Positions 1 to 48,074 of a stretch of DNA of 48,074 nt are shown here, in pieces. The notes under the pieces were generated by a model. The model had not been told where the DNA came from and made no database searches. It worked only from the letters and a program-made list of their open reading frames with translations. Location: positions 1 through 48,074 of the forward strand of contig JAODBJ010000323.1 of NCBI GenBank assembly GCA_025463905.1, written 5' to 3'. The translations under genes were made by a program, and so were the position numbers. Position 1 is the first letter of the stretch. Every line of letters starts with the position of its first letter. This DNA comes from Actinomycetes bacterium (lineage in GTDB: Bacteria; Actinomycetota; Acidimicrobiia; IMCC26256; PALSA-610).

Positions 1-27
1 TTAGCACTCAATGGTATCGAGTGCTAA
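1..27. promoter_or_regulatory. CIRCE operator (HrcA binding site)
   Basis: The sequence is a perfect inverted repeat, TTAGCACTC, nine spacer bases, GAGTGCTAA, identical to the consensus CIRCE element bound by the heat-shock repressor HrcA. It lies 29 bases past the end of the leftward hemW gene. In many Gram-positive bacteria hemW is followed by hrcA and dnaJ, so the operator most likely controls a leftward hrcA-dnaJ transcript that begins just outside the window. The site is seen directly; the identity of the controlled gene is inferred from gene order. Confidence 0.93.
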
Positions 28-56
28 GCGGTATCGCCCGCCGGGCATGGCCGTTC

Positions 57-1154
57 TTACCCCGGCGCGCCAGCCAGGAGGAGGCGCGCGGTGAGGTCGG
101 AGGCGAGGAGGCGGCCCGGCCGGGTCAGCACGATGCGATCCTCTTCGACCGTGAGGAGGCCGGCGGAGGCCAGTTGGCCGATCACCGGCGCGGCAGCCCG
201 CCCGACGGTGGCGCCTGAACGCGTGCGCAGTGCGAGGCCGAACGCCTCCTCGACGCGCGCAGCGGGCGCCAGTACCTCGTCTCCCGTGACCGCGTCGGGT
301 CCGTCGGCGATACGGGCGATGTAGCGCTCGGGCGTCCGGGTGTTCCACCACCGGCGACCGCCGGTGAAGCCGTGCGCCGCCGCGCCGATACCCACGTACT
401 CGCTGCCGTCCCAATAGCAACGATTGTGCCGGCACTCGTGGCCGGGGAGCGCCCAGTTCGACACCTCGTACCACTCGAACCCGGCCGCACTGAGCGTGTC
501 GTCGGCGAACGCGTATTTGTCGGCCTGGTCGTCGTCGTCGGGGGCAGGCCGCTCCCCCGCCGCGACCGCGAGACCGAGCGGCGTCGCCGGCTCGACCGTC
601 AGGGCGTAGGCGCTGATGTGGTCGACGCCGAGCGCGATCGCGGAGTCGAGCGTGGCGCGCCAATCGTCCATCGTCTCTCCGGGCGTGCCGTATATGAGGT
701 CGATGCTCACGTGCGCGAAGCCGGCGTCTCGCGCCAGCGCGACCGCGCGCTGGACGTTGGCTGGGTCGTGGGTTCGGCCGAGCGCCGCGAGCACATGGGG
801 GCGCATCGACTGCACGCCGAACGAGAGGCGGGTGACCCCGCCCCGGCGATACGCGGCAAACTTCGCGGCGTCGACCGAATCCGGATTGCACTCGACGGTG
901 ACCTCGGCGCCCGCTGTGCGCGGGATCGCGTCGAGGATGCGCACGAGCTTGTCGGCCTCGAGTAGCGACGGCGTGCCACCGCCGAAAAACACCGACGCCG
1001 CATCGGGTTGGCCGTTCGCAACCCGCCGCTGCAGGTCCTCCACACAGGCGTCCACGTATTCGTCGATCAAATGGGCCCGATCGGTCCACGTCGCGAAATC
1101 GCAGTAGTCACAGCGATGCGCACAAAACGGCACGTGCACGTAGACCCCGAACAT
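57..1154 (-). CDS. hemW: HemW-like radical SAM protein (heme chaperone / coproporphyrinogen oxidase-like)
   Basis: The 365-residue protein starts MFGVYVHVPFC and carries the radical SAM cluster motif C-x3-C-x2-C at C11, C15 and C18, as in HemW. HemW binds heme and a 4Fe-4S cluster and is thought to deliver heme to respiratory enzymes; it was formerly annotated as oxygen-independent coproporphyrinogen III oxidase. Later glycine-rich and GxGA-type motifs (GIGAAAHGF) fit the family. The frame stays open to a GTG at 1238, but the extra 28 residues are not family-like, so ATG 1154 is preferred. The position between lepA and a CIRCE-controlled unit matches the common lepA-hemW-hrcA-dnaJ order, here interrupted by a sigma/anti-sigma pair and an acyl-CoA dehydrogenase. 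Confidence 0.93.
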   Translation of the reverse strand: MFGVYVHVPFCAHRCDYCDFATWTDRAHLIDEYVDACVEDLQRRVANGQPDAASVFFGGGTPSLLEADKLVRILDAIPRTAGAEVTVECNPDSVDAAKFAAYRRGGVTRLSFGVQSMRPHVLAALGRTHDPANVQRAVALARDAGFAHVSIDLIYGTPGETMDDWRATLDSAIALGVDHISAYALTVEPATPLGLAVAAGERPAPDDDDQADKYAFADDTLSAAGFEWYEVSNWALPGHECRHNRCYWDGSEYVGIGAAAHGFTGGRRWWNTRTPERYIARIADGPDAVTGDEVLAPAARVEEAFGLALRTRSGATVGRAAAPVIGQLASAGLLTVEEDRIVLTRPGRLLASDLTARLLLAGAPG

Positions 1155-1173
1155 GGACCCATGATCGCGGATG

Positions 1174-1300
1174 GCGTGCGTCGATCGCTTCCGCTCTCGG
1201 CCAAGGCCGGGCCGCTCAGGCCCCGGCTCGGGCGCCACACTCCGTGCGTCGCTGATCCTCGCCTTGCAGGGGACACTATTTGTCGCCTATCGACGCACGC
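1174..1300. repeat. Palindromic repeat copy 1, with 12-bp outer inverted repeats
   Basis: GCGTGCGTCGAT at 1174-1185 is exactly mirrored by ATCGACGCACGC at 1289-1300. A second partial left arm, CGTGCGTCG, lies at 1243-1251, and the core ACACTATTTGT is at 1273-1283. The core and right arm match the compact palindromes at 32148-32192 and 48043-48074; relative to those, this copy carries about 14 extra bases in its left arm. The right arm directly abuts the TAG stop of the leftward anti-sigma gene (1301-1303). It fills the gap between that gene and hemW and probably ends the sigma/anti-sigma transcript. Confidence 0.7.
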
Positions 1301-2089
1301 CTAGCTGAGGTTGGCTACGGCGACGGGGTGGTTCTGCGACGACGCGACTCCACCCGCGTGTTCCTGGGTGAGCGCGAAGCCGACGACCGGGCCCGACACT
1401 TTGAACGCCACTGCGTCCGGCGCGGCACCGAGCACACCGGCCGAGATCGCCGTGGGCTTCGGGCCCGAGCCGACGAGCGCCCACAGTTGATACGTCTGCG
1501 TCGAGGGCAACGGTGAAAGCCCCTGGGTCACGAGGTAACCGGTGCCGTCGGGCAGCACGACGATCCGGGCGACGGTCTGGGTCCCGCCGGACGTGCCTGC
1601 TTCCGTGAACGACGCCAATTGCGCGCCCGGGACGCCGGTGGCGTGTTTGAACGCTGCTGCCGCGGCGGCCGGACCGGTGAGATTGTTCTGGTCGACCTCG
1701 CCCCGCAGGTGCACGACCTGCACCGCGAGCAACACGACGATGATCGCGGCCGCGGCCGCGGCCGGGGCGACCATCCGCCACGTGAGCGGACGGCCCTTCG
1801 CGGCGAGCGGAACGACGTTCGCCTCCTCGGCGCGCGGCGGTGCCTGCGGCTCCGCGACCTGCTCGGCGATGCGGGCCCACAGTTCCGCCGGTGCGCGCTC
1901 ACCGGGCGCAGGCGCGAGCGCCAACATCGCCGCGGTCTCGCGCAACTGGTCGAATTCGTCGCGCGCCGCGGACGAGTGCGAGATGTACGCGTCGAGCCGG
2001 GCGCGGTCGTTCGCGTCGATTGCATCGAGGGCGTACGCGCCGAGGAGTAAGTCCATCTGCTCTTCCCGCGGGTCGTTCGTTGAACTCAT
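1301..2089 (-). CDS. RskA-family anti-sigma factor, membrane-anchored
   Basis: The 262-residue protein has a cytoplasmic N-terminal helical domain (roughly residues 8-80) that in this family holds the ECF sigma factor, one membrane segment at about 106-127, and an extracytoplasmic RskA-like C-terminal domain containing the family-type stretch TYQLWALV. No HxxxCxxC zinc motif is visible, as expected for RskA rather than ZAS proteins. It overlaps the upstream sigma gene by an ATGA junction, so the two are translationally coupled. It presumably releases its sigma factor after regulated proteolysis; the signal is unknown. A palindromic repeat follows the stop codon immediately. Confidence 0.88.
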   Translation of the reverse strand: MSSTNDPREEQMDLLLGAYALDAIDANDRARLDAYISHSSAARDEFDQLRETAAMLALAPAPGERAPAELWARIAEQVAEPQAPPRAEEANVVPLAAKGRPLTWRMVAPAAAAAAIIVVLLAVQVVHLRGEVDQNNLTGPAAAAAAFKHATGVPGAQLASFTEAGTSGGTQTVARIVVLPDGTGYLVTQGLSPLPSTQTYQLWALVGSGPKPTAISAGVLGAAPDAVAFKVSGPVVGFALTQEHAGGVASSQNHPVAVANLS

Positions 2090-2712
2090 CCGACGACTCC
2101 GGCGTCGATCAATGCGGCCCGCAACCGCAGCAAGCCCGAACGAATGCGGCTCTTCACCGTGCCCTCCGGCTGTTCGAGCAGCGTCGCAACCTCGCGGTAG
2201 GTGTGACCGCCGTAATACGCGAGCTCGATCGGCGTGCGCTCCGCCTCCGAGAGCGATGCCAGCGCCGCGCGGACCGTTTCAGCCTCGGTGAGATCCAGTA
2301 CGGCGCGTTCCAAGTCGTCGTCGACCGCCGGCGACCGGAACGCGTCTCGCTCCTCGCGCCCGCGCCGCGCGACTTCGGCGCGCAACAAATCGACGCTCCG
2401 GCCGTGCACCTGCGCCAGCAGGAACGACCGCAGCGTGCCGCGCTCAGGATCGAAGCGCTCCGGCGTGCGCCACAACCGTACGAACAACTCCTGGATCACT
2501 TCTTCGGCGAGCGGGCCGTCGTTGAGCACCCGGCGGGCGAGGGCAAAGCACGTGTCGCCGTGCCGTTCGTAGATCTTCGCGAGCGCGCCGCTGTCGCCCT
2601 GAAGCAACGCCTCGACCAATTGCGCATCCGAGGTATCGCGCGCCGCGCGCAGGTCTGGAGCCTCCCACGAACGGGTGGCAGGGCGCGGGTCGGCCGCGTC
2701 TCGAGGGACCAC
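2086..2712 (-). CDS. ECF-family RNA polymerase sigma factor (SigK-like)
   Basis: The protein of about 208 residues has sigma region 2 (including ELFVRLWRTPERFDPERG, followed by a typical SFLLAQVHGRSVDLLR-type helix) and region 4 with a helix-turn-helix ending in GTVKSRIRSGLLRLR. Region 1.1 and region 3 are missing, which defines the ECF class. It directs RNA polymerase to a specific promoter set and is held by the overlapping downstream RskA-like protein. The GTG at 2712 is the most economical start, because the open frame upstream runs into the divergent acyl-CoA dehydrogenase; no clear Shine-Dalgarno is seen, so the start is uncertain. Confidence 0.87.
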   Translation of the reverse strand: MVPRDAADPRPATRSWEAPDLRAARDTSDAQLVEALLQGDSGALAKIYERHGDTCFALARRVLNDGPLAEEVIQELFVRLWRTPERFDPERGTLRSFLLAQVHGRSVDLLRAEVARRGREERDAFRSPAVDDDLERAVLDLTEAETVRAALASLSEAERTPIELAYYGGHTYREVATLLEQPEGTVKSRIRSGLLRLRAALIDAGVVG

Positions 2713-2767
2713 GTGGTGTGTTCGGAACTGGACGCCCCGATGGATGACGTGCCGGTAGCTTCGGCCC

Positions 2768-3919
2768 ATGGATCTCGATCTCCCGAGCGACGGGATCTCG
2801 GCTGGTCGGGCGGTGCGCGAGTTCGTGGCCGAGCACGCGCCCGGCGGCGTGTTCGCACCCGGTTGGAACACGCGCCTCGCCCAGGCGGGCTACGTCGCAC
2901 CTCACTGGCCGCGTCCTTGGGGACTCGACGCGTCACCCGCCGAGCAACTGGCGATCGACGAAGCCATGCGAGCGCTGAAGGTGCCGCGACCGCAGAACCC
3001 AATCGGTATCGGGTGGGCGGGCCCGACGCTGATGGTTGCGGGCACTGAGCAACAACAAGCGCGATGGCTGCCAGGGATCCTCGACGGTTCCGAACTCTGG
3101 TGCCAGCTGTTCAGCGAGCCCGGCGCGGGGAGCGATCTCGCCTCCTTGCAGACGCGAGCGGTACGCGACGGCGACGAGTTCGTGGTGAACGGTCAGAAGG
3201 TGTGGACCACGCTCGCGCACGTCGCGCGCTTCGGCATCTTGCTCGCGCGCACCGACCCGGAGGCCGAAGCCCACAACGGCATCACCTACTTCGTTGTCGA
3301 CATGGCGACGCCGGGCATCACCGTGCGCCCGCTCGTGCAGATGACCGGCACGCACGAGTTCAACGAAGTGTTCTTCGACGACGTGCGCGTACCGGCGGCG
3401 AACATCGTCGGGCAGGAGAACGACGGTTGGCGGCTCGCCAAGGTGACATTGGGCAACGAACGCGTCTCGTTGTCGGGAGAAGGTGCGCTCTGGGGACGCG
3501 GCCCGACCGCCACGGACCTGCTCGACATCGTGCGCGCCCACGGCGGCACACGCGACGCCTTGTTGCGCCAGCGGATCGCCCAGTTGTTCATCGAGTCAGA
3601 GGTGTTGCGGCTCATCCGGTTGCGCACCGTGTCGGCACGCGTACGCGGCCTGGAACCGGGTGCGGAGGCGTCCGTGCGCAAGGCGTTGTCGGACGAGCAC
3701 GGCCAGCACGTGATGGCGCTCGCCATGGAACTCGCGGGCGTGGACGCGTTGCTCAACGACCGCGGGCCCTACGGCGACGCCGACGGCGGCATGTGGCACT
3801 ACGGCTATCTCTATTCGCGCGCGCTCACCATCGGTGGCGGCACCAGCGAAGTGCAACGCAACATCCTCGGAGAGCGCGTTCTCGGCCTTCCGCGCGAGCA
3901 AGAACCCGCGGTGCGCTAG
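2768..3919 (+). CDS. Acyl-CoA dehydrogenase family protein
   Basis: The 383-residue flavoprotein carries the two acyl-CoA dehydrogenase signatures: FSEPGAGSDLASLQTRA in the middle domain and the C-terminal GGGTSEVQRNILGERVLGLP motif. The order is N-terminal helical domain, beta domain, then C-terminal helical domain with the FAD and substrate site. Members oxidise acyl-CoA thioesters at the alpha-beta bond and pass electrons to electron-transfer flavoprotein. The chain length or substrate cannot be read from the sequence. It is transcribed alone, divergently from the sigma factor gene 55 bases away and convergent with the Rieske-like gene. Confidence 0.9.
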   Translation: MDLDLPSDGISAGRAVREFVAEHAPGGVFAPGWNTRLAQAGYVAPHWPRPWGLDASPAEQLAIDEAMRALKVPRPQNPIGIGWAGPTLMVAGTEQQQARWLPGILDGSELWCQLFSEPGAGSDLASLQTRAVRDGDEFVVNGQKVWTTLAHVARFGILLARTDPEAEAHNGITYFVVDMATPGITVRPLVQMTGTHEFNEVFFDDVRVPAANIVGQENDGWRLAKVTLGNERVSLSGEGALWGRGPTATDLLDIVRAHGGTRDALLRQRIAQLFIESEVLRLIRLRTVSARVRGLEPGAEASVRKALSDEHGQHVMALAMELAGVDALLNDRGPYGDADGGMWHYGYLYSRALTIGGGTSEVQRNILGERVLGLPREQEPAVR

Positions 3920-3923
3920 CGGC

Positions 3924-4478
3924 CTACGCCGACTTATGCAGCGCGGCGAGGTCGGCGAAGGCCACGCCGCCGCGCTCGTAGACGGCGAACTCGTCGAGGC
4001 CGCGCGGACATGGTCCGGCGACGCAGCGGCCGTCGAGCGCCCAGGTCGCACCCCCGCAGGGGTCGACGAATCTCACCTCGCCTCGCCTCGACGCGTCGAC
4101 GAAGGCCTGGCCGCGGAAGGGGACGACCCGGCATCCGGGACGGGTGCTGTGCGCCCAGAGCGCGTGGACCTGACCCGACGTGCGCACGATGAACAACGCC
4201 ACCTGTGAGTAGTGGCTGCCGTCGAGCACGACGTCGGTTTGGATGGTCGCTTGGGCGTAGGTGCCCTCGGCCAGGCTGCGCGCGTCGATGCGAACGGCGG
4301 TAGGAAGATGCGCGTTCGTACCCTGATTGCGGAACGCGCCCACGAATGCGAGCACGATGATGACGGCGACGAACGCGGCGAGAACCGCAAGCAGCCGCAG
4401 TTGCTTGCGCATCCGCGGTGTCGCGACGCTTGCCCCGCCGCGCTCGCCGGGCTCGCCGCTCCTCAAATCGCGTTCCAT
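3924..4478 (-). CDS. Membrane-anchored Rieske-like domain protein lacking histidine ligands
   Basis: The 184-residue protein has a basic N-terminus, a single membrane segment (about residues 27-48) and a C-terminal domain whose layout copies a Rieske domain: a GCRVVPF strand at C116, a DPCGGATWALDGRCVAGPCP stretch (C141, C152, C157) and a closing strand. A real Rieske centre needs C-x-H and C-x2-H; here the first is C-R-V and the second C-G-G-A, so a Rieske 2Fe-2S cluster seems impossible. The four cysteines, predicted to lie outside the membrane, could form disulfides instead. It overlaps the lepA stop (TGATG; GTG 4481 is an alternative start). Function unknown. Confidence 0.72.
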   Translation of the reverse strand: MERDLRSGEPGERGGASVATPRMRKQLRLLAVLAAFVAVIIVLAFVGAFRNQGTNAHLPTAVRIDARSLAEGTYAQATIQTDVVLDGSHYSQVALFIVRTSGQVHALWAHSTRPGCRVVPFRGQAFVDASRRGEVRFVDPCGGATWALDGRCVAGPCPRGLDEFAVYERGGVAFADLAALHKSA

Positions 4479-6262
4479 CACTCGTCCAGACGGAGCGCGG
4501 CGACGAAGGCTTCCTGGGGCACTTCGACGCTCCCGATCTGCTTCATGCGCCGCTTCCCCTCCTTCTGCCGTTCGAGCAGCTTGCGCTTACGGGTGATGTC
4601 GCCGCCGTAGCACTTCGCGAGCACGTCCTTGCGCTTCGCCTTCACCGTTTCACGCGCCACGATGCGACCGCCGACCGCGGCTTGGATGGGCACGTCGAAC
4701 AGTTGACGCGGGATGAGTTCCCTCAGCTTCTGCGTCATTTTGCGCCCGTAGTCGTAGGCTTTGTCTCGGTGCACGATCGCCGAGAACGCGTCAACCGGCG
4801 TGTTGTTCAACAGCACGTCGACCTTCACGAGATCTGACGCCCGGTAGCCGGCGGGCTCGTAGTCGAGGCTCGCGTACCCACGAGTGCGGGACTTCATCTG
4901 GTCGAAGAAGTCGGTGACGATCTCGCCGAGCGGCAGCAAGTACACAAGTTCGACCCGGTCTTCGGAGAGATACTCCATCTTGTCGAGTACGCCGCGTCGT
5001 TGCTGCGACAACTCCATCAACGTGCCCACGTAATCCGTGGGCGTGAGCAAGATGACCGTCACGTAGGGCTCTTCGATCGCGGTCACCTCGTTGAGGGGCG
5101 GCATCGACGACGGATTGTCGATCACTTCGACGCTGCCGTCGAGGCGTACGACCCGGTACTCGACGTTGGGCGCGGTGGCCACGAGCGCGAGGTCGTATTC
5201 GCGTTCGAGACGTTCGCGCACGATCTCCATGTGCAGAAGTCCGAGGAACCCGCAGCGGAACCCGAAACCGAGCGCGCCCGACGTTTCCGGGTCGTAGGTG
5301 ACCGAGGAGTCGTTGAGCCGCAGCTTCTCGAGGGCGTCGCGCAGGTCGGCGTAGTCGTCGCCCTCCACCGGGTAGAGGCCGCAGAACACCATCGGCTTCG
5401 GGTCGCGATAACCCTCGAGGGCCGACGCAGGGCGGTTCGCGTCGGTGACGGTTTCGCCGACCTTTGCCTGGCCGACCTCTTTGATGCCGGCGACGAGGTA
5501 GCCCACTTCACCCGGGCCGAGGGTGGCAACGGGCGTGGGCACGGGGAGCCGCACACCGATCTCCTCGGCGTCGTGGTCCTGGCGCGCCTGGACGTAGCGC
5601 AACTTCGCCCCGGAACGGAGCGCGCCGTTGAACACCCGCACCGCGCTCACGACACCGCGGTACGGGTCGTAATAGGAGTCGAAGATCAAGGCTTGCGTCG
5701 GCGCGTCGACGTCGCCCTTCGGCGCCGGAATTCGCTCGATCACCGCGTCAAGCAACTCCGCGACGCCTTCGCCGGTCTTGGCCGAGATGTGCAGCAATTC
5801 CTCGGCCGGGATGCCGAGGACGCGTTCGATCTCGGCGGCGCGCCGTTCTGGTTCGGCGGCGGGCAAGTCGATCTTGTTCAGCGCCGCGACGATCGTGAGG
5901 TCGTGCTCCATCGCCTGGTAACAGTTCGCGAGAGTCTGGGCCTCGATGCCTTGCGACGCGTCGACCAGCAGAATCACGCCCTCGCAGGCCGCGAGGCTGC
6001 GGCTCACCTCGTAACCGAAGTCGACGTGACCGGGCGTGTCGATCAGGTTGATGACGAAGCCCTTGTATTCGAGGCGCACGTTCTGCGCCTTGATCGTGAT
6101 GCCCCGTTCGCGTTCAAGGTCCATCGAGTCCAGGTACTGCGCGCGCATATCGCGCGCGCTCACCGCTCCGGTCAGCTCCAGGAGCCGATCGGCGAGCGTC
6201 GATTTGCCGTGGTCGATGTGGGCGATGATCGACAGGCAGCGAATGTGGTCGAGCGCGGTCAC
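4478..6262 (-). CDS. lepA: Elongation factor 4 (LepA) GTPase
   Basis: The 594-residue translational GTPase has the G1 motif AHIDHGKST near residues 14-22, the EF4-type switch sequence [10 protein letters not shown], the G3 motif DTPGH and the G4 motif NKID, followed by domain 2, domains III/V and the LepA-specific C-terminal domain ending in a basic stretch ([19 protein letters not shown]). EF4 binds stalled ribosomes, back-translocates them and assists 30S biogenesis. Length and motifs are complete. It starts with GTG and shares an intergenic region with divergent rpsT. The Rieske-like gene overlaps its end. Confidence 0.98.
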
Positions 6263-6401
6263 GTGGTCCTTGTCGGGGTGCGCTCACCATTGTGCCGAAC
6301 CCGGTGAACCGAGCCCCGTACGCGTACGTACCCAGATGTGCGCGGCACGGCTGTCCCCGCCGTGGCGCGCGTGCCGCACCCGTGCGGCTCCCCAGCGGGC
6401 C

Positions 6402-6436
6402 GGGCGGGTCCGGGTTCCACCAACGCGGGCCCGCCC
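6402..6436. repeat. GC-rich inverted repeat in the lepA-rpsT region
   Basis: GGGCGGGTCC at 6402-6411 faces GGGCCCGCCC at 6427-6436 across a 15-base loop, giving ten pairs with one G-T wobble on the plus strand. No T-tract follows, so it is not a classical terminator. It could form part of a structured leader or simply reflect base composition. Confidence 0.4.
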
Positions 6437-6550
6437 ACCCCCGAGTTCGCCGCATCGGCGCCAGTAGGCACACGCGGATGGGTGCCGAGGGCGTGCCTGG
6501 TAGCCTCCGTCGGTTCCTTTGCCGGCGGTGAAGCCGCTGCGCCCACGACC

Positions 6551-6576
6551 AGACGACGACGAGACGACGACGAGAC
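6551..6576 (+). repeat. Tandem 11-base repeat upstream of rpsT
   Basis: AGACGACGACG occurs twice in succession (6551-6561 and 6562-6572) and is followed by AGAC directly before the rpsT ATG at 6577. No normal Shine-Dalgarno is present in this space, so the repeat occupies the usual ribosome binding region. Confidence 0.6.
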
Positions 6577-6852
6577 ATGGCGAATATCAAGAGTCAGAAG
6601 AAGCGGAACCGGCAGAGCGAGGTTCGGCGTCTGCGCAACAAGGGCGTCCGCTCGGAGCTGAAGACCCGGATCAAGCGGGCGCAAGAAGGCGCCGAGGCCG
6701 GCGCGGAAGACGCCGCCGAGCGGTTGCAACTGGCTCAGAAGCGCATCGCCAAGGCCGGCGAGAAGGGCGTCATCCACCGCAACCAGGCGTCGCGCCGCAT
6801 CTCGCGGTTGATGCGCAACGCCAACAAGGCCCAGCAAGCCGCGTCTTCCTAG
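6577..6852 (+). CDS. rpsT: 30S ribosomal protein S20
   Basis: The 91-residue basic protein starts MANIKSQKKRNRQSE and ends with RNQASRRISRLMRNANK, both typical of S20, which binds 16S rRNA near the 5' domain and helix 44. Length is normal. The gene is monocistronic, divergent from lepA and convergent with holA; its stop and the holA stop are directly adjacent. An 11-base tandem repeat instead of a Shine-Dalgarno precedes the ATG. Confidence 0.98.
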   Translation: MANIKSQKKRNRQSEVRRLRNKGVRSELKTRIKRAQEGAEAGAEDAAERLQLAQKRIAKAGEKGVIHRNQASRRISRLMRNANKAQQAASS

Positions 6853-7935
6853 TCAGCGGCGCGATCCCGCGGGTTTCCTCGACGACCCGCGCTGGTGTCG
6901 CCGGCTGAGGTGCGCCAAGCGCGCCACGAGCACTTCCATCACCGTTCGTTCGTCGACTCCGCTCGCGCCGCGCAGGTCCAGTTCGGCCTGCGCCAGCAAG
7001 CCCATCGCCTCGCGGAGTCCGTCGGTGCCGAGGTCGCGTGCCGCGCGGAGCGCGAAACCCGCGCCGGCGGGGCTGCGCATGCCCAGCACCTCGGCCGCCT
7101 GCTCCTTCGTCACGATCAGCGGGTCGTCGAGCCGGAGGAACCGCTGGTAGTGCGACACGAGCATCGCCATGATCACGAGCGGGTGCACCGGCTTCGGATC
7201 GCGCGCGCTCGTGGCCGTCAACTGCCGGTGGAGCACTTCGAGCGCGGCTGGGAGATCGCCCTTGTCGATCGCGTTGGCGAGGTCGAACTTGCCGGCCGTA
7301 CCGAGCTCGCCGAGGTACGCGTCGATGTCGGCGACGTCGAGGGTGCGCTCCTCACCGAACGTCGAGTGCAGTAGCTCCACGAGTTCCGGCACGCGACTCG
7401 CGTCTTCGCCGAACCGTTGGGTGATGGAACGTTTCGCGTCGGCGGTGAGGTGCACTCCTGCGTCGCGCGCTTCGGTGCCGAGCACTTCGTCGGTCTTTTC
7501 CGAGGCGGGGCCGACCACCGTCACCTTTGCCGCCTTCAACGCCTTCTCGAGCGCGGCGGGCACCTTGCCACTGCCGCTGACGAGCACGAGACGCGACGTG
7601 TCGAGCGGGGCGGCCGCATACTCCGCGAACCACTGGACCTGATCCTTCGAGAGGTTGCCGATTTCGCGCACCACGACGACGCGACACGCGGTCATGAACG
7701 GTGGCGATTGCAGCGCGGTGGTGATCGCACTGAACACGGGCAGATCGAGCGACTCTGCGTCGGCAACGTCGACATCATCGCCGCCACTACGGCGGCGGTT
7801 GCTCGCCACCGTGTGGTCGTCGAGCGCGAAGGAACGGTCGTCGCCGCCGAGCAGTGCCTCCACGATCCGCTGTACCTCGCGATCGCGCAACGCCGGGTCG
7901 TCGCCACGAACGAGCGTTATCAGGGCGTCGCTCAT
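6853..7935 (-). CDS. holA: DNA polymerase III subunit delta
   Basis: The 360-residue protein fits HolA, the clamp-loader wrench that opens the beta clamp: an N-terminal ATPase-like fold with the stretch RVVVVREIGNLSKDQVQWF, a middle helical domain, and a C-terminal collar domain (MAMLVSHYQRFLRLDD). As usual for delta, there is no Walker A motif. Proximity to rpsT and comEC-comEA matches a widespread bacterial arrangement. The ATG at 7935 overlaps the folP2-like stop as ATGA, which sets the start; the frame is open further upstream only as a shadow. Confidence 0.95.
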   Translation of the reverse strand: MSDALITLVRGDDPALRDREVQRIVEALLGGDDRSFALDDHTVASNRRRSGGDDVDVADAESLDLPVFSAITTALQSPPFMTACRVVVVREIGNLSKDQVQWFAEYAAAPLDTSRLVLVSGSGKVPAALEKALKAAKVTVVGPASEKTDEVLGTEARDAGVHLTADAKRSITQRFGEDASRVPELVELLHSTFGEERTLDVADIDAYLGELGTAGKFDLANAIDKGDLPAALEVLHRQLTATSARDPKPVHPLVIMAMLVSHYQRFLRLDDPLIVTKEQAAEVLGMRSPAGAGFALRAARDLGTDGLREAMGLLAQAELDLRGASGVDERTVMEVLVARLAHLSRRHQRGSSRKPAGSRR

Positions 7936-8792
7936 GAGCCTTCCCGACTGGCGTGCAGGATCGCTTCGATCACACGGCAGACACGCGCGCTGCCGAGCAC
8001 GTCGTGGACCCGCACGATCCGACACCCGTTCATCACGCCGTAGGCAACCGCGGCCAGGGATTCGGGGCCCCGGTCGGCGACGTCGAGCCCGAGCAACTCG
8101 CCGAAGAACCGCTTGTTCGACGCGGACAGCAAGAGCGGGTAGCCGAGGTTCGCAAAGCGCGCACTTTCGCGCAACAGCACCGCGCTCTGCGCCGGCGTTT
8201 TTCCGAGGTCCAGGCCGGCGTCGATCACGACCTGCTCGGCGCTGAGGCCCACCGCCTCGGCGCGCTGCGCGCGGTCCACGAGGAACGCTTCGACCTCGGC
8301 CACCAGATCGTCGTATGCAGGTTCCGGGTCGGGCACGCGCGGCGCGAGGCGGATGTGCGTAGCGACCACTGTCACGTCGTGCTTCGCGGCGACGCGCAGG
8401 TAGTCGGGGTCGGCGAACCCGGAGATGTCGTTGCCGACGACGGCGCCGGCACCACAGGCGGCGTCGAGCACACCGGCGCGCCACGTGTCGACCGAAATCG
8501 GCGTGTCGAAGCGAGCCCGCAGTGCCTCCACCGCCGGCACGACGCGGTCCAACTCCTCGGCTTCCTCAACCTCGGCGCCGGGGCCAGCCTTGACACCGCC
8601 GACGTCGAGGAGGTCGGCACCGTCGTGCACGAGCACCTCCGCTCGCTCCAAGAACGCGTCGAACGACCAGGTGGCGCCCCGGTCGTAGAAGGAGTCGGGG
8701 GTGCGGTTGAGGATCCCCATCACGAGCGCGCGCGTCGTGACGGGAACGACCTGTTCACCGAGGCGCAGCGTCGGAAACGGGAGCGCGGGCAT
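7932..8792 (-). CDS. folP2: Dihydropteroate synthase homologue, FolP2 type
   Basis: The 286-residue TIM-barrel protein has the pterin-binding motifs MGILNRTPDSFYDRG and NDISG, plus the SNKRF loop. The usual DHPS loop DIGGESTRPG is replaced by DVGGVKAGPG, the form remembered from mycobacterial FolP2, which is reported to lack DHPS activity. The protein may therefore not make dihydropteroate, although a folate role cannot be excluded. It lies between comEC and holA with overlaps on both sides (38 bases with comEC, ATGA with holA), an unusual place for a folate gene; no folB, folK or folE is in the window. Confidence 0.87.
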   Translation of the reverse strand: MPALPFPTLRLGEQVVPVTTRALVMGILNRTPDSFYDRGATWSFDAFLERAEVLVHDGADLLDVGGVKAGPGAEVEEAEELDRVVPAVEALRARFDTPISVDTWRAGVLDAACGAGAVVGNDISGFADPDYLRVAAKHDVTVVATHIRLAPRVPDPEPAYDDLVAEVEAFLVDRAQRAEAVGLSAEQVVIDAGLDLGKTPAQSAVLLRESARFANLGYPLLLSASNKRFFGELLGLDVADRGPESLAAVAYGVMNGCRIVRVHDVLGSARVCRVIEAILHASREGS

Positions 8793-10269
8793 CAGGTTTG
8801 AGGGTAGCGCCGGCCTTCCAAACGGCCGCGGCCAGGCAGGTCACGGCGACGAGGCCGACCGCGCCACGGGGATGGATGACGAGCGGCACTCGCGAGCACG
8901 TGCGCGCCACCAACGTGACCCAATGCAGCATCGCCGCGCTCGGCGCGTGCAGGACCGACGCCAGCGGGCGCAATGGCGCCGCCAACGACAGCAACAGCGA
9001 CGTCGCGAAGCCGTAGACGGTGAGCGGTTCAGCCACCGGGACGGCGAGAAGGTTGGCGATCGGCGTGATCGCGGGGAGCGCGCCGAACACCGGCAAGAGC
9101 ACGGGCGCGACCCCGAGTTGCGCGGCGATGGTGACGCCGAGCATGTCGCGCACCACGCGCGGCCCGGGCAGGCGTGTAGCGATCGGCGCCGACCACAGCG
9201 CGATGCCGGCGCTCGCGCCAACCGAGAGTGCGAACCCAACCGAATGCAGCAGGAACGGGTCGACGAGCAACAGGACGATCACGGCGTACGCAAGCACTCG
9301 CACCGGCGACACCGGACGTCCGAAGAACGTGGCCGCCATCGCGATCGCCGCCATCACGGACGCGCGCAGAACCGACGGTTCGAAACGGGTCGCAGCGGCG
9401 AACACGACGATCACGCCGATACCGACTGCGAGCCGCGGCGCGAGTGTGCATCGTCGCAGCAGCGGGCCGACGAGCGCGAGCACAAACGCGACGTTGGCTC
9501 CCGACACAGCCAGGAGGTGCGACAAACCAGCGTTGCGGTAGGCCGACACGATGGGATCGGGGATGTCGCGCGTGTCGCCGAGAAGGAACCCGGCGAACAG
9601 CGCGCGATCGGTGCTCCCGAGCCCGGCCGAGCCGCGCAGAGTCGCGTCGCGCAGGCTGTTCGCGACGCGCAACAGCGGCGACGTCGCCGGATGCAGTGCC
9701 TCGAGCCGGACGTCGACGAGCCGGGCCGTCACGTGCCGCCACTGCAATCGCGTGTCGAAGCCGACGAGTGGCTCGAGCCGGCCCGACAGCGACACGTGAT
9801 CGCCCATCGTGAGCAGCCGGAGTGTGCCGGCCTCGCGGCCACTGGCGCGCACCACCACCAGCCGGTGCACCGGAATCGCCGGCCGCCGGTTGCGTTCGAC
9901 CGCGAACGCACTGACGCGCACGACGACGTCGGTGCGGAAGCGCATGCCGTCGGGGTCGGCGGCGACCGTGCCGCGCACGACGACGAACTCGCCGGCGTCG
10001 CGCGCGCCGATCAGCGACGAGTGCGCCATCCCGTCGAGCGAGCGTTGCATCACCGCGGAGCCGAGCAGGGAGCATGCGACCACGCCGAGCGCGAGGCGGC
10101 GCCAACCGGTTGCCGTGAGCGACATCGCGAGGCACGCGGCGCCGACGATGAGGAGCGGCACGGCCGACGCGGGCGCGGCGTGTTGGCCGGCCAGGATGCC
10201 GGCGACCAGCGCGGCGAGCGCGAGGAGCGGACCCGGCTCGACGCGCCGCGGCACGACCGGCGCGATCAC
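8755..10269 (-). CDS. comEC: ComEC/Rec2-family DNA uptake channel, competence domain only
   Basis: The 504-residue integral membrane protein has an N-terminal pair of membrane segments, a soluble OB-like region (about residues 90-190) and the competence domain with the hallmark HLLAVSGANVAFVLAL and about eight further membrane segments. Full-length ComEC proteins are 700-800 residues and end in a metallo-beta-lactamase nuclease domain; this one stops after the channel, with no HxHxDH motif. It starts with GTG, overlapping the comEA stop as GTGA. It presumably passes single-stranded DNA across the membrane, with any strand degradation done elsewhere. Confidence 0.92.
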   Translation of the reverse strand: MIAPVVPRRVEPGPLLALAALVAGILAGQHAAPASAVPLLIVGAACLAMSLTATGWRRLALGVVACSLLGSAVMQRSLDGMAHSSLIGARDAGEFVVVRGTVAADPDGMRFRTDVVVRVSAFAVERNRRPAIPVHRLVVVRASGREAGTLRLLTMGDHVSLSGRLEPLVGFDTRLQWRHVTARLVDVRLEALHPATSPLLRVANSLRDATLRGSAGLGSTDRALFAGFLLGDTRDIPDPIVSAYRNAGLSHLLAVSGANVAFVLALVGPLLRRCTLAPRLAVGIGVIVVFAAATRFEPSVLRASVMAAIAMAATFFGRPVSPVRVLAYAVIVLLLVDPFLLHSVGFALSVGASAGIALWSAPIATRLPGPRVVRDMLGVTIAAQLGVAPVLLPVFGALPAITPIANLLAVPVAEPLTVYGFATSLLLSLAAPLRPLASVLHAPSAAMLHWVTLVARTCSRVPLVIHPRGAVGLVAVTCLAAAVWKAGATLKPDARAPVSDAAPR

Positions 10270-11039
10270 ACCGTGACCAGTGGCGCGATTTGGGCGTAGC
10301 GCGCGTCGCCGATGCCCCGCACGCGCCGGAGATCTTCCACCGAGTGGAAGCCGCCGGCACGATCACGCTCGGCCAAGATCGCGGCGGCGAACGTCGGGCC
10401 GATGCCGGGTAGCAATTCGAGTTGTTGTTGCGTCGCCGAGTTGAGGTTGAGCGGTTGCGACGCGCTCGGCTCACCGCCGGCCGCGGTGCTCGAACTGTTC
10501 GGAGCGCCGCCACCCGACGCGGTTGTCGGGTCGAGTGGCGGCGCCGGCTGTCCGCGTACCGGCACCGCGATGCGTTGGCCGTCGGTGAGCAACGCGGCGA
10601 GGTTGAGCCGGCCGAGGTCGGCGTCGGGATGAGCACCTCCCGCGGCGGCGATGGCGTCGATCACGCGGCTGTTCGCCCGCAACGTGACGACCCCAGGTTT
10701 CGCCACCGCGCCCGCGACGTCGACCACGACGGTCGCGCTGGTCGCGCTCGTTTTCGTTGTGCTCGTGGTGCTCGAACCGTTCGAGCTGCGGGTAGTGGTT
10801 GCCGTTGTGCTTGCCGTCGTGCGCGATCGCGGGCTCGCCGACGCAGCGGGGATGGGCGCGGTCCCGGCGTGGAACCAGTACGCGCCGGCGCCGAGCGCGA
10901 CGACGACCAGCGCGAGGACTGCGACGCGCGGGTCGTGGCGCAACGCGTGCATGCGGTCGGCGAGCGCGGCCGCACGACCTTCGGGTGCCGTCGGGCGTGG
11001 CGGCATTACGGGTACGGGAACGGGAATGTCGTCCGGCAT
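10266..11039 (-). CDS. comEA: ComEA-family helix-hairpin-helix DNA-binding protein
   Basis: The 257-residue protein has a membrane anchor (about residues 40-58), a long Ser/Thr-rich linker, an SLBB-like domain (VVVDVAGAVAKPGVVTL) and a C-terminal pair of HhH motifs (LNSATQQQLELLPGIGPTFA). ComEA binds double-stranded DNA at the cell surface and hands it to ComEC, encoded next with a GTGA overlap. ATG 11039 is preferred over the upstream ATG 11069 because a TGGAG Shine-Dalgarno lies seven bases before it. Confidence 0.93.
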   Translation of the reverse strand: MPDDIPVPVPVMPPRPTAPEGRAAALADRMHALRHDPRVAVLALVVVALGAGAYWFHAGTAPIPAASASPRSRTTASTTATTTRSSNGSSTTSTTKTSATSATVVVDVAGAVAKPGVVTLRANSRVIDAIAAAGGAHPDADLGRLNLAALLTDGQRIAVPVRGQPAPPLDPTTASGGGAPNSSSTAAGGEPSASQPLNLNSATQQQLELLPGIGPTFAAAILAERDRAGGFHSVEDLRRVRGIGDARYAQIAPLVTV

Positions 11040-11102
11040 GATCGAACTCCAGGGGCGCGACGAAGCCACATGGAGGAAGAGCCGGGGAAAGCAACCGTGA
11101 TG

Positions 11103-14033
11103 TTAGCTCAGGACGAAGTTGACGAGCTTTCCCCGCCTGACGATCACCTTTCGCACCTCGTGACCGTCGAGCGCGGCGGCGATGCGCGGCTCTTCGCGAG
11201 CGAGTGCTTCGAGCGTTGCTTCGTCGGCGTCGGCCGGAACCGTGATGCGCGTACGCACCTTGCCGTTCACCTGCACCGGGATCTCGCACGTGTCGGCCAC
11301 GAGCAGCGCGGGGTCGGCTTCGGGGAACGGTTCGTACGCGAGTGTCTGCGTCCGCCCAAGTCGTGACCACAGTTCTTCCGCGATGTGCGGCGCGAGGGGC
11401 GCGACCATCAGCACGAGTGGCACGACCACTTCTTCGGGTGCGCTCCCCTGCCGCTGCACCACTTGCGTGAGGTGGTTGTTCAACTCGAAGAGGCGCGCGA
11501 CTGCGGTGTTGAAGTGCAAGTTGTCGAGGTCGTTGCGCACGGCCGCGATGGTTCGGTGCAACAACCTGCGAGTCTCATCGTCGGCCGGCTCGGTCGATAC
11601 GTGCACCGTCCCCGTCTGTTCGTCGATCACGTTGCGCCACAACCGTTGCAGGAAACGGTGCACGCCCACGATGTCGGCGGTGTTCCAAGGACGCGACGCG
11701 TCGAGCGGGCCCATGAACATCTCGTAGAGACGCAACGTGTCGGCGCCGTAGTCGCGGTAAATGTCGTCGGGCGCGACCGCGTTCTTCAGGCTCTTGCCCA
11801 TCTTCCCGAACTCACGGTTCACCGGCTCGCCGTGCCAGAAGTACTGACCGTCGCGCGCCTCGACCTCGCCGGCCTCCACATACACGCCACGTTCGTCGGT
11901 GTACGCGGCGGCGAGGATGTAGCCCTGGTTGAACAGCCGTTGGAACGGTTCCGGCGTCGACACCTGGCCGAGGTCGAATAACACCTTGTGCCAGAAGCGC
12001 GCGTACAGCAGGTGGAGCACCGCGTGCTCGACGCCGCCGACGTACAGGTCGACGAGACCCGACTTCGGCTCGCCGTTCGCACGCGTTCCCGCCGCCCACG
12101 AACGCTCGACGGAGGGGTCGACGATTTCGTCTTCGTTCGTCGGGTCGAGGTAACGCAAGTAGTACCAACACGACCCTGCCCATTGCGGCATCGTGTTCGT
12201 CTCGCGCAAGTAGGTGAGCGGGCCGAGCCCGTAGCCGCGCCACGCGGGTCCGTCGAGGTCGAGGTCGACCGCGACCCAATCTTCGGCGCGCGCCAACGGC
12301 GGTTCCGGTAACGCGTCCGGGTCGTCGGTGACGTGCGGTTCGAAGTCGGTGATCTCAGGCAGCTCGACCGGCAACATCGTGTCGGGGAGCGCGACCGGCA
12401 ACCCCGAGTCGTCGTACACGATCGGGAACGGCTCACCCCAGTACCGCTGGCGGCTGAACAACCAGTCGCGCAGCTTGTAGTTGACGGTGCCGTGGCCCCA
12501 CTCGGTCTCCTCCAACCATTCGATGATGCGCGTCATCGCGGAAGGCATATCGAGGCCGTCGAGGAAGTCGCTGTTGATCTTCGCGCCCTCGCCCGTATAC
12601 GCGTCGCCGTCGAAGTCGGGAGGCGGTTGCACCGTACGCACGATGGGCAACCCGAACACCTCCGCGAACTCCCAGTCGCGTTCGTCCTCGGCCGGCACGG
12701 CCATGATCGCGCCCGTGCCGTAGCCCATCAGCACGTAGTCGGCGATGAAGATCGGGATCCGCTGATCGTTGACCGGGTTGATCGCGAACGTTCCGATGAA
12801 CACACCGGTCTTCTCGCGACCCTCCGACTGGCGCTCCAGATCGGATTTCACGCCCGCGAACTCGCGGTAACGCGCGATCGCCTCCGCGGGCGGGCCCGTC
12901 ATGCCAAACAAACCCTTCCACCGGTCGGTGGGATTGCTCTCCCAATCCGCCCACACCTCGTCGTCGGGCCACTCATTCGCGGTGAGCACGTCGACGAGCG
13001 GGTGCTCCGGCGCCAGCACCATGTACGTGGCGCCGAACAACGTGTCGGGACGGGTGGTGAAGACCTCGATCTCGACGTCTTCGCGCCCCTCGACCGGGAA
13101 ACGCACCGACGCACCCGTGCTGCGGCCGATCCAGTTGCGTTGCATCAACTTGATCGAATCGGTCCAGTCGAGCTGGTCGAGATCGGCAAGCAGACGGTCC
13201 GCGTACGACGTGATGCGCAACATCCACTGCCTGAGCGGGCGCTTGTATACCGGGAAGTTCCCGCGCTCACTCCGACCTTCGGCCGTCACTTCCTCGTTGG
13301 CCAACACGGTGCCGAGCGCCGGGCACCAATTCACCGGCGCCTCCGCGATGTACGCGAGCCGGTACGAGTCGACCAACTCGCGCTGCTCGGTGACGCCCAA
13401 GTCGTCGAACGGCACGCCCTGCGGCGTTGGGAACCGCCCGCCGCGGAGGTCGGCAACGAGCGTTTCGATCGGGCGTGCCTTGTCCTGCGCGGGGTCGTAC
13501 CACGAGTTGAAGATCTGCAAGAAGATCCACTGCGTCCAGCGGTAGTACGCGACATCGGTGGTCGCGACGCTGCGGCGAGGGTCGTAACCGAGCCCCAAGG
13601 CCCGCATCTGCCGGCGCATGTTCGCGATGTTCTGCTCAGTGGTGACACGCGGATGCTGCCCGGTCTGCACCGCGTACTGCTCGGCCGGCAACCCGAACGC
13701 GTCGTACCCCATCGCGTGCAGAACGTTGCGGCCATTCATCCGCTGGAAGCGCGCGTACACATCGGTGCCGATGTAACCGAGTGGATGCCCGACGTGCAGG
13801 CCCTTGCCACTCGGATAGGGGAACATGTCGAGCACGTAGAGCGGTGGGCGCTCGGCAATGTGATTGTCGTCTTCGGAGAGCAGCCCGGTCCGGTTGGGCG
13901 TCCAGAACGTGTGCGCGTGCTCCCAGTAGTCCTGCCACTTCGCTTCGATCTCGTTCGCGAGCGCGGCGCCGTAACGCTGCGCGGGAATGTCTTCAGGACG
14001 CGCGTTCACGTTGGTCAACTTACTGGCGCGCAT
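11103..14033 (-). CDS. leuS: Leucine--tRNA ligase
   Basis: The 976-residue class I synthetase has the HIGH-type motif HVGH at residues 80-83, a large CP1 editing insertion, and the KMSKS-type motif KMGKS at about 744-748, followed by the anticodon-binding domain and a C-terminal domain. It charges tRNA-Leu with leucine and edits mischarged products. It is about 110 residues longer than the E. coli enzyme, as is common in Actinomycetota. The first ATG is used; ten or so N-terminal residues are uncertain. It is divergent from the tRNA-Ala gene 106 bases away. Confidence 0.97.
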
Positions 14034-14139
14034 CGCGCGGACGTTCGTAGTTGTCGTACCCGCCGCGTACGCTGCGAACGTGTGTTCGACATGCGAAGCA
14101 TTCGAAGCGCGGGTGCGCGCTGGTAGCGTGGCATCCCCT

Positions 14140-14213
14140 GGGGGCGTAGCTCAGCTGGTAGAGCGCCTGCATGGCATGCAGGAGGTTCGTGGGTTCGAGT
14201 CCCATCGCCTCCA
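14140..14213 (+). tRNA. tRNA-Ala (anticodon GGC)
   Basis: The 74-base cloverleaf is complete: acceptor stem GGGGGCG pairs with CGCCTCC and contains the G3-U70 wobble that identifies tRNA-Ala; the anticodon arm CCTGC-ATGGCAT-GCAGG gives anticodon GGC (reads GCC); the T arm is GTGGG-TTCGAGT-CCCAT. The discriminator base is A and CCA is not encoded (CCC follows). Homing-type endonuclease genes begin within about 15 bases of its 3' end, with no intron in the tRNA itself. Confidence 0.98.
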
Positions 14214-14226
14214 CCCAGTCAACGCG

Positions 14227-14712
14227 TTGAAAACACTCACGAATTGCGTCGGGTACACGCTCGGCGGATTCGTTGCGGGCGAAGGTTGTTACTGCATCAC
14301 ACGGCAGTCGCGACCGTTTGCCGACGGCACACCGCGGCACCGTTGGGTATTCCAAGTCAGGGTTGCGGATCGCGATCGGCACTTGCTGGCTGCATTGCGC
14401 GAGTTCCTCGGCGTCGGATCTATCACGGATGGGCCTGCGCACCGCGCACATTGGCAGCCGACGTCGACGTATACGGTGAATTCGCAACGAGCGCACCGGC
14501 AACGCGTGATCCCGTTCTCACATCGCTACCTCCTTCAGGGCGCCAAGCGACGCCAGTTCGAGGCGTGGCGCGCAGCGTTGGAAGCGCACCGATCCCAACA
14601 CCCGAGCCGTCTCGGCCTGGGACCCTCACCGTGCTCGGTTGACGGCTGTAAGGCACCGGTACGCGGTCAGGGACTGTGTCGATCGCACTATTACCGTGCA
14701 ACCGGCTACTGA
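14227..14712 (+). CDS. LAGLIDADG-type endonuclease, first of a tandem pair
   Basis: The roughly 161-residue protein opens with a single LAGLIDADG-like helix, GYTLGGFVAGEGCYCI, where the GEG glutamate would be the metal-binding acid, and ends with C-x4-C-x9-C-x2-H (CSVDGCKAPVRGQGLCRSHY), a probable zinc-binding tail. Single-motif LAGLIDADG enzymes work as dimers. The start is uncertain: the frame runs open through the tRNA, TTG 14227 is the first start codon after it, and an in-frame ATG (14176) lies in the anticodon region. No Shine-Dalgarno precedes the TTG, so it may be co-transcribed with the tRNA. The second copy overlaps by 17 bases. Likely mobile DNA. Confidence 0.8.
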   Translation: MKTLTNCVGYTLGGFVAGEGCYCITRQSRPFADGTPRHRWVFQVRVADRDRHLLAALREFLGVGSITDGPAHRAHWQPTSTYTVNSQRAHRQRVIPFSHRYLLQGAKRRQFEAWRAALEAHRSQHPSRLGLGPSPCSVDGCKAPVRGQGLCRSHYYRATGY

Positions 14713-15148
14713 AGCCTCGGCGGAGTCCGCGTTCGTCGCTGGCTTCGTCGCCGCCGAGGGCGCGTTCATCGCGTCCGGGCGACCTCCCGTGTTTTCGTTC
14801 GTCGTCGGCCTGGGGGCTACGGATGCTGATACTGCGGAGTTGTTGCACGGGTTCTTTGGGGTTGGGTACGTGCGGTGGTTCGCGCGGCGGAAGGCGCATT
14901 ACGACGATGAGGTTCGCTGGACGGTGCGGGCACTGGCAGACCAGGTGAACGTGATCGTGCCGTTCATGGATGCGCACCTGCCGGTGTCGCACAAGCGGGC
15001 GCAGTACCTCGTGTGGCGCGACGCGCTGTTCGAACACTGGGAGCACGGAGCCCGGCGGCAGAGAACCTGCACGCTCGACGGTTGCGATGCGCCGCACCGA
15101 GCCCACGGCCTCTGCCGCCATCACCTGTATGTCCACCACCGCACATAG
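14696..15148 (+). CDS. LAGLIDADG-type endonuclease, second of a tandem pair
   Basis: The 150-residue protein repeats the architecture of its upstream neighbour: one LAGLIDADG-like helix (AFVAGFVAAEGAFIASG) and a C-terminal C-x4-C-x9-C-x2-H tail (CTLDGCDAPHRAHGLCRHHL). The two are clearly diverged paralogues. GTG 14696 is chosen because it begins just before the LAGLIDADG helix and inside the end of the previous gene, allowing translational coupling. Codon use contains more A/T third positions (gct, act, gat, ttt, ggg tac) than the surrounding core genes, a sign of recent transfer. The pair could form a heterodimer, each supplying one catalytic motif; this is inference. Confidence 0.8.
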   Translation: MQPATEASAESAFVAGFVAAEGAFIASGRPPVFSFVVGLGATDADTAELLHGFFGVGYVRWFARRKAHYDDEVRWTVRALADQVNVIVPFMDAHLPVSHKRAQYLVWRDALFEHWEHGARRQRTCTLDGCDAPHRAHGLCRHHLYVHHRT

Positions 15149-15238
15149 TCCGGCCATGCCCGCGATTGACGGGCGCGCACCGGGTCGAGTGATGTGCAGC
15201 CTCGACGCGGGTGCCCGCGTTGGGGGGCGAGGTTGCAC

Positions 15239-17935
15239 GTGCACCGTCGAGCAGTAGCGATCGTCGCCGCGTTCCTGGTCGCCGCCGGCGCTGGTGTCGT
15301 CGTGGCTGCCACGCAGCACGATTCGAAGCCCGTGCCTCGGGGCGAGAAACCGGGCCGACCTGACGCGCTCACCGTGAACGGCGTGCGGGCGCCGGTCGGA
15401 ACGAATCCCGACGACGTTTCTTTCGCCTGGCACGTCGTCGACACCCGCCCGGACGCACAACAACGCGGCTACCGCCTGCTCGTCGGCGACGCTCGCAGTC
15501 TCGCAACCCGGTCGAGCACCGTCGTGTGGGACACCAACGACCGCCATTCGGCCCAGCAAGCCTTCGTTGCGTACCGCGGTCCGCGACTCGAACCCGATAC
15601 CCAGTACTGGTGGACGGTCGCGACGCGCGACGGCGCCGGCCACGTGGGCGAGTTCGCCGAACCGCAACCGTTCGTCACCGGCTTGCGCGGCAACCAATGG
15701 CACGGGCAATGGGTGCGGCCCGGACCGACGAACCCTGGCGCCGAGGAGTACACGTACATTCGCAAGGACGTCCCGCTCGCGTCGAGCCCGATCACACGCG
15801 CCACCGCGTACATCGGCGCTGCACACCAGTACGAGTTGTGGGTGAACGGCACCTACGCCGGTATCGGCCCGTCGTTCGCCTACCCCGATTCGCAGTACTA
15901 CCAGGCCACCGACGTAACCCGGTTGCTCCGCTCGGGCACGAACACGATCGGCGTGCTGCACCACTGGGCCGGCGCGGGCCAGGGCCGCCCGCAGTCTGCG
16001 CCCGGCCTCATCGTGCAACTCACCGTGGTGCATCGCGACGGACGCCGTGAGGTGTTCGGCACCGACGGCACCTGGCGGGAACACGCCGCGGAATGGAAGC
16101 CCGCACTACCACGCAACAGCGAAGGCAACTTCATCGAGCACGTCGACGGGCGCCTCGCGCCGCAAGGTTGGTCGCGCCCCGGCTTCGATGCCCACGCGTG
16201 GCGGCCGGTCGCGGTCATCGGACCGCCAGGCACGTCACCATTCACCCGGCTCGTCGCGCAGCGCACCCGCATTGTCGAGCACCCCCAGCGGCCTCATTCC
16301 GCGAAGACGCTTCCGTCGGGTGCCGTGGTCGTCGACTACGGCGCGGTGATCGCGGCCCGTCCAACGGTCGCGTTCCGCCACGGCGTTGCCGGTCGCGTCG
16401 TGGCGATGCACGTCGGCTTCGCCCTCGAACCCGATGGTCGCGTCTCCAACACACACGCGATACAAGGCACCGACCTGAGCTTCGCGTACACCGAACGCGC
16501 GGGCGCGCAGACCTTCGAACCCTTCCTCTACCTCGGCTTCCGCTACCTCGAGATCGACGCGCCGGGCGAACCGCTCGCCGCCAGCCAACTCGTCGCCCTC
16601 GTTCGGAACGCCGCGATGCCGAACGACGCGCCCGCCACGTTTTCGTCGTCGAGCCCAACGCTCGACGCCGTGTTCGCGATGCTCGGGCACTCGGCGCTCT
16701 CGGTGTCGCAAGAGCAGTTCGTCGACACGCCCACACGCGAGAAGGGGCAATTCCTCGGTGATTCGTTCAACGATTCACTCGCCGTCATGGGCGCGTTCGG
16801 TGATCAGAACCTGACCTCGCAGGCGCTCGCCGACTTCGCCCAGTCGCAACGGCGCTACTGGCCCGACGGCGACCTCAACGCCGTGTACCCCAACGGCGAC
16901 GGCGCGCGCATGATCCTCGACTTCACGGAGCGCTACCCCGAATGGGTGTGGCAGTACTACGCGAACACCGGCGACCGGGCGACGCTCGCGCATCTCTACC
17001 CCGTCGTGAAGCGCGTCGCCGACTTCGTGTGGAGCGAGGTCGACCCGGCGACAGGACTGCTCACGCCGCCCCCCAACGGCGACAACAACACCTACGGACT
17101 CGTCGACTGGCCGCCGCAGATGCGCTACGGCTACGACACCAACACACGCGTACGTACGACGTCGGCGATTCTCGCCGCCGACGTGTTCGAGCGCACCGCG
17201 CAGATGGCCGACCTCCTCAGCATTCGCGACGACACGAGCAACGCGCGGGCGCGCCGAACGACGATCGTCGCAGGCATCAACCGCCACTTGACCCGGCGTG
17301 ACGGTATTTACCTCGACGGGATCGCGGCCGACGGCACCCCGAGCACCCACGCGTCGCAACAGGCGAACGCCTTCGCGCTCACATTCGGGATCGTGCCGAG
17401 CGCACACATTGCCGCGGTCGGCGCGTACGTGGCGGGCCTCGGCATCTCCACCGGCCCGATGGACGGCCTGCAGTTCCTGCAGGGCCTCCACGCTGCGCAC
17501 CGCGACGCCGACATCGTGCGTGTCCTCACCGACACGAAAGACCCGGGCTGGGCGCACATCATCGCGGCCGGTGGAACGTTCTCATGGGAGGCGTGGACGT
17601 TGTTCGACGTCCAGGGCGACAGCATGTCGCACGGCTGGGGTTCGAGCGCGCTCGTCGCGTTCCAACAGGTGCTGCTCGGCGTTTCGTCCACGTCGGCACC
17701 AACCAGCGCGCACGGGCCCACATTCGACGTACGGCCGCCGCCCCCAAACGTGCCGAACGTGGCCGGGCGAATCCCCACGATCGCCGGCCCGATCCTCGTG
17801 CGCTGGCACCGAGCCTCGGGCCGCACGACCCTGCGCTTGACGCTGCCGCCCAATGTCTCCGCGCACGTGTACTTGCCCGGTAGACAACTGATGCTCGGCG
17901 CGGGGCATCACGTCCTATCGTCGCGGGGCACATGA
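15239..17935 (+). CDS. Secreted alpha-L-rhamnosidase-like glycoside hydrolase (GH78)
   Basis: The 898-residue protein begins with a basic patch and hydrophobic helix (HRRAVAIVAAFLVAAGAGVVV), a signal peptide or anchor. Next come an Ig-like domain, a carbohydrate-binding-like N-terminal rhamnosidase domain (YELWVNGTYAGIGPSF), a central beta domain, the alpha/alpha six-barrel with the GH78 catalytic region DTPTREKGQFLGDSFND near residues 495-511, and a C-terminal beta domain. It should release terminal L-rhamnose from polysaccharides or glycosides outside the cell. GTG 15239 has GAGG six bases upstream; GTG 15194 is an in-frame alternative. The stop overlaps the AlkB-like start as ATGA. Confidence 0.9.
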   Translation: MHRRAVAIVAAFLVAAGAGVVVAATQHDSKPVPRGEKPGRPDALTVNGVRAPVGTNPDDVSFAWHVVDTRPDAQQRGYRLLVGDARSLATRSSTVVWDTNDRHSAQQAFVAYRGPRLEPDTQYWWTVATRDGAGHVGEFAEPQPFVTGLRGNQWHGQWVRPGPTNPGAEEYTYIRKDVPLASSPITRATAYIGAAHQYELWVNGTYAGIGPSFAYPDSQYYQATDVTRLLRSGTNTIGVLHHWAGAGQGRPQSAPGLIVQLTVVHRDGRREVFGTDGTWREHAAEWKPALPRNSEGNFIEHVDGRLAPQGWSRPGFDAHAWRPVAVIGPPGTSPFTRLVAQRTRIVEHPQRPHSAKTLPSGAVVVDYGAVIAARPTVAFRHGVAGRVVAMHVGFALEPDGRVSNTHAIQGTDLSFAYTERAGAQTFEPFLYLGFRYLEIDAPGEPLAASQLVALVRNAAMPNDAPATFSSSSPTLDAVFAMLGHSALSVSQEQFVDTPTREKGQFLGDSFNDSLAVMGAFGDQNLTSQALADFAQSQRRYWPDGDLNAVYPNGDGARMILDFTERYPEWVWQYYANTGDRATLAHLYPVVKRVADFVWSEVDPATGLLTPPPNGDNNTYGLVDWPPQMRYGYDTNTRVRTTSAILAADVFERTAQMADLLSIRDDTSNARARRTTIVAGINRHLTRRDGIYLDGIAADGTPSTHASQQANAFALTFGIVPSAHIAAVGAYVAGLGISTGPMDGLQFLQGLHAAHRDADIVRVLTDTKDPGWAHIIAAGGTFSWEAWTLFDVQGDSMSHGWGSSALVAFQQVLLGVSSTSAPTSAHGPTFDVRPPPPNVPNVAGRIPTIAGPILVRWHRASGRTTLRLTLPPNVSAHVYLPGRQLMLGAGHHVLSSRGT

Positions 17936-18603
17936 GCACCGACGAACCTTCCTACGTCGACTTCTCGCTCGAGCCTGAGCGCGTGTGGCTCGACGAGACA
18001 TCGTGGGTGGACGTCACGCGCGGCTTCATGCCCGACTCGAAGGCCGTGTACGACGCGCTCGTGCAGGCCACGAATTGGAAGCAAGGGAAAGTCTGGCGTT
18101 ACGAACGCTGGCTGGAGGAGCCGCGTCTCGGCGCGTTCTCTCCGCGCGGCAACCCCCTGCACCCGGCGATCGCGCAAGCGCAACGCAGCATCGAGACGCG
18201 CTACCGCGTGAAGTTCGACGGCGTCGCGTTCGCCTACTACCGCGACCAACGCGACAGTGTCGCGTTCCACCGCGACCGTGAGATGCGCTACCTCGAAGAG
18301 ACCGTCGTCGGCATCCTGACCCTCGGCGCGAAGCGCCCGTTCCTCGTGGGACCCCGCGGCCGGCGGGACAAGTTTCTGGCCGCGAACGGCGGCGCCACGC
18401 ACAACCTGTCGCCCGCGGGCGGCGACCTCATGGTGTTCGGCGGGCGCTTCCAAGCTGATTGGGAGCACGCGGTGCCGAAGGCCCATCAGCCACTCGGCGG
18501 ACGCATCTCGCTCCAGTGGCGCTGGACGTCGAAGCGTGGACGCCCTGAGGTCGGCGCGAATTACCGCGCGCCACGCGAGTTCTCGCGAGGCCGCGCTCGC
18601 TGA
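17932..18603 (+). CDS. AlkB-family 2-oxoglutarate/Fe(II) dioxygenase
   Basis: The 223-residue protein has the AlkB iron triad: H113 and D115 in FHRD and H179 in DWEHAVPK, with R191 and R197 in RISLQWRW for 2-oxoglutarate and substrate binding. AlkB proteins oxidatively remove alkyl groups from 1-methyladenine and 3-methylcytosine in DNA or RNA. The substrate of this branch cannot be told from sequence. It is translationally coupled (ATGA) to the rhamnosidase gene, a functionally unrelated partner, and no ada-like gene is nearby. Confidence 0.9.
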   Translation: MSTDEPSYVDFSLEPERVWLDETSWVDVTRGFMPDSKAVYDALVQATNWKQGKVWRYERWLEEPRLGAFSPRGNPLHPAIAQAQRSIETRYRVKFDGVAFAYYRDQRDSVAFHRDREMRYLEETVVGILTLGAKRPFLVGPRGRRDKFLAANGGATHNLSPAGGDLMVFGGRFQADWEHAVPKAHQPLGGRISLQWRWTSKRGRPEVGANYRAPREFSRGRAR

Positions 18604-18612
18604 CAACCTCGA

Positions 18613-19533
18613 TCACGCCGCGGCGGCGAAAACGTCCCAACCGGTGGTCGTGTGCAACGCGCCGTTCGTGTCGAAGATGGCGCCCTCGACACCGCTCCGG
18701 TCGAGGAAGCCGAGACCTTCGCGCACACCGGACACAAACGCCGCCTTCGCGAGAACCTCGGCGCGCCAGCCGTCGCTCGCGACGACGGTGACCGCGACGA
18801 CGTCGTTCTCGACCGGCGATCCATTCGCCGGATCGAGCAGGTGGTGGCGCCGCTGACTGCCGACGGTCCAGGCGCGGCGGGCACGACTGCTGGTGGCGAC
18901 GGCGCCGTCGGCGAGCACCACCGCCGAACGGACGAGCAACGGATCGATGGGGTCGAGCACGTCGACCTGCCACGCGTTGCCGTTCGGTGAGGAGCCGCGT
19001 ACGCGCACGTCGCCGCCGACGTTCACGCACGCACCCTCCGCACCGGCGGCCATCGCTTCGCCGCTCACGATGTCGGCCGCCAAGCCCTTGCCGATACCGC
19101 CGGGATCGAAGCCGACGTTGGCCGGCAACATCACCACATTCGTTATGGGATCGACGACGATTCGATCGGTGCCAGTGGTGCGGTTGTCGTGCGTTCCCAC
19201 GTCGGCGCGCGTCGCCGGCAACGAGTCGAAGGTCGCGTCGTAACCTGCGCGCATCACGGCACCCAGCACCGTCGGATCGAAACGGCCTCCGGTGACGCGC
19301 CAGGCGTCGATCGCGCGCCGAACCAGCGCAACTGTTTCGGGCGAGCACACACTCGGGTAGCCCGCATTCGCGTTGAGCCGGCTGACCTCACTTGTGGCGA
19401 TGAACCGGCTCCACCGCGCTTCGAGATCGCCGATGCGCGCTTGCGCATCCTTGGCGATCGCGCTCGTTCGTTCACCGACGAGCACAATGTGCACGTCGGT
19501 TCCCATGGCACGGAACCGGAGTTCAGCTGCCAT
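18613..19533 (-). CDS. apbE: FAD:protein FMN transferase (ApbE family)
   Basis: The 306-residue protein carries ApbE landmarks: an N-terminal FRAMGTDVHIVL strand, the DPGGIGKGLAADIV motif, VNVGGDVRVRG and a C-terminal catalytic-domain pattern (SDGWRAEVLAKAAF). ApbE covalently attaches FMN to threonine or serine of target flavoproteins outside the membrane. No lipobox or signal peptide is visible from this start, so the location is unclear. ATG 19533 overlaps the end of the preceding small gene by 11 bases. Neither upstream secreted protein contains an obvious FMN-binding domain or S/T-G-A-T acceptor motif, so the target is unknown. Confidence 0.92.
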   Translation of the reverse strand: MAAELRFRAMGTDVHIVLVGERTSAIAKDAQARIGDLEARWSRFIATSEVSRLNANAGYPSVCSPETVALVRRAIDAWRVTGGRFDPTVLGAVMRAGYDATFDSLPATRADVGTHDNRTTGTDRIVVDPITNVVMLPANVGFDPGGIGKGLAADIVSGEAMAAGAEGACVNVGGDVRVRGSSPNGNAWQVDVLDPIDPLLVRSAVVLADGAVATSSRARRAWTVGSQRRHHLLDPANGSPVENDVVAVTVVASDGWRAEVLAKAAFVSGVREGLGFLDRSGVEGAIFDTNGALHTTTGWDVFAAAA

Positions 19534-19846
19534 GCGTGGTGGTGTTTCCCCCGCCGGAGGTCGATGAGGCGGCTCCGCCCTGCTGTGGCTGCGCGCCCCA
19601 GCGGTTGAGCGACTGCGCATTACCGAAGCTGTAGCTATCGCCGAGGTTGTTCGTCGATTGCGTTGTCGGAGTCGTCGACGTTTTCTGGCTCGACCTCGCG
19701 GGCGAGGCCGCGCTGGCGCCTGCGTTCGGAGCGAGGGCCATCGCGGCGCCGAGTCCGAGGAACGCCGTGGCGCTGACGCCGGCGGCGATGTTGCGTGCCC
19801 GACGGGCGGGATGGCGTTTACGGCGAGGAGACGGGATTGCCGGCAT
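19523..19846 (-). CDS. Small secreted or anchored Ser/Thr/Gly-rich protein of unknown function
   Basis: The 107-residue protein has a very basic N-terminus (SPRRKRHPARRAR), one hydrophobic segment at about residues 19-40, then a low-complexity tail rich in Ser, Thr, Gly, Gln and Asn. It looks like an exported protein with a signal peptide or anchor and no folded domain that I recognise. It overlaps apbE and follows the gene for another exported protein after a strong hairpin. AAAGG lies eight bases before the ATG. The reading frame is supported by the overlap with apbE and by the signal-like N-terminus. Confidence 0.65.
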   Translation of the reverse strand: MPAIPSPRRKRHPARRARNIAAGVSATAFLGLGAAMALAPNAGASAASPARSSQKTSTTPTTQSTNNLGDSYSFGNAQSLNRWGAQPQQGGAASSTSGGGNTTTHGS

Positions 19847-19867
19847 CGTTCGTACCTTTCAAAGGAG

Positions 19868-19916
19868 CCGAGGGCCGGCGGAACGGCCGTGGGGGAAGCC
19901 GCCCACCGGCCCTCGG
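19868..19916 (-). terminator. Strong hairpin between two secreted-protein genes
   Basis: CCGAGGGCCGG (19868-19878) is perfectly mirrored by CCGGCCCTCGG (19906-19916), with further pairing inside after one mismatch. It lies 24 bases past the stop of the leftward gene ending at 19941 and 21 bases before the next start. No T-tract follows in the leftward direction, so it may be an intrinsic terminator of the GC-rich type, a partial read-through point or an mRNA stabiliser. Confidence 0.6.
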
Positions 19917-19940
19917 GGCCTTTGGGGTGGGGGGGTCAGA

Positions 19941-20621
19941 TCACGAATTGGAGTACGCGGAGTTCGAATTCGACGTCGAGCTTCCCGGATCGCCTTCGCC
20001 ACGGTTGCCGAAGCGGTGACCGAAACCGCCGGGGCCGCCTCGGAAGTTCGACGCCTTGCCGTTCACCAGATCGGTGAGGCGCGACGTTGCGTCGCTCAAC
20101 TGCTGATCGGCTTGGGCTTGGGTGAGTTTCCCCTCCTTCACCGCCTGGCTGAGTTCGGCCTTCTCGGCCGCGACCATCGCGTCGACCACCGCGCTCGTCG
20201 TGACGTTGTGCGCCTTCGCGACGGCGGCGATCGTCTTGCCACTCCGCAGCTCGTTCAAAAGAGTGCCGGTGCTCACACCGATCTTCTTGGCCGCGGCGGC
20301 GAACCCGTCGCCGAGCGCGCCCTGACGGTCACCGAAGTGACCACCGAAAGTTCCGCCGGTCGGCCGAGCACTCTCCAGCGCCTTGATCACCGCGTCGGCT
20401 TGCGCCTGGGTGATCGTGTTGTTCTTGACGAGCGGAGCGAGCGCCTGGTTGAGGTACTGGTCGCGCCCGGCCGCCGCCGACGTCGACGATTTCGACGTGG
20501 TTGTGGTCGTGCCGTTCTGGCCGTGAGCGATGCTTGGCGCGAACAGCGCCACGCCGGCGACGCCGCCACCGAGAAAACCGAGTGCTACTCCGACAGCGGC
20601 GAGACGATGCGTTGCTTGCAT
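19941..20621 (-). CDS. Secreted helical protein with repeated TQAQAD motifs
   Basis: The 226-residue protein has a signal peptide (hydrophobic residues about 8-30, ending near AHGQNG), a Thr/Ser linker, then helical segments containing two related motifs, ITQAQADAVIKAL and LTQAQADQQLSDAT, around a central IGVSTGTLLNELRSGKTIAAVAKAHNV segment; the tail is rich in Gly, Phe and Arg, then Ser/Asn. Similar small helical exported proteins are common in Actinomycetota, but their job is unknown. It directly follows the two-component genes, and its upstream region contains repeated GGTAAG boxes, so it is a likely target of that system. Confidence 0.82.
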   Translation of the reverse strand: MQATHRLAAVGVALGFLGGGVAGVALFAPSIAHGQNGTTTTTSKSSTSAAAGRDQYLNQALAPLVKNNTITQAQADAVIKALESARPTGGTFGGHFGDRQGALGDGFAAAAKKIGVSTGTLLNELRSGKTIAAVAKAHNVTTSAVVDAMVAAEKAELSQAVKEGKLTQAQADQQLSDATSRLTDLVNGKASNFRGGPGGFGHRFGNRGEGDPGSSTSNSNSAYSNS

Positions 20622-20689
20622 GCGGTCGTTCCTTGCGTTCGCGGACAGGACCCGGCAGAAATCGCCGAGCCTTCATCATCGCCACGGCC

Positions 20690-20717
20690 GGTAAGGGACC
20701 GGCGCGCGAAAGGTAAG
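20690..20717. promoter_or_regulatory. Candidate response-regulator operator (GGTAAG direct repeats)
   Basis: GGTAAG occurs at 20690-20695 and 20712-20717, exactly 22 bases (two helical turns) apart, in the gap between the kinase stop and the start of the secreted protein gene. OmpR-family regulators bind direct repeats at such spacings. The same hexamer and the flanking GAAAGGTA occur in front of the regulator gene (22785-22798). Binding is inferred, not shown. Confidence 0.4.
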
Positions 20718-20730
20718 AGCCGAGTTGGAA

Positions 20731-22068
20731 TTACTCGGCCGGGACGACCGGGAGGCGGAAGCCGATCGCCGAACCGCCGCCCTCGCGTGCATCGGCGAAC
20801 ACCTCGCCGCCGTGGCGTTCGGCGACGTCGCGCACGATCGACAGGCCGAGTCCGGAACCGGGCTCACTGCGTGCCGCGATCGCACGGAAGAACCGGTCGA
20901 AGACATGCTTGCGGTCGCTCTCGTCGATGCCGGGCCCCCGGTCGAGCACCGTCACCGTTCCCGACCGCACCACCATCTCGATCGGTCCGCTGCCCTTGTC
21001 GAACTTCAACGCGTTGTCGACGAGGTTCGACATCGCGCGTTCGAGCGCCTGCCGGCGCGCCAGCACTGTGGAATCGTCAGCATCAAGGGCGACGGTGCGG
21101 CTGCTGCGCCGCTCCGCTCGCGTGGCGACGCGCTTGGCGATGTCGCCCAGGACGATCTCCTCTTCGGGTTCGTCGCGCGAACGGTCGGTGGCCAGCTCCA
21201 CGAGTTCGTTCACGAGGTCGGTGAGTTCGCGGGCTTCGCTGTCGAGGTCGTCGAGCACCTGTACGCGCTCGTCGGGCGACAGTTCGTGGCGGCGCAGCAC
21301 CGACGCGTTGGTGCGCACGCTGGTGAGTGGCGTGCGCAGTTCGTGCCCGGCGTCCTGCACGAGACGTTGCTGGTCTTCCTTCGAGCGCGCGAGTGCGGCC
21401 AGCATCTCGTTGAACGCCACCCCGAGGCGACCCGCTTCGTCGGTGCCGTGCACCGGGACCGCTACGTCGAGGCGCCCAGTGTGTGCCACCTCCTCGGCCG
21501 CGCCGGTGAGCCGAGTGAGACGGCGCGTGATCTGCAAGGCGATCCACCATCCGATCAAGCCACCCGCGAGCACGACGAGTCCCGCGGCGATCAGGATGCG
21601 ATTGCGCAACGCGCCGAGCACCTTCTCGTTCTCGGCCAGGCTGCGCGCGACCTGCACCGCGCCGAGGCCAGTTCCGAGGGACGCAGTTTCCATCCGGAAG
21701 TGCTGGCCGTTGATCGTCACATTGCGGAAGACGGGGCTCGGTGTTCCCTGGCTCGCGGCGAGCGCCTTGTCTTTCGTGCCGACGGGTAGTGCCGCGGGAA
21801 ACCCCCTACCGGGTTGCCCGTTCGGGCCGACGTACTGCTGCCAGATGAGGTAGGCGCCGTCGCCCAAACCGCTCTGGGGTGGAATGGCGCGGATCTCATT
21901 GTGTTGTTGGAATTCTGCGGCCATGGCGCGGACCGTCGAGTCGAGCGACGTGTCGATCTGCGCGTTGAGGCGCTGCGCGGTCGCGGTGTAGCTGAAGAGC
22001 CCGATGGTGATCGTCGACGCGGCCGCCAGCAACGCGAGCGCGACCACGAGTTTCGTGCGCAGGGTCAC
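20731..22068 (-). CDS. Sensor histidine kinase (MprB-like)
   Basis: The 445-residue protein has a membrane segment at about 7-26, an extracytoplasmic sensor region to about 155, a second membrane segment (159-180), HAMP, a dimerisation domain with the phosphoacceptor H242 in DAGHELRTPLTS, and an ATPase domain with N-box SNLVDNALKF, DRGPGID and GSGLGLSIV. The layout matches MprB-type envelope-stress kinases. It starts with GTG overlapping the regulator stop as GTGA. The secreted-protein genes downstream may be its regulon or its signals. Confidence 0.95.
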   Translation of the reverse strand: MTLRTKLVVALALLAAASTITIGLFSYTATAQRLNAQIDTSLDSTVRAMAAEFQQHNEIRAIPPQSGLGDGAYLIWQQYVGPNGQPGRGFPAALPVGTKDKALAASQGTPSPVFRNVTINGQHFRMETASLGTGLGAVQVARSLAENEKVLGALRNRILIAAGLVVLAGGLIGWWIALQITRRLTRLTGAAEEVAHTGRLDVAVPVHGTDEAGRLGVAFNEMLAALARSKEDQQRLVQDAGHELRTPLTSVRTNASVLRRHELSPDERVQVLDDLDSEARELTDLVNELVELATDRSRDEPEEEIVLGDIAKRVATRAERRSSRTVALDADDSTVLARRQALERAMSNLVDNALKFDKGSGPIEMVVRSGTVTVLDRGPGIDESDRKHVFDRFFRAIAARSEPGSGLGLSIVRDVAERHGGEVFADAREGGGSAIGFRLPVVPAE

Positions 22069-22766
22069 GGCGCCCGCACCGTGTAGCCCACCCCCCGAAC
22101 CGTATGGATCAACTTCGGTTCGTCGGCGCCTTCGACCTTACGGCGCAGATAGCTGATGTACACCGCCAGGTTCTTCGAGTCGGGCCCGAAGTCGTAGCCC
22201 CAAATGCGGTCGTAGATCGTGGAGTGGTCGAGCACGATCCCCACGTTGCGTACCAACAGTTCGAGCAGATCGAACTCGGTCTTCGACAAGTCGATCTCGC
22301 GCTCGCCGCGCCACACTCGGCGCGCCTGGGTGTCGATTCGGAGGTCCGCGAGGTGCAATACCCCTGCATCGGTTCCGGCTTCATTGTCGACCGGGTTCGC
22401 CCGGCGCAATAGCGCGCGCAGCCGCGCCAGCAACTCGTCGAGCTCGAACGGTTTCGGGAGATAGTCGTCGGCGCCGGCGTCGAGGCCCGCGACGCGATCG
22501 GAGGTCTCGGTACGCGCGGTGAGCATGAGGATCGGGGTGCGGTCACGCTCGGCCCGCAAGACGCGACACACGGTCAGACCGTCGATGCCCGGCATCATCA
22601 CATCGAGGACGAGTACGTCGGGAGGCTCGGTTCGGGCCGCGTCAAGCGCGGCCGCGCCGTCGGCCACCGCAACCACGGAATAGCCCTCCAACTCGAGGGC
22701 GCGAACGAGCGATGCGCGGATCGCCCGGTCGTCGTCGGCTACCAACACTCGATTTGCCACGGCCAT
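22065..22766 (-). CDS. OmpR/MprA-family response regulator
   Basis: The 233-residue regulator has a receiver domain with acidic pocket D11-D13, phosphoacceptor D55 in LVLDVMMPG, T83 and K105 (LPKPF), followed by a winged-helix DNA-binding domain with DLSKTEFDLLELLV and the C-terminal hairpin HTVRGVGYTVRAP. It is coupled to the kinase by a GTGA overlap. ATG 22766 is used; GTG 22778 in the same frame would add four residues. GGTAAG and GAAAGGTA sequences just upstream suggest autoregulation. Confidence 0.95.
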   Translation of the reverse strand: MAVANRVLVADDDRAIRASLVRALELEGYSVVAVADGAAALDAARTEPPDVLVLDVMMPGIDGLTVCRVLRAERDRTPILMLTARTETSDRVAGLDAGADDYLPKPFELDELLARLRALLRRANPVDNEAGTDAGVLHLADLRIDTQARRVWRGEREIDLSKTEFDLLELLVRNVGIVLDHSTIYDRIWGYDFGPDSKNLAVYISYLRRKVEGADEPKLIHTVRGVGYTVRAP

Positions 22767-22784
22767 ATGTTCGCTCACCGACGT

Positions 22785-22798
22785 GAAAGGTAGGTAAG
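22785..22798. promoter_or_regulatory. Candidate autoregulatory site upstream of the response regulator
   Basis: GAAAGGTA (22785-22792) runs into GGTAAG (22793-22798), giving two adjacent GGTA units. The same eight bases occur at 20708-20715 before the secreted-protein gene, and the complement TACCTTTC is at 19853-19860 before the small secreted-protein gene. Three copies in three promoters of one locus suggest a shared operator; this is inference from repeated words only. Confidence 0.4.
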
Positions 22799-22892
22799 AC
22801 CGTGCCACATCAGACAAAGAGAGCCGCGGCACTGTCAACCGTCGCCGCCCCCCGCCGATCAGAACCGGTACGGAGAAGCGGGAGGGAGCCGG

Positions 22893-23801
22893 GTGAACCG
22901 GCGAACGGAACGACGCGAACGCGGGCAAGCAACGGGCCTCAGGTTCCGGCGCGGCCGCGGGCCGGCGCTCGCTGACGCGGCCGCGGCGAGCGGCGTGGTG
23001 GCCCCGCCCATCCCGGACCCGGCTCCCATCACCTATGCCGACGTGCAACGCGCCGAACGAGAGCAGCGAATCGCCGAACGACGTGAACGGCTACAGGCGG
23101 AGCGCGCTCGCCTCCGCGACGAAGCACAACGGGAAGCCGGCACCGCGTGGGACGCGCGCGCATACGACCAGCGCGCCCGCGCCGAAGCCCAAGCTCGCTT
23201 GAACACCGAAGCAATCGAACGCGCGCGACGTATGCGCATCGATCGCGGCACCGCGCTCGCAGCCGAGCGCCGCGCGACAGAACAACAGCGGCTGCAGCGT
23301 ATGCGCGACGCCGAGGTGCGCCGGCAACGTGAAGCGGCGGAGCGTTTCAAGCGGCGCACAACCGAGCTCGCGGCGCGCCAGCGCCTCGGGCGCGAAGCCG
23401 AAGAAACGATGGTCGACACCTTCGTCATCGACGAGCTACATCGCCAACGTGACGTCGAGCTGTCGCGCGCCGCCGTGGTGCAACTGCGATCCGAAGAGGC
23501 GCGCGAACTTGCACGTTCGTGGGTCGTGAATCCGGAGCCGTCTCTGCCGACGGAAGCGCCGGCGCCGATCCCGGGCGAGCACCGTGCCGTAGAGGCGCTG
23601 TTAGTGGAGCTTCCCCGCGTCGGCGCGCCCGACGAGTTCCCTCGGGCCGCGGTCGCGGTAGCCGACCCGGAACCCGCGCCTTTGCCCTCACCCGTACCCC
23701 AGCCGCCCGCCGGGCGCGGCCGCGAGCGTGAGCGTGAGAAGAAGGCGGTCACTGCGCTTGACGTCGATGCACTGAACGCGTTGCTCAACGGCAAGCGCTG
23801 A
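22893..23801 (+). CDS. Highly charged coiled-coil protein of unknown function
   Basis: The 302-residue protein starts with GTG behind a GGGAGGGAG Shine-Dalgarno. Residues about 50-210 are almost entirely Arg, Glu, Ala and Gln in heptad-like patterns (repeated AERRERLQAERARL-type segments), predicting a long coiled coil. A proline-rich region follows (about 215-280) and the end is basic with a short hydrophobic helix (LDVDALNALL). No catalytic motif, signal peptide or membrane segment is visible. The frame has the usual GC-rich third positions, whereas the overlapping antisense frame does not give protein-like sequence. It converges on rsfS. Confidence 0.68.
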   Translation: MNRRTERRERGQATGLRFRRGRGPALADAAAASGVVAPPIPDPAPITYADVQRAEREQRIAERRERLQAERARLRDEAQREAGTAWDARAYDQRARAEAQARLNTEAIERARRMRIDRGTALAAERRATEQQRLQRMRDAEVRRQREAAERFKRRTTELAARQRLGREAEETMVDTFVIDELHRQRDVELSRAAVVQLRSEEARELARSWVVNPEPSLPTEAPAPIPGEHRAVEALLVELPRVGAPDEFPRAAVAVADPEPAPLPSPVPQPPAGRGREREREKKAVTALDVDALNALLNGKR

Positions 23802-23810
23802 CCGGCGCCG

Positions 23811-24170
23811 TTACGACGCGGCGGCGTTCTCCCACGGCACTCGCGCCGCGTCGGCCCACAGCCGTTCCAAGCCGTAGAACGCACGGGTCTCGGTGAGGAA
23901 GACGTGCAAAACGATGTCGCCGTAGTCGAGCAGCACCCACGACGCGTCGTCGAGTCCCTCGACCGAGCGAGGCTTCGAGTCGTCTTTCTCGCGTAGCTGT
24001 TTCTCGACTTCGTCGACGATCGTGCGAACCGCTCTGGTGTTCGGTGCGCTCGTGATCACGAACGCTTCCGCGATCCCCAAGATGTCGCCGACATCCAAGA
24101 TCACGATTTCCTCACCCTTCTTGTCAGCCGCTGCTGCAGCGGCGACCCGAGACCGTTCCTTCGCGTCCGT
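23811..24170 (-). CDS. rsfS: Ribosomal silencing factor RsfS, apparent ACG start
   Basis: The protein of about 119 residues has the RsfS core VILDVGDILGIAEAFVI, the VEGLDDASWVLLDYGDIVLHVF segment and the FYGLERLWADA end. RsfS binds ribosomal protein L14 and blocks subunit joining under starvation. The first ordinary start codon is GTG 24104, which would remove the conserved N-terminal helix (AAAAAADKKGEEIV). The homology continues in frame to an ACG at 24170-24168, six bases after a strong AAAGGAG. I therefore place the start there. It follows nadD and the LCP gene as in many Actinomycetota. Confidence 0.85.
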   Translation of the reverse strand, partial: TDAKERSRVAAAAAADKKGEEIVILDVGDILGIAEAFVITSAPNTRAVRTIVDEVEKQLREKDDSKPRSVEGLDDASWVLLDYGDIVLHVFLTETRAFYGLERLWADAARVPWENAAAS

Positions 24171-24176
24171 AAGTGG

Positions 24177-24183
24177 CTCCTTT
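24177..24183 (-). promoter_or_regulatory. Shine-Dalgarno deciding the rsfS start
   Basis: AAAGGAG on the minus strand, with six bases between it and the ACG codon at 24170-24168. It lies in the 39-base gap after the LCP gene stop. No ATG, GTG or TTG stands at the right distance in the rsfS frame, so it marks initiation at ACG, or an ATG changed to ACG by mutation or sequencing error. Confidence 0.7.
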
Positions 24184-24209
24184 GGGTGCGATCACCTGAC
24201 ACTGCTTGT

Positions 24210-25355
24210 TCATCGGGACCGTTGCAGGAAGTCGGTGCCGACAACGATCGTGACGTCTACGACGTCCATCACGTTGGTGGCACGTACAACCCGGCCGACC
24301 CCGAGCGCCTTGGCGAACCGTCGGGCGGCCGCCAAGCCGTTCTTCCGGTAGTACAGCACCCGGGTGGTGCTCACGCCGAAGCCCGGGACGTTGCCGGTCA
24401 GCGTTATCGCACCGCCGGCCGGTACTACCCGGTACGCGATGCTCTGGGTGATACCGACGTCGCCGACGCCGTTGAGCACCTCGACGTGCGGGCGAGCGTG
24501 GTGCGAGATCTGCGCCCACGGGAACGCCCGGCGCACCGCTTCGAACGCATCGGGCGTCCGCAGCCGGAACCGTTCCTCGCCGCCCGACGACAGTTGCTCG
24601 ACCGGCAGGGTCGTGTCGTTCATCGCCGCGCCGGCGCCGATCGTGAGGGGAAGGAACCGTTGGTCGACTCGCACCGTCGCATTCGCGACCGCGGGTCGTT
24701 TCAGCGCCTGACGCCATCCGTCGAGCACGGCGCCTACCGTGACGAGGTGCGACAGTTGCGTCGCACCCTTGCCCGCAAGCAACCGCATCGCGTCGGCGGC
24801 TGCGATCGTGTGCACCCCCGACGGAAACGACACCGTGCCCGCAGAATCGTCGACGCGCGTCGCCACCGGGAAGTCGACGCGTAACTGGCCGGAGGGAGCA
24901 AGGAGCGAGGCAAGCTTCCCGTCGTTCACGAGCACGACGCCGTCGAAGCGGACATTGAGCGCGTTCTCGACGACGACGCGGAGCAACTTCCCGCTCGCGA
25001 GACGAGGAACGTCAGCGAGCGCTTGGGGGCCGAGCGACGGGACCTCGACCATCGTGTTGGCGGGGATCAGCAATGCCGTGCCGCGCTTTGCGCCGCGCGC
25101 CCAACCGAACCCGACGAGCAGGTCGACCCGGCCGCCGGAACCGATATGTCCGAACAGCAACGTGCGGGCCGGGAGCACTGCGGGACGCGTCGTGGACGTC
25201 GTGAGGCGCGCAGCAGGAGGCGTCGCGGTCTCGCCCCGTGGGCTCGCGACGACGCTCGCGACAAGACCCGCGAGCAATGCGATGACGAGCACGGCGACCT
25301 GCGCAGCCCGGTCGCGGCGCCGTTGGCTACGACGACGCTCAACAACCGGTGCCAT
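24210..25355 (-). CDS. LCP (LytR-CpsA-Psr) family protein with LytR_C domain
   Basis: The 381-residue protein has a basic N-terminus, a membrane anchor (about 18-38), an LCP-like domain (about 65-250; e.g. FPSGVHTIAAADAMRLLAGKG) and a C-terminal LytR_C domain (VEVLNGVGDVGITQSIAYRV to the end). LCP enzymes transfer polymers such as teichoic acid or arabinogalactan to peptidoglycan. The arginine/aspartate set normally seen as D-x-R and R-x-D-T is not obvious here (HIGSGGRVDLLVGF), so activity is doubtful. ATG 25355 overlaps the nadD stop as ATGA, fixing the start and tying it to nadD and rsfS. Confidence 0.85.
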   Translation of the reverse strand: MAPVVERRRSQRRRDRAAQVAVLVIALLAGLVASVVASPRGETATPPAARLTTSTTRPAVLPARTLLFGHIGSGGRVDLLVGFGWARGAKRGTALLIPANTMVEVPSLGPQALADVPRLASGKLLRVVVENALNVRFDGVVLVNDGKLASLLAPSGQLRVDFPVATRVDDSAGTVSFPSGVHTIAAADAMRLLAGKGATQLSHLVTVGAVLDGWRQALKRPAVANATVRVDQRFLPLTIGAGAAMNDTTLPVEQLSSGGEERFRLRTPDAFEAVRRAFPWAQISHHARPHVEVLNGVGDVGITQSIAYRVVPAGGAITLTGNVPGFGVSTTRVLYYRKNGLAAARRFAKALGVGRVVRATNVMDVVDVTIVVGTDFLQRSR

Positions 25356-25936
25356 CAGTTGCGAGTGTAGAGACCGTGGGCTCGTATGACGCGGACAGCA
25401 GCCGGAGGGATCAGCCCGTCGATCGGTCGGCCGGCGGCGACGCGCGCGCGGAGATCGCTCGACGACACGTCGAGGCGCGGCATCGCCACAGCAGCTACCT
25501 CCCAACCGACAGGCGCGACGGGCTGGTGCCCTTCACGCGTCACAACCGCGAGCGTCACCATCTTGCGGAGCTCGCCGGCCCGATGCCACGTGTCGATTCG
25601 CGCCGCGACGTCGGATCCCGCGATCAGGAAGATCTCGCGGTCCGTTTCCGAGAGGGCCTCGACCGTGTCGATCGTGTACGTGGGGCCGGCTCGGTCGAGT
25701 TCGAGACGCGACGATTCCAAGCACGGGATGTCGGCGACCGCGGCCTCCACCATCGAGTAGCGCACCTCGCTCGGCGCGAGCGTCCGGTCGCGCTTTTGCC
25801 ACGGGTCGGGTGCGACCACGAGCAACGTACGGTCGAGCGCGAGCGCTGCGGACGCCTCGACGCCGGCCACGAGATGGGCGATGTGGACCGGGTCGAACGT
25901 TCCGCCCAGGATGCCGAGACGTTCCCGCGGGGCCAC
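25355..25936 (-). CDS. nadD: Nicotinate-nucleotide adenylyltransferase
   Basis: The 193-residue nucleotidyltransferase has the N-terminal signature GGTFDPVHIAHL and the C-terminal SSSDLRARV motif, which corresponds to ISSTxIR. It joins nicotinate mononucleotide and ATP to form deamido-NAD in NAD synthesis. Length is normal. It is first in the leftward unit nadD - LCP protein - rsfS and is divergent from the ACT-domain gene. Confidence 0.97.
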   Translation of the reverse strand: MAPRERLGILGGTFDPVHIAHLVAGVEASAALALDRTLLVVAPDPWQKRDRTLAPSEVRYSMVEAAVADIPCLESSRLELDRAGPTYTIDTVEALSETDREIFLIAGSDVAARIDTWHRAGELRKMVTLAVVTREGHQPVAPVGWEVAAVAMPRLDVSSSDLRARVAAGRPIDGLIPPAAVRVIRAHGLYTRN

Positions 25937-26005
25937 TTCAGGCAGTTTACGGATGAAGTTCGTGTTTCCGGCGCCCCATCGATGTGCCGCGAAGCCGTAC
26001 GCTTC

Positions 26006-26671
26006 ATGCTCGTGAACGACGTCACCGCGGAGGGCGCCGACATCTCGCGGATGGTCGTGCGCGTCTGGCTCCCCGACCGACCGGGCGCGCTTGGGCTTGT
26101 CGCATCACGCATCGGTGCACTTGGCGCCGACATCGTCGGGATCGATGTGCTGGAACGTAGCGAGCATGTCGCCGTCGACGAGTTCGCGATCGTCTTGCCG
26201 CGCCCGGACCTCGTGAAGTTGTTGGTGCGCGAGATCGAGGAGGTGGATGGCGCGTCGGTCGAGGAATGGCGGCTCGTCGACCGCTTCCCCGACGCGCGCC
26301 TCGACGCCCTCGAATCGGTCGAGCGACTCTGCGACGTCGAGAGCATCGCCGATGTCGCGATTGCGCTCGTGCAGAGCGTGCGCAACGAGTTCACCGCCGA
26401 TTGGGCGGCAGTGATCCGCGGCGAGTACGTGTGCGCCAGTGTCGGTTCGGGCGCGCCGAGCGGAGACGTGCTTGCGGCGCTCGCGGCGGGCACCGCCGCA
26501 TCACCGGCCGTCGCGAGTGGCGAAGCCGGTCCCGACGATCTCGCGACCGCGCCGCTCCTCGCGATCGATGCTGTGTTGCTCGTTGGTCGCGAAGGCCACG
26601 CCTTCCGCAAGCGCGAACGACGCCAACTCATCGCGCTCGCGCGCATCGCCGGCAAGCTCGCGACGAAATAG
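26006..26671 (+). CDS. ACT-domain regulatory protein
   Basis: The 221-residue protein has an N-terminal ACT domain (about residues 12-90; VWLPDRPGALGLVASRIGAL is the typical first strand and helix), which usually binds amino acids, followed by about 125 residues that resemble a small GAF-like alpha/beta fold with no catalytic motif. It may be a ligand sensor for an unknown partner. No Shine-Dalgarno is clear before ATG 26006, ATG 25982 or GTG 26012, so a leaderless transcript is possible. Divergent from nadD and convergent with rsgA. Confidence 0.75.
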   Translation: MLVNDVTAEGADISRMVVRVWLPDRPGALGLVASRIGALGADIVGIDVLERSEHVAVDEFAIVLPRPDLVKLLVREIEEVDGASVEEWRLVDRFPDARLDALESVERLCDVESIADVAIALVQSVRNEFTADWAAVIRGEYVCASVGSGAPSGDVLAALAAGTAASPAVASGEAGPDDLATAPLLAIDAVLLVGREGHAFRKRERRQLIALARIAGKLATK

Positions 26672-26676
26672 CTCGC

Positions 26677-27780
26677 TCAGCGCGGGCGCGGTGATCGGCG
26701 CGAGCGCGCCCGACGGGCACGGTCGTCGACCTGCGCGACTTGGCGGTCGAGTTCGCCATTCAACCGTTGATAACTCGCGAACCGTTCGGCGTCGAGCGCG
26801 CCGCTCTCTACCGCCTGCTTCACCGCGCACCCAGGCTCCTGATCGTGGCGGCAGTCGCTGAATCGGCAGTTCCGACCGAGGGCCTCGATCTCCGCGAACG
26901 CGCGCTCGACGCCTTCGTCGGCTTCCCACAACGACACCGCGCGCAGACCCGGCGTGTCAATGAGCACGCCACCAGTTTGGAGCGGCACAAGTTCGCGCGC
27001 AGTGGTGGTGTGACGGCCGCGTTGATCGCGGGCGCGCACTTCGGCAGTGGCCTGCACGTCGTCGCCGACGAGACGGTTCACCAAGGTGCTCTTCCCCACG
27101 CCCGACGCGCCGATCAGCGCGACCGTGCGACCGTTCGCCGAGTAGTGGCGTAGCGCGTCGACGCCGTCGGTCGTCGTTGCACTGGTGACGAGGGTGGTGA
27201 CGTCGGGCGCGATGCGCGCGACGGCTTCGAGCGCAAGGTGGATGTCGCGCGCGTCGGGAACCAGGTCACTCTTGGTCAGCACCACAACCGGCGCCGCGCC
27301 GCTTTGATACGCCAGCACGAGTTCGCGTTCGAGACGGCGCAGGTTCGGCCCGTTCGACAGCGCCTGCACCACGAACACCGTGTCGACGTTGGCCGCGACG
27401 ACCTGGGCGCCGAGCGCCAAGCCTTCGCGCGGGTCACCCCGCACGAATGCGGAACGCCGCGGGAGCAACGCCGTGATCGTCGGTTCGTCCTGCTCATTGG
27501 CGCCGACGAGCACCCAGTCGCCGGTCGCGATGTTGGTGGCCGAGTCACCCGGATCGTCGCGCTGCGACGGGTCGATCACCGCGCGAACCGGCGCCGGCAT
27601 CAACACTGTTGCAACACCGCGATCCACTCGCGCGACCCGGCCGGGTTCACCCTCGCCCAGATCCGCCGCCGCGCTCGCGAAGTCGTCATCCCATCCCAAC
27701 GCGCGTAGCGCGTCACCCGAGCTGGAAGCGTCCGGCACGGCCGCGAGCGTAGGCAAGATGCCCGCTTCTTCGCCCCGCAC
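26677..27780 (-). CDS. rsgA: Ribosome small subunit-dependent GTPase A
   Basis: The 367-residue protein is a circularly permuted GTPase: an OB fold (about 45-105), then G4 TKSD (169-172), G1 GASGVGKS (224-231) and G3 DTPG (275-278), and a zinc site C305, C310, H312, C318 (NCRFSDCRHDQEPGC). RsgA checks late 30S assembly. GTG 27780 is preceded by GGGGAG at five bases, but only 15 bases separate it from the divergent acetyltransferase; TTG 27756 and GTG 27738 are alternatives. Confidence 0.94.
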   Translation of the reverse strand: MRGEEAGILPTLAAVPDASSSGDALRALGWDDDFASAAADLGEGEPGRVARVDRGVATVLMPAPVRAVIDPSQRDDPGDSATNIATGDWVLVGANEQDEPTITALLPRRSAFVRGDPREGLALGAQVVAANVDTVFVVQALSNGPNLRRLERELVLAYQSGAAPVVVLTKSDLVPDARDIHLALEAVARIAPDVTTLVTSATTTDGVDALRHYSANGRTVALIGASGVGKSTLVNRLVGDDVQATAEVRARDQRGRHTTTARELVPLQTGGVLIDTPGLRAVSLWEADEGVERAFAEIEALGRNCRFSDCRHDQEPGCAVKQAVESGALDAERFASYQRLNGELDRQVAQVDDRARRARSRRSPRPR

Positions 27781-27795
27781 ATAGTCTCCCCGCCC

Positions 27796-28419
27796 ATGGC
27801 GGAGTATCGGGTGGCGCAGGCCGAGCGAGCAGAAGATCATGCGATTGTCGCGACGCTCACCCGCGCGTTCTTCGACGATCCGCTGTTCAACTTCTTCACG
27901 CCCGATCTCGTGCGCCAGATGCGGGGGCTGCTCGCGTTCATGGGCGCGGCCTACGTGGACGCGCGCCCCTTCGGCAACGTCTGGGTCGCGCACACGAACG
28001 ACGCCAAGGTGGCAGGCGCCGCGGTGTGGCTCCCGCCCGGCGCGTACCCGCGCAACTCGAGGCGCGAAGCGATGACGTACCTGCGGGGGTTGCCGTCGTT
28101 CGCGCGCGTCGGCCGAAGGTTGGCCGCGACCGTGCGGCTCCTCAACGAGCTCGACAAGGCGCACCACGACGCCACCGGCCCGCACTTCTACCTCGAGATC
28201 CTCGGCGTCGATCCGCTCTACCAGCGCACCGGCGCAGGCTCGGCGGTGCTCCAGCCCGTGCTCGAACAGTGCGACACCGAGGGTCTGGGCGCGTACCTCG
28301 AGACCCAGAAGCCCGAGAACGTCCCGTGGTACGGACGCCACGGCTTCGATCTGGTGCAGGAGATGGACATACAAGATTGCCCGCCCATCTGGACGATGCT
28401 CAGGCAACCCCGCGCGTAG
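27796..28419 (+). CDS. GNAT-family N-acetyltransferase
   Basis: The 207-residue protein has the GNAT fold: the motif A region is YLEILGVDPLYQRTGAGSAVLQPVL, where QRTGAG is the acetyl-CoA pyrophosphate loop (Q-x-x-G-x-G/A), followed by the motif B region YLETQKPENVPWYGRHGF. It resembles the actinobacterial group that modifies small molecules; the substrate is unknown. It is divergent from rsgA and directly convergent with the vWA-domain gene, with no bases between the stops. Confidence 0.88.
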   Translation: MAEYRVAQAERAEDHAIVATLTRAFFDDPLFNFFTPDLVRQMRGLLAFMGAAYVDARPFGNVWVAHTNDAKVAGAAVWLPPGAYPRNSRREAMTYLRGLPSFARVGRRLAATVRLLNELDKAHHDATGPHFYLEILGVDPLYQRTGAGSAVLQPVLEQCDTEGLGAYLETQKPENVPWYGRHGFDLVQEMDIQDCPPIWTMLRQPRA

Positions 28420-29913
28420 TCAGACGTCAACAACGTCCGCGACGAACTTCTGCAGCTGGCGCAGGTTGCGGCACTCGTACACACCGTCGCAGTAGGCCGC
28501 GTACTCCGACACGACCGAGTCGCCAGTGTCCCAATAGCCGAGCGGCTCCGGATCGAGCCAGAAAAGACGCCGCGCGCGTTTGCGCATCTCGCCGAGTGTC
28601 CACGCCTGCGTTGCGTGGTAATTGTTGCGGGCGTCGCCGAGGATGATCACCGAGGACTTCTTGGTGATCTCCTTGATGTGGCGCTCGTGCCAGACCTCGA
28701 ATGCGTGCCCGTAGTCGGAGTGACCGTCGACCCACACGACGTCGGCTTCCGTGTTCACCCGATGCACCGCGTCGGAGATGTCGTCGGACTCTTCGAAGAA
28801 GCGGGTCACTTCGTCGATCCCGTCGATGAATACCCACGACCGCACCTTCGAGAACTCGCTTTGCATCGCGTACACGAACTGCAACGTGAAACGGGCGAAG
28901 GATGCGACCGAACCGGAGATGTCGGCGATCACCATGATCTCCGGTTTCGACGGCCGCGGTCGCTTGAACTTCGGTTCGAGCGGCACGCCGCCGTACGAGA
29001 GCGAGTGACGAACGGTCGCGCGGAAGTCGAGTTGGCCGCGCCGACGATGGCGCCGGCGTTGCGCGAGCCGCGCCGCGAGCGCACGTGTCAGCGGGTAGAT
29101 CGAGCGTTGCAGTGCCTGCATCTCTTCGCGCGACGCGTGCATGAAGTCGATGTCTTCGGGCAACGGCTTGCGAAGCGTGCGCGCCATGGCCTCGACGCCG
29201 CGGTCGGCAACGAGCCGGCGGCGGATCTCGGACTCGATCAACTCCTTGAGGAGCTTGAGCCGGCCGTCCATGTCTTCGCGCGCCAGGCGTTCGTCGAACG
29301 CGCCCTCGCCCAGCTGTCCCTGGTCGCGCGCCTGTTCCATCATCTGCTCGACGAGGCCTTCTGAGTCGAGCTGCCGCAACGTGCGGTAGAGGTAGTACGC
29401 GCCGCCGACCGGCCGGCCGGGTTCCATGCCCGCGAAGCGGCTCACCGCGGCCGCCGCGAGTGCTCGAAGTTGCTCGCGGTCCATGTTCATCAACGCGTCG
29501 AGCAACATCTTGGCGAGGTCTTCGTTCGAGACGTCGCCCATGGCGCCGGCGCCGTCCATCGCGGCGCGCATCTGCTCCCAGTCGGCAGCAGACGCTTCGC
29601 CGTCACCCTCACCGCCCTCGCCGGCGTCGACACCCGCGCTGAAGAGCGAGAAGTACACGTCGAAGACGGTCTCGAACACCTTCCAGTGCCCGTGATGCTT
29701 CACGAGCGTCGCACCGAGCGCGGCCTTCAGTGCATCCCGTTCGGTGAACGGGATGTGCTCGAGCGCGCGCATCGCGTCGAGGTTCTCCGTCATCGACACG
29801 GGAAGCCCGGCCGAGCGCAGTTCGTGGACGAACCCCTGCAGCACGTCGAGCATCACCGCGTCGCCGGGTGCGTGCATCACACCGCTGCCACTATCGGGAC
29901 CGTAGGTACGCAT
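28420..29913 (-). CDS. vWA-domain protein, CoxE family
   Basis: The 497-residue protein has an N-terminal CoxE-type helical region (FVHELRSAGLPVSMTENLDAM), a charged middle part and a C-terminal von Willebrand A domain whose metal site is D331-I-S-G-S. CoxE-like proteins work with MoxR AAA+ ATPases, here encoded next upstream on the same strand, to mature or remodel metal-dependent enzymes or membrane complexes; the client is unknown and no CO dehydrogenase genes are nearby. In-frame ATGs at 29877 and 29853 are alternative starts, the latter giving MLDVLQGFVHEL. Confidence 0.88.
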   Translation of the reverse strand: MRTYGPDSGSGVMHAPGDAVMLDVLQGFVHELRSAGLPVSMTENLDAMRALEHIPFTERDALKAALGATLVKHHGHWKVFETVFDVYFSLFSAGVDAGEGGEGDGEASAADWEQMRAAMDGAGAMGDVSNEDLAKMLLDALMNMDREQLRALAAAAVSRFAGMEPGRPVGGAYYLYRTLRQLDSEGLVEQMMEQARDQGQLGEGAFDERLAREDMDGRLKLLKELIESEIRRRLVADRGVEAMARTLRKPLPEDIDFMHASREEMQALQRSIYPLTRALAARLAQRRRHRRRGQLDFRATVRHSLSYGGVPLEPKFKRPRPSKPEIMVIADISGSVASFARFTLQFVYAMQSEFSKVRSWVFIDGIDEVTRFFEESDDISDAVHRVNTEADVVWVDGHSDYGHAFEVWHERHIKEITKKSSVIILGDARNNYHATQAWTLGEMRKRARRLFWLDPEPLGYWDTGDSVVSEYAAYCDGVYECRNLRQLQKFVADVVDV

Positions 29914-29952
29914 CGCGTCGCCGAGTTTCGCCGAATTGAACGCCGTGGCTGC

Positions 29953-30852
29953 CTAGCCTCGCCTCGCGCCGGCGAGCGGGCTGCCACCGTCAACACCGAG
30001 TTCTTTGCGGGCCTTCGTGATGTCGGCCTGGTACTTGAGTAACACATGCAGTGTCTCGCCGAGCACTTCGGGATTCACTTCGTGGCGGCCGAGGTAGAGA
30101 AGCGTGCGCGCCCAGTCGATCGTTTCCGAGATCGACGGTGCTTTCTTCAGGTCGATCTGACGGATCGAGTTCACGACCTTGGCGATCTGATCCGCGAGCG
30201 CGTCGTCGATCTCAGGCACGCGGACGCGCACGATCTCTTTCTCGCGCTCGATGTCGGGGTAGTCGACGTGCAGATACAGGCAGCGCCGCTTCAGTGCTTC
30301 GGACAGTTCGCGGGTGTTGTTCGACGTGAGGAAGACGAACGGCCGTTGGTTGCCGTGGATGGTGCCGAGCTCGGGAATCGACACCTGGAAATCCGACAGC
30401 ACTTCGAGCAGCAAGGCCTCGGTTTCGACCTCGACCCGGTCGACTTCGTCGATCAGCAACACGACGGGGTCTTCGGACCGGATCGCTTCGAGGAGCGGGC
30501 GCGTGAGCAGGAAGGGCTCGGAGAAGATGTCGGACTCGACGGTCTCCCAGTCGGTTTCGTGCGTACGGTCGGCCTGGATGCGCAGCAGCTGCTTCTTGTA
30601 GTTCCACTCGTAGATGGCCTTGGCCTCGTCGAGGCCCTCGTAGCACTGCAGCCGGATCAGGCGCGACCCGGTGCTCGCCGCGACGGCCTTCGCCAGCTCG
30701 GTCTTGCCGACACCAGCTGGGCCCTCGACGAGTACCGGCTTCTCCAGCCGGTCGGCGAGGTAGACGACGCCGCCGATCGAGGTGTCGGCGAGGTAGTCGA
30801 CACCACGCAACCGGTCGACAACCTCGGGGACCGATTCGAACCGAGACGCCAT
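29953..30852 (-). CDS. MoxR-family AAA+ ATPase
   Basis: The 299-residue protein has Walker A GPAGVGKT (44-51), Walker B VVLLIDEVDR, sensor-1 FVFLTSNNTREL and the arginine finger region ALKRRCLYLHVDYP, characteristic of MoxR/CoxD-like ATPases. It likely forms a hexamer that acts with the neighbouring CoxE-like vWA protein as a chaperone pair. It begins seven bases after the proA stop, with GGGGAT before the ATG, so it may be read through from proA. Confidence 0.94.
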   Translation of the reverse strand: MASRFESVPEVVDRLRGVDYLADTSIGGVVYLADRLEKPVLVEGPAGVGKTELAKAVAASTGSRLIRLQCYEGLDEAKAIYEWNYKKQLLRIQADRTHETDWETVESDIFSEPFLLTRPLLEAIRSEDPVVLLIDEVDRVEVETEALLLEVLSDFQVSIPELGTIHGNQRPFVFLTSNNTRELSEALKRRCLYLHVDYPDIEREKEIVRVRVPEIDDALADQIAKVVNSIRQIDLKKAPSISETIDWARTLLYLGRHEVNPEVLGETLHVLLKYQADITKARKELGVDGGSPLAGARRG

Positions 30853-30859
30853 GTTGTAC

Positions 30860-32107
30860 TTATCCCCTCACCTGGCCGTCGCCCCACACGACGTATTTGT
30901 AGGTCGTTAGCTCCGCGAGCCCCATGGGGCCGCGCGCGTGCAGTTTCTGCGTCGAGATTCCGATCTCGGCGCCGAACCCGAATTCCTCGCCATCGGTGAA
31001 ACGCGTCGACGCGTTCACCACGACGGCTGCGGCATCCACTTCGTTCGTGAAGCGGCGCGCACTGGCAAGATCACGCGTGAGGATCGCTTCGGTGTGCCCG
31101 GTGCCGTAGCGGTTCACGTGCGCGATGGCGTCGTCGAGCGAGGCGACGATCGCGACGCTCATCTTCATGTCGAGGAACTCGCGCCCGAAATCGCCGTCGG
31201 TCGCGGGATCGATGTACGGAGAGAGTAAGCACGCCGATTCATCACCGACGAGTTGCACTCCACGTTCGTGCAGGACATCGGCGACGCGGGCGACGAACGC
31301 GTCGGACACGCCTTCGTGTACGACGAGCGACTCCGCTGCGTTGCACACGCTGGTGCGTTGCGTCTTCGCGTCCACGACGATCGTGACCGCTTCGTCGAGG
31401 TCGGCGGCCGCATCGACGTACACGTGGCAGTTGCCGTCGCCGTCGATGATCACAGGCACGGTCGCGTTGTCGCGAACGCTCTGGATCAGCGCGGGGCCGC
31501 CGCGCGGGATCAACACGTCGACCGATTCGGTGAGTTGCATAACTTCGACCGCGGCCTCGTGCGCGACGTCGTCGACGAGCACCACCGCGTCCTCGGGCAA
31601 TCCGTTTTTCACCAGCGAGTCGCGCAACACCGAAACGATCGCGAGGTTCGACCGCAGCGCGCTGCCGGAGCCTCGCAGCAGCGCCGCGTTTCCCGACTTG
31701 AGGCACAGCCCGGCCGCATCGCTCGTGACGTTGGGGCGATTCTCGTAGATGATCGCGACCACGCCGAGGGGCACCCGCACTCGTTCGATGAGCAAGCCGT
31801 TGGGCCGGCGCCATCCGGCGAGGACATCGCCGACCGGGTCTGGCAGCGCGGCCACCGTACGCAGGCCGTTTGCCATCGCGGCGAGACGATCGTCGGTGAG
31901 GCGGAGGCGGTCGAGCGGCCCGGCGGCCATCCCGCTCGCAGCCGCGGCATCGAGATCGGCTCGGTTCGCCTGTTGCACCTCGGGCGCCCGCTCGAGGAGC
32001 AGGTCGGCCGCGGTGAGCAGCGCTGCGTCCTTCGGCGAGGTCGACGCTTGGGCCAGCAGCCGGCTCGCAGCCTTGGCTCTGCGCCCCAGCTCGGCGACGT
32101 GCGACAT
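30860..32107 (-). CDS. proA: Glutamate-5-semialdehyde dehydrogenase (gamma-glutamyl phosphate reductase)
   Basis: The 415-residue aldehyde-dehydrogenase-fold enzyme has the catalytic cysteine near residue 255 in [13 protein letters not shown], and typical ProA stretches such as [18 protein letters not shown]. It reduces gamma-glutamyl phosphate to glutamate semialdehyde in proline synthesis. It lies downstream of proB on the same strand, but the 86-base gap contains two palindromes, so expression may be separate or modulated. Confidence 0.97.
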
Positions 32108-32122
32108 AGCGCCAGGCTACCG

Positions 32123-32140
32123 CTTGACCGCCCGGTCAAG
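32123..32140. promoter_or_regulatory. Perfect palindrome 16 bases upstream of proA
   Basis: CTTGACC (32123-32129), GCCC, GGTCAAG (32134-32140) is a perfect inverted repeat with a four-base centre. On the plus strand it is followed by TTTT and so resembles a short intrinsic terminator, but no rightward gene ends here. On the leftward strand it sits where a proA operator would be and resembles TetR-type operators in base pattern. Function is inferred. Confidence 0.5.
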
Positions 32141-32147
32141 TTTTCGT

Positions 32148-32192
32148 GCGTGCGGCGCCACGCAACAAATAATGTTGCGTAGCGACGCACGC
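32148..32192 (-). repeat. Palindromic repeat copy 2 (after proB)
   Basis: A 45-base palindrome: GCGTGCGGCGCCACGCAACA (32148-32167), loop AATAA, TGTTGCGTAGCGACGCACGC (32173-32192), with 18 of 20 positions pairing. It begins one base after the proB TAG stop. Its right arm is identical, as complement, to the arm at 48043-48062, and it shares the right arm and core of the copy at 1243-1300. Probably a GC-rich terminator or mRNA 3'-end element that has spread as a repeat. Confidence 0.85.
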
Positions 32193-32193
32193 T

Positions 32194-33282
32194 CTACGGG
32201 AGGACGACGAGGTCGTCGCGGTGGACGACTTCGTGGGGAAGCCCGGCGGGAAGGTCGGCGGTCTGGCGGCCGGCGACATTGCGCAGCGTCGCCGCCGAGT
32301 ACTTCGTGAGGCCTTTGGCGAACGCACGCCCTTCTTCGTCGACGACCTCCACCGCGTCTTCCGCGGCGAAATCGCCCTCGACGCGTCGGACGCCGGCAGG
32401 CAACAGGGAACGACCGCGGCTCACGAGCGCGGTGCGCGCGCCGTCGTCGACGACGACCCGACCCGCGGAGCCCTGCGCGAACGCGATCCACAACTTGCGG
32501 CTCGACAACCTGTGCGCGCGCGGCGCGAACGACGTGCCCACCGGCGCGCCACCCAAGGCGTGTACGAGCACGTCGGGCGCCGAGGCCGCGGCGATCACCG
32601 CGCGCACGCCCGACCACGCGGCCATCTTCGCGGCCGCGAGCTTGCTCGTCATACCCCCGCTCCCCCGGTCGGTTCCGGCGCCACCGGCAACCGACTCGAG
32701 TACGGCGTCGAACTCCACGATCTCCTCGATCAGCGACGCGTCGTGCGCGTAGCGGGGGTCGGCCGTGAACACGCCCGCAGTATCGGTGAGCAACACGAGC
32801 ACGTCGGCGCGCAGCAAGTGAGAAACGAGCGCGGCCAAGCGGTCGTTGTCGCCGTAGCGGATTTCGTCGTCGGCAACCGTGTCGTTCTCGTTGACGACCG
32901 GGAGCACTCCGAGTTCGAGCAATCGCTGCAGTGTCTGGCGCGCGTGGAGGTACTGACTGCGATGGATGAAGTCGTACGGGGTGAGTAACACCTGACCGAC
33001 AACGACCGCATGGTTCGAGAACATCGCGTTGAGTCGTTGGAACAGGAGGGGTTGACCGACCGCGGCGATCGCTTGCAGCGTGCCGATATCGGTGGGCCGC
33101 TGCGCAAGACCGAGCGCGGGCATGCCAGTCGCGATCGCGCCGGACAACACCAGCACGACCTGATGGCCCGCGGCGCGCGCCTCGGCGAGGTCGGCACACA
33201 GCTTCAGCAGCGCGCCGTCGTCGATGTCGCCGCGTTCATTCGTGATGGACGACGTGCCCACCTTCACGACCGCGAGGCTCAC
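32194..33282 (-). CDS. proB: Glutamate 5-kinase with PUA domain
   Basis: The 362-residue protein begins LAVVKVGTSSITNERG, the amino-acid kinase phosphate loop, continues with the DTAGVFTADPR motif, and ends with a PUA domain (from about residue 265). It phosphorylates glutamate in the first step of proline synthesis and is usually feedback-inhibited by proline. GTG 33282 starts eight bases after the obg stop; the open frame further upstream lies inside obg and is a shadow. Obg-proB-proA order is common in Gram-positive bacteria. Confidence 0.97.
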   Translation of the reverse strand: MSLAVVKVGTSSITNERGDIDDGALLKLCADLAEARAAGHQVVLVLSGAIATGMPALGLAQRPTDIGTLQAIAAVGQPLLFQRLNAMFSNHAVVVGQVLLTPYDFIHRSQYLHARQTLQRLLELGVLPVVNENDTVADDEIRYGDNDRLAALVSHLLRADVLVLLTDTAGVFTADPRYAHDASLIEEIVEFDAVLESVAGGAGTDRGSGGMTSKLAAAKMAAWSGVRAVIAAASAPDVLVHALGGAPVGTSFAPRAHRLSSRKLWIAFAQGSAGRVVVDDGARTALVSRGRSLLPAGVRRVEGDFAAEDAVEVVDEEGRAFAKGLTKYSAATLRNVAGRQTADLPAGLPHEVVHRDDLVVLP

Positions 33283-33289
33283 GAGCCGC

Positions 33290-34537
33290 TCACAGACCCT
33301 CTTCGTAGCCGAGTTCGACGTCACCGATGCGGACCGTGTCGCCGTCTCGCGCACCGGCACGCGCCAGCGCGCGCTCCACGCCCATGCGGCGCAACCGCTC
33401 CTGCACGTACACCATGGCTTCGTCGTTGGTGAGGTCGGCCAGCGCGACCGCGCGCTCGGCGATCTTGCCGCGCACGCGCCACGCGCCGTCCATGTCGCGC
33501 ACCACGCTGAAGCCCTGCTCGCTCGGGCGGAGTGTCACGTACGGCTCGGGCGCCGGTTCGGCGTTGCGTGCTTCGTCGACGAGCGTGCCCAACTTCCCGA
33601 GCATTTCGTCGAGCCCGGTGCGCGCCACACCGGAAATGCGTAGGCCGTCGTAGTCCTCGGTGGCGACGTCGGCCTTGCTGCCCACCACCAGCCGCAGCCG
33701 GTCGAGCAGTTCAGGCCTGTACTGACCGAGTTCGCGCAGCAGCACTGCTTCTTGGTCGGCCGGGCTGCGGCCGTCGACCGGTGCGAGGTCGAGCATCAAC
33801 ACGAGCACCCGAGCGCGCTCGATGTGACGCAGGAACTGATGCCCCAGGCCTTTTCCTTCCGCCGCGCCTTCGACGAGGCCGGGGATGTCGGCCAGCACGA
33901 ACTCGTGGTCCTGGAACCGCACCACGCCGAGGTGCGGCGTGAGCGTGGTGAAGGGATAGTCGGCGATCTTCGGCTTCGCCGCACTCACCGCCGAGATCAG
34001 CGTGCTCTTCCCCGCGTTCGGGAAACCGACGAGCGCGGCGTCGGCCATGAGCTTCAGCTCGAGGTGCAGCCACCGTTCTTCGCCGTACTCGCCCTGCTCG
34101 GCGAAGCTCGGCGCGCGCCGGGCGTTGGTGAGGAAACGAGCGTTGCCACGCCCACCCCGTCCGCCCTGCACCGCGAGCCAGCGGTCGCCGTGGTTCGCGA
34201 GGTCGACGAGCAACTCACCGTCGGGGGCGCGCACCACCGTGCCCTCCGGCACGTCCACCATGAGATCGGAACCCCCCGCGCCATGGCGTTTCTTGCCCGC
34301 GCCGTGCGTCCCCGACGTCGCCTTGCGGTGAGGGTGGTCGCGGAAGGCGAGGAGCGACGCGACGTTGCGGTTCCCCTGGAGCCAGACGTCGCCGCCCTTG
34401 CCCCCGTCCCCGCCGTCGGGCCCGCCTTTGGGCACGTGCGCCTCGCGCCGGAACGACACGCTGCCCGCGCCGCCGTCACCGGCTTTGACGTTCAGCTGCG
34501 CTTCGTCGACAAATCCAGACGATTCTGTTCCAGACAT
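33290..34537 (-). CDS. obg: Obg/CgtA-family GTPase
   Basis: The 415-residue protein has the glycine-rich Obg fold (residues about 8-160; KAGDGGAGSVSFRREAHVPKGGPDGGDGG), the G domain with GFPNAGKST, DIPGLVEGA and SKAD-type motifs, and a C-terminal OCT domain that is typical of Gram-positive Obg. It acts in 50S ribosome assembly and stress response. It lies downstream of rplU-rpmA in many genomes; here an HhH-GPD gene and the oppositely oriented HelD gene intervene. Confidence 0.97.
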   Translation of the reverse strand: MSGTESSGFVDEAQLNVKAGDGGAGSVSFRREAHVPKGGPDGGDGGKGGDVWLQGNRNVASLLAFRDHPHRKATSGTHGAGKKRHGAGGSDLMVDVPEGTVVRAPDGELLVDLANHGDRWLAVQGGRGGRGNARFLTNARRAPSFAEQGEYGEERWLHLELKLMADAALVGFPNAGKSTLISAVSAAKPKIADYPFTTLTPHLGVVRFQDHEFVLADIPGLVEGAAEGKGLGHQFLRHIERARVLVLMLDLAPVDGRSPADQEAVLLRELGQYRPELLDRLRLVVGSKADVATEDYDGLRISGVARTGLDEMLGKLGTLVDEARNAEPAPEPYVTLRPSEQGFSVVRDMDGAWRVRGKIAERAVALADLTNDEAMVYVQERLRRMGVERALARAGARDGDTVRIGDVELGYEEGL

Positions 34538-34555
34538 CGCCGTCGAGCTTACGAA

Positions 34556-35134
34556 CTAGGGCTGAGAAGCCGTGGCGCTCTTCTTCGCGGCTTTGGCGGC
34601 GCGCTTCTTTTCGCGGATCTCGCCGACCCGTTCGAACGAGTCCACGTCGGCGATCGACGCCCAGTCGGCGGCGACCTCTTCCCACCCCTCGGGGCGCACC
34701 CCGAGCCGCTTCCCGAGCAGCGCGACGAAGATCCGAGACTTGTCCTTGCCGAAACCGGGCAGCGCCTGGATGCGAGCCAACAGGTCCTGGCCCGACGTCA
34801 CGCCCTCCCACAGTGCCTCGGCTCTACCACCGTCGTGCTCGACCAGGTACTGGCAGAGCGCCTGGGTCCGTTTCCCCATCGATCCGGGGAAGCGATGCAG
34901 CGCGGGGCGGCGACGAAATACCTCGTCGAGCTCGTCCGGCGGCATCGCGGCGATCGCGGTGGCGTCGAGGGTGCCGCCCAGACGCTCTTTCAGTACCAGG
35001 GGCGCGCGGAATGCAGCCTCCATTGTCACTTGTTGATCCAACAACATGCCGATGAGCAGGGCGAGAGGCTCCGTCGCCAGCAGACGGTTTGCTTCGTCAT
35101 CAGGCGTGAAATGCAGCGCGCTCGGCGCAGCCAT
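34556..35134 (-). CDS. HhH-GPD-type base-excision DNA repair protein
   Basis: The 192-residue protein shows the HhH-GPD glycosylase fold: an N-terminal helix set (LIGMLLDQQVTMEAAFRAP), then the helix-hairpin-helix LLARIQALPGFGKDKSRIF, where LPGFG binds the DNA backbone. The conserved C-terminal glycosylase part is short and the usual iron-sulfur cysteines are absent, so the lesion recognised is unknown. ATG 35134 is set by a GGAGG seven bases upstream. A lysine/alanine-rich tail closes the protein. It is divergent from HelD, 105 bases away. Confidence 0.85.
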   Translation of the reverse strand: MAAPSALHFTPDDEANRLLATEPLALLIGMLLDQQVTMEAAFRAPLVLKERLGGTLDATAIAAMPPDELDEVFRRRPALHRFPGSMGKRTQALCQYLVEHDGGRAEALWEGVTSGQDLLARIQALPGFGKDKSRIFVALLGKRLGVRPEGWEEVAADWASIADVDSFERVGEIREKKRAAKAAKKSATASQP

Positions 35135-35239
35135 CGCTGGTCCTCCAAAGCCGGGTGTCAGCCAATGTACGCGGGCGAGCGGCGACCCGCGACCCCGACC
35201 GCTCCAGTAACCTTGACAGTCCCCCTTAGCGAGGTACGC

Positions 35240-37561
35240 GTGACCACAGGACCCCGCGTCGACCCGGAAATCGAGGCCGAACAGGCATACGTCGATAACG
35301 CGTACGCCCGTCTCGAGGCGATGAGGGTCGCGGCGAAACGAGTCCGTGAGGCCTACGCCGACGTACGCCAGGGCGGAACCCACCAGGCCCGCCTCGAACG
35401 AGACATCGCCTACGACGTGACGCACCGTCGCCTCGCCGAGCTCGAGATCGGCGACTCGCCCCTCGTGTTCGGCCGGCTCGACCTCGACGAGGCCGGTCCG
35501 TACTACATCGGGCGATTCGCGGTGGAAGACGCCGCGCACACACCGCTCGTGGTCGACTGGCGTGCGCCCGTGGCCGAGCCCTTCTACCGGGCGACGGCGG
35601 TGGTGCCGATGGGCGTGGTGCGGCGGCGCCATTTCCTCACCCGCAAGGGCCGGGAAATCATGACCCTCGACGACGAGGTCTTCGACCCCGACGCGATCGC
35701 CGCCGCCGGCCTCAAGGTGAGCGGCGAAGGTGCGCTCCTCGCCGCGCTCGAGCAGAACCGCACCGGTCGGATGCACGACATCGTCGCGACCATCCAGTCG
35801 GAGCAAGACGAAGCGATCCGCGCCGACATGCACGGTGTGCTCGTGGTCGCGGGCGGACCCGGCACGGGTAAGACCGCCGTCGCGCTGCACCGCGCCGCAT
35901 ACCTCCTCTACACCCACCGCGCGCGCCTTGCTTCGCAGGGCGTTCTCCTCGTCGGGCCGAGCAAGGTGTTCCTGCGCTACATCGAGCAGGTGCTGCCGTC
36001 GCTGGGCGAACAGGACGTGCAGCTGAGCACGATCACCGGCCTGAAGCCGCGGCTGCGGGCGAGCGCCACCGACTCGGTTGCGGTTGCGACCATGAAGGGC
36101 GACGCCCGCATGGCCGACGTCATCTGGCGTGCGGTAGCCGACCGTGAGCGCGCCCTGCCGCGCGAGCTCACGTTGGTACTCGACGGCCTGCGCATACGCG
36201 TCTCACGCCAGGACACCGCGCGCATCGCCGACGCGGCGCGGCGCCGGCGCGGCACGCACAACTCGAAGTGGCCGTACGCACAGCGTCGCCTACTCGACCT
36301 CCTCGCCGAGCGCTACAAGGCGGCCGCGATCCGTTCGTACCACGGGTCTCGCCTCGACGCTCCCGGCCGCGAGCGCGTACGCCCGCTCATCGCGCCGCCG
36401 TCGATTGCCGGCACGCTCGCACGCGGTGAAACGCCACCCGAAGGATGGGAAACCGAACTGCGGGGCCGGTTCCGGCGCCTCCCCGAGGTACGCGAAGCGC
36501 TCGATCGCATGTGGCCGGTGTTGTCGGGTGCCGAGCTCGTCAACGACCTGTTGGGGTTCCGCGCACTGGTGCGATCGGCAGGGCGGGGCATTCTCGACGA
36601 GCGCGAGCAAGACCTCCTGCATCGCCGCCGGGTGAGCGATCTGACTCAGGTGCCCTGGACCGACGCCGACGTCGCTCTCGTCGACGAAGCCGACACGTTG
36701 CTCGGCCCGGTGGAAGCGGCCCAGCCGCGCCGCGCCCGCCGGCGAGTATCCGCCGACGATTTGGAAACCGCGTCACGGGTGATCGCCGAACTCGGACTGG
36801 CCGGCACAACCGACGCCGCACAACTCGCGGCTCGCTTCTCCGACCCTTCCGTCGCGAGCAACGGCGACGGTACCGGCGAACCGCGCGTCTTCGGCCACGT
36901 ACTCGTCGATGAGGCGCAGGACCTCACCGCGATGCAGTGGCGCATGCTCTCCCGGCGTTGCCCGTCAGGCTCGATGACGTTGGTGGGCGACCCCGGCCAA
37001 GCGTCGAGGCCGGGCGCGGTCTCGTCGTGGGACGACGTGTTCCGCCACCTACCCACGCACAACCCGCCCCGATTCGCGACGTTGTCGGTGAACTACCGCA
37101 CGCCGTCCGAGATCATGGAAGTCGCGGCCCGCTTGCTCTCGGTGGCCGCGCCGACGGTGGAACCGTCGCAGTCGGTGCGTAGCACCGGCGAGTCACCGCG
37201 TTACGAAAGCGTTGCTCGCGAGGATCTGGTGGCAACCGCGGCCTCGTCCGCACGCGCCGCGCTAAACCAAGGCGGCACGGTCGCGCTCATCGCGCCGGCC
37301 GCGGTGCACGAAGCGCTCGTGCTCGCACTCGCCGACGTCGGCGCGGTGGCCGACTCGGCCGAAGCGCTCGACGCACCCATCACGGTGCTCGACGCGACCG
37401 ATGCGAAGGGTCTCGAGTTCGACCACGTGATCGTGACCGAACCGGCTCGCCTGGTGACCCCCGACCGCGCCGGACTACGCCTGCTCTACGTGACGATCAC
37501 CCGCGCAACGAAGACGCTCACCATCGTGCACTCCGAGCCCCTACCGGAAGGCCTCCGGTAG
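35240..37561 (+). CDS. helD: HelD-like superfamily 1 ATPase (RNA polymerase recycling factor)
   Basis: The 773-residue protein has an N-terminal antiparallel coiled coil (about 1-70), a UvrD-like ATPase core with Walker A GGPGTGKT near residue 204-211, a motif II VLVDEAQD near 554 followed by LVGDPGQAS, and the C-terminal motifs SVNYRTP and LLYVTITRATKTL. This arrangement fits HelD, which removes stalled RNA polymerase from DNA using ATP. It could be labelled UvrD-like or helicase IV in databases. GTG 35240 has GAGG five bases upstream; the longer upstream frame crosses the divergent gene and is a shadow. Confidence 0.92.
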   Translation: MTTGPRVDPEIEAEQAYVDNAYARLEAMRVAAKRVREAYADVRQGGTHQARLERDIAYDVTHRRLAELEIGDSPLVFGRLDLDEAGPYYIGRFAVEDAAHTPLVVDWRAPVAEPFYRATAVVPMGVVRRRHFLTRKGREIMTLDDEVFDPDAIAAAGLKVSGEGALLAALEQNRTGRMHDIVATIQSEQDEAIRADMHGVLVVAGGPGTGKTAVALHRAAYLLYTHRARLASQGVLLVGPSKVFLRYIEQVLPSLGEQDVQLSTITGLKPRLRASATDSVAVATMKGDARMADVIWRAVADRERALPRELTLVLDGLRIRVSRQDTARIADAARRRRGTHNSKWPYAQRRLLDLLAERYKAAAIRSYHGSRLDAPGRERVRPLIAPPSIAGTLARGETPPEGWETELRGRFRRLPEVREALDRMWPVLSGAELVNDLLGFRALVRSAGRGILDEREQDLLHRRRVSDLTQVPWTDADVALVDEADTLLGPVEAAQPRRARRRVSADDLETASRVIAELGLAGTTDAAQLAARFSDPSVASNGDGTGEPRVFGHVLVDEAQDLTAMQWRMLSRRCPSGSMTLVGDPGQASRPGAVSSWDDVFRHLPTHNPPRFATLSVNYRTPSEIMEVAARLLSVAAPTVEPSQSVRSTGESPRYESVAREDLVATAASSARAALNQGGTVALIAPAAVHEALVLALADVGAVADSAEALDAPITVLDATDAKGLEFDHVIVTEPARLVTPDRAGLRLLYVTITRATKTLTIVHSEPLPEGLR

Positions 37562-37567
37562 GCGCAG

Positions 37568-37819
37568 TCAGTCGATGACGATGTCGACGAGCTTGCGGCC
37601 GCGCCGCGTACCGAACTTCACGATGCCGTCGGCCTTGGCGAACAGCGTGTCGTCGCCACCGCGCCCGACGTTGAAGCCCGGGTGCCACCGGGTGCCGCGC
37701 TGGCGGATGATGATCGTGCCCGCGCTCACCGTCTCACCGCTGTAACGCTTCACTCCGAGCCGCTGGGCGTGGGAGTCACGCCCGTTGCGTGAGGAAGCTG
37801 CGCCCTTCTTCTTCGACAT
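37568..37819 (-). CDS. rpmA: 50S ribosomal protein L27
   Basis: The 83-residue protein is complete ([19 protein letters not shown] at the start and the [15 protein letters not shown] core). The N-terminal tail reaches the peptidyl transferase centre. It begins with MSKKKG and has no cleavable extension of the Firmicutes type. It follows rplU after 12 bases on the same strand. Confidence 0.98.
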
Positions 37820-37831
37820 CGGTCTCTCCTG

Positions 37832-38143
37832 TTACCCGCGCGAGATCGCGGTGATCTCGATGGTGGAGTAGTGCTGGCGGTGGCCCCACCGGCGCCGCTG
37901 GTTCGACTTGGGCTTGTAGGTGAAGCCCTTGATCTTCGGGCCCTTCGCGTCGCCGACCACCCGTGCGTTCACCGACGCACCCGACAGCTCGTCGGGGGTG
38001 GCGAGCACGGTGGCGCCGTCGACGAGCAAGAGCAGGCGCAGCGCCACGTCGTCCTCACCGCTCGCGCCGAGGCGTTCCACGTCGAGGCGGTCGCCCTGGG
38101 CGACTCGGTACTGCTTCCCACCGGTTTGGATCACTGCGTACAT
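37832..38143 (-). CDS. rplU: 50S ribosomal protein L21
   Basis: The 103-residue protein begins MYAVIQTGGKQYRVAQGD and ends with a basic RNA-binding region (GFTYKPKSNQRRRWGHRQHY), typical of L21, which binds 23S rRNA. It is first in the rplU-rpmA operon; its promoter lies in the 89-base gap shared with the divergent NarL-type regulator. I see no clear autoregulatory leader structure there. Confidence 0.98.
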   Translation of the reverse strand: MYAVIQTGGKQYRVAQGDRLDVERLGASGEDDVALRLLLLVDGATVLATPDELSGASVNARVVGDAKGPKIKGFTYKPKSNQRRRWGHRQHYSTIEITAISRG

Positions 38144-38232
38144 GAGATCCCTGCGTACATCACGTGTCGGGCTTCTTCAGGACCGGGAGAGTGTAGCTGG
38201 GAGGCGGGTCAGGCCCGATAACGTCCCGCTAG

Positions 38233-38901
38233 ATGGTGCTGCGCGTGGTGGTGGCCGAAGACAACCTGCTGGTGCGCGAAGGCATCGTGACGCTCCTCGA
38301 GCAGGAGGAGACCATGCTCGTCGTCGCCGCGGTCGGCAGCTACGACGAGCTGCTCGAGGCCGTCGACCGCGAGAAACCCGACGTCGTGGTTACCGATATC
38401 CGCATGCCACCCACCGAGACCGACGAGGGCATCCGGGCCGCGCTGGAACTGCGGGAACGGACCCCCGACACCGGCGTTGTGGTGCTGAGCCAGTTCGCCG
38501 ACCCCGGCTACGCCCTGGCGCTGCTCAACGCCGGTTCCAAAGGGCGGGCCTACCTGCTCAAAGACCGGGTGTCGGAGCCGTCGCAACTCGTGTCGGCGAT
38601 CGAAGAAGTGGCTCGGGGCGGCAGTGTCATCGACCCTCAGGTGGTCGACACGCTGGTGTCGGCCCGCGCCGCGAAACCATCGTCGCCCATCGAGCGTCTC
38701 ACTCCGCGTGAACGCGAGGTGCTCGAGCAAATGGCCCAGGGGCGCAACAACGCCGGGATCGCGCAGGCGCTGTTCCTCTCGGCCCACGCGGTCGAAAAGC
38801 ACATCAACTCCCTGTTCTCCAAGCTGGGGCTCAGCGAAGAGGTGGATGTGCACCGCCGGGTGAAAGCGGTGCTCCTGTTCCTCTCCGACCAGGGGGGTTG
38901 A
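38233..38901 (+). CDS. NarL/LuxR-type response regulator
   Basis: The 222-residue regulator has a receiver with phosphoacceptor D55 (VVVTDIRMPP), a Ser in VVLSQF and K in LLKDRV, followed by a LuxR-type helix-turn-helix (LTPREREVLEQMAQGRNNAG, then AVEKHINSLFSKLGL). Its receiver closely resembles the receiver of the cyclase fusion at 44660-46000: both have VVVTDIRMPP, an EGI insert, VVxLSQ and YLLKDRV. It is probably phosphorylated by the HisKA_3-type kinase at 39359-41512. Confidence 0.95.
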   Translation: MVLRVVVAEDNLLVREGIVTLLEQEETMLVVAAVGSYDELLEAVDREKPDVVVTDIRMPPTETDEGIRAALELRERTPDTGVVVLSQFADPGYALALLNAGSKGRAYLLKDRVSEPSQLVSAIEEVARGGSVIDPQVVDTLVSARAAKPSSPIERLTPREREVLEQMAQGRNNAGIAQALFLSAHAVEKHINSLFSKLGLSEEVDVHRRVKAVLLFLSDQGG

Positions 38902-38969
38902 CACCCCCGGGCATTTCCCGGACACCAACCTGGTTCTCAAGAGGGAGACTTGCGACCATAGAAGATGCC

Positions 38970-39362
38970 ATGAACACCGCCGACGGGTCTACCAAGACCA
39001 TTTCAGTGCTGATCGTCGAAGACCAGCACCCATTCCGCGACGTCGCGCGCACCGTGATCAGCATGACCGACGGGTTCACCGTCACCGGTGAGGCGGCGTC
39101 GGGTGAGGAAGCGGTCGAGATGGCCGAAAGCCAGCACCCTGACCTCGTGCTGATGGACATCAACCTCCCGGGGATCAACGGCATCGAAGCCACCCGGCGA
39201 ATCAAGGCGTCCCGCCCGGCGACGGTCGTGATCCTGCTGTCGACCTACTCCGAATCCGACTTGCCCGCCGACGCGCGCAGCTGCGGAGCCATCGAGTACG
39301 TCCACAAAGAAGACTTCGGCCCGTCGCTCGTGCAAGACCTCTGGGAACGCTCCCGCACCTAG
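38970..39362 (+). CDS. Stand-alone receiver-domain protein
   Basis: The 130-residue protein is a single receiver domain: acidic pair in LIVEDQ, phosphoacceptor D63 in LVLMDINLPGING, Thr in LLSTYS and Lys in YVHKEDF. No output domain follows, so it could be a phosphate relay, a phosphate sink or a regulator acting by protein contact. ATG 38970 is used; the open frame upstream overlaps the end of the previous regulator. Its stop overlaps that of the convergent kinase gene. Confidence 0.88.
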   Translation: MNTADGSTKTISVLIVEDQHPFRDVARTVISMTDGFTVTGEAASGEEAVEMAESQHPDLVLMDINLPGINGIEATRRIKASRPATVVILLSTYSESDLPADARSCGAIEYVHKEDFGPSLVQDLWERSRT

Positions 39363-41512
39363 TCGGTTGTTGCCAGCGTCTCCGCGTCGGGGATGTGCCC
39401 CTTCACGTGGGTGCCGGCCCCTGGTGCGGAGACGACGTCGAGCGTGCCTCCGATCGCGCCGAGACGGTCGGCCATGTTCACGAAGCCGTGGCCGAGGATC
39501 GCGTCGCTCGTCGCGTCGAACCCCGCGCCGTCGTCTTCGACGTCGAAGCAGAGGTCTCCGTCGGCTTCGAACACCCGCAGCGTGATGCGCGCGCCTTCCC
39601 CTGCGTGTTTGCCCGAGTTCTGCATCGCTTCGAGGCAGCAGAAATACACGGCCGCTTCAGTTTCCGGCGCGTACCGGCCGACGTTCGCCTGCACGTCGGT
39701 GGGGAGCAGTGAACGATTGGCGGCGGCGACGAGCGCTTCGCCGAGCCCCCGATCCATCAGCAACGGGGGGTAGATGCCGTGCGCGAGTTCGCGCAACTCG
39801 GTGAGCGTCGACTGCGTCTCACCGCGTAAGTCCTCGAGCAACTTGCCGACCTGCGCCGGATCTTTCTCGAGCAGTTGCCGCGCGAGCCCGAGCTTCACTG
39901 CGAGCGCGACGAGTCGTTGTTGCGCGCCGTCGTGCAAGTCGCGTTCGATTCGGCGACGCGACTGGTCGGCCGCCGCGACGATGCGCTTTCGCGACGCGCG
40001 CAGTTGTTCGTTGGCGATGCGCAGTTCGTCGAGCGATGCCTGCAGCGCGGTGTCGAGCCGGGTGTTGTGCAACGCGAGGGCGACCTGACGCGCGAGTTCG
40101 GTGAGGACTCGTTCTTCTTCCTCGGTGAACGGCGCGGCGTCGGGGTTGCGCTCGCACACGAGCAGGCCGAGAAGCTCGCCCGAGTGCGCCATCGGCGCCA
40201 TGCGCAGCACTTTCCCAGGATGGGCCGCAAGGAGTTCGGGTAGCCACACCTGGAGCCACGCGTTCCCGGAAACGTGGGCCCGGCAGATCACGGCAACTGC
40301 GTCGGGGCCCAGGCGCACGCGCGGCGGTTCACGGAAAGGCACCGACGCCGCGCACTCGAGCACGCCGCCCGTACCTGTCCATACCTCGGTGGCGCTCAGT
40401 TGCATGCTCTTCTTCAACGATTCGGCCAACTGCAACAGGAGCTCGTCGAGGGGGATCGAACGCGACATGCGGGCGCCGAAGGTCTGCAGCGGCTCGTCGG
40501 GCGCACGCCGTTCTCCGTAGACGCGTCGGTTCGCAAAGTCGTTCAGGCGAGCGCGCGCCGGGGCGTACAGCACCGCGGCGATCACCGCCGCGACCATCGA
40601 CAGACCGAGCACCCGCCGTTCGGCGGCGTGCGGAGCGTCACCGAACCCGAGCACAACGACGACGTACACCGCTCCCACCATCACCATGAGCCCGCCGGCT
40701 TCGATGGTGCCGGCGAGCAAGCGGTCGATTCGCACGCCTCTCCGGTCGATCGCGCCGAGCGCGACAGCCACCGGCACGATGCTCGTGCCGGCCACGGTGA
40801 CCTCGCCCGCGACCGCGGGCCACCCGACGAGCCCGCGCAGCAACCACACTCCGGCAGTGAGCGACAGCGCGAGCACTGCGCCCCAGCCGACCCATTGCAT
40901 ACGCGCCCGTTCGACCGCGCTCGCGCGCCGGTACCGATCCAGAAATGCGGCGACGGCGACGAGACCGAACAGGATGTCTTCGACGACGATCGGTGTCCGG
41001 CGCAACGCGCCATGACGTTGATCCAGTATCAACCCGAAGCCGACCGCGAGGAGCACGAGCAGCCCGAGTGTGACCCGCCGCACGCGGTCGGCGACGCGAC
41101 CGTCGGGCAACGCGATGATGAGTCCGGCGACGACCAACGGGATCGCGGCGACCGCAAACCCTCGCGCCGCCCGAGCCCCCGCCGACCCAACTTCGTCGTA
41201 CTTCGCGACCGCGGTGATCGAGGCGACGATCACGACACCGACAAGCGCGCACCATGTTGCCAGTGGCTCTCGCCGCACACGTGCGATCGCGATCGCGGCG
41301 CCCACCCATAGCAACGCGATGACCGCACCGATACCGCGTAGCACTCGGTCATCGGCGTCGATACCCAAGGTCGCGTACGCGCCGGTAACTGCCGTCGCTG
41401 CCGCGACCGCGACGATCAGGGCGAACGGGCCCGGTGCGACGCGCTCGTGCGACACCGGTTGCGAGACGTCCAACGCTTGCGTGGTCATCACCTGTTCTGA
41501 GACTGCTGCCAT
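39359..41512 (-). CDS. Membrane histidine kinase with GAF domain (HisKA_3 type)
   Basis: The 717-residue kinase has about eight to nine hydrophobic segments in residues 30-320, a GAF domain (about 345-490), a coiled coil, a HisKA_3 domain with H527 in RRRIERDLHDGAQQRL, and an ATPase domain with CLEAMQNSGKHA and DVEDDGAGFD. HisKA_3 kinases phosphorylate NarL-type receivers; three candidates are in this region. ATG 41512 follows the permease stop by 11 bases with GGAAG upstream, placing it at the end of the cyclase-ABC operon. Confidence 0.92.
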   Translation of the reverse strand: MAAVSEQVMTTQALDVSQPVSHERVAPGPFALIVAVAAATAVTGAYATLGIDADDRVLRGIGAVIALLWVGAAIAIARVRREPLATWCALVGVVIVASITAVAKYDEVGSAGARAARGFAVAAIPLVVAGLIIALPDGRVADRVRRVTLGLLVLLAVGFGLILDQRHGALRRTPIVVEDILFGLVAVAAFLDRYRRASAVERARMQWVGWGAVLALSLTAGVWLLRGLVGWPAVAGEVTVAGTSIVPVAVALGAIDRRGVRIDRLLAGTIEAGGLMVMVGAVYVVVVLGFGDAPHAAERRVLGLSMVAAVIAAVLYAPARARLNDFANRRVYGERRAPDEPLQTFGARMSRSIPLDELLLQLAESLKKSMQLSATEVWTGTGGVLECAASVPFREPPRVRLGPDAVAVICRAHVSGNAWLQVWLPELLAAHPGKVLRMAPMAHSGELLGLLVCERNPDAAPFTEEEERVLTELARQVALALHNTRLDTALQASLDELRIANEQLRASRKRIVAAADQSRRRIERDLHDGAQQRLVALAVKLGLARQLLEKDPAQVGKLLEDLRGETQSTLTELRELAHGIYPPLLMDRGLGEALVAAANRSLLPTDVQANVGRYAPETEAAVYFCCLEAMQNSGKHAGEGARITLRVFEADGDLCFDVEDDGAGFDATSDAILGHGFVNMADRLGAIGGTLDVVSAPGAGTHVKGHIPDAETLATTD

Positions 41513-41523
41513 GCTTCCACGCC

Positions 41524-43926
41524 TTACTCTGTGCGGAGCGCCACCGCCGCGCGTACACGCGCGGCCCGAAGCCCCGGCAACAACGCAACAACATTTGCGG
41601 CCGCGAGCGCCACGATTACGACGATGGCGACGACCGTGAGCGGCACCATCGGCTGGGCAGGGATGCCGAGCCAATGCGCGGTCAGCAGCCACGCGAAACG
41701 GCCGGCGATGACGCCGGCGGGAACCGCGACGAAGAGCGACAACGCAACGAGCGTGGTCGCCTGCGCCAGCACGATGCTCACGATCTGGCGCACCGTGCAT
41801 CCAATCGCCTTGAGCAGCCCAAGATCGCGCCGGCGGCGGCGTACGCCGGTGACGAGGAGATGCACCGTCGTGGCCGCGCCGAGCAGCAAGAGGAGCGCGG
41901 CGAGCAGGAGTGGCGTCCGTTCCAGGCGCTGGTAGCTGAGCACGTCGTTCGGTCGTTGTGGACCCCACACATCGCCGGCTCGCACGTTGCTCGGGAACAG
42001 CCTCGTCTTGCTGGCCGCGAGGTTTACGGACGTGCCCGGCCGGTTCATCACGAGGAAGAAATGGTTGCCGTTCCCGCGCCCGTCGGGTGTGACGTGCTTC
42101 AACGCCCCCATCGTGATGGCGGCGCCGGTGCCGAGGCCGGTCGGTTCGCTGCCGGGGTACGGCGCGAAGCGGGCGAACACGGCGCGACCGACGACGCGCA
42201 GTGGATAACGGCCCGCGGGGCCGCGCGCGTACACCGTGTCACCGATGTGCGCGCCGAGCGTCCGCATGCTCGATGTGCCCAACGCGACCTCGTTGTCGGA
42301 AGCGGGCGCGCGACCCGCCAGGGTCTCGACGACGGGCACACCACGCGCCCGCGCGAGCGCAATCGCCGCGACCGATGAGGTACCGAAGTCGAGCTGGGTG
42401 TACTGGCCCTCCGCGTATGCCTTCACCGATGGGTCCCGCGCGAGGGCATGCGCGACCGCCGGCACTTGCGCGGGGTCCCCCGGTTCCACTTGGAAGTCCC
42501 ACACCCAGCCGTACAACCGCGGCGTGGACGTGAAGTGGGCCAGCCCTGCGCCGTACACCATCGACGCGACGAGGGCACTGATCGCGACCACGACGCCGAG
42601 CAACGTCGATCGCAGTGGTAGCGAGGATGATCCCTGACCTCGGTCGAGCGCGAAGCGAACGCCGGTAGCGATCGGAGCCGGCAACAACGGCGGCACTTCG
42701 GCGTGTGCTCTGCGCCTTCGCATCGACGGTGCCAAGACGGCGACCAGTGCGCCGTGCACTGTGGTGAACGCGACGATCACAACGACACTGATCACGAACA
42801 CAACAGTGTCGACCGAACGGCCCGAGACGGGGTCTAGAGCGCGGACGGGTCCGATCGGCATGATCGACGACGCGGCCCACGCACCCACGACTGCGACGAC
42901 GGCGCCGAGCATCCCGATCACGGCCCCGCGTGCCGCGCCGAGCGCCACTCGATCGCGTTGCGTGAAGCCGAGCGCGGTGAGCACATCGTGGTCGCGCGCG
43001 TCAGCACGATGTTGGCGCGTCACGGTCTGCGCGACGACCAGCCCGCCCACCAGTGCCGCGAGCACTGCGAACAACGAGAGCGCGACCACGAAGGGTCGGA
43101 CCGCGCGGATGACACGCGCCTCAGTGAGGCGTGTCTCTTGGAAGTTGAGGTTCTGCGCGAGCAACGTCGTGGCCGCGCGTTCGAACGTCGGGAGATCTGC
43201 CGCGCCGTGTCGTAAGCGCACCATCTTCCCGGCGTAGATCGGGCGTACACCCGGCAGCTCGGCGAACGCGCGAGTAAAGAGCATGACGCCGCCGAAGCGC
43301 GGGTCGTCGGTCGCGCGCGACGCGTCGTCGAGCGGAAGGTCGATACCCGTCACCGTGACGGGATAGGCCGGGCGCGGCTTCAGCTGGCCAACGTCGGTGA
43401 CCTGCGTGTCTTGGTCGGTGAACCTCCAGATCCGAAGTTCGCTCCCGACCCGGAGATGCCGTTTGCGGGCCAGCTCCCGATTGATCACGATCTCGTGCGG
43501 GTTGCGCTGGTCGGGCGCGCGGCCGGCAACGAGGTTCGACCGGTAGACCTTTTGAAAGAGCAGGCCATCGGGATTCGCCGCGATGATGTCGCCGAAGTAG
43601 CGCACATCGGGGCGCCCGTCGCGCCGGACGGGGATCGCGTTGACGCCCCGAATCTCGCCGCTCGCGACGACGTTGGGCAGGTGATCGAGCTGAGCCCACT
43701 TCGCCATCGCGGCCGGCTTGTCGAACTCGAGGTTGTCGGGATTCACGAGCACGTCCGGTTCGAGCGCCGACTTGAAGTAACGCGGCAACGTTGTGTTGGT
43801 GCGACGGGCACCGGCCGCCGCCGTCATGACGACCCCGCTCGCGATGCCCACCAGCAGCGCGAGCGCGACGAACACCGCGATGTGCCGCCGGACGTCGGCT
43901 TGGAAGCGAAGCCAGACGGCGCCCAT
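41524..43926 (-). CDS. ABC transporter permease, FtsX/MacB-like
   Basis: The 800-residue protein begins with a membrane segment (about 17-38), followed by a large extracytoplasmic region, then two FtsX-type transmembrane bundles: about residues 270-410 and the C-terminal 640-790. This double-FtsX layout is usual for single-chain permeases that pair with a LolD/MacB-type ATPase, encoded seven bases upstream. Such systems work as mechanotransmitters or exporters of lipoproteins, peptides or lipids; the substrate is unknown. Confidence 0.9.
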   Translation of the reverse strand: MGAVWLRFQADVRRHIAVFVALALLVGIASGVVMTAAAGARRTNTTLPRYFKSALEPDVLVNPDNLEFDKPAAMAKWAQLDHLPNVVASGEIRGVNAIPVRRDGRPDVRYFGDIIAANPDGLLFQKVYRSNLVAGRAPDQRNPHEIVINRELARKRHLRVGSELRIWRFTDQDTQVTDVGQLKPRPAYPVTVTGIDLPLDDASRATDDPRFGGVMLFTRAFAELPGVRPIYAGKMVRLRHGAADLPTFERAATTLLAQNLNFQETRLTEARVIRAVRPFVVALSLFAVLAALVGGLVVAQTVTRQHRADARDHDVLTALGFTQRDRVALGAARGAVIGMLGAVVAVVGAWAASSIMPIGPVRALDPVSGRSVDTVVFVISVVVIVAFTTVHGALVAVLAPSMRRRRAHAEVPPLLPAPIATGVRFALDRGQGSSSLPLRSTLLGVVVAISALVASMVYGAGLAHFTSTPRLYGWVWDFQVEPGDPAQVPAVAHALARDPSVKAYAEGQYTQLDFGTSSVAAIALARARGVPVVETLAGRAPASDNEVALGTSSMRTLGAHIGDTVYARGPAGRYPLRVVGRAVFARFAPYPGSEPTGLGTGAAITMGALKHVTPDGRGNGNHFFLVMNRPGTSVNLAASKTRLFPSNVRAGDVWGPQRPNDVLSYQRLERTPLLLAALLLLLGAATTVHLLVTGVRRRRRDLGLLKAIGCTVRQIVSIVLAQATTLVALSLFVAVPAGVIAGRFAWLLTAHWLGIPAQPMVPLTVVAIVVIVALAAANVVALLPGLRAARVRAAVALRTE

Positions 43927-43933
43927 GTCCGCG

Positions 43934-44656
43934 CTATCGCGCGGCTGCGCTGCTGCTACTAGTTGGCAGCTCGTCGGCGCCGGTGTCGATGCGGCCGTCG
44001 CGCATACGCACGATGCGATCGGCAGCGGCCGCGACTTCGTCGTTGTGCGTCACCATGAGAATGGTTTGGCCGTCGGCGTGTAGGCGCTTGAATAGTTCGA
44101 GCACCTCGTGGCCGCCTTCACTGTCGAGCGCACCGGTCGGTTCGTCGGCGAGCAGCAGCGTCGGTTCGTTCGCGAGCGCACGCGCGATCGCGAGCCGTTG
44201 GCGCTGACCACCGGACAGCACGCCGGGGAGCTCGCGCGACTTGTCGCCCAGACCGAGCAGGTCGAGCATGTCGCGCGCCCGCGTCTCGGCGGCCTTGCGC
44301 TTGCTTCCCGCGATCACGGCCGGCAACACGACGTTCTCCAGCACCGTCATGCCTTCAAGCAGGTTGAAGAACTGAAACACGATGCCGATGTGGCGCCGCC
44401 GCATCCGGGCGAGGTCGTCTTCGCTCTTCCCGGTTATGGTCTCGTCGGCGATCGCGATCTCCCCTTCGTCGGGCATATCGAGACCGGCGATGAGGTTCAG
44501 CAAGGTCGACTTGCCACAACCCGACGGTCCCATGATCGCGACGAACTCGCCCGACTCGATGTCGAGGTCGACGCCGCGCAAGGCGCGTACGGGCGCCAAC
44601 TCGGCCTCGAACGTCTTGCGGACTCCGCGCGCCGTGCAGGCAAGCTGTTGGTCCAT
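43934..44656 (-). CDS. ABC transporter ATP-binding protein, LolD/MacB type
   Basis: The 240-residue ATPase has Walker A GPSGCGKST (43-51), Q-loop FQFFNLLEGMTVLENV, signature LSGGQRQRLAIARAL, Walker B LLLADEPTGALD and the H-loop in MVTHN. The sequence is typical of the MacB/LolD/FtsE subgroup that pairs with FtsX-like permeases, and its neighbour is such a permease. It starts three bases after the cyclase stop. Confidence 0.96.
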   Translation of the reverse strand: MDQQLACTARGVRKTFEAELAPVRALRGVDLDIESGEFVAIMGPSGCGKSTLLNLIAGLDMPDEGEIAIADETITGKSEDDLARMRRRHIGIVFQFFNLLEGMTVLENVVLPAVIAGSKRKAAETRARDMLDLLGLGDKSRELPGVLSGGQRQRLAIARALANEPTLLLADEPTGALDSEGGHEVLELFKRLHADGQTILMVTHNDEVAAAADRIVRMRDGRIDTGADELPTSSSSAAAR

Positions 44657-44659
44657 CGA

Positions 44660-46000
44660 TCAGGCCCCCGTCTCGAATGTCGTTGTGGTGCCCGCCAACC
44701 CGGCGAGCTTGTACACCTCGACCGGCGTTTCCCGGCCTTTCACCATCTGCGATCCCAGCGACTCCACATCGGGCCGCACGGAAAGCGCCGCCAATGTCGG
44801 AGCACTGAGCACCGTCGTGCCGGCCGGACGAGCCAGGTCTTGCAAACGCTGTGCCAGGTTCACCGTGTCGCCCACCAACGTGTATTCCAGTCGTTCCTCG
44901 GAGCCCAACAGCGCGGCCGCGACCTCGCCGGTGGACAGCCCGATGCCGATACCGAACTCCGGGATGCTCTCGCCCCGCCAACGGTCGTTCAACGCGTGCT
45001 GCCGTTCGTGCATCGCGCACGCCGCGGCCAAGGCCATGTCCGCGTGGTCCGCCTGCGCGAACGGCGCGCCGAACACCGCCATCACCGCGTCGCCGACATA
45101 CTGCATCACGGTGCCGTTCTCCGAGAGGATGGCCGCGTTCATCTCGGCGCGATGGTTGTTGAGCATCGAGGCAAGCACGGTCGCTTCCACCCGCTCGGCG
45201 ATCCCCGAGTAGCCACGCACGTCGCTCATCAACACGGTGACATCCATCCGTTCCGACTCGCCGATCCCCCGCCCGTCGCGCTGCAGTTTCTCCACGAGGC
45301 GGCCTGGAAGGAGCCGGCTCAGCGTTTCGCCCTGCTCTTCGCGATCGACGATCGCTTTTTGCAGGAGGCGGAGCCGCCGCAGCGCACCTTCCTTACCCGC
45401 GCTCGCTTCTTTGGCGAGCTTGAGGAAGAGGTCTTCGACTGCGTCGTTCGCGGCTTCGGCCGTGATGTCCCACGTGGCCGCGATCGCCTTCACCGGACGA
45501 CCCTCGGCGATCCAGCGCAGCAGTTGGTCTTCGCGTTCGTCGAGCTCGTCGCTCCGCGCGGGCGCGACGATCGCGTTCACGATCGCGGGATCGAGCATCG
45601 AGCCACCGGTCGCGACTTCCCGCACCGCGCGGGCAAGTTGGTCGCCGTCGCCCACACGGTCCTTGAGCAAGTAGGCGTAGCCGGCAGCACCGTCGGAGAG
45701 CAGTGCGATCGCGTACTCCGGTTCGTCGTACTGCGACAGGATCACCACACCGGTGCCGGGGTGCTGCTTGCGGACGAGTTTCGCGGCTTCGATGCCTTCG
45801 TTCTGGAAGTTCGGCGGCATGCGAATGTCGGTGACCACCACTTGCGGGTGGGTGGCGTCGGCGCCTTGTACGAGCCCGTCGAAGTCTTCGGCGACCCCGA
45901 CGACCTCGAGGTCGTCCTCCGCCGCAAGCAGTGCGCGCACGCCTTCGCGGACAAGGATGTTGTCGTCCGCGAGGAACACGGTGATTCGAGAACCCGTCAC
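44660..46000 (-). CDS. Receiver-linked class III adenylate/guanylate cyclase
   Basis: The 446-residue protein is a fusion: a NarL-type receiver (phosphoacceptor D58 in VVVTDIRMPP, Lys in YLLKDRV), a degenerate LuxR-like helix-turn-helix (about 152-200), a linker helix and a class III cyclase domain with metal aspartates D260 (LMSDVRGYSG) and D304 (YVGDAVMAVFG) and the transition-state region YTLVGDTVNLAQRL. The usual base-selecting lysine before GD is Q300, so nucleotide choice is uncertain. GTG 46000 is the start. It heads the operon with the ABC exporter and kinase and is divergent from a cyclic-nucleotide-binding protein. Confidence 0.92.
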   Translation of the reverse strand: MTGSRITVFLADDNILVREGVRALLAAEDDLEVVGVAEDFDGLVQGADATHPQVVVTDIRMPPNFQNEGIEAAKLVRKQHPGTGVVILSQYDEPEYAIALLSDGAAGYAYLLKDRVGDGDQLARAVREVATGGSMLDPAIVNAIVAPARSDELDEREDQLLRWIAEGRPVKAIAATWDITAEAANDAVEDLFLKLAKEASAGKEGALRRLRLLQKAIVDREEQGETLSRLLPGRLVEKLQRDGRGIGESERMDVTVLMSDVRGYSGIAERVEATVLASMLNNHRAEMNAAILSENGTVMQYVGDAVMAVFGAPFAQADHADMALAAACAMHERQHALNDRWRGESIPEFGIGIGLSTGEVAAALLGSEERLEYTLVGDTVNLAQRLQDLARPAGTTVLSAPTLAALSVRPDVESLGSQMVKGRETPVEVYKLAGLAGTTTTFETGA

Positions 46001-46059
46001 GACACGTGATCACAGTCGGAATGCGGGCGAGACACAAGCCTGGTTTCCGTCCTCCCCGC

Positions 46060-46118
46060 GGTGGTGCTGGCACCCCTCGCCCGGAGAGGCGTGGTTTCCG
46101 GGTGGCTAGCACCACCCG
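46060..46118. promoter_or_regulatory. Overlapping inverted repeats in the cyclase / CNB-protein intergenic region
   Basis: CGGGTGG (46099-46105) pairs perfectly with CCACCCG (46112-46118) around CTAGCA. GGTGGTGCT (46060-46068) is also a perfect complement of AGCACCACC (46108-46116), so the two pairings exclude each other. In addition TGGTTTCCG occurs twice (46041-46049 and 46092-46100). The 198-base region must hold promoters for both divergent genes. The arrangement could be an operator set or a leader switch; no known riboswitch class is recognised. Confidence 0.45.
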
Positions 46119-46198
46119 CAAAAACCTGGACCGCACCATCGCGCCGATGTGTCCCGCTCGCGTACCTTCGTAGGCACGTACCGCCATGGGGGTTGGCC

Positions 46199-47209
46199 AT
46201 GCATTTCGAGCATTCCGTAACCACATTGTCGTGGATCCCGTCGGAAGCAGTCACGGGCATGCCGCGATCGGTATTCGACATCGTGAAGGCCGCGCACTAC
46301 GACAACCCACCGCCCGACACAATCGACGACATCGACGAAATGGCGCAGAGGGACGCGTTCCGGTTCGCCAACCGGTTGCACGCTTGGATCGACGTACAGG
46401 ACGGCAAGGTCGTGGACGCGGGATACGCCGACGACAGCGGCACCGTGATGGGTTCCACAACGGTGAAGATGCTCGTCACCGATATGACGTTCACCGCCGC
46501 GGTCATGCCCGAAATCAGGCGCGACCCTGAAATCAGCGAGACGTCGGCGAAATTCGTGCAGACGGTCGGCGGACGCACCGGCTTGCCCGCGCCGCGCCAC
46601 GTCAACCACCCGCCGTTCGTGCAATTCCGTGCGCCGCTCGTGTGGTCGACGCTCGCACTCACGCTGCACGCCGATGGCCGCACCGAGTTCGAGCTCGAAG
46701 GTGCGAGCAGCTTCCCGCGCCACTGGATCTACGACGGCGCCGGCAAGCTGCACGCGAAGGCGGGCCTCGCCAACTTCAAGGAGTGGTACCGCCACTCGTT
46801 CGGCAAGCACTCGCCGTGGGGCGACGAGGATTCACCCGCGCTCGTCACCGCGGTCGAGACCGCGCTCGAACGTGAGATGTCGACCACGATCATGCGGGGC
46901 GGCCAGAAGCCCGCGATCCGCAAGGTCAAAGAAGGCCACCTGCTCGTCGAACAGGGCCAACTCGGCCGGGAGATCTACCTCGTGCTCGACGGTGTGGTGA
47001 GCGTCGAAGTGGACGGTGAACCGCTCGTCGAGTTCGGGCCCGGTGCGATCCTGGGTGAGCGCGCGGTGCTCGAAGGCGGCCGCCGTACGTCGACGGTCAA
47101 AGCATTGACGCCCGTACGGGTCGCGGTGGCGACCGAAGACCAACTCGACCGCGACGCGCTCGCAGCGATCAGCGAAGGGCATCGACGCGAGGATCCCGCC
47201 GGAACGTGA
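46199..47209 (+). CDS. Cyclic nucleotide-binding domain protein with unknown N-terminal domain
   Basis: The 336-residue protein has an unrecognised N-terminal region of about 230 residues with many aromatic and acidic residues, then a C-terminal CNB domain (about 238-315) with phosphate-binding cassette GPGAILGERAVLEGGRRTST; E287 and R296 are in place to bind the cyclic phosphate. It has no HTH, so it is not a Crp-type factor. ATG 46199 has a GGGGG sequence six bases upstream. It is divergent from the cyclase fusion and shares a GTGA overlap with the hydrolase gene downstream, so it probably senses the nucleotide made by that cyclase. Confidence 0.85.
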   Translation: MHFEHSVTTLSWIPSEAVTGMPRSVFDIVKAAHYDNPPPDTIDDIDEMAQRDAFRFANRLHAWIDVQDGKVVDAGYADDSGTVMGSTTVKMLVTDMTFTAAVMPEIRRDPEISETSAKFVQTVGGRTGLPAPRHVNHPPFVQFRAPLVWSTLALTLHADGRTEFELEGASSFPRHWIYDGAGKLHAKAGLANFKEWYRHSFGKHSPWGDEDSPALVTAVETALEREMSTTIMRGGQKPAIRKVKEGHLLVEQGQLGREIYLVLDGVVSVEVDGEPLVEFGPGAILGERAVLEGGRRTSTVKALTPVRVAVATEDQLDRDALAAISEGHRREDPAGT

Positions 47210-48042
47210 GGGTGACGTTCTACGGCGTACGCGGATCCACCCCGGTAGCAGGCGCCGAGTACGACGGTTTCGGTGGTCACACGTCGTCGGTCGCGATCGC
47301 GGTCGGCGACGACCTCCCGCGACTGCTGCTCGATGCAGGAACCGGTTTGCTCTCGTTGACGCGCGTCTTCAGCAGTACGCCGTTTCGCGGATCGATCCTT
47401 CTGACGCACCTGCACTGGGACCATGTGCAGGGCCTCCCCTTCTTCCCTCCTGCGGACCGTGACGACGCGCACGTCACGCTGATGCAACCGGCGCAGGGCG
47501 ACCCGCTCGAAGTGTTGTCGCGGGCAATGTCGCCGCCGCACTTCCCGATCACGCCGGACGGGTTGCGAGGATCGTGGCATCACCGCGGTCTGGAGGCGGG
47601 CGAGCACGAGATCGAGGGGTTCACGGTGACGGCGCGCGACGTCCTGCACAAGGGCGGCCGCACGTTCGGCTACCGCGTCACCGACCCGGAAAGTGGCGGC
47701 ACGTTCGCGTACCTCCCCGACCACTGTCCCACCCGTTACGGGCCCGGTCCCGATGGGCTCGGCGAGCGCCACGAGGACGCGCTCGCGCTGGCATGGGGCG
47801 TCGACGTGCTCGTGCACGGCGCGCCGTTCGTCGTGTCGGAGATCGAACGCGCGACAGCGTTCGGTCACTCCACCGCGGAATACGCAGTGGCGTTGGCTCG
47901 CGAAGCCAAAGTCGGGCGCCTCGTGCTCACCCACCATGCACCGTTTCGCGACGACGACGCGATCGCAGCGATCGCGTCAGACCACACATCAACGGCCCTC
48001 GAAGTCGTCGCCGCAAGAGAAGGCACAACCTTCACCCTGTAG
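47206..48042 (+). CDS. Metallo-beta-lactamase-fold hydrolase, possible cyclic phosphodiesterase
   Basis: The 278-residue protein has the MBL metal motif H68-x-H70-x-D72-H73 (LTHLHWDHVQG), an early FYGVRGSTP strand and FGGHTSSVA loop, PDHCPT and a final LTHHAPF histidine motif. This subgroup includes PhnP-like cyclic phosphodiesterases and uncharacterised relatives. Being translationally coupled (GTGA) to a cyclic-nucleotide-binding protein, it might hydrolyse cAMP or cGMP; that is inference. A palindromic repeat starts right after its TAG stop. Confidence 0.85.
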   Translation: MRVTFYGVRGSTPVAGAEYDGFGGHTSSVAIAVGDDLPRLLLDAGTGLLSLTRVFSSTPFRGSILLTHLHWDHVQGLPFFPPADRDDAHVTLMQPAQGDPLEVLSRAMSPPHFPITPDGLRGSWHHRGLEAGEHEIEGFTVTARDVLHKGGRTFGYRVTDPESGGTFAYLPDHCPTRYGPGPDGLGERHEDALALAWGVDVLVHGAPFVVSEIERATAFGHSTAEYAVALAREAKVGRLVLTHHAPFRDDDAIAAIASDHTSTALEVVAAREGTTFTL

Positions 48043-48074
48043 GCGTGCGTCGCTACGCAACACTATTTGTTGCG
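48043..48074 (+). repeat. Palindromic repeat copy 3 (cut by the window end)
   Basis: GCGTGCGTCGCTACGCAACA (48043-48062), loop CTATT, TGTTGCG and then the window ends. The left arm equals the complement of 32173-32192 exactly, and the loop differs by one base. It starts directly after the TAG stop of the hydrolase gene. The right half is expected just outside the window. Confidence 0.82.

Follow-up and report, generated by a model that had tools for sequence, protein, structure and literature searches.

The locus examined here raises the question of where the first of two overlapping endonuclease genes found directly behind a tRNA-Ala(GGC) gene begins, and how this gene is related to the tRNA gene preceding it. 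The DNA analysed (hereafter the window) is a stretch of 48,074 nucleotides from an Actinomycetes bacterium, and the first-pass annotation had placed the start of the feature at 14140. It actually begins 5' of the tRNA with GTG 14080, from which the frame of the first gene (M-C-S-T-C...) crosses the entire tRNA gene. The features of the locus, where the two genes are referred to as A and B, are listed in Table 1.

Table 1. Features of the tRNA-Ala(GGC) locus and the associated endonuclease genes in the window
Feature	Position	Strand	Description or basis
Putative promoter of A	14051..14073	+	TTGTCG 14051-14056, TACGCT 14068-14073
ORF A, 210 aa	14080..14712	+	GTG start 5' of tRNA, through tRNA-Ala(GGC), into LAGLIDADG endonuclease A
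Upstream module (codons 1-20 of A)	14080..14139	+	Codon-like conservation; in occupied loci, missing from nearly all empty ones
Putative native promoter of the tRNA, within ORF A	14101..14129	+	TTCGAA 14101-14106, TAGCGT 14124-14129, 17-nt spacing
tRNA-Ala(GGC)	14140..14213	+	Single copy, 74 nt to discriminator base; ARAGORN and Rfam; nested in sense in ORF A
Catalytic Glu codon of A, E68 of ORF A (AGEG)	14281..14283	+	Alignment of A proteins
Zinc-type tail of A, C-x4-C-x9-C-x2-H	14632..14688	+	Sequence
ORF B, LAGLIDADG endonuclease B	14696..15148	+	GTG start within last codons of A
Catalytic Glu codon of B, E21 (AAEG)	14756..14758	+	Invariant in B alignment

The two LAGLIDADG endonucleases and their surroundings

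The earlier description of the pair as two diverged, single-motif LAGLIDADG_1 proteins overlapping by 17 bases is borne out, as both match PF00961 (A 4.5e-9, B 5.4e-5), with bit scores (A 37.6, B 24.5, full ORF A 36.7) above the curated cut-off of 23.1, and the two proteins are 30% identical. In the window each carries one motif (viz. AGEG in A and AAEG in B) on a LAGLIDADG helix with the catalytic acid, together with an alpha-beta core, and the C-x4-C-x9-C-x2-H tail described previously is present on both. The catalytic acids, which were to be checked in alignments, are kept: GEG is found in 11 of the 12 intact A sequences and GDG in that of L095, while B has AEG or GEG. The B protein at one other locus (L125:4446-4844) is without the zinc-type tail and ends in a short unrelated C-terminus instead. 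In the AlphaFold model of A the LAGLIDADG core has a pLDDT of about 90, and residues 15-45, which are largely encoded by the tRNA gene, fall below 50; the mean pLDDT for B is 86. The PDB fold matches of these models are I-OnuI, I-SmaMI and I-AniI. The tRNA-coded segment of A, as modelled, looks like a disordered linker. The GTG start of B is embedded in the final codons of A in most elements, an arrangement which suggests that A and B are translationally coupled, and from their sequences a heterodimer of A and B acting on an asymmetric site is plausible.

The tRNA gene is complete and uninterrupted, and the Rfam scan of the window revealed no ribozyme family. The pair is therefore free-standing, as had been proposed, i.e. 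it lies outside any intron or intein with its host gene intact, and it is not encoded within a group I intron. A divergent leuS gene is located upstream and an alpha-L-rhamnosidase-like gene downstream, with A and B alone between the tRNA and the latter. As no integrase gene is present there and no repeat of the tRNA 3' end was found at the far end of the element, an integrase-type attachment site or tRNA island is ruled out.

Association of the elements with tRNA-Ala(GGC)

Searches covering 149 relatives, the order, samples from its class and phylum and another order, together with one alignment-based scan of genome contigs, led to the identification of 16 distinct elements, and 38 loci lacking the genes were compared with them. 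A scan of genome contigs with a single sequence gave no match; the alignment-based scan did find elements. The elements are those of the window (L001), G031 (L059), G055 (L060/L061), G024 (L062), G021 (L063), G016 (L064), G023 (L065), G049 (L066), G259 (L095), L122, G857 (L123), G842 (L125), L128, L130, G777 (L174) and G788 (L177), of which A is intact in 12 and the other four (L065, L066, L130 and L177) are decayed. Their hosts appear to be MAGs assigned to Acidimicrobiales, Acidimicrobiia or Actinomycetota, except for one labelled Bifidobacterium, which is probably a mislabelled bin. All 16 elements are located directly behind tRNA-Ala(GGC), and due to this the linkage cannot be ascribed to chance; the search for further pairs, suggested by the first-pass annotation, thus yielded no close-relative pair away from tRNAs. 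Among the weak relatives of the A profile (E > 1e-15) that were scanned, none adjoins a tRNA. Other tandem pairs of LAGLIDADG_1 type, distantly related to A, occur at L101 (G188), L016/L027 (G030), L118 (G570) and L119 (G482), and a scan covering those of G188 and G030 found no tRNA nearby. Searches for a phage or viral source gave only distant LAGLIDADG matches. The tRNAs of the elements have perfect acceptor stems, and in 7 of 7 occupied genomes tested only one match to the GGC-tRNA-Ala pattern was found per genome; they are therefore presumably functional.

The reading frame of A through the tRNA gene

In the elements with intact A (12 of 12), A has an upstream start, viz. an RTG codon located 60-75 bases 5' of the tRNA and in frame through it. 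From this codon the occupied loci share a 5' block of the form [M/V]-C-S-x-C-x-x-[F/Y]-E-x-R. Within this block, in the elements compared, the start codon switches only between ATG and GTG, the codons for Cys2 and Cys5 show only silent, third-base differences, and variation is greatest at third positions. An RTG at positions -58 to -76, followed by a frame that meets no stop in the tRNA or in the next 45 nt, is present in 14 of the 16 occupied loci vs 2 of the 38 empty ones, and an RTG-Cys start in 14 of 16 vs 3 of 38 (Fisher 2e-8). The tRNAs of different elements are 73, 74 or 75 nt long, but the distance from the start to the tRNA, the tRNA length and the linker behind it together give 0 mod 3 in 14 of 14 elements with an intact start. 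Four different residue combinations of these three lengths are found, all of them preserving the frame of A, and the permutation of linkers among the 12 intact elements gives P = 0.0015 with phylogeny ignored. In the congeners G031 and G016 the tRNA is even read in different frames, with the lengths compensating, and a disordered tRNA-coded linker fits this tolerance of frame changes. The pattern was initially seen in 13 elements; of those fetched later, G777 conforms to it, although its second Cys is lost, and in G788 the start codon is lost and A contains a frameshift. The host genomes are apparently all MAGs, in which single frameshifts could be assembly errors; however, such errors would break a common frame pattern and not create it.

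If the pair were an ordinary homing endonuclease gene behind a tRNA, then A would start 3' of the tRNA (e.g. at TTG 14227) or use a non-canonical start, and the absence of stops across the tRNA would be a coincidence arising from GC-rich DNA and from tRNA frames that are open by nature. Two of the three tRNA frames are indeed stop-free, and the linkers of the window, L060, L095, L123, L128 and L130 contain a TTG, ATG or GTG. However, in 6 of the 12 elements with intact A, ATG, GTG and TTG are all lacking between the tRNA and the conserved LGGxxAGEG helix, and the upstream in-frame start of every intact A, the rarity of such an open frame at empty loci and the compensation of frame over three tRNA lengths also speak against such a gene. 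We therefore regard this explanation as quite improbable. Two other possibilities are ruled out. Excision of the tRNA in the manner of an intron, with joining of its flanks, would break the frame with tRNAs of 73, 74 and 75 nt, and an ATG in the anticodon region could not serve as the start of A, as L059 and L174 have it in another frame and L123 and L125 do not have it. As judged from these sequences, the frame of A runs unbroken from the upstream RTG across all of the tRNA gene to the endonuclease part, and this continuity is conserved.

Occupied and empty sites

The empty site that had been sought in close relatives was found in G052, which belongs to the same genus as the occupied G024. 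In comparison with the latter, about 75 bp upstream and about 930 bp downstream of the tRNA are missing in G052, which is without both modules, whereas the neighbouring genes are conserved. Occupied and empty alleles at an orthologous site are also represented by G021 and G020. An insertion at the 3' boundary of the tRNA alone, as initially supposed, is not supported, because a second conserved module lies 5' of the tRNA and the frame of A encloses the tRNA gene. Further, the sequences 3' of the empty tRNAs show no conservation among the empty loci, and due to this a simple target at the tRNA 3' boundary is not established.

The upstream M-C-x-x-C module could alternatively be a separate leader peptide, or a regulator of the tRNA or leuS, and not a part of A. 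It overlaps the tRNA promoter region, and G020 (L158), G032 (L068) and G019 (L161) retain it just 5' of tRNA-Ala(GGC) although A and B are missing there. However, the module is absent from 35 of the 38 empty loci, no stop codon separates it from A and the two stay in frame, and this possibility is accordingly considered very unlikely. In terms of a module belonging to A, the solo copies in these three genomes are probable relics of lost elements.

The codon usage and descent of the genes also differ from what was thought earlier. Atypical codon use had been attributed to the second gene, but it is A that is atypical (GC3 of 0.66, vs 0.80 for B and 0.87 for leuS and lepA). The transfer suggested on that basis is not indicated by the trees of A, B and LepA, which are largely unresolved and in which no horizontal transfer is evident. 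A evolves several-fold faster than LepA, and old vertical descent of A with many losses, instead of transfer, is possible. One could then ask whether A and B, rather than forming a homing element, have been domesticated and are inherited vertically as a pair of DNA-binding or nuclease proteins serving the host (regulating tRNA-Ala or leuS, for example). The purifying selection on both genes (dN/dS of ~0.2-0.4, with dN well under dS), which is also among the evidence for the reading favoured below, and the orthologous lepA-leuS-tRNA neighbourhood in many hosts, with transfer unproven, would be in accordance with this. However, the distribution of the pair is very patchy (it occurs in 1 of 14 genomes in the family of the window), the catalytic acids are retained, and decayed copies and solo relics exist; hence we consider domestication unlikely. 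For a homing element, the decayed copies, the solo relics and the empty site within the same genus, as seen in these sequences, fit a cycle of gain, decay and loss.

Putative promoters and expression of A

The TACGCT hexamer of the putative promoter of A ends 6 nt before the start codon of A in the window. In most elements a TAnnnT-like hexamer is similarly found ~6-7 nt before this start, after a TGTC(A/G) block, and the position and sequence of the TTGTCG block are kept in most of them. However, the spacing of the blocks is unlike that of canonical -35 and -10 elements, and a consensus promoter scan found nothing, so the promoter of A is only putative. Inside ORF A, the GGTAnnnT hexamer of the putative native tRNA promoter is common to occupied and empty loci. 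In mycobacteria, leaderless initiation follows a rule of ATG or GTG starts (PMC4633059); the A genes of the elements start with ATG or GTG only and they match this rule. From these sequence features, A is probably translated from its own leaderless mRNA. At two loci, G259 (L095, about 1490-1520) and L128 (about 3945-3980), strong terminator-like perfect hairpins are located directly 3' of the tRNA, inside the translated linker of A, and they perhaps attenuate transcripts from the tRNA promoter.

Proposed mechanism and comparison with known systems

The interpretation that we favour, and hold to be likely on the basis of the sequence comparisons, is that of a free-standing LAGLIDADG homing element at tRNA-Ala(GGC), probably heterodimeric, whose first ORF encloses the single-copy tRNA gene of its host and has its own, probably leaderless, mRNA. 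Its modules would flank the tRNA, with a short putative promoter and the ~20 initial codons of A upstream and the LAGLIDADG part of A together with B downstream. Transcription from the putative upstream promoter would produce the leaderless mRNA of A, and ribosomes crossing the tRNA sequence would give rise to a floppy linker of ~25 residues in protein A, with re-initiation at the overlapping GTG leading to B. The A and B heterodimer would then cut element-free tRNA-Ala(GGC) alleles, and repair of the cut would copy both flanking modules together. The transcript of A, or one from the internal tRNA promoter, would be processed into tRNA, and competition between this processing and endonuclease synthesis may keep the endonuclease low. 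With somewhat less assurance, though still on balance, we suggest that the endonuclease coding sequence of this homing element encloses the single-copy, presumably essential tRNA gene that is its target: one RNA would either become tRNA or be translated through it, element and tRNA would be hard to separate, and a single break in an empty allele would lead to copying of the modules on both sides.

The homing endonucleases I-OnuI, I-SmaMI and I-AniI of the LAGLIDADG_1 (PF00961) type, which are the best PDB matches by both sequence and structure, resemble A and B in their fold, motif and catalytic Glu. However, A and B are single-motif halves from two overlapping genes with zinc-type tails, and their element has no intron or intein and contains the host tRNA within an ORF. 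Some ORFs in organellar introns are fused in frame to the upstream exon, and the endonuclease ORF of the element similarly incorporates host sequence lying 5' of it in order to be translated; in the organellar cases this sequence is a protein exon, whereas in the element a functional tRNA gene takes that place and the upstream start is the element's own. Bacterial tRNA genes may contain group I introns (PMC3984707), and in these as well a tRNA gene hosts an endonuclease-linked element, but the tRNA in the present case is uninterrupted and no ribozyme was found. Integrase-type islands likewise occupy tRNA 3' ends and leave the tRNA intact, but the element has no integrase and no displaced copy of the tRNA 3' end, and its second module lies upstream of the tRNA. 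Literature searches, within which subscription papers mostly did not fall, found no comparable tRNA-in-ORF arrangement.

Significance

The arrangement is missed by gene finders. Pipelines that forbid overlap between a CDS and a tRNA would truncate or drop such genes, and similar cases may therefore be hidden. If the proposed interpretation is correct, we know of no earlier conserved case in which a protein-coding frame contains, in sense, a whole and functional bacterial tRNA gene, nor of an earlier selfish gene that is built around such a gene. The locus would further provide a natural system for asking whether a tRNA fold can be translated by ribosomes, and how such translation competes with the processing of the tRNA.
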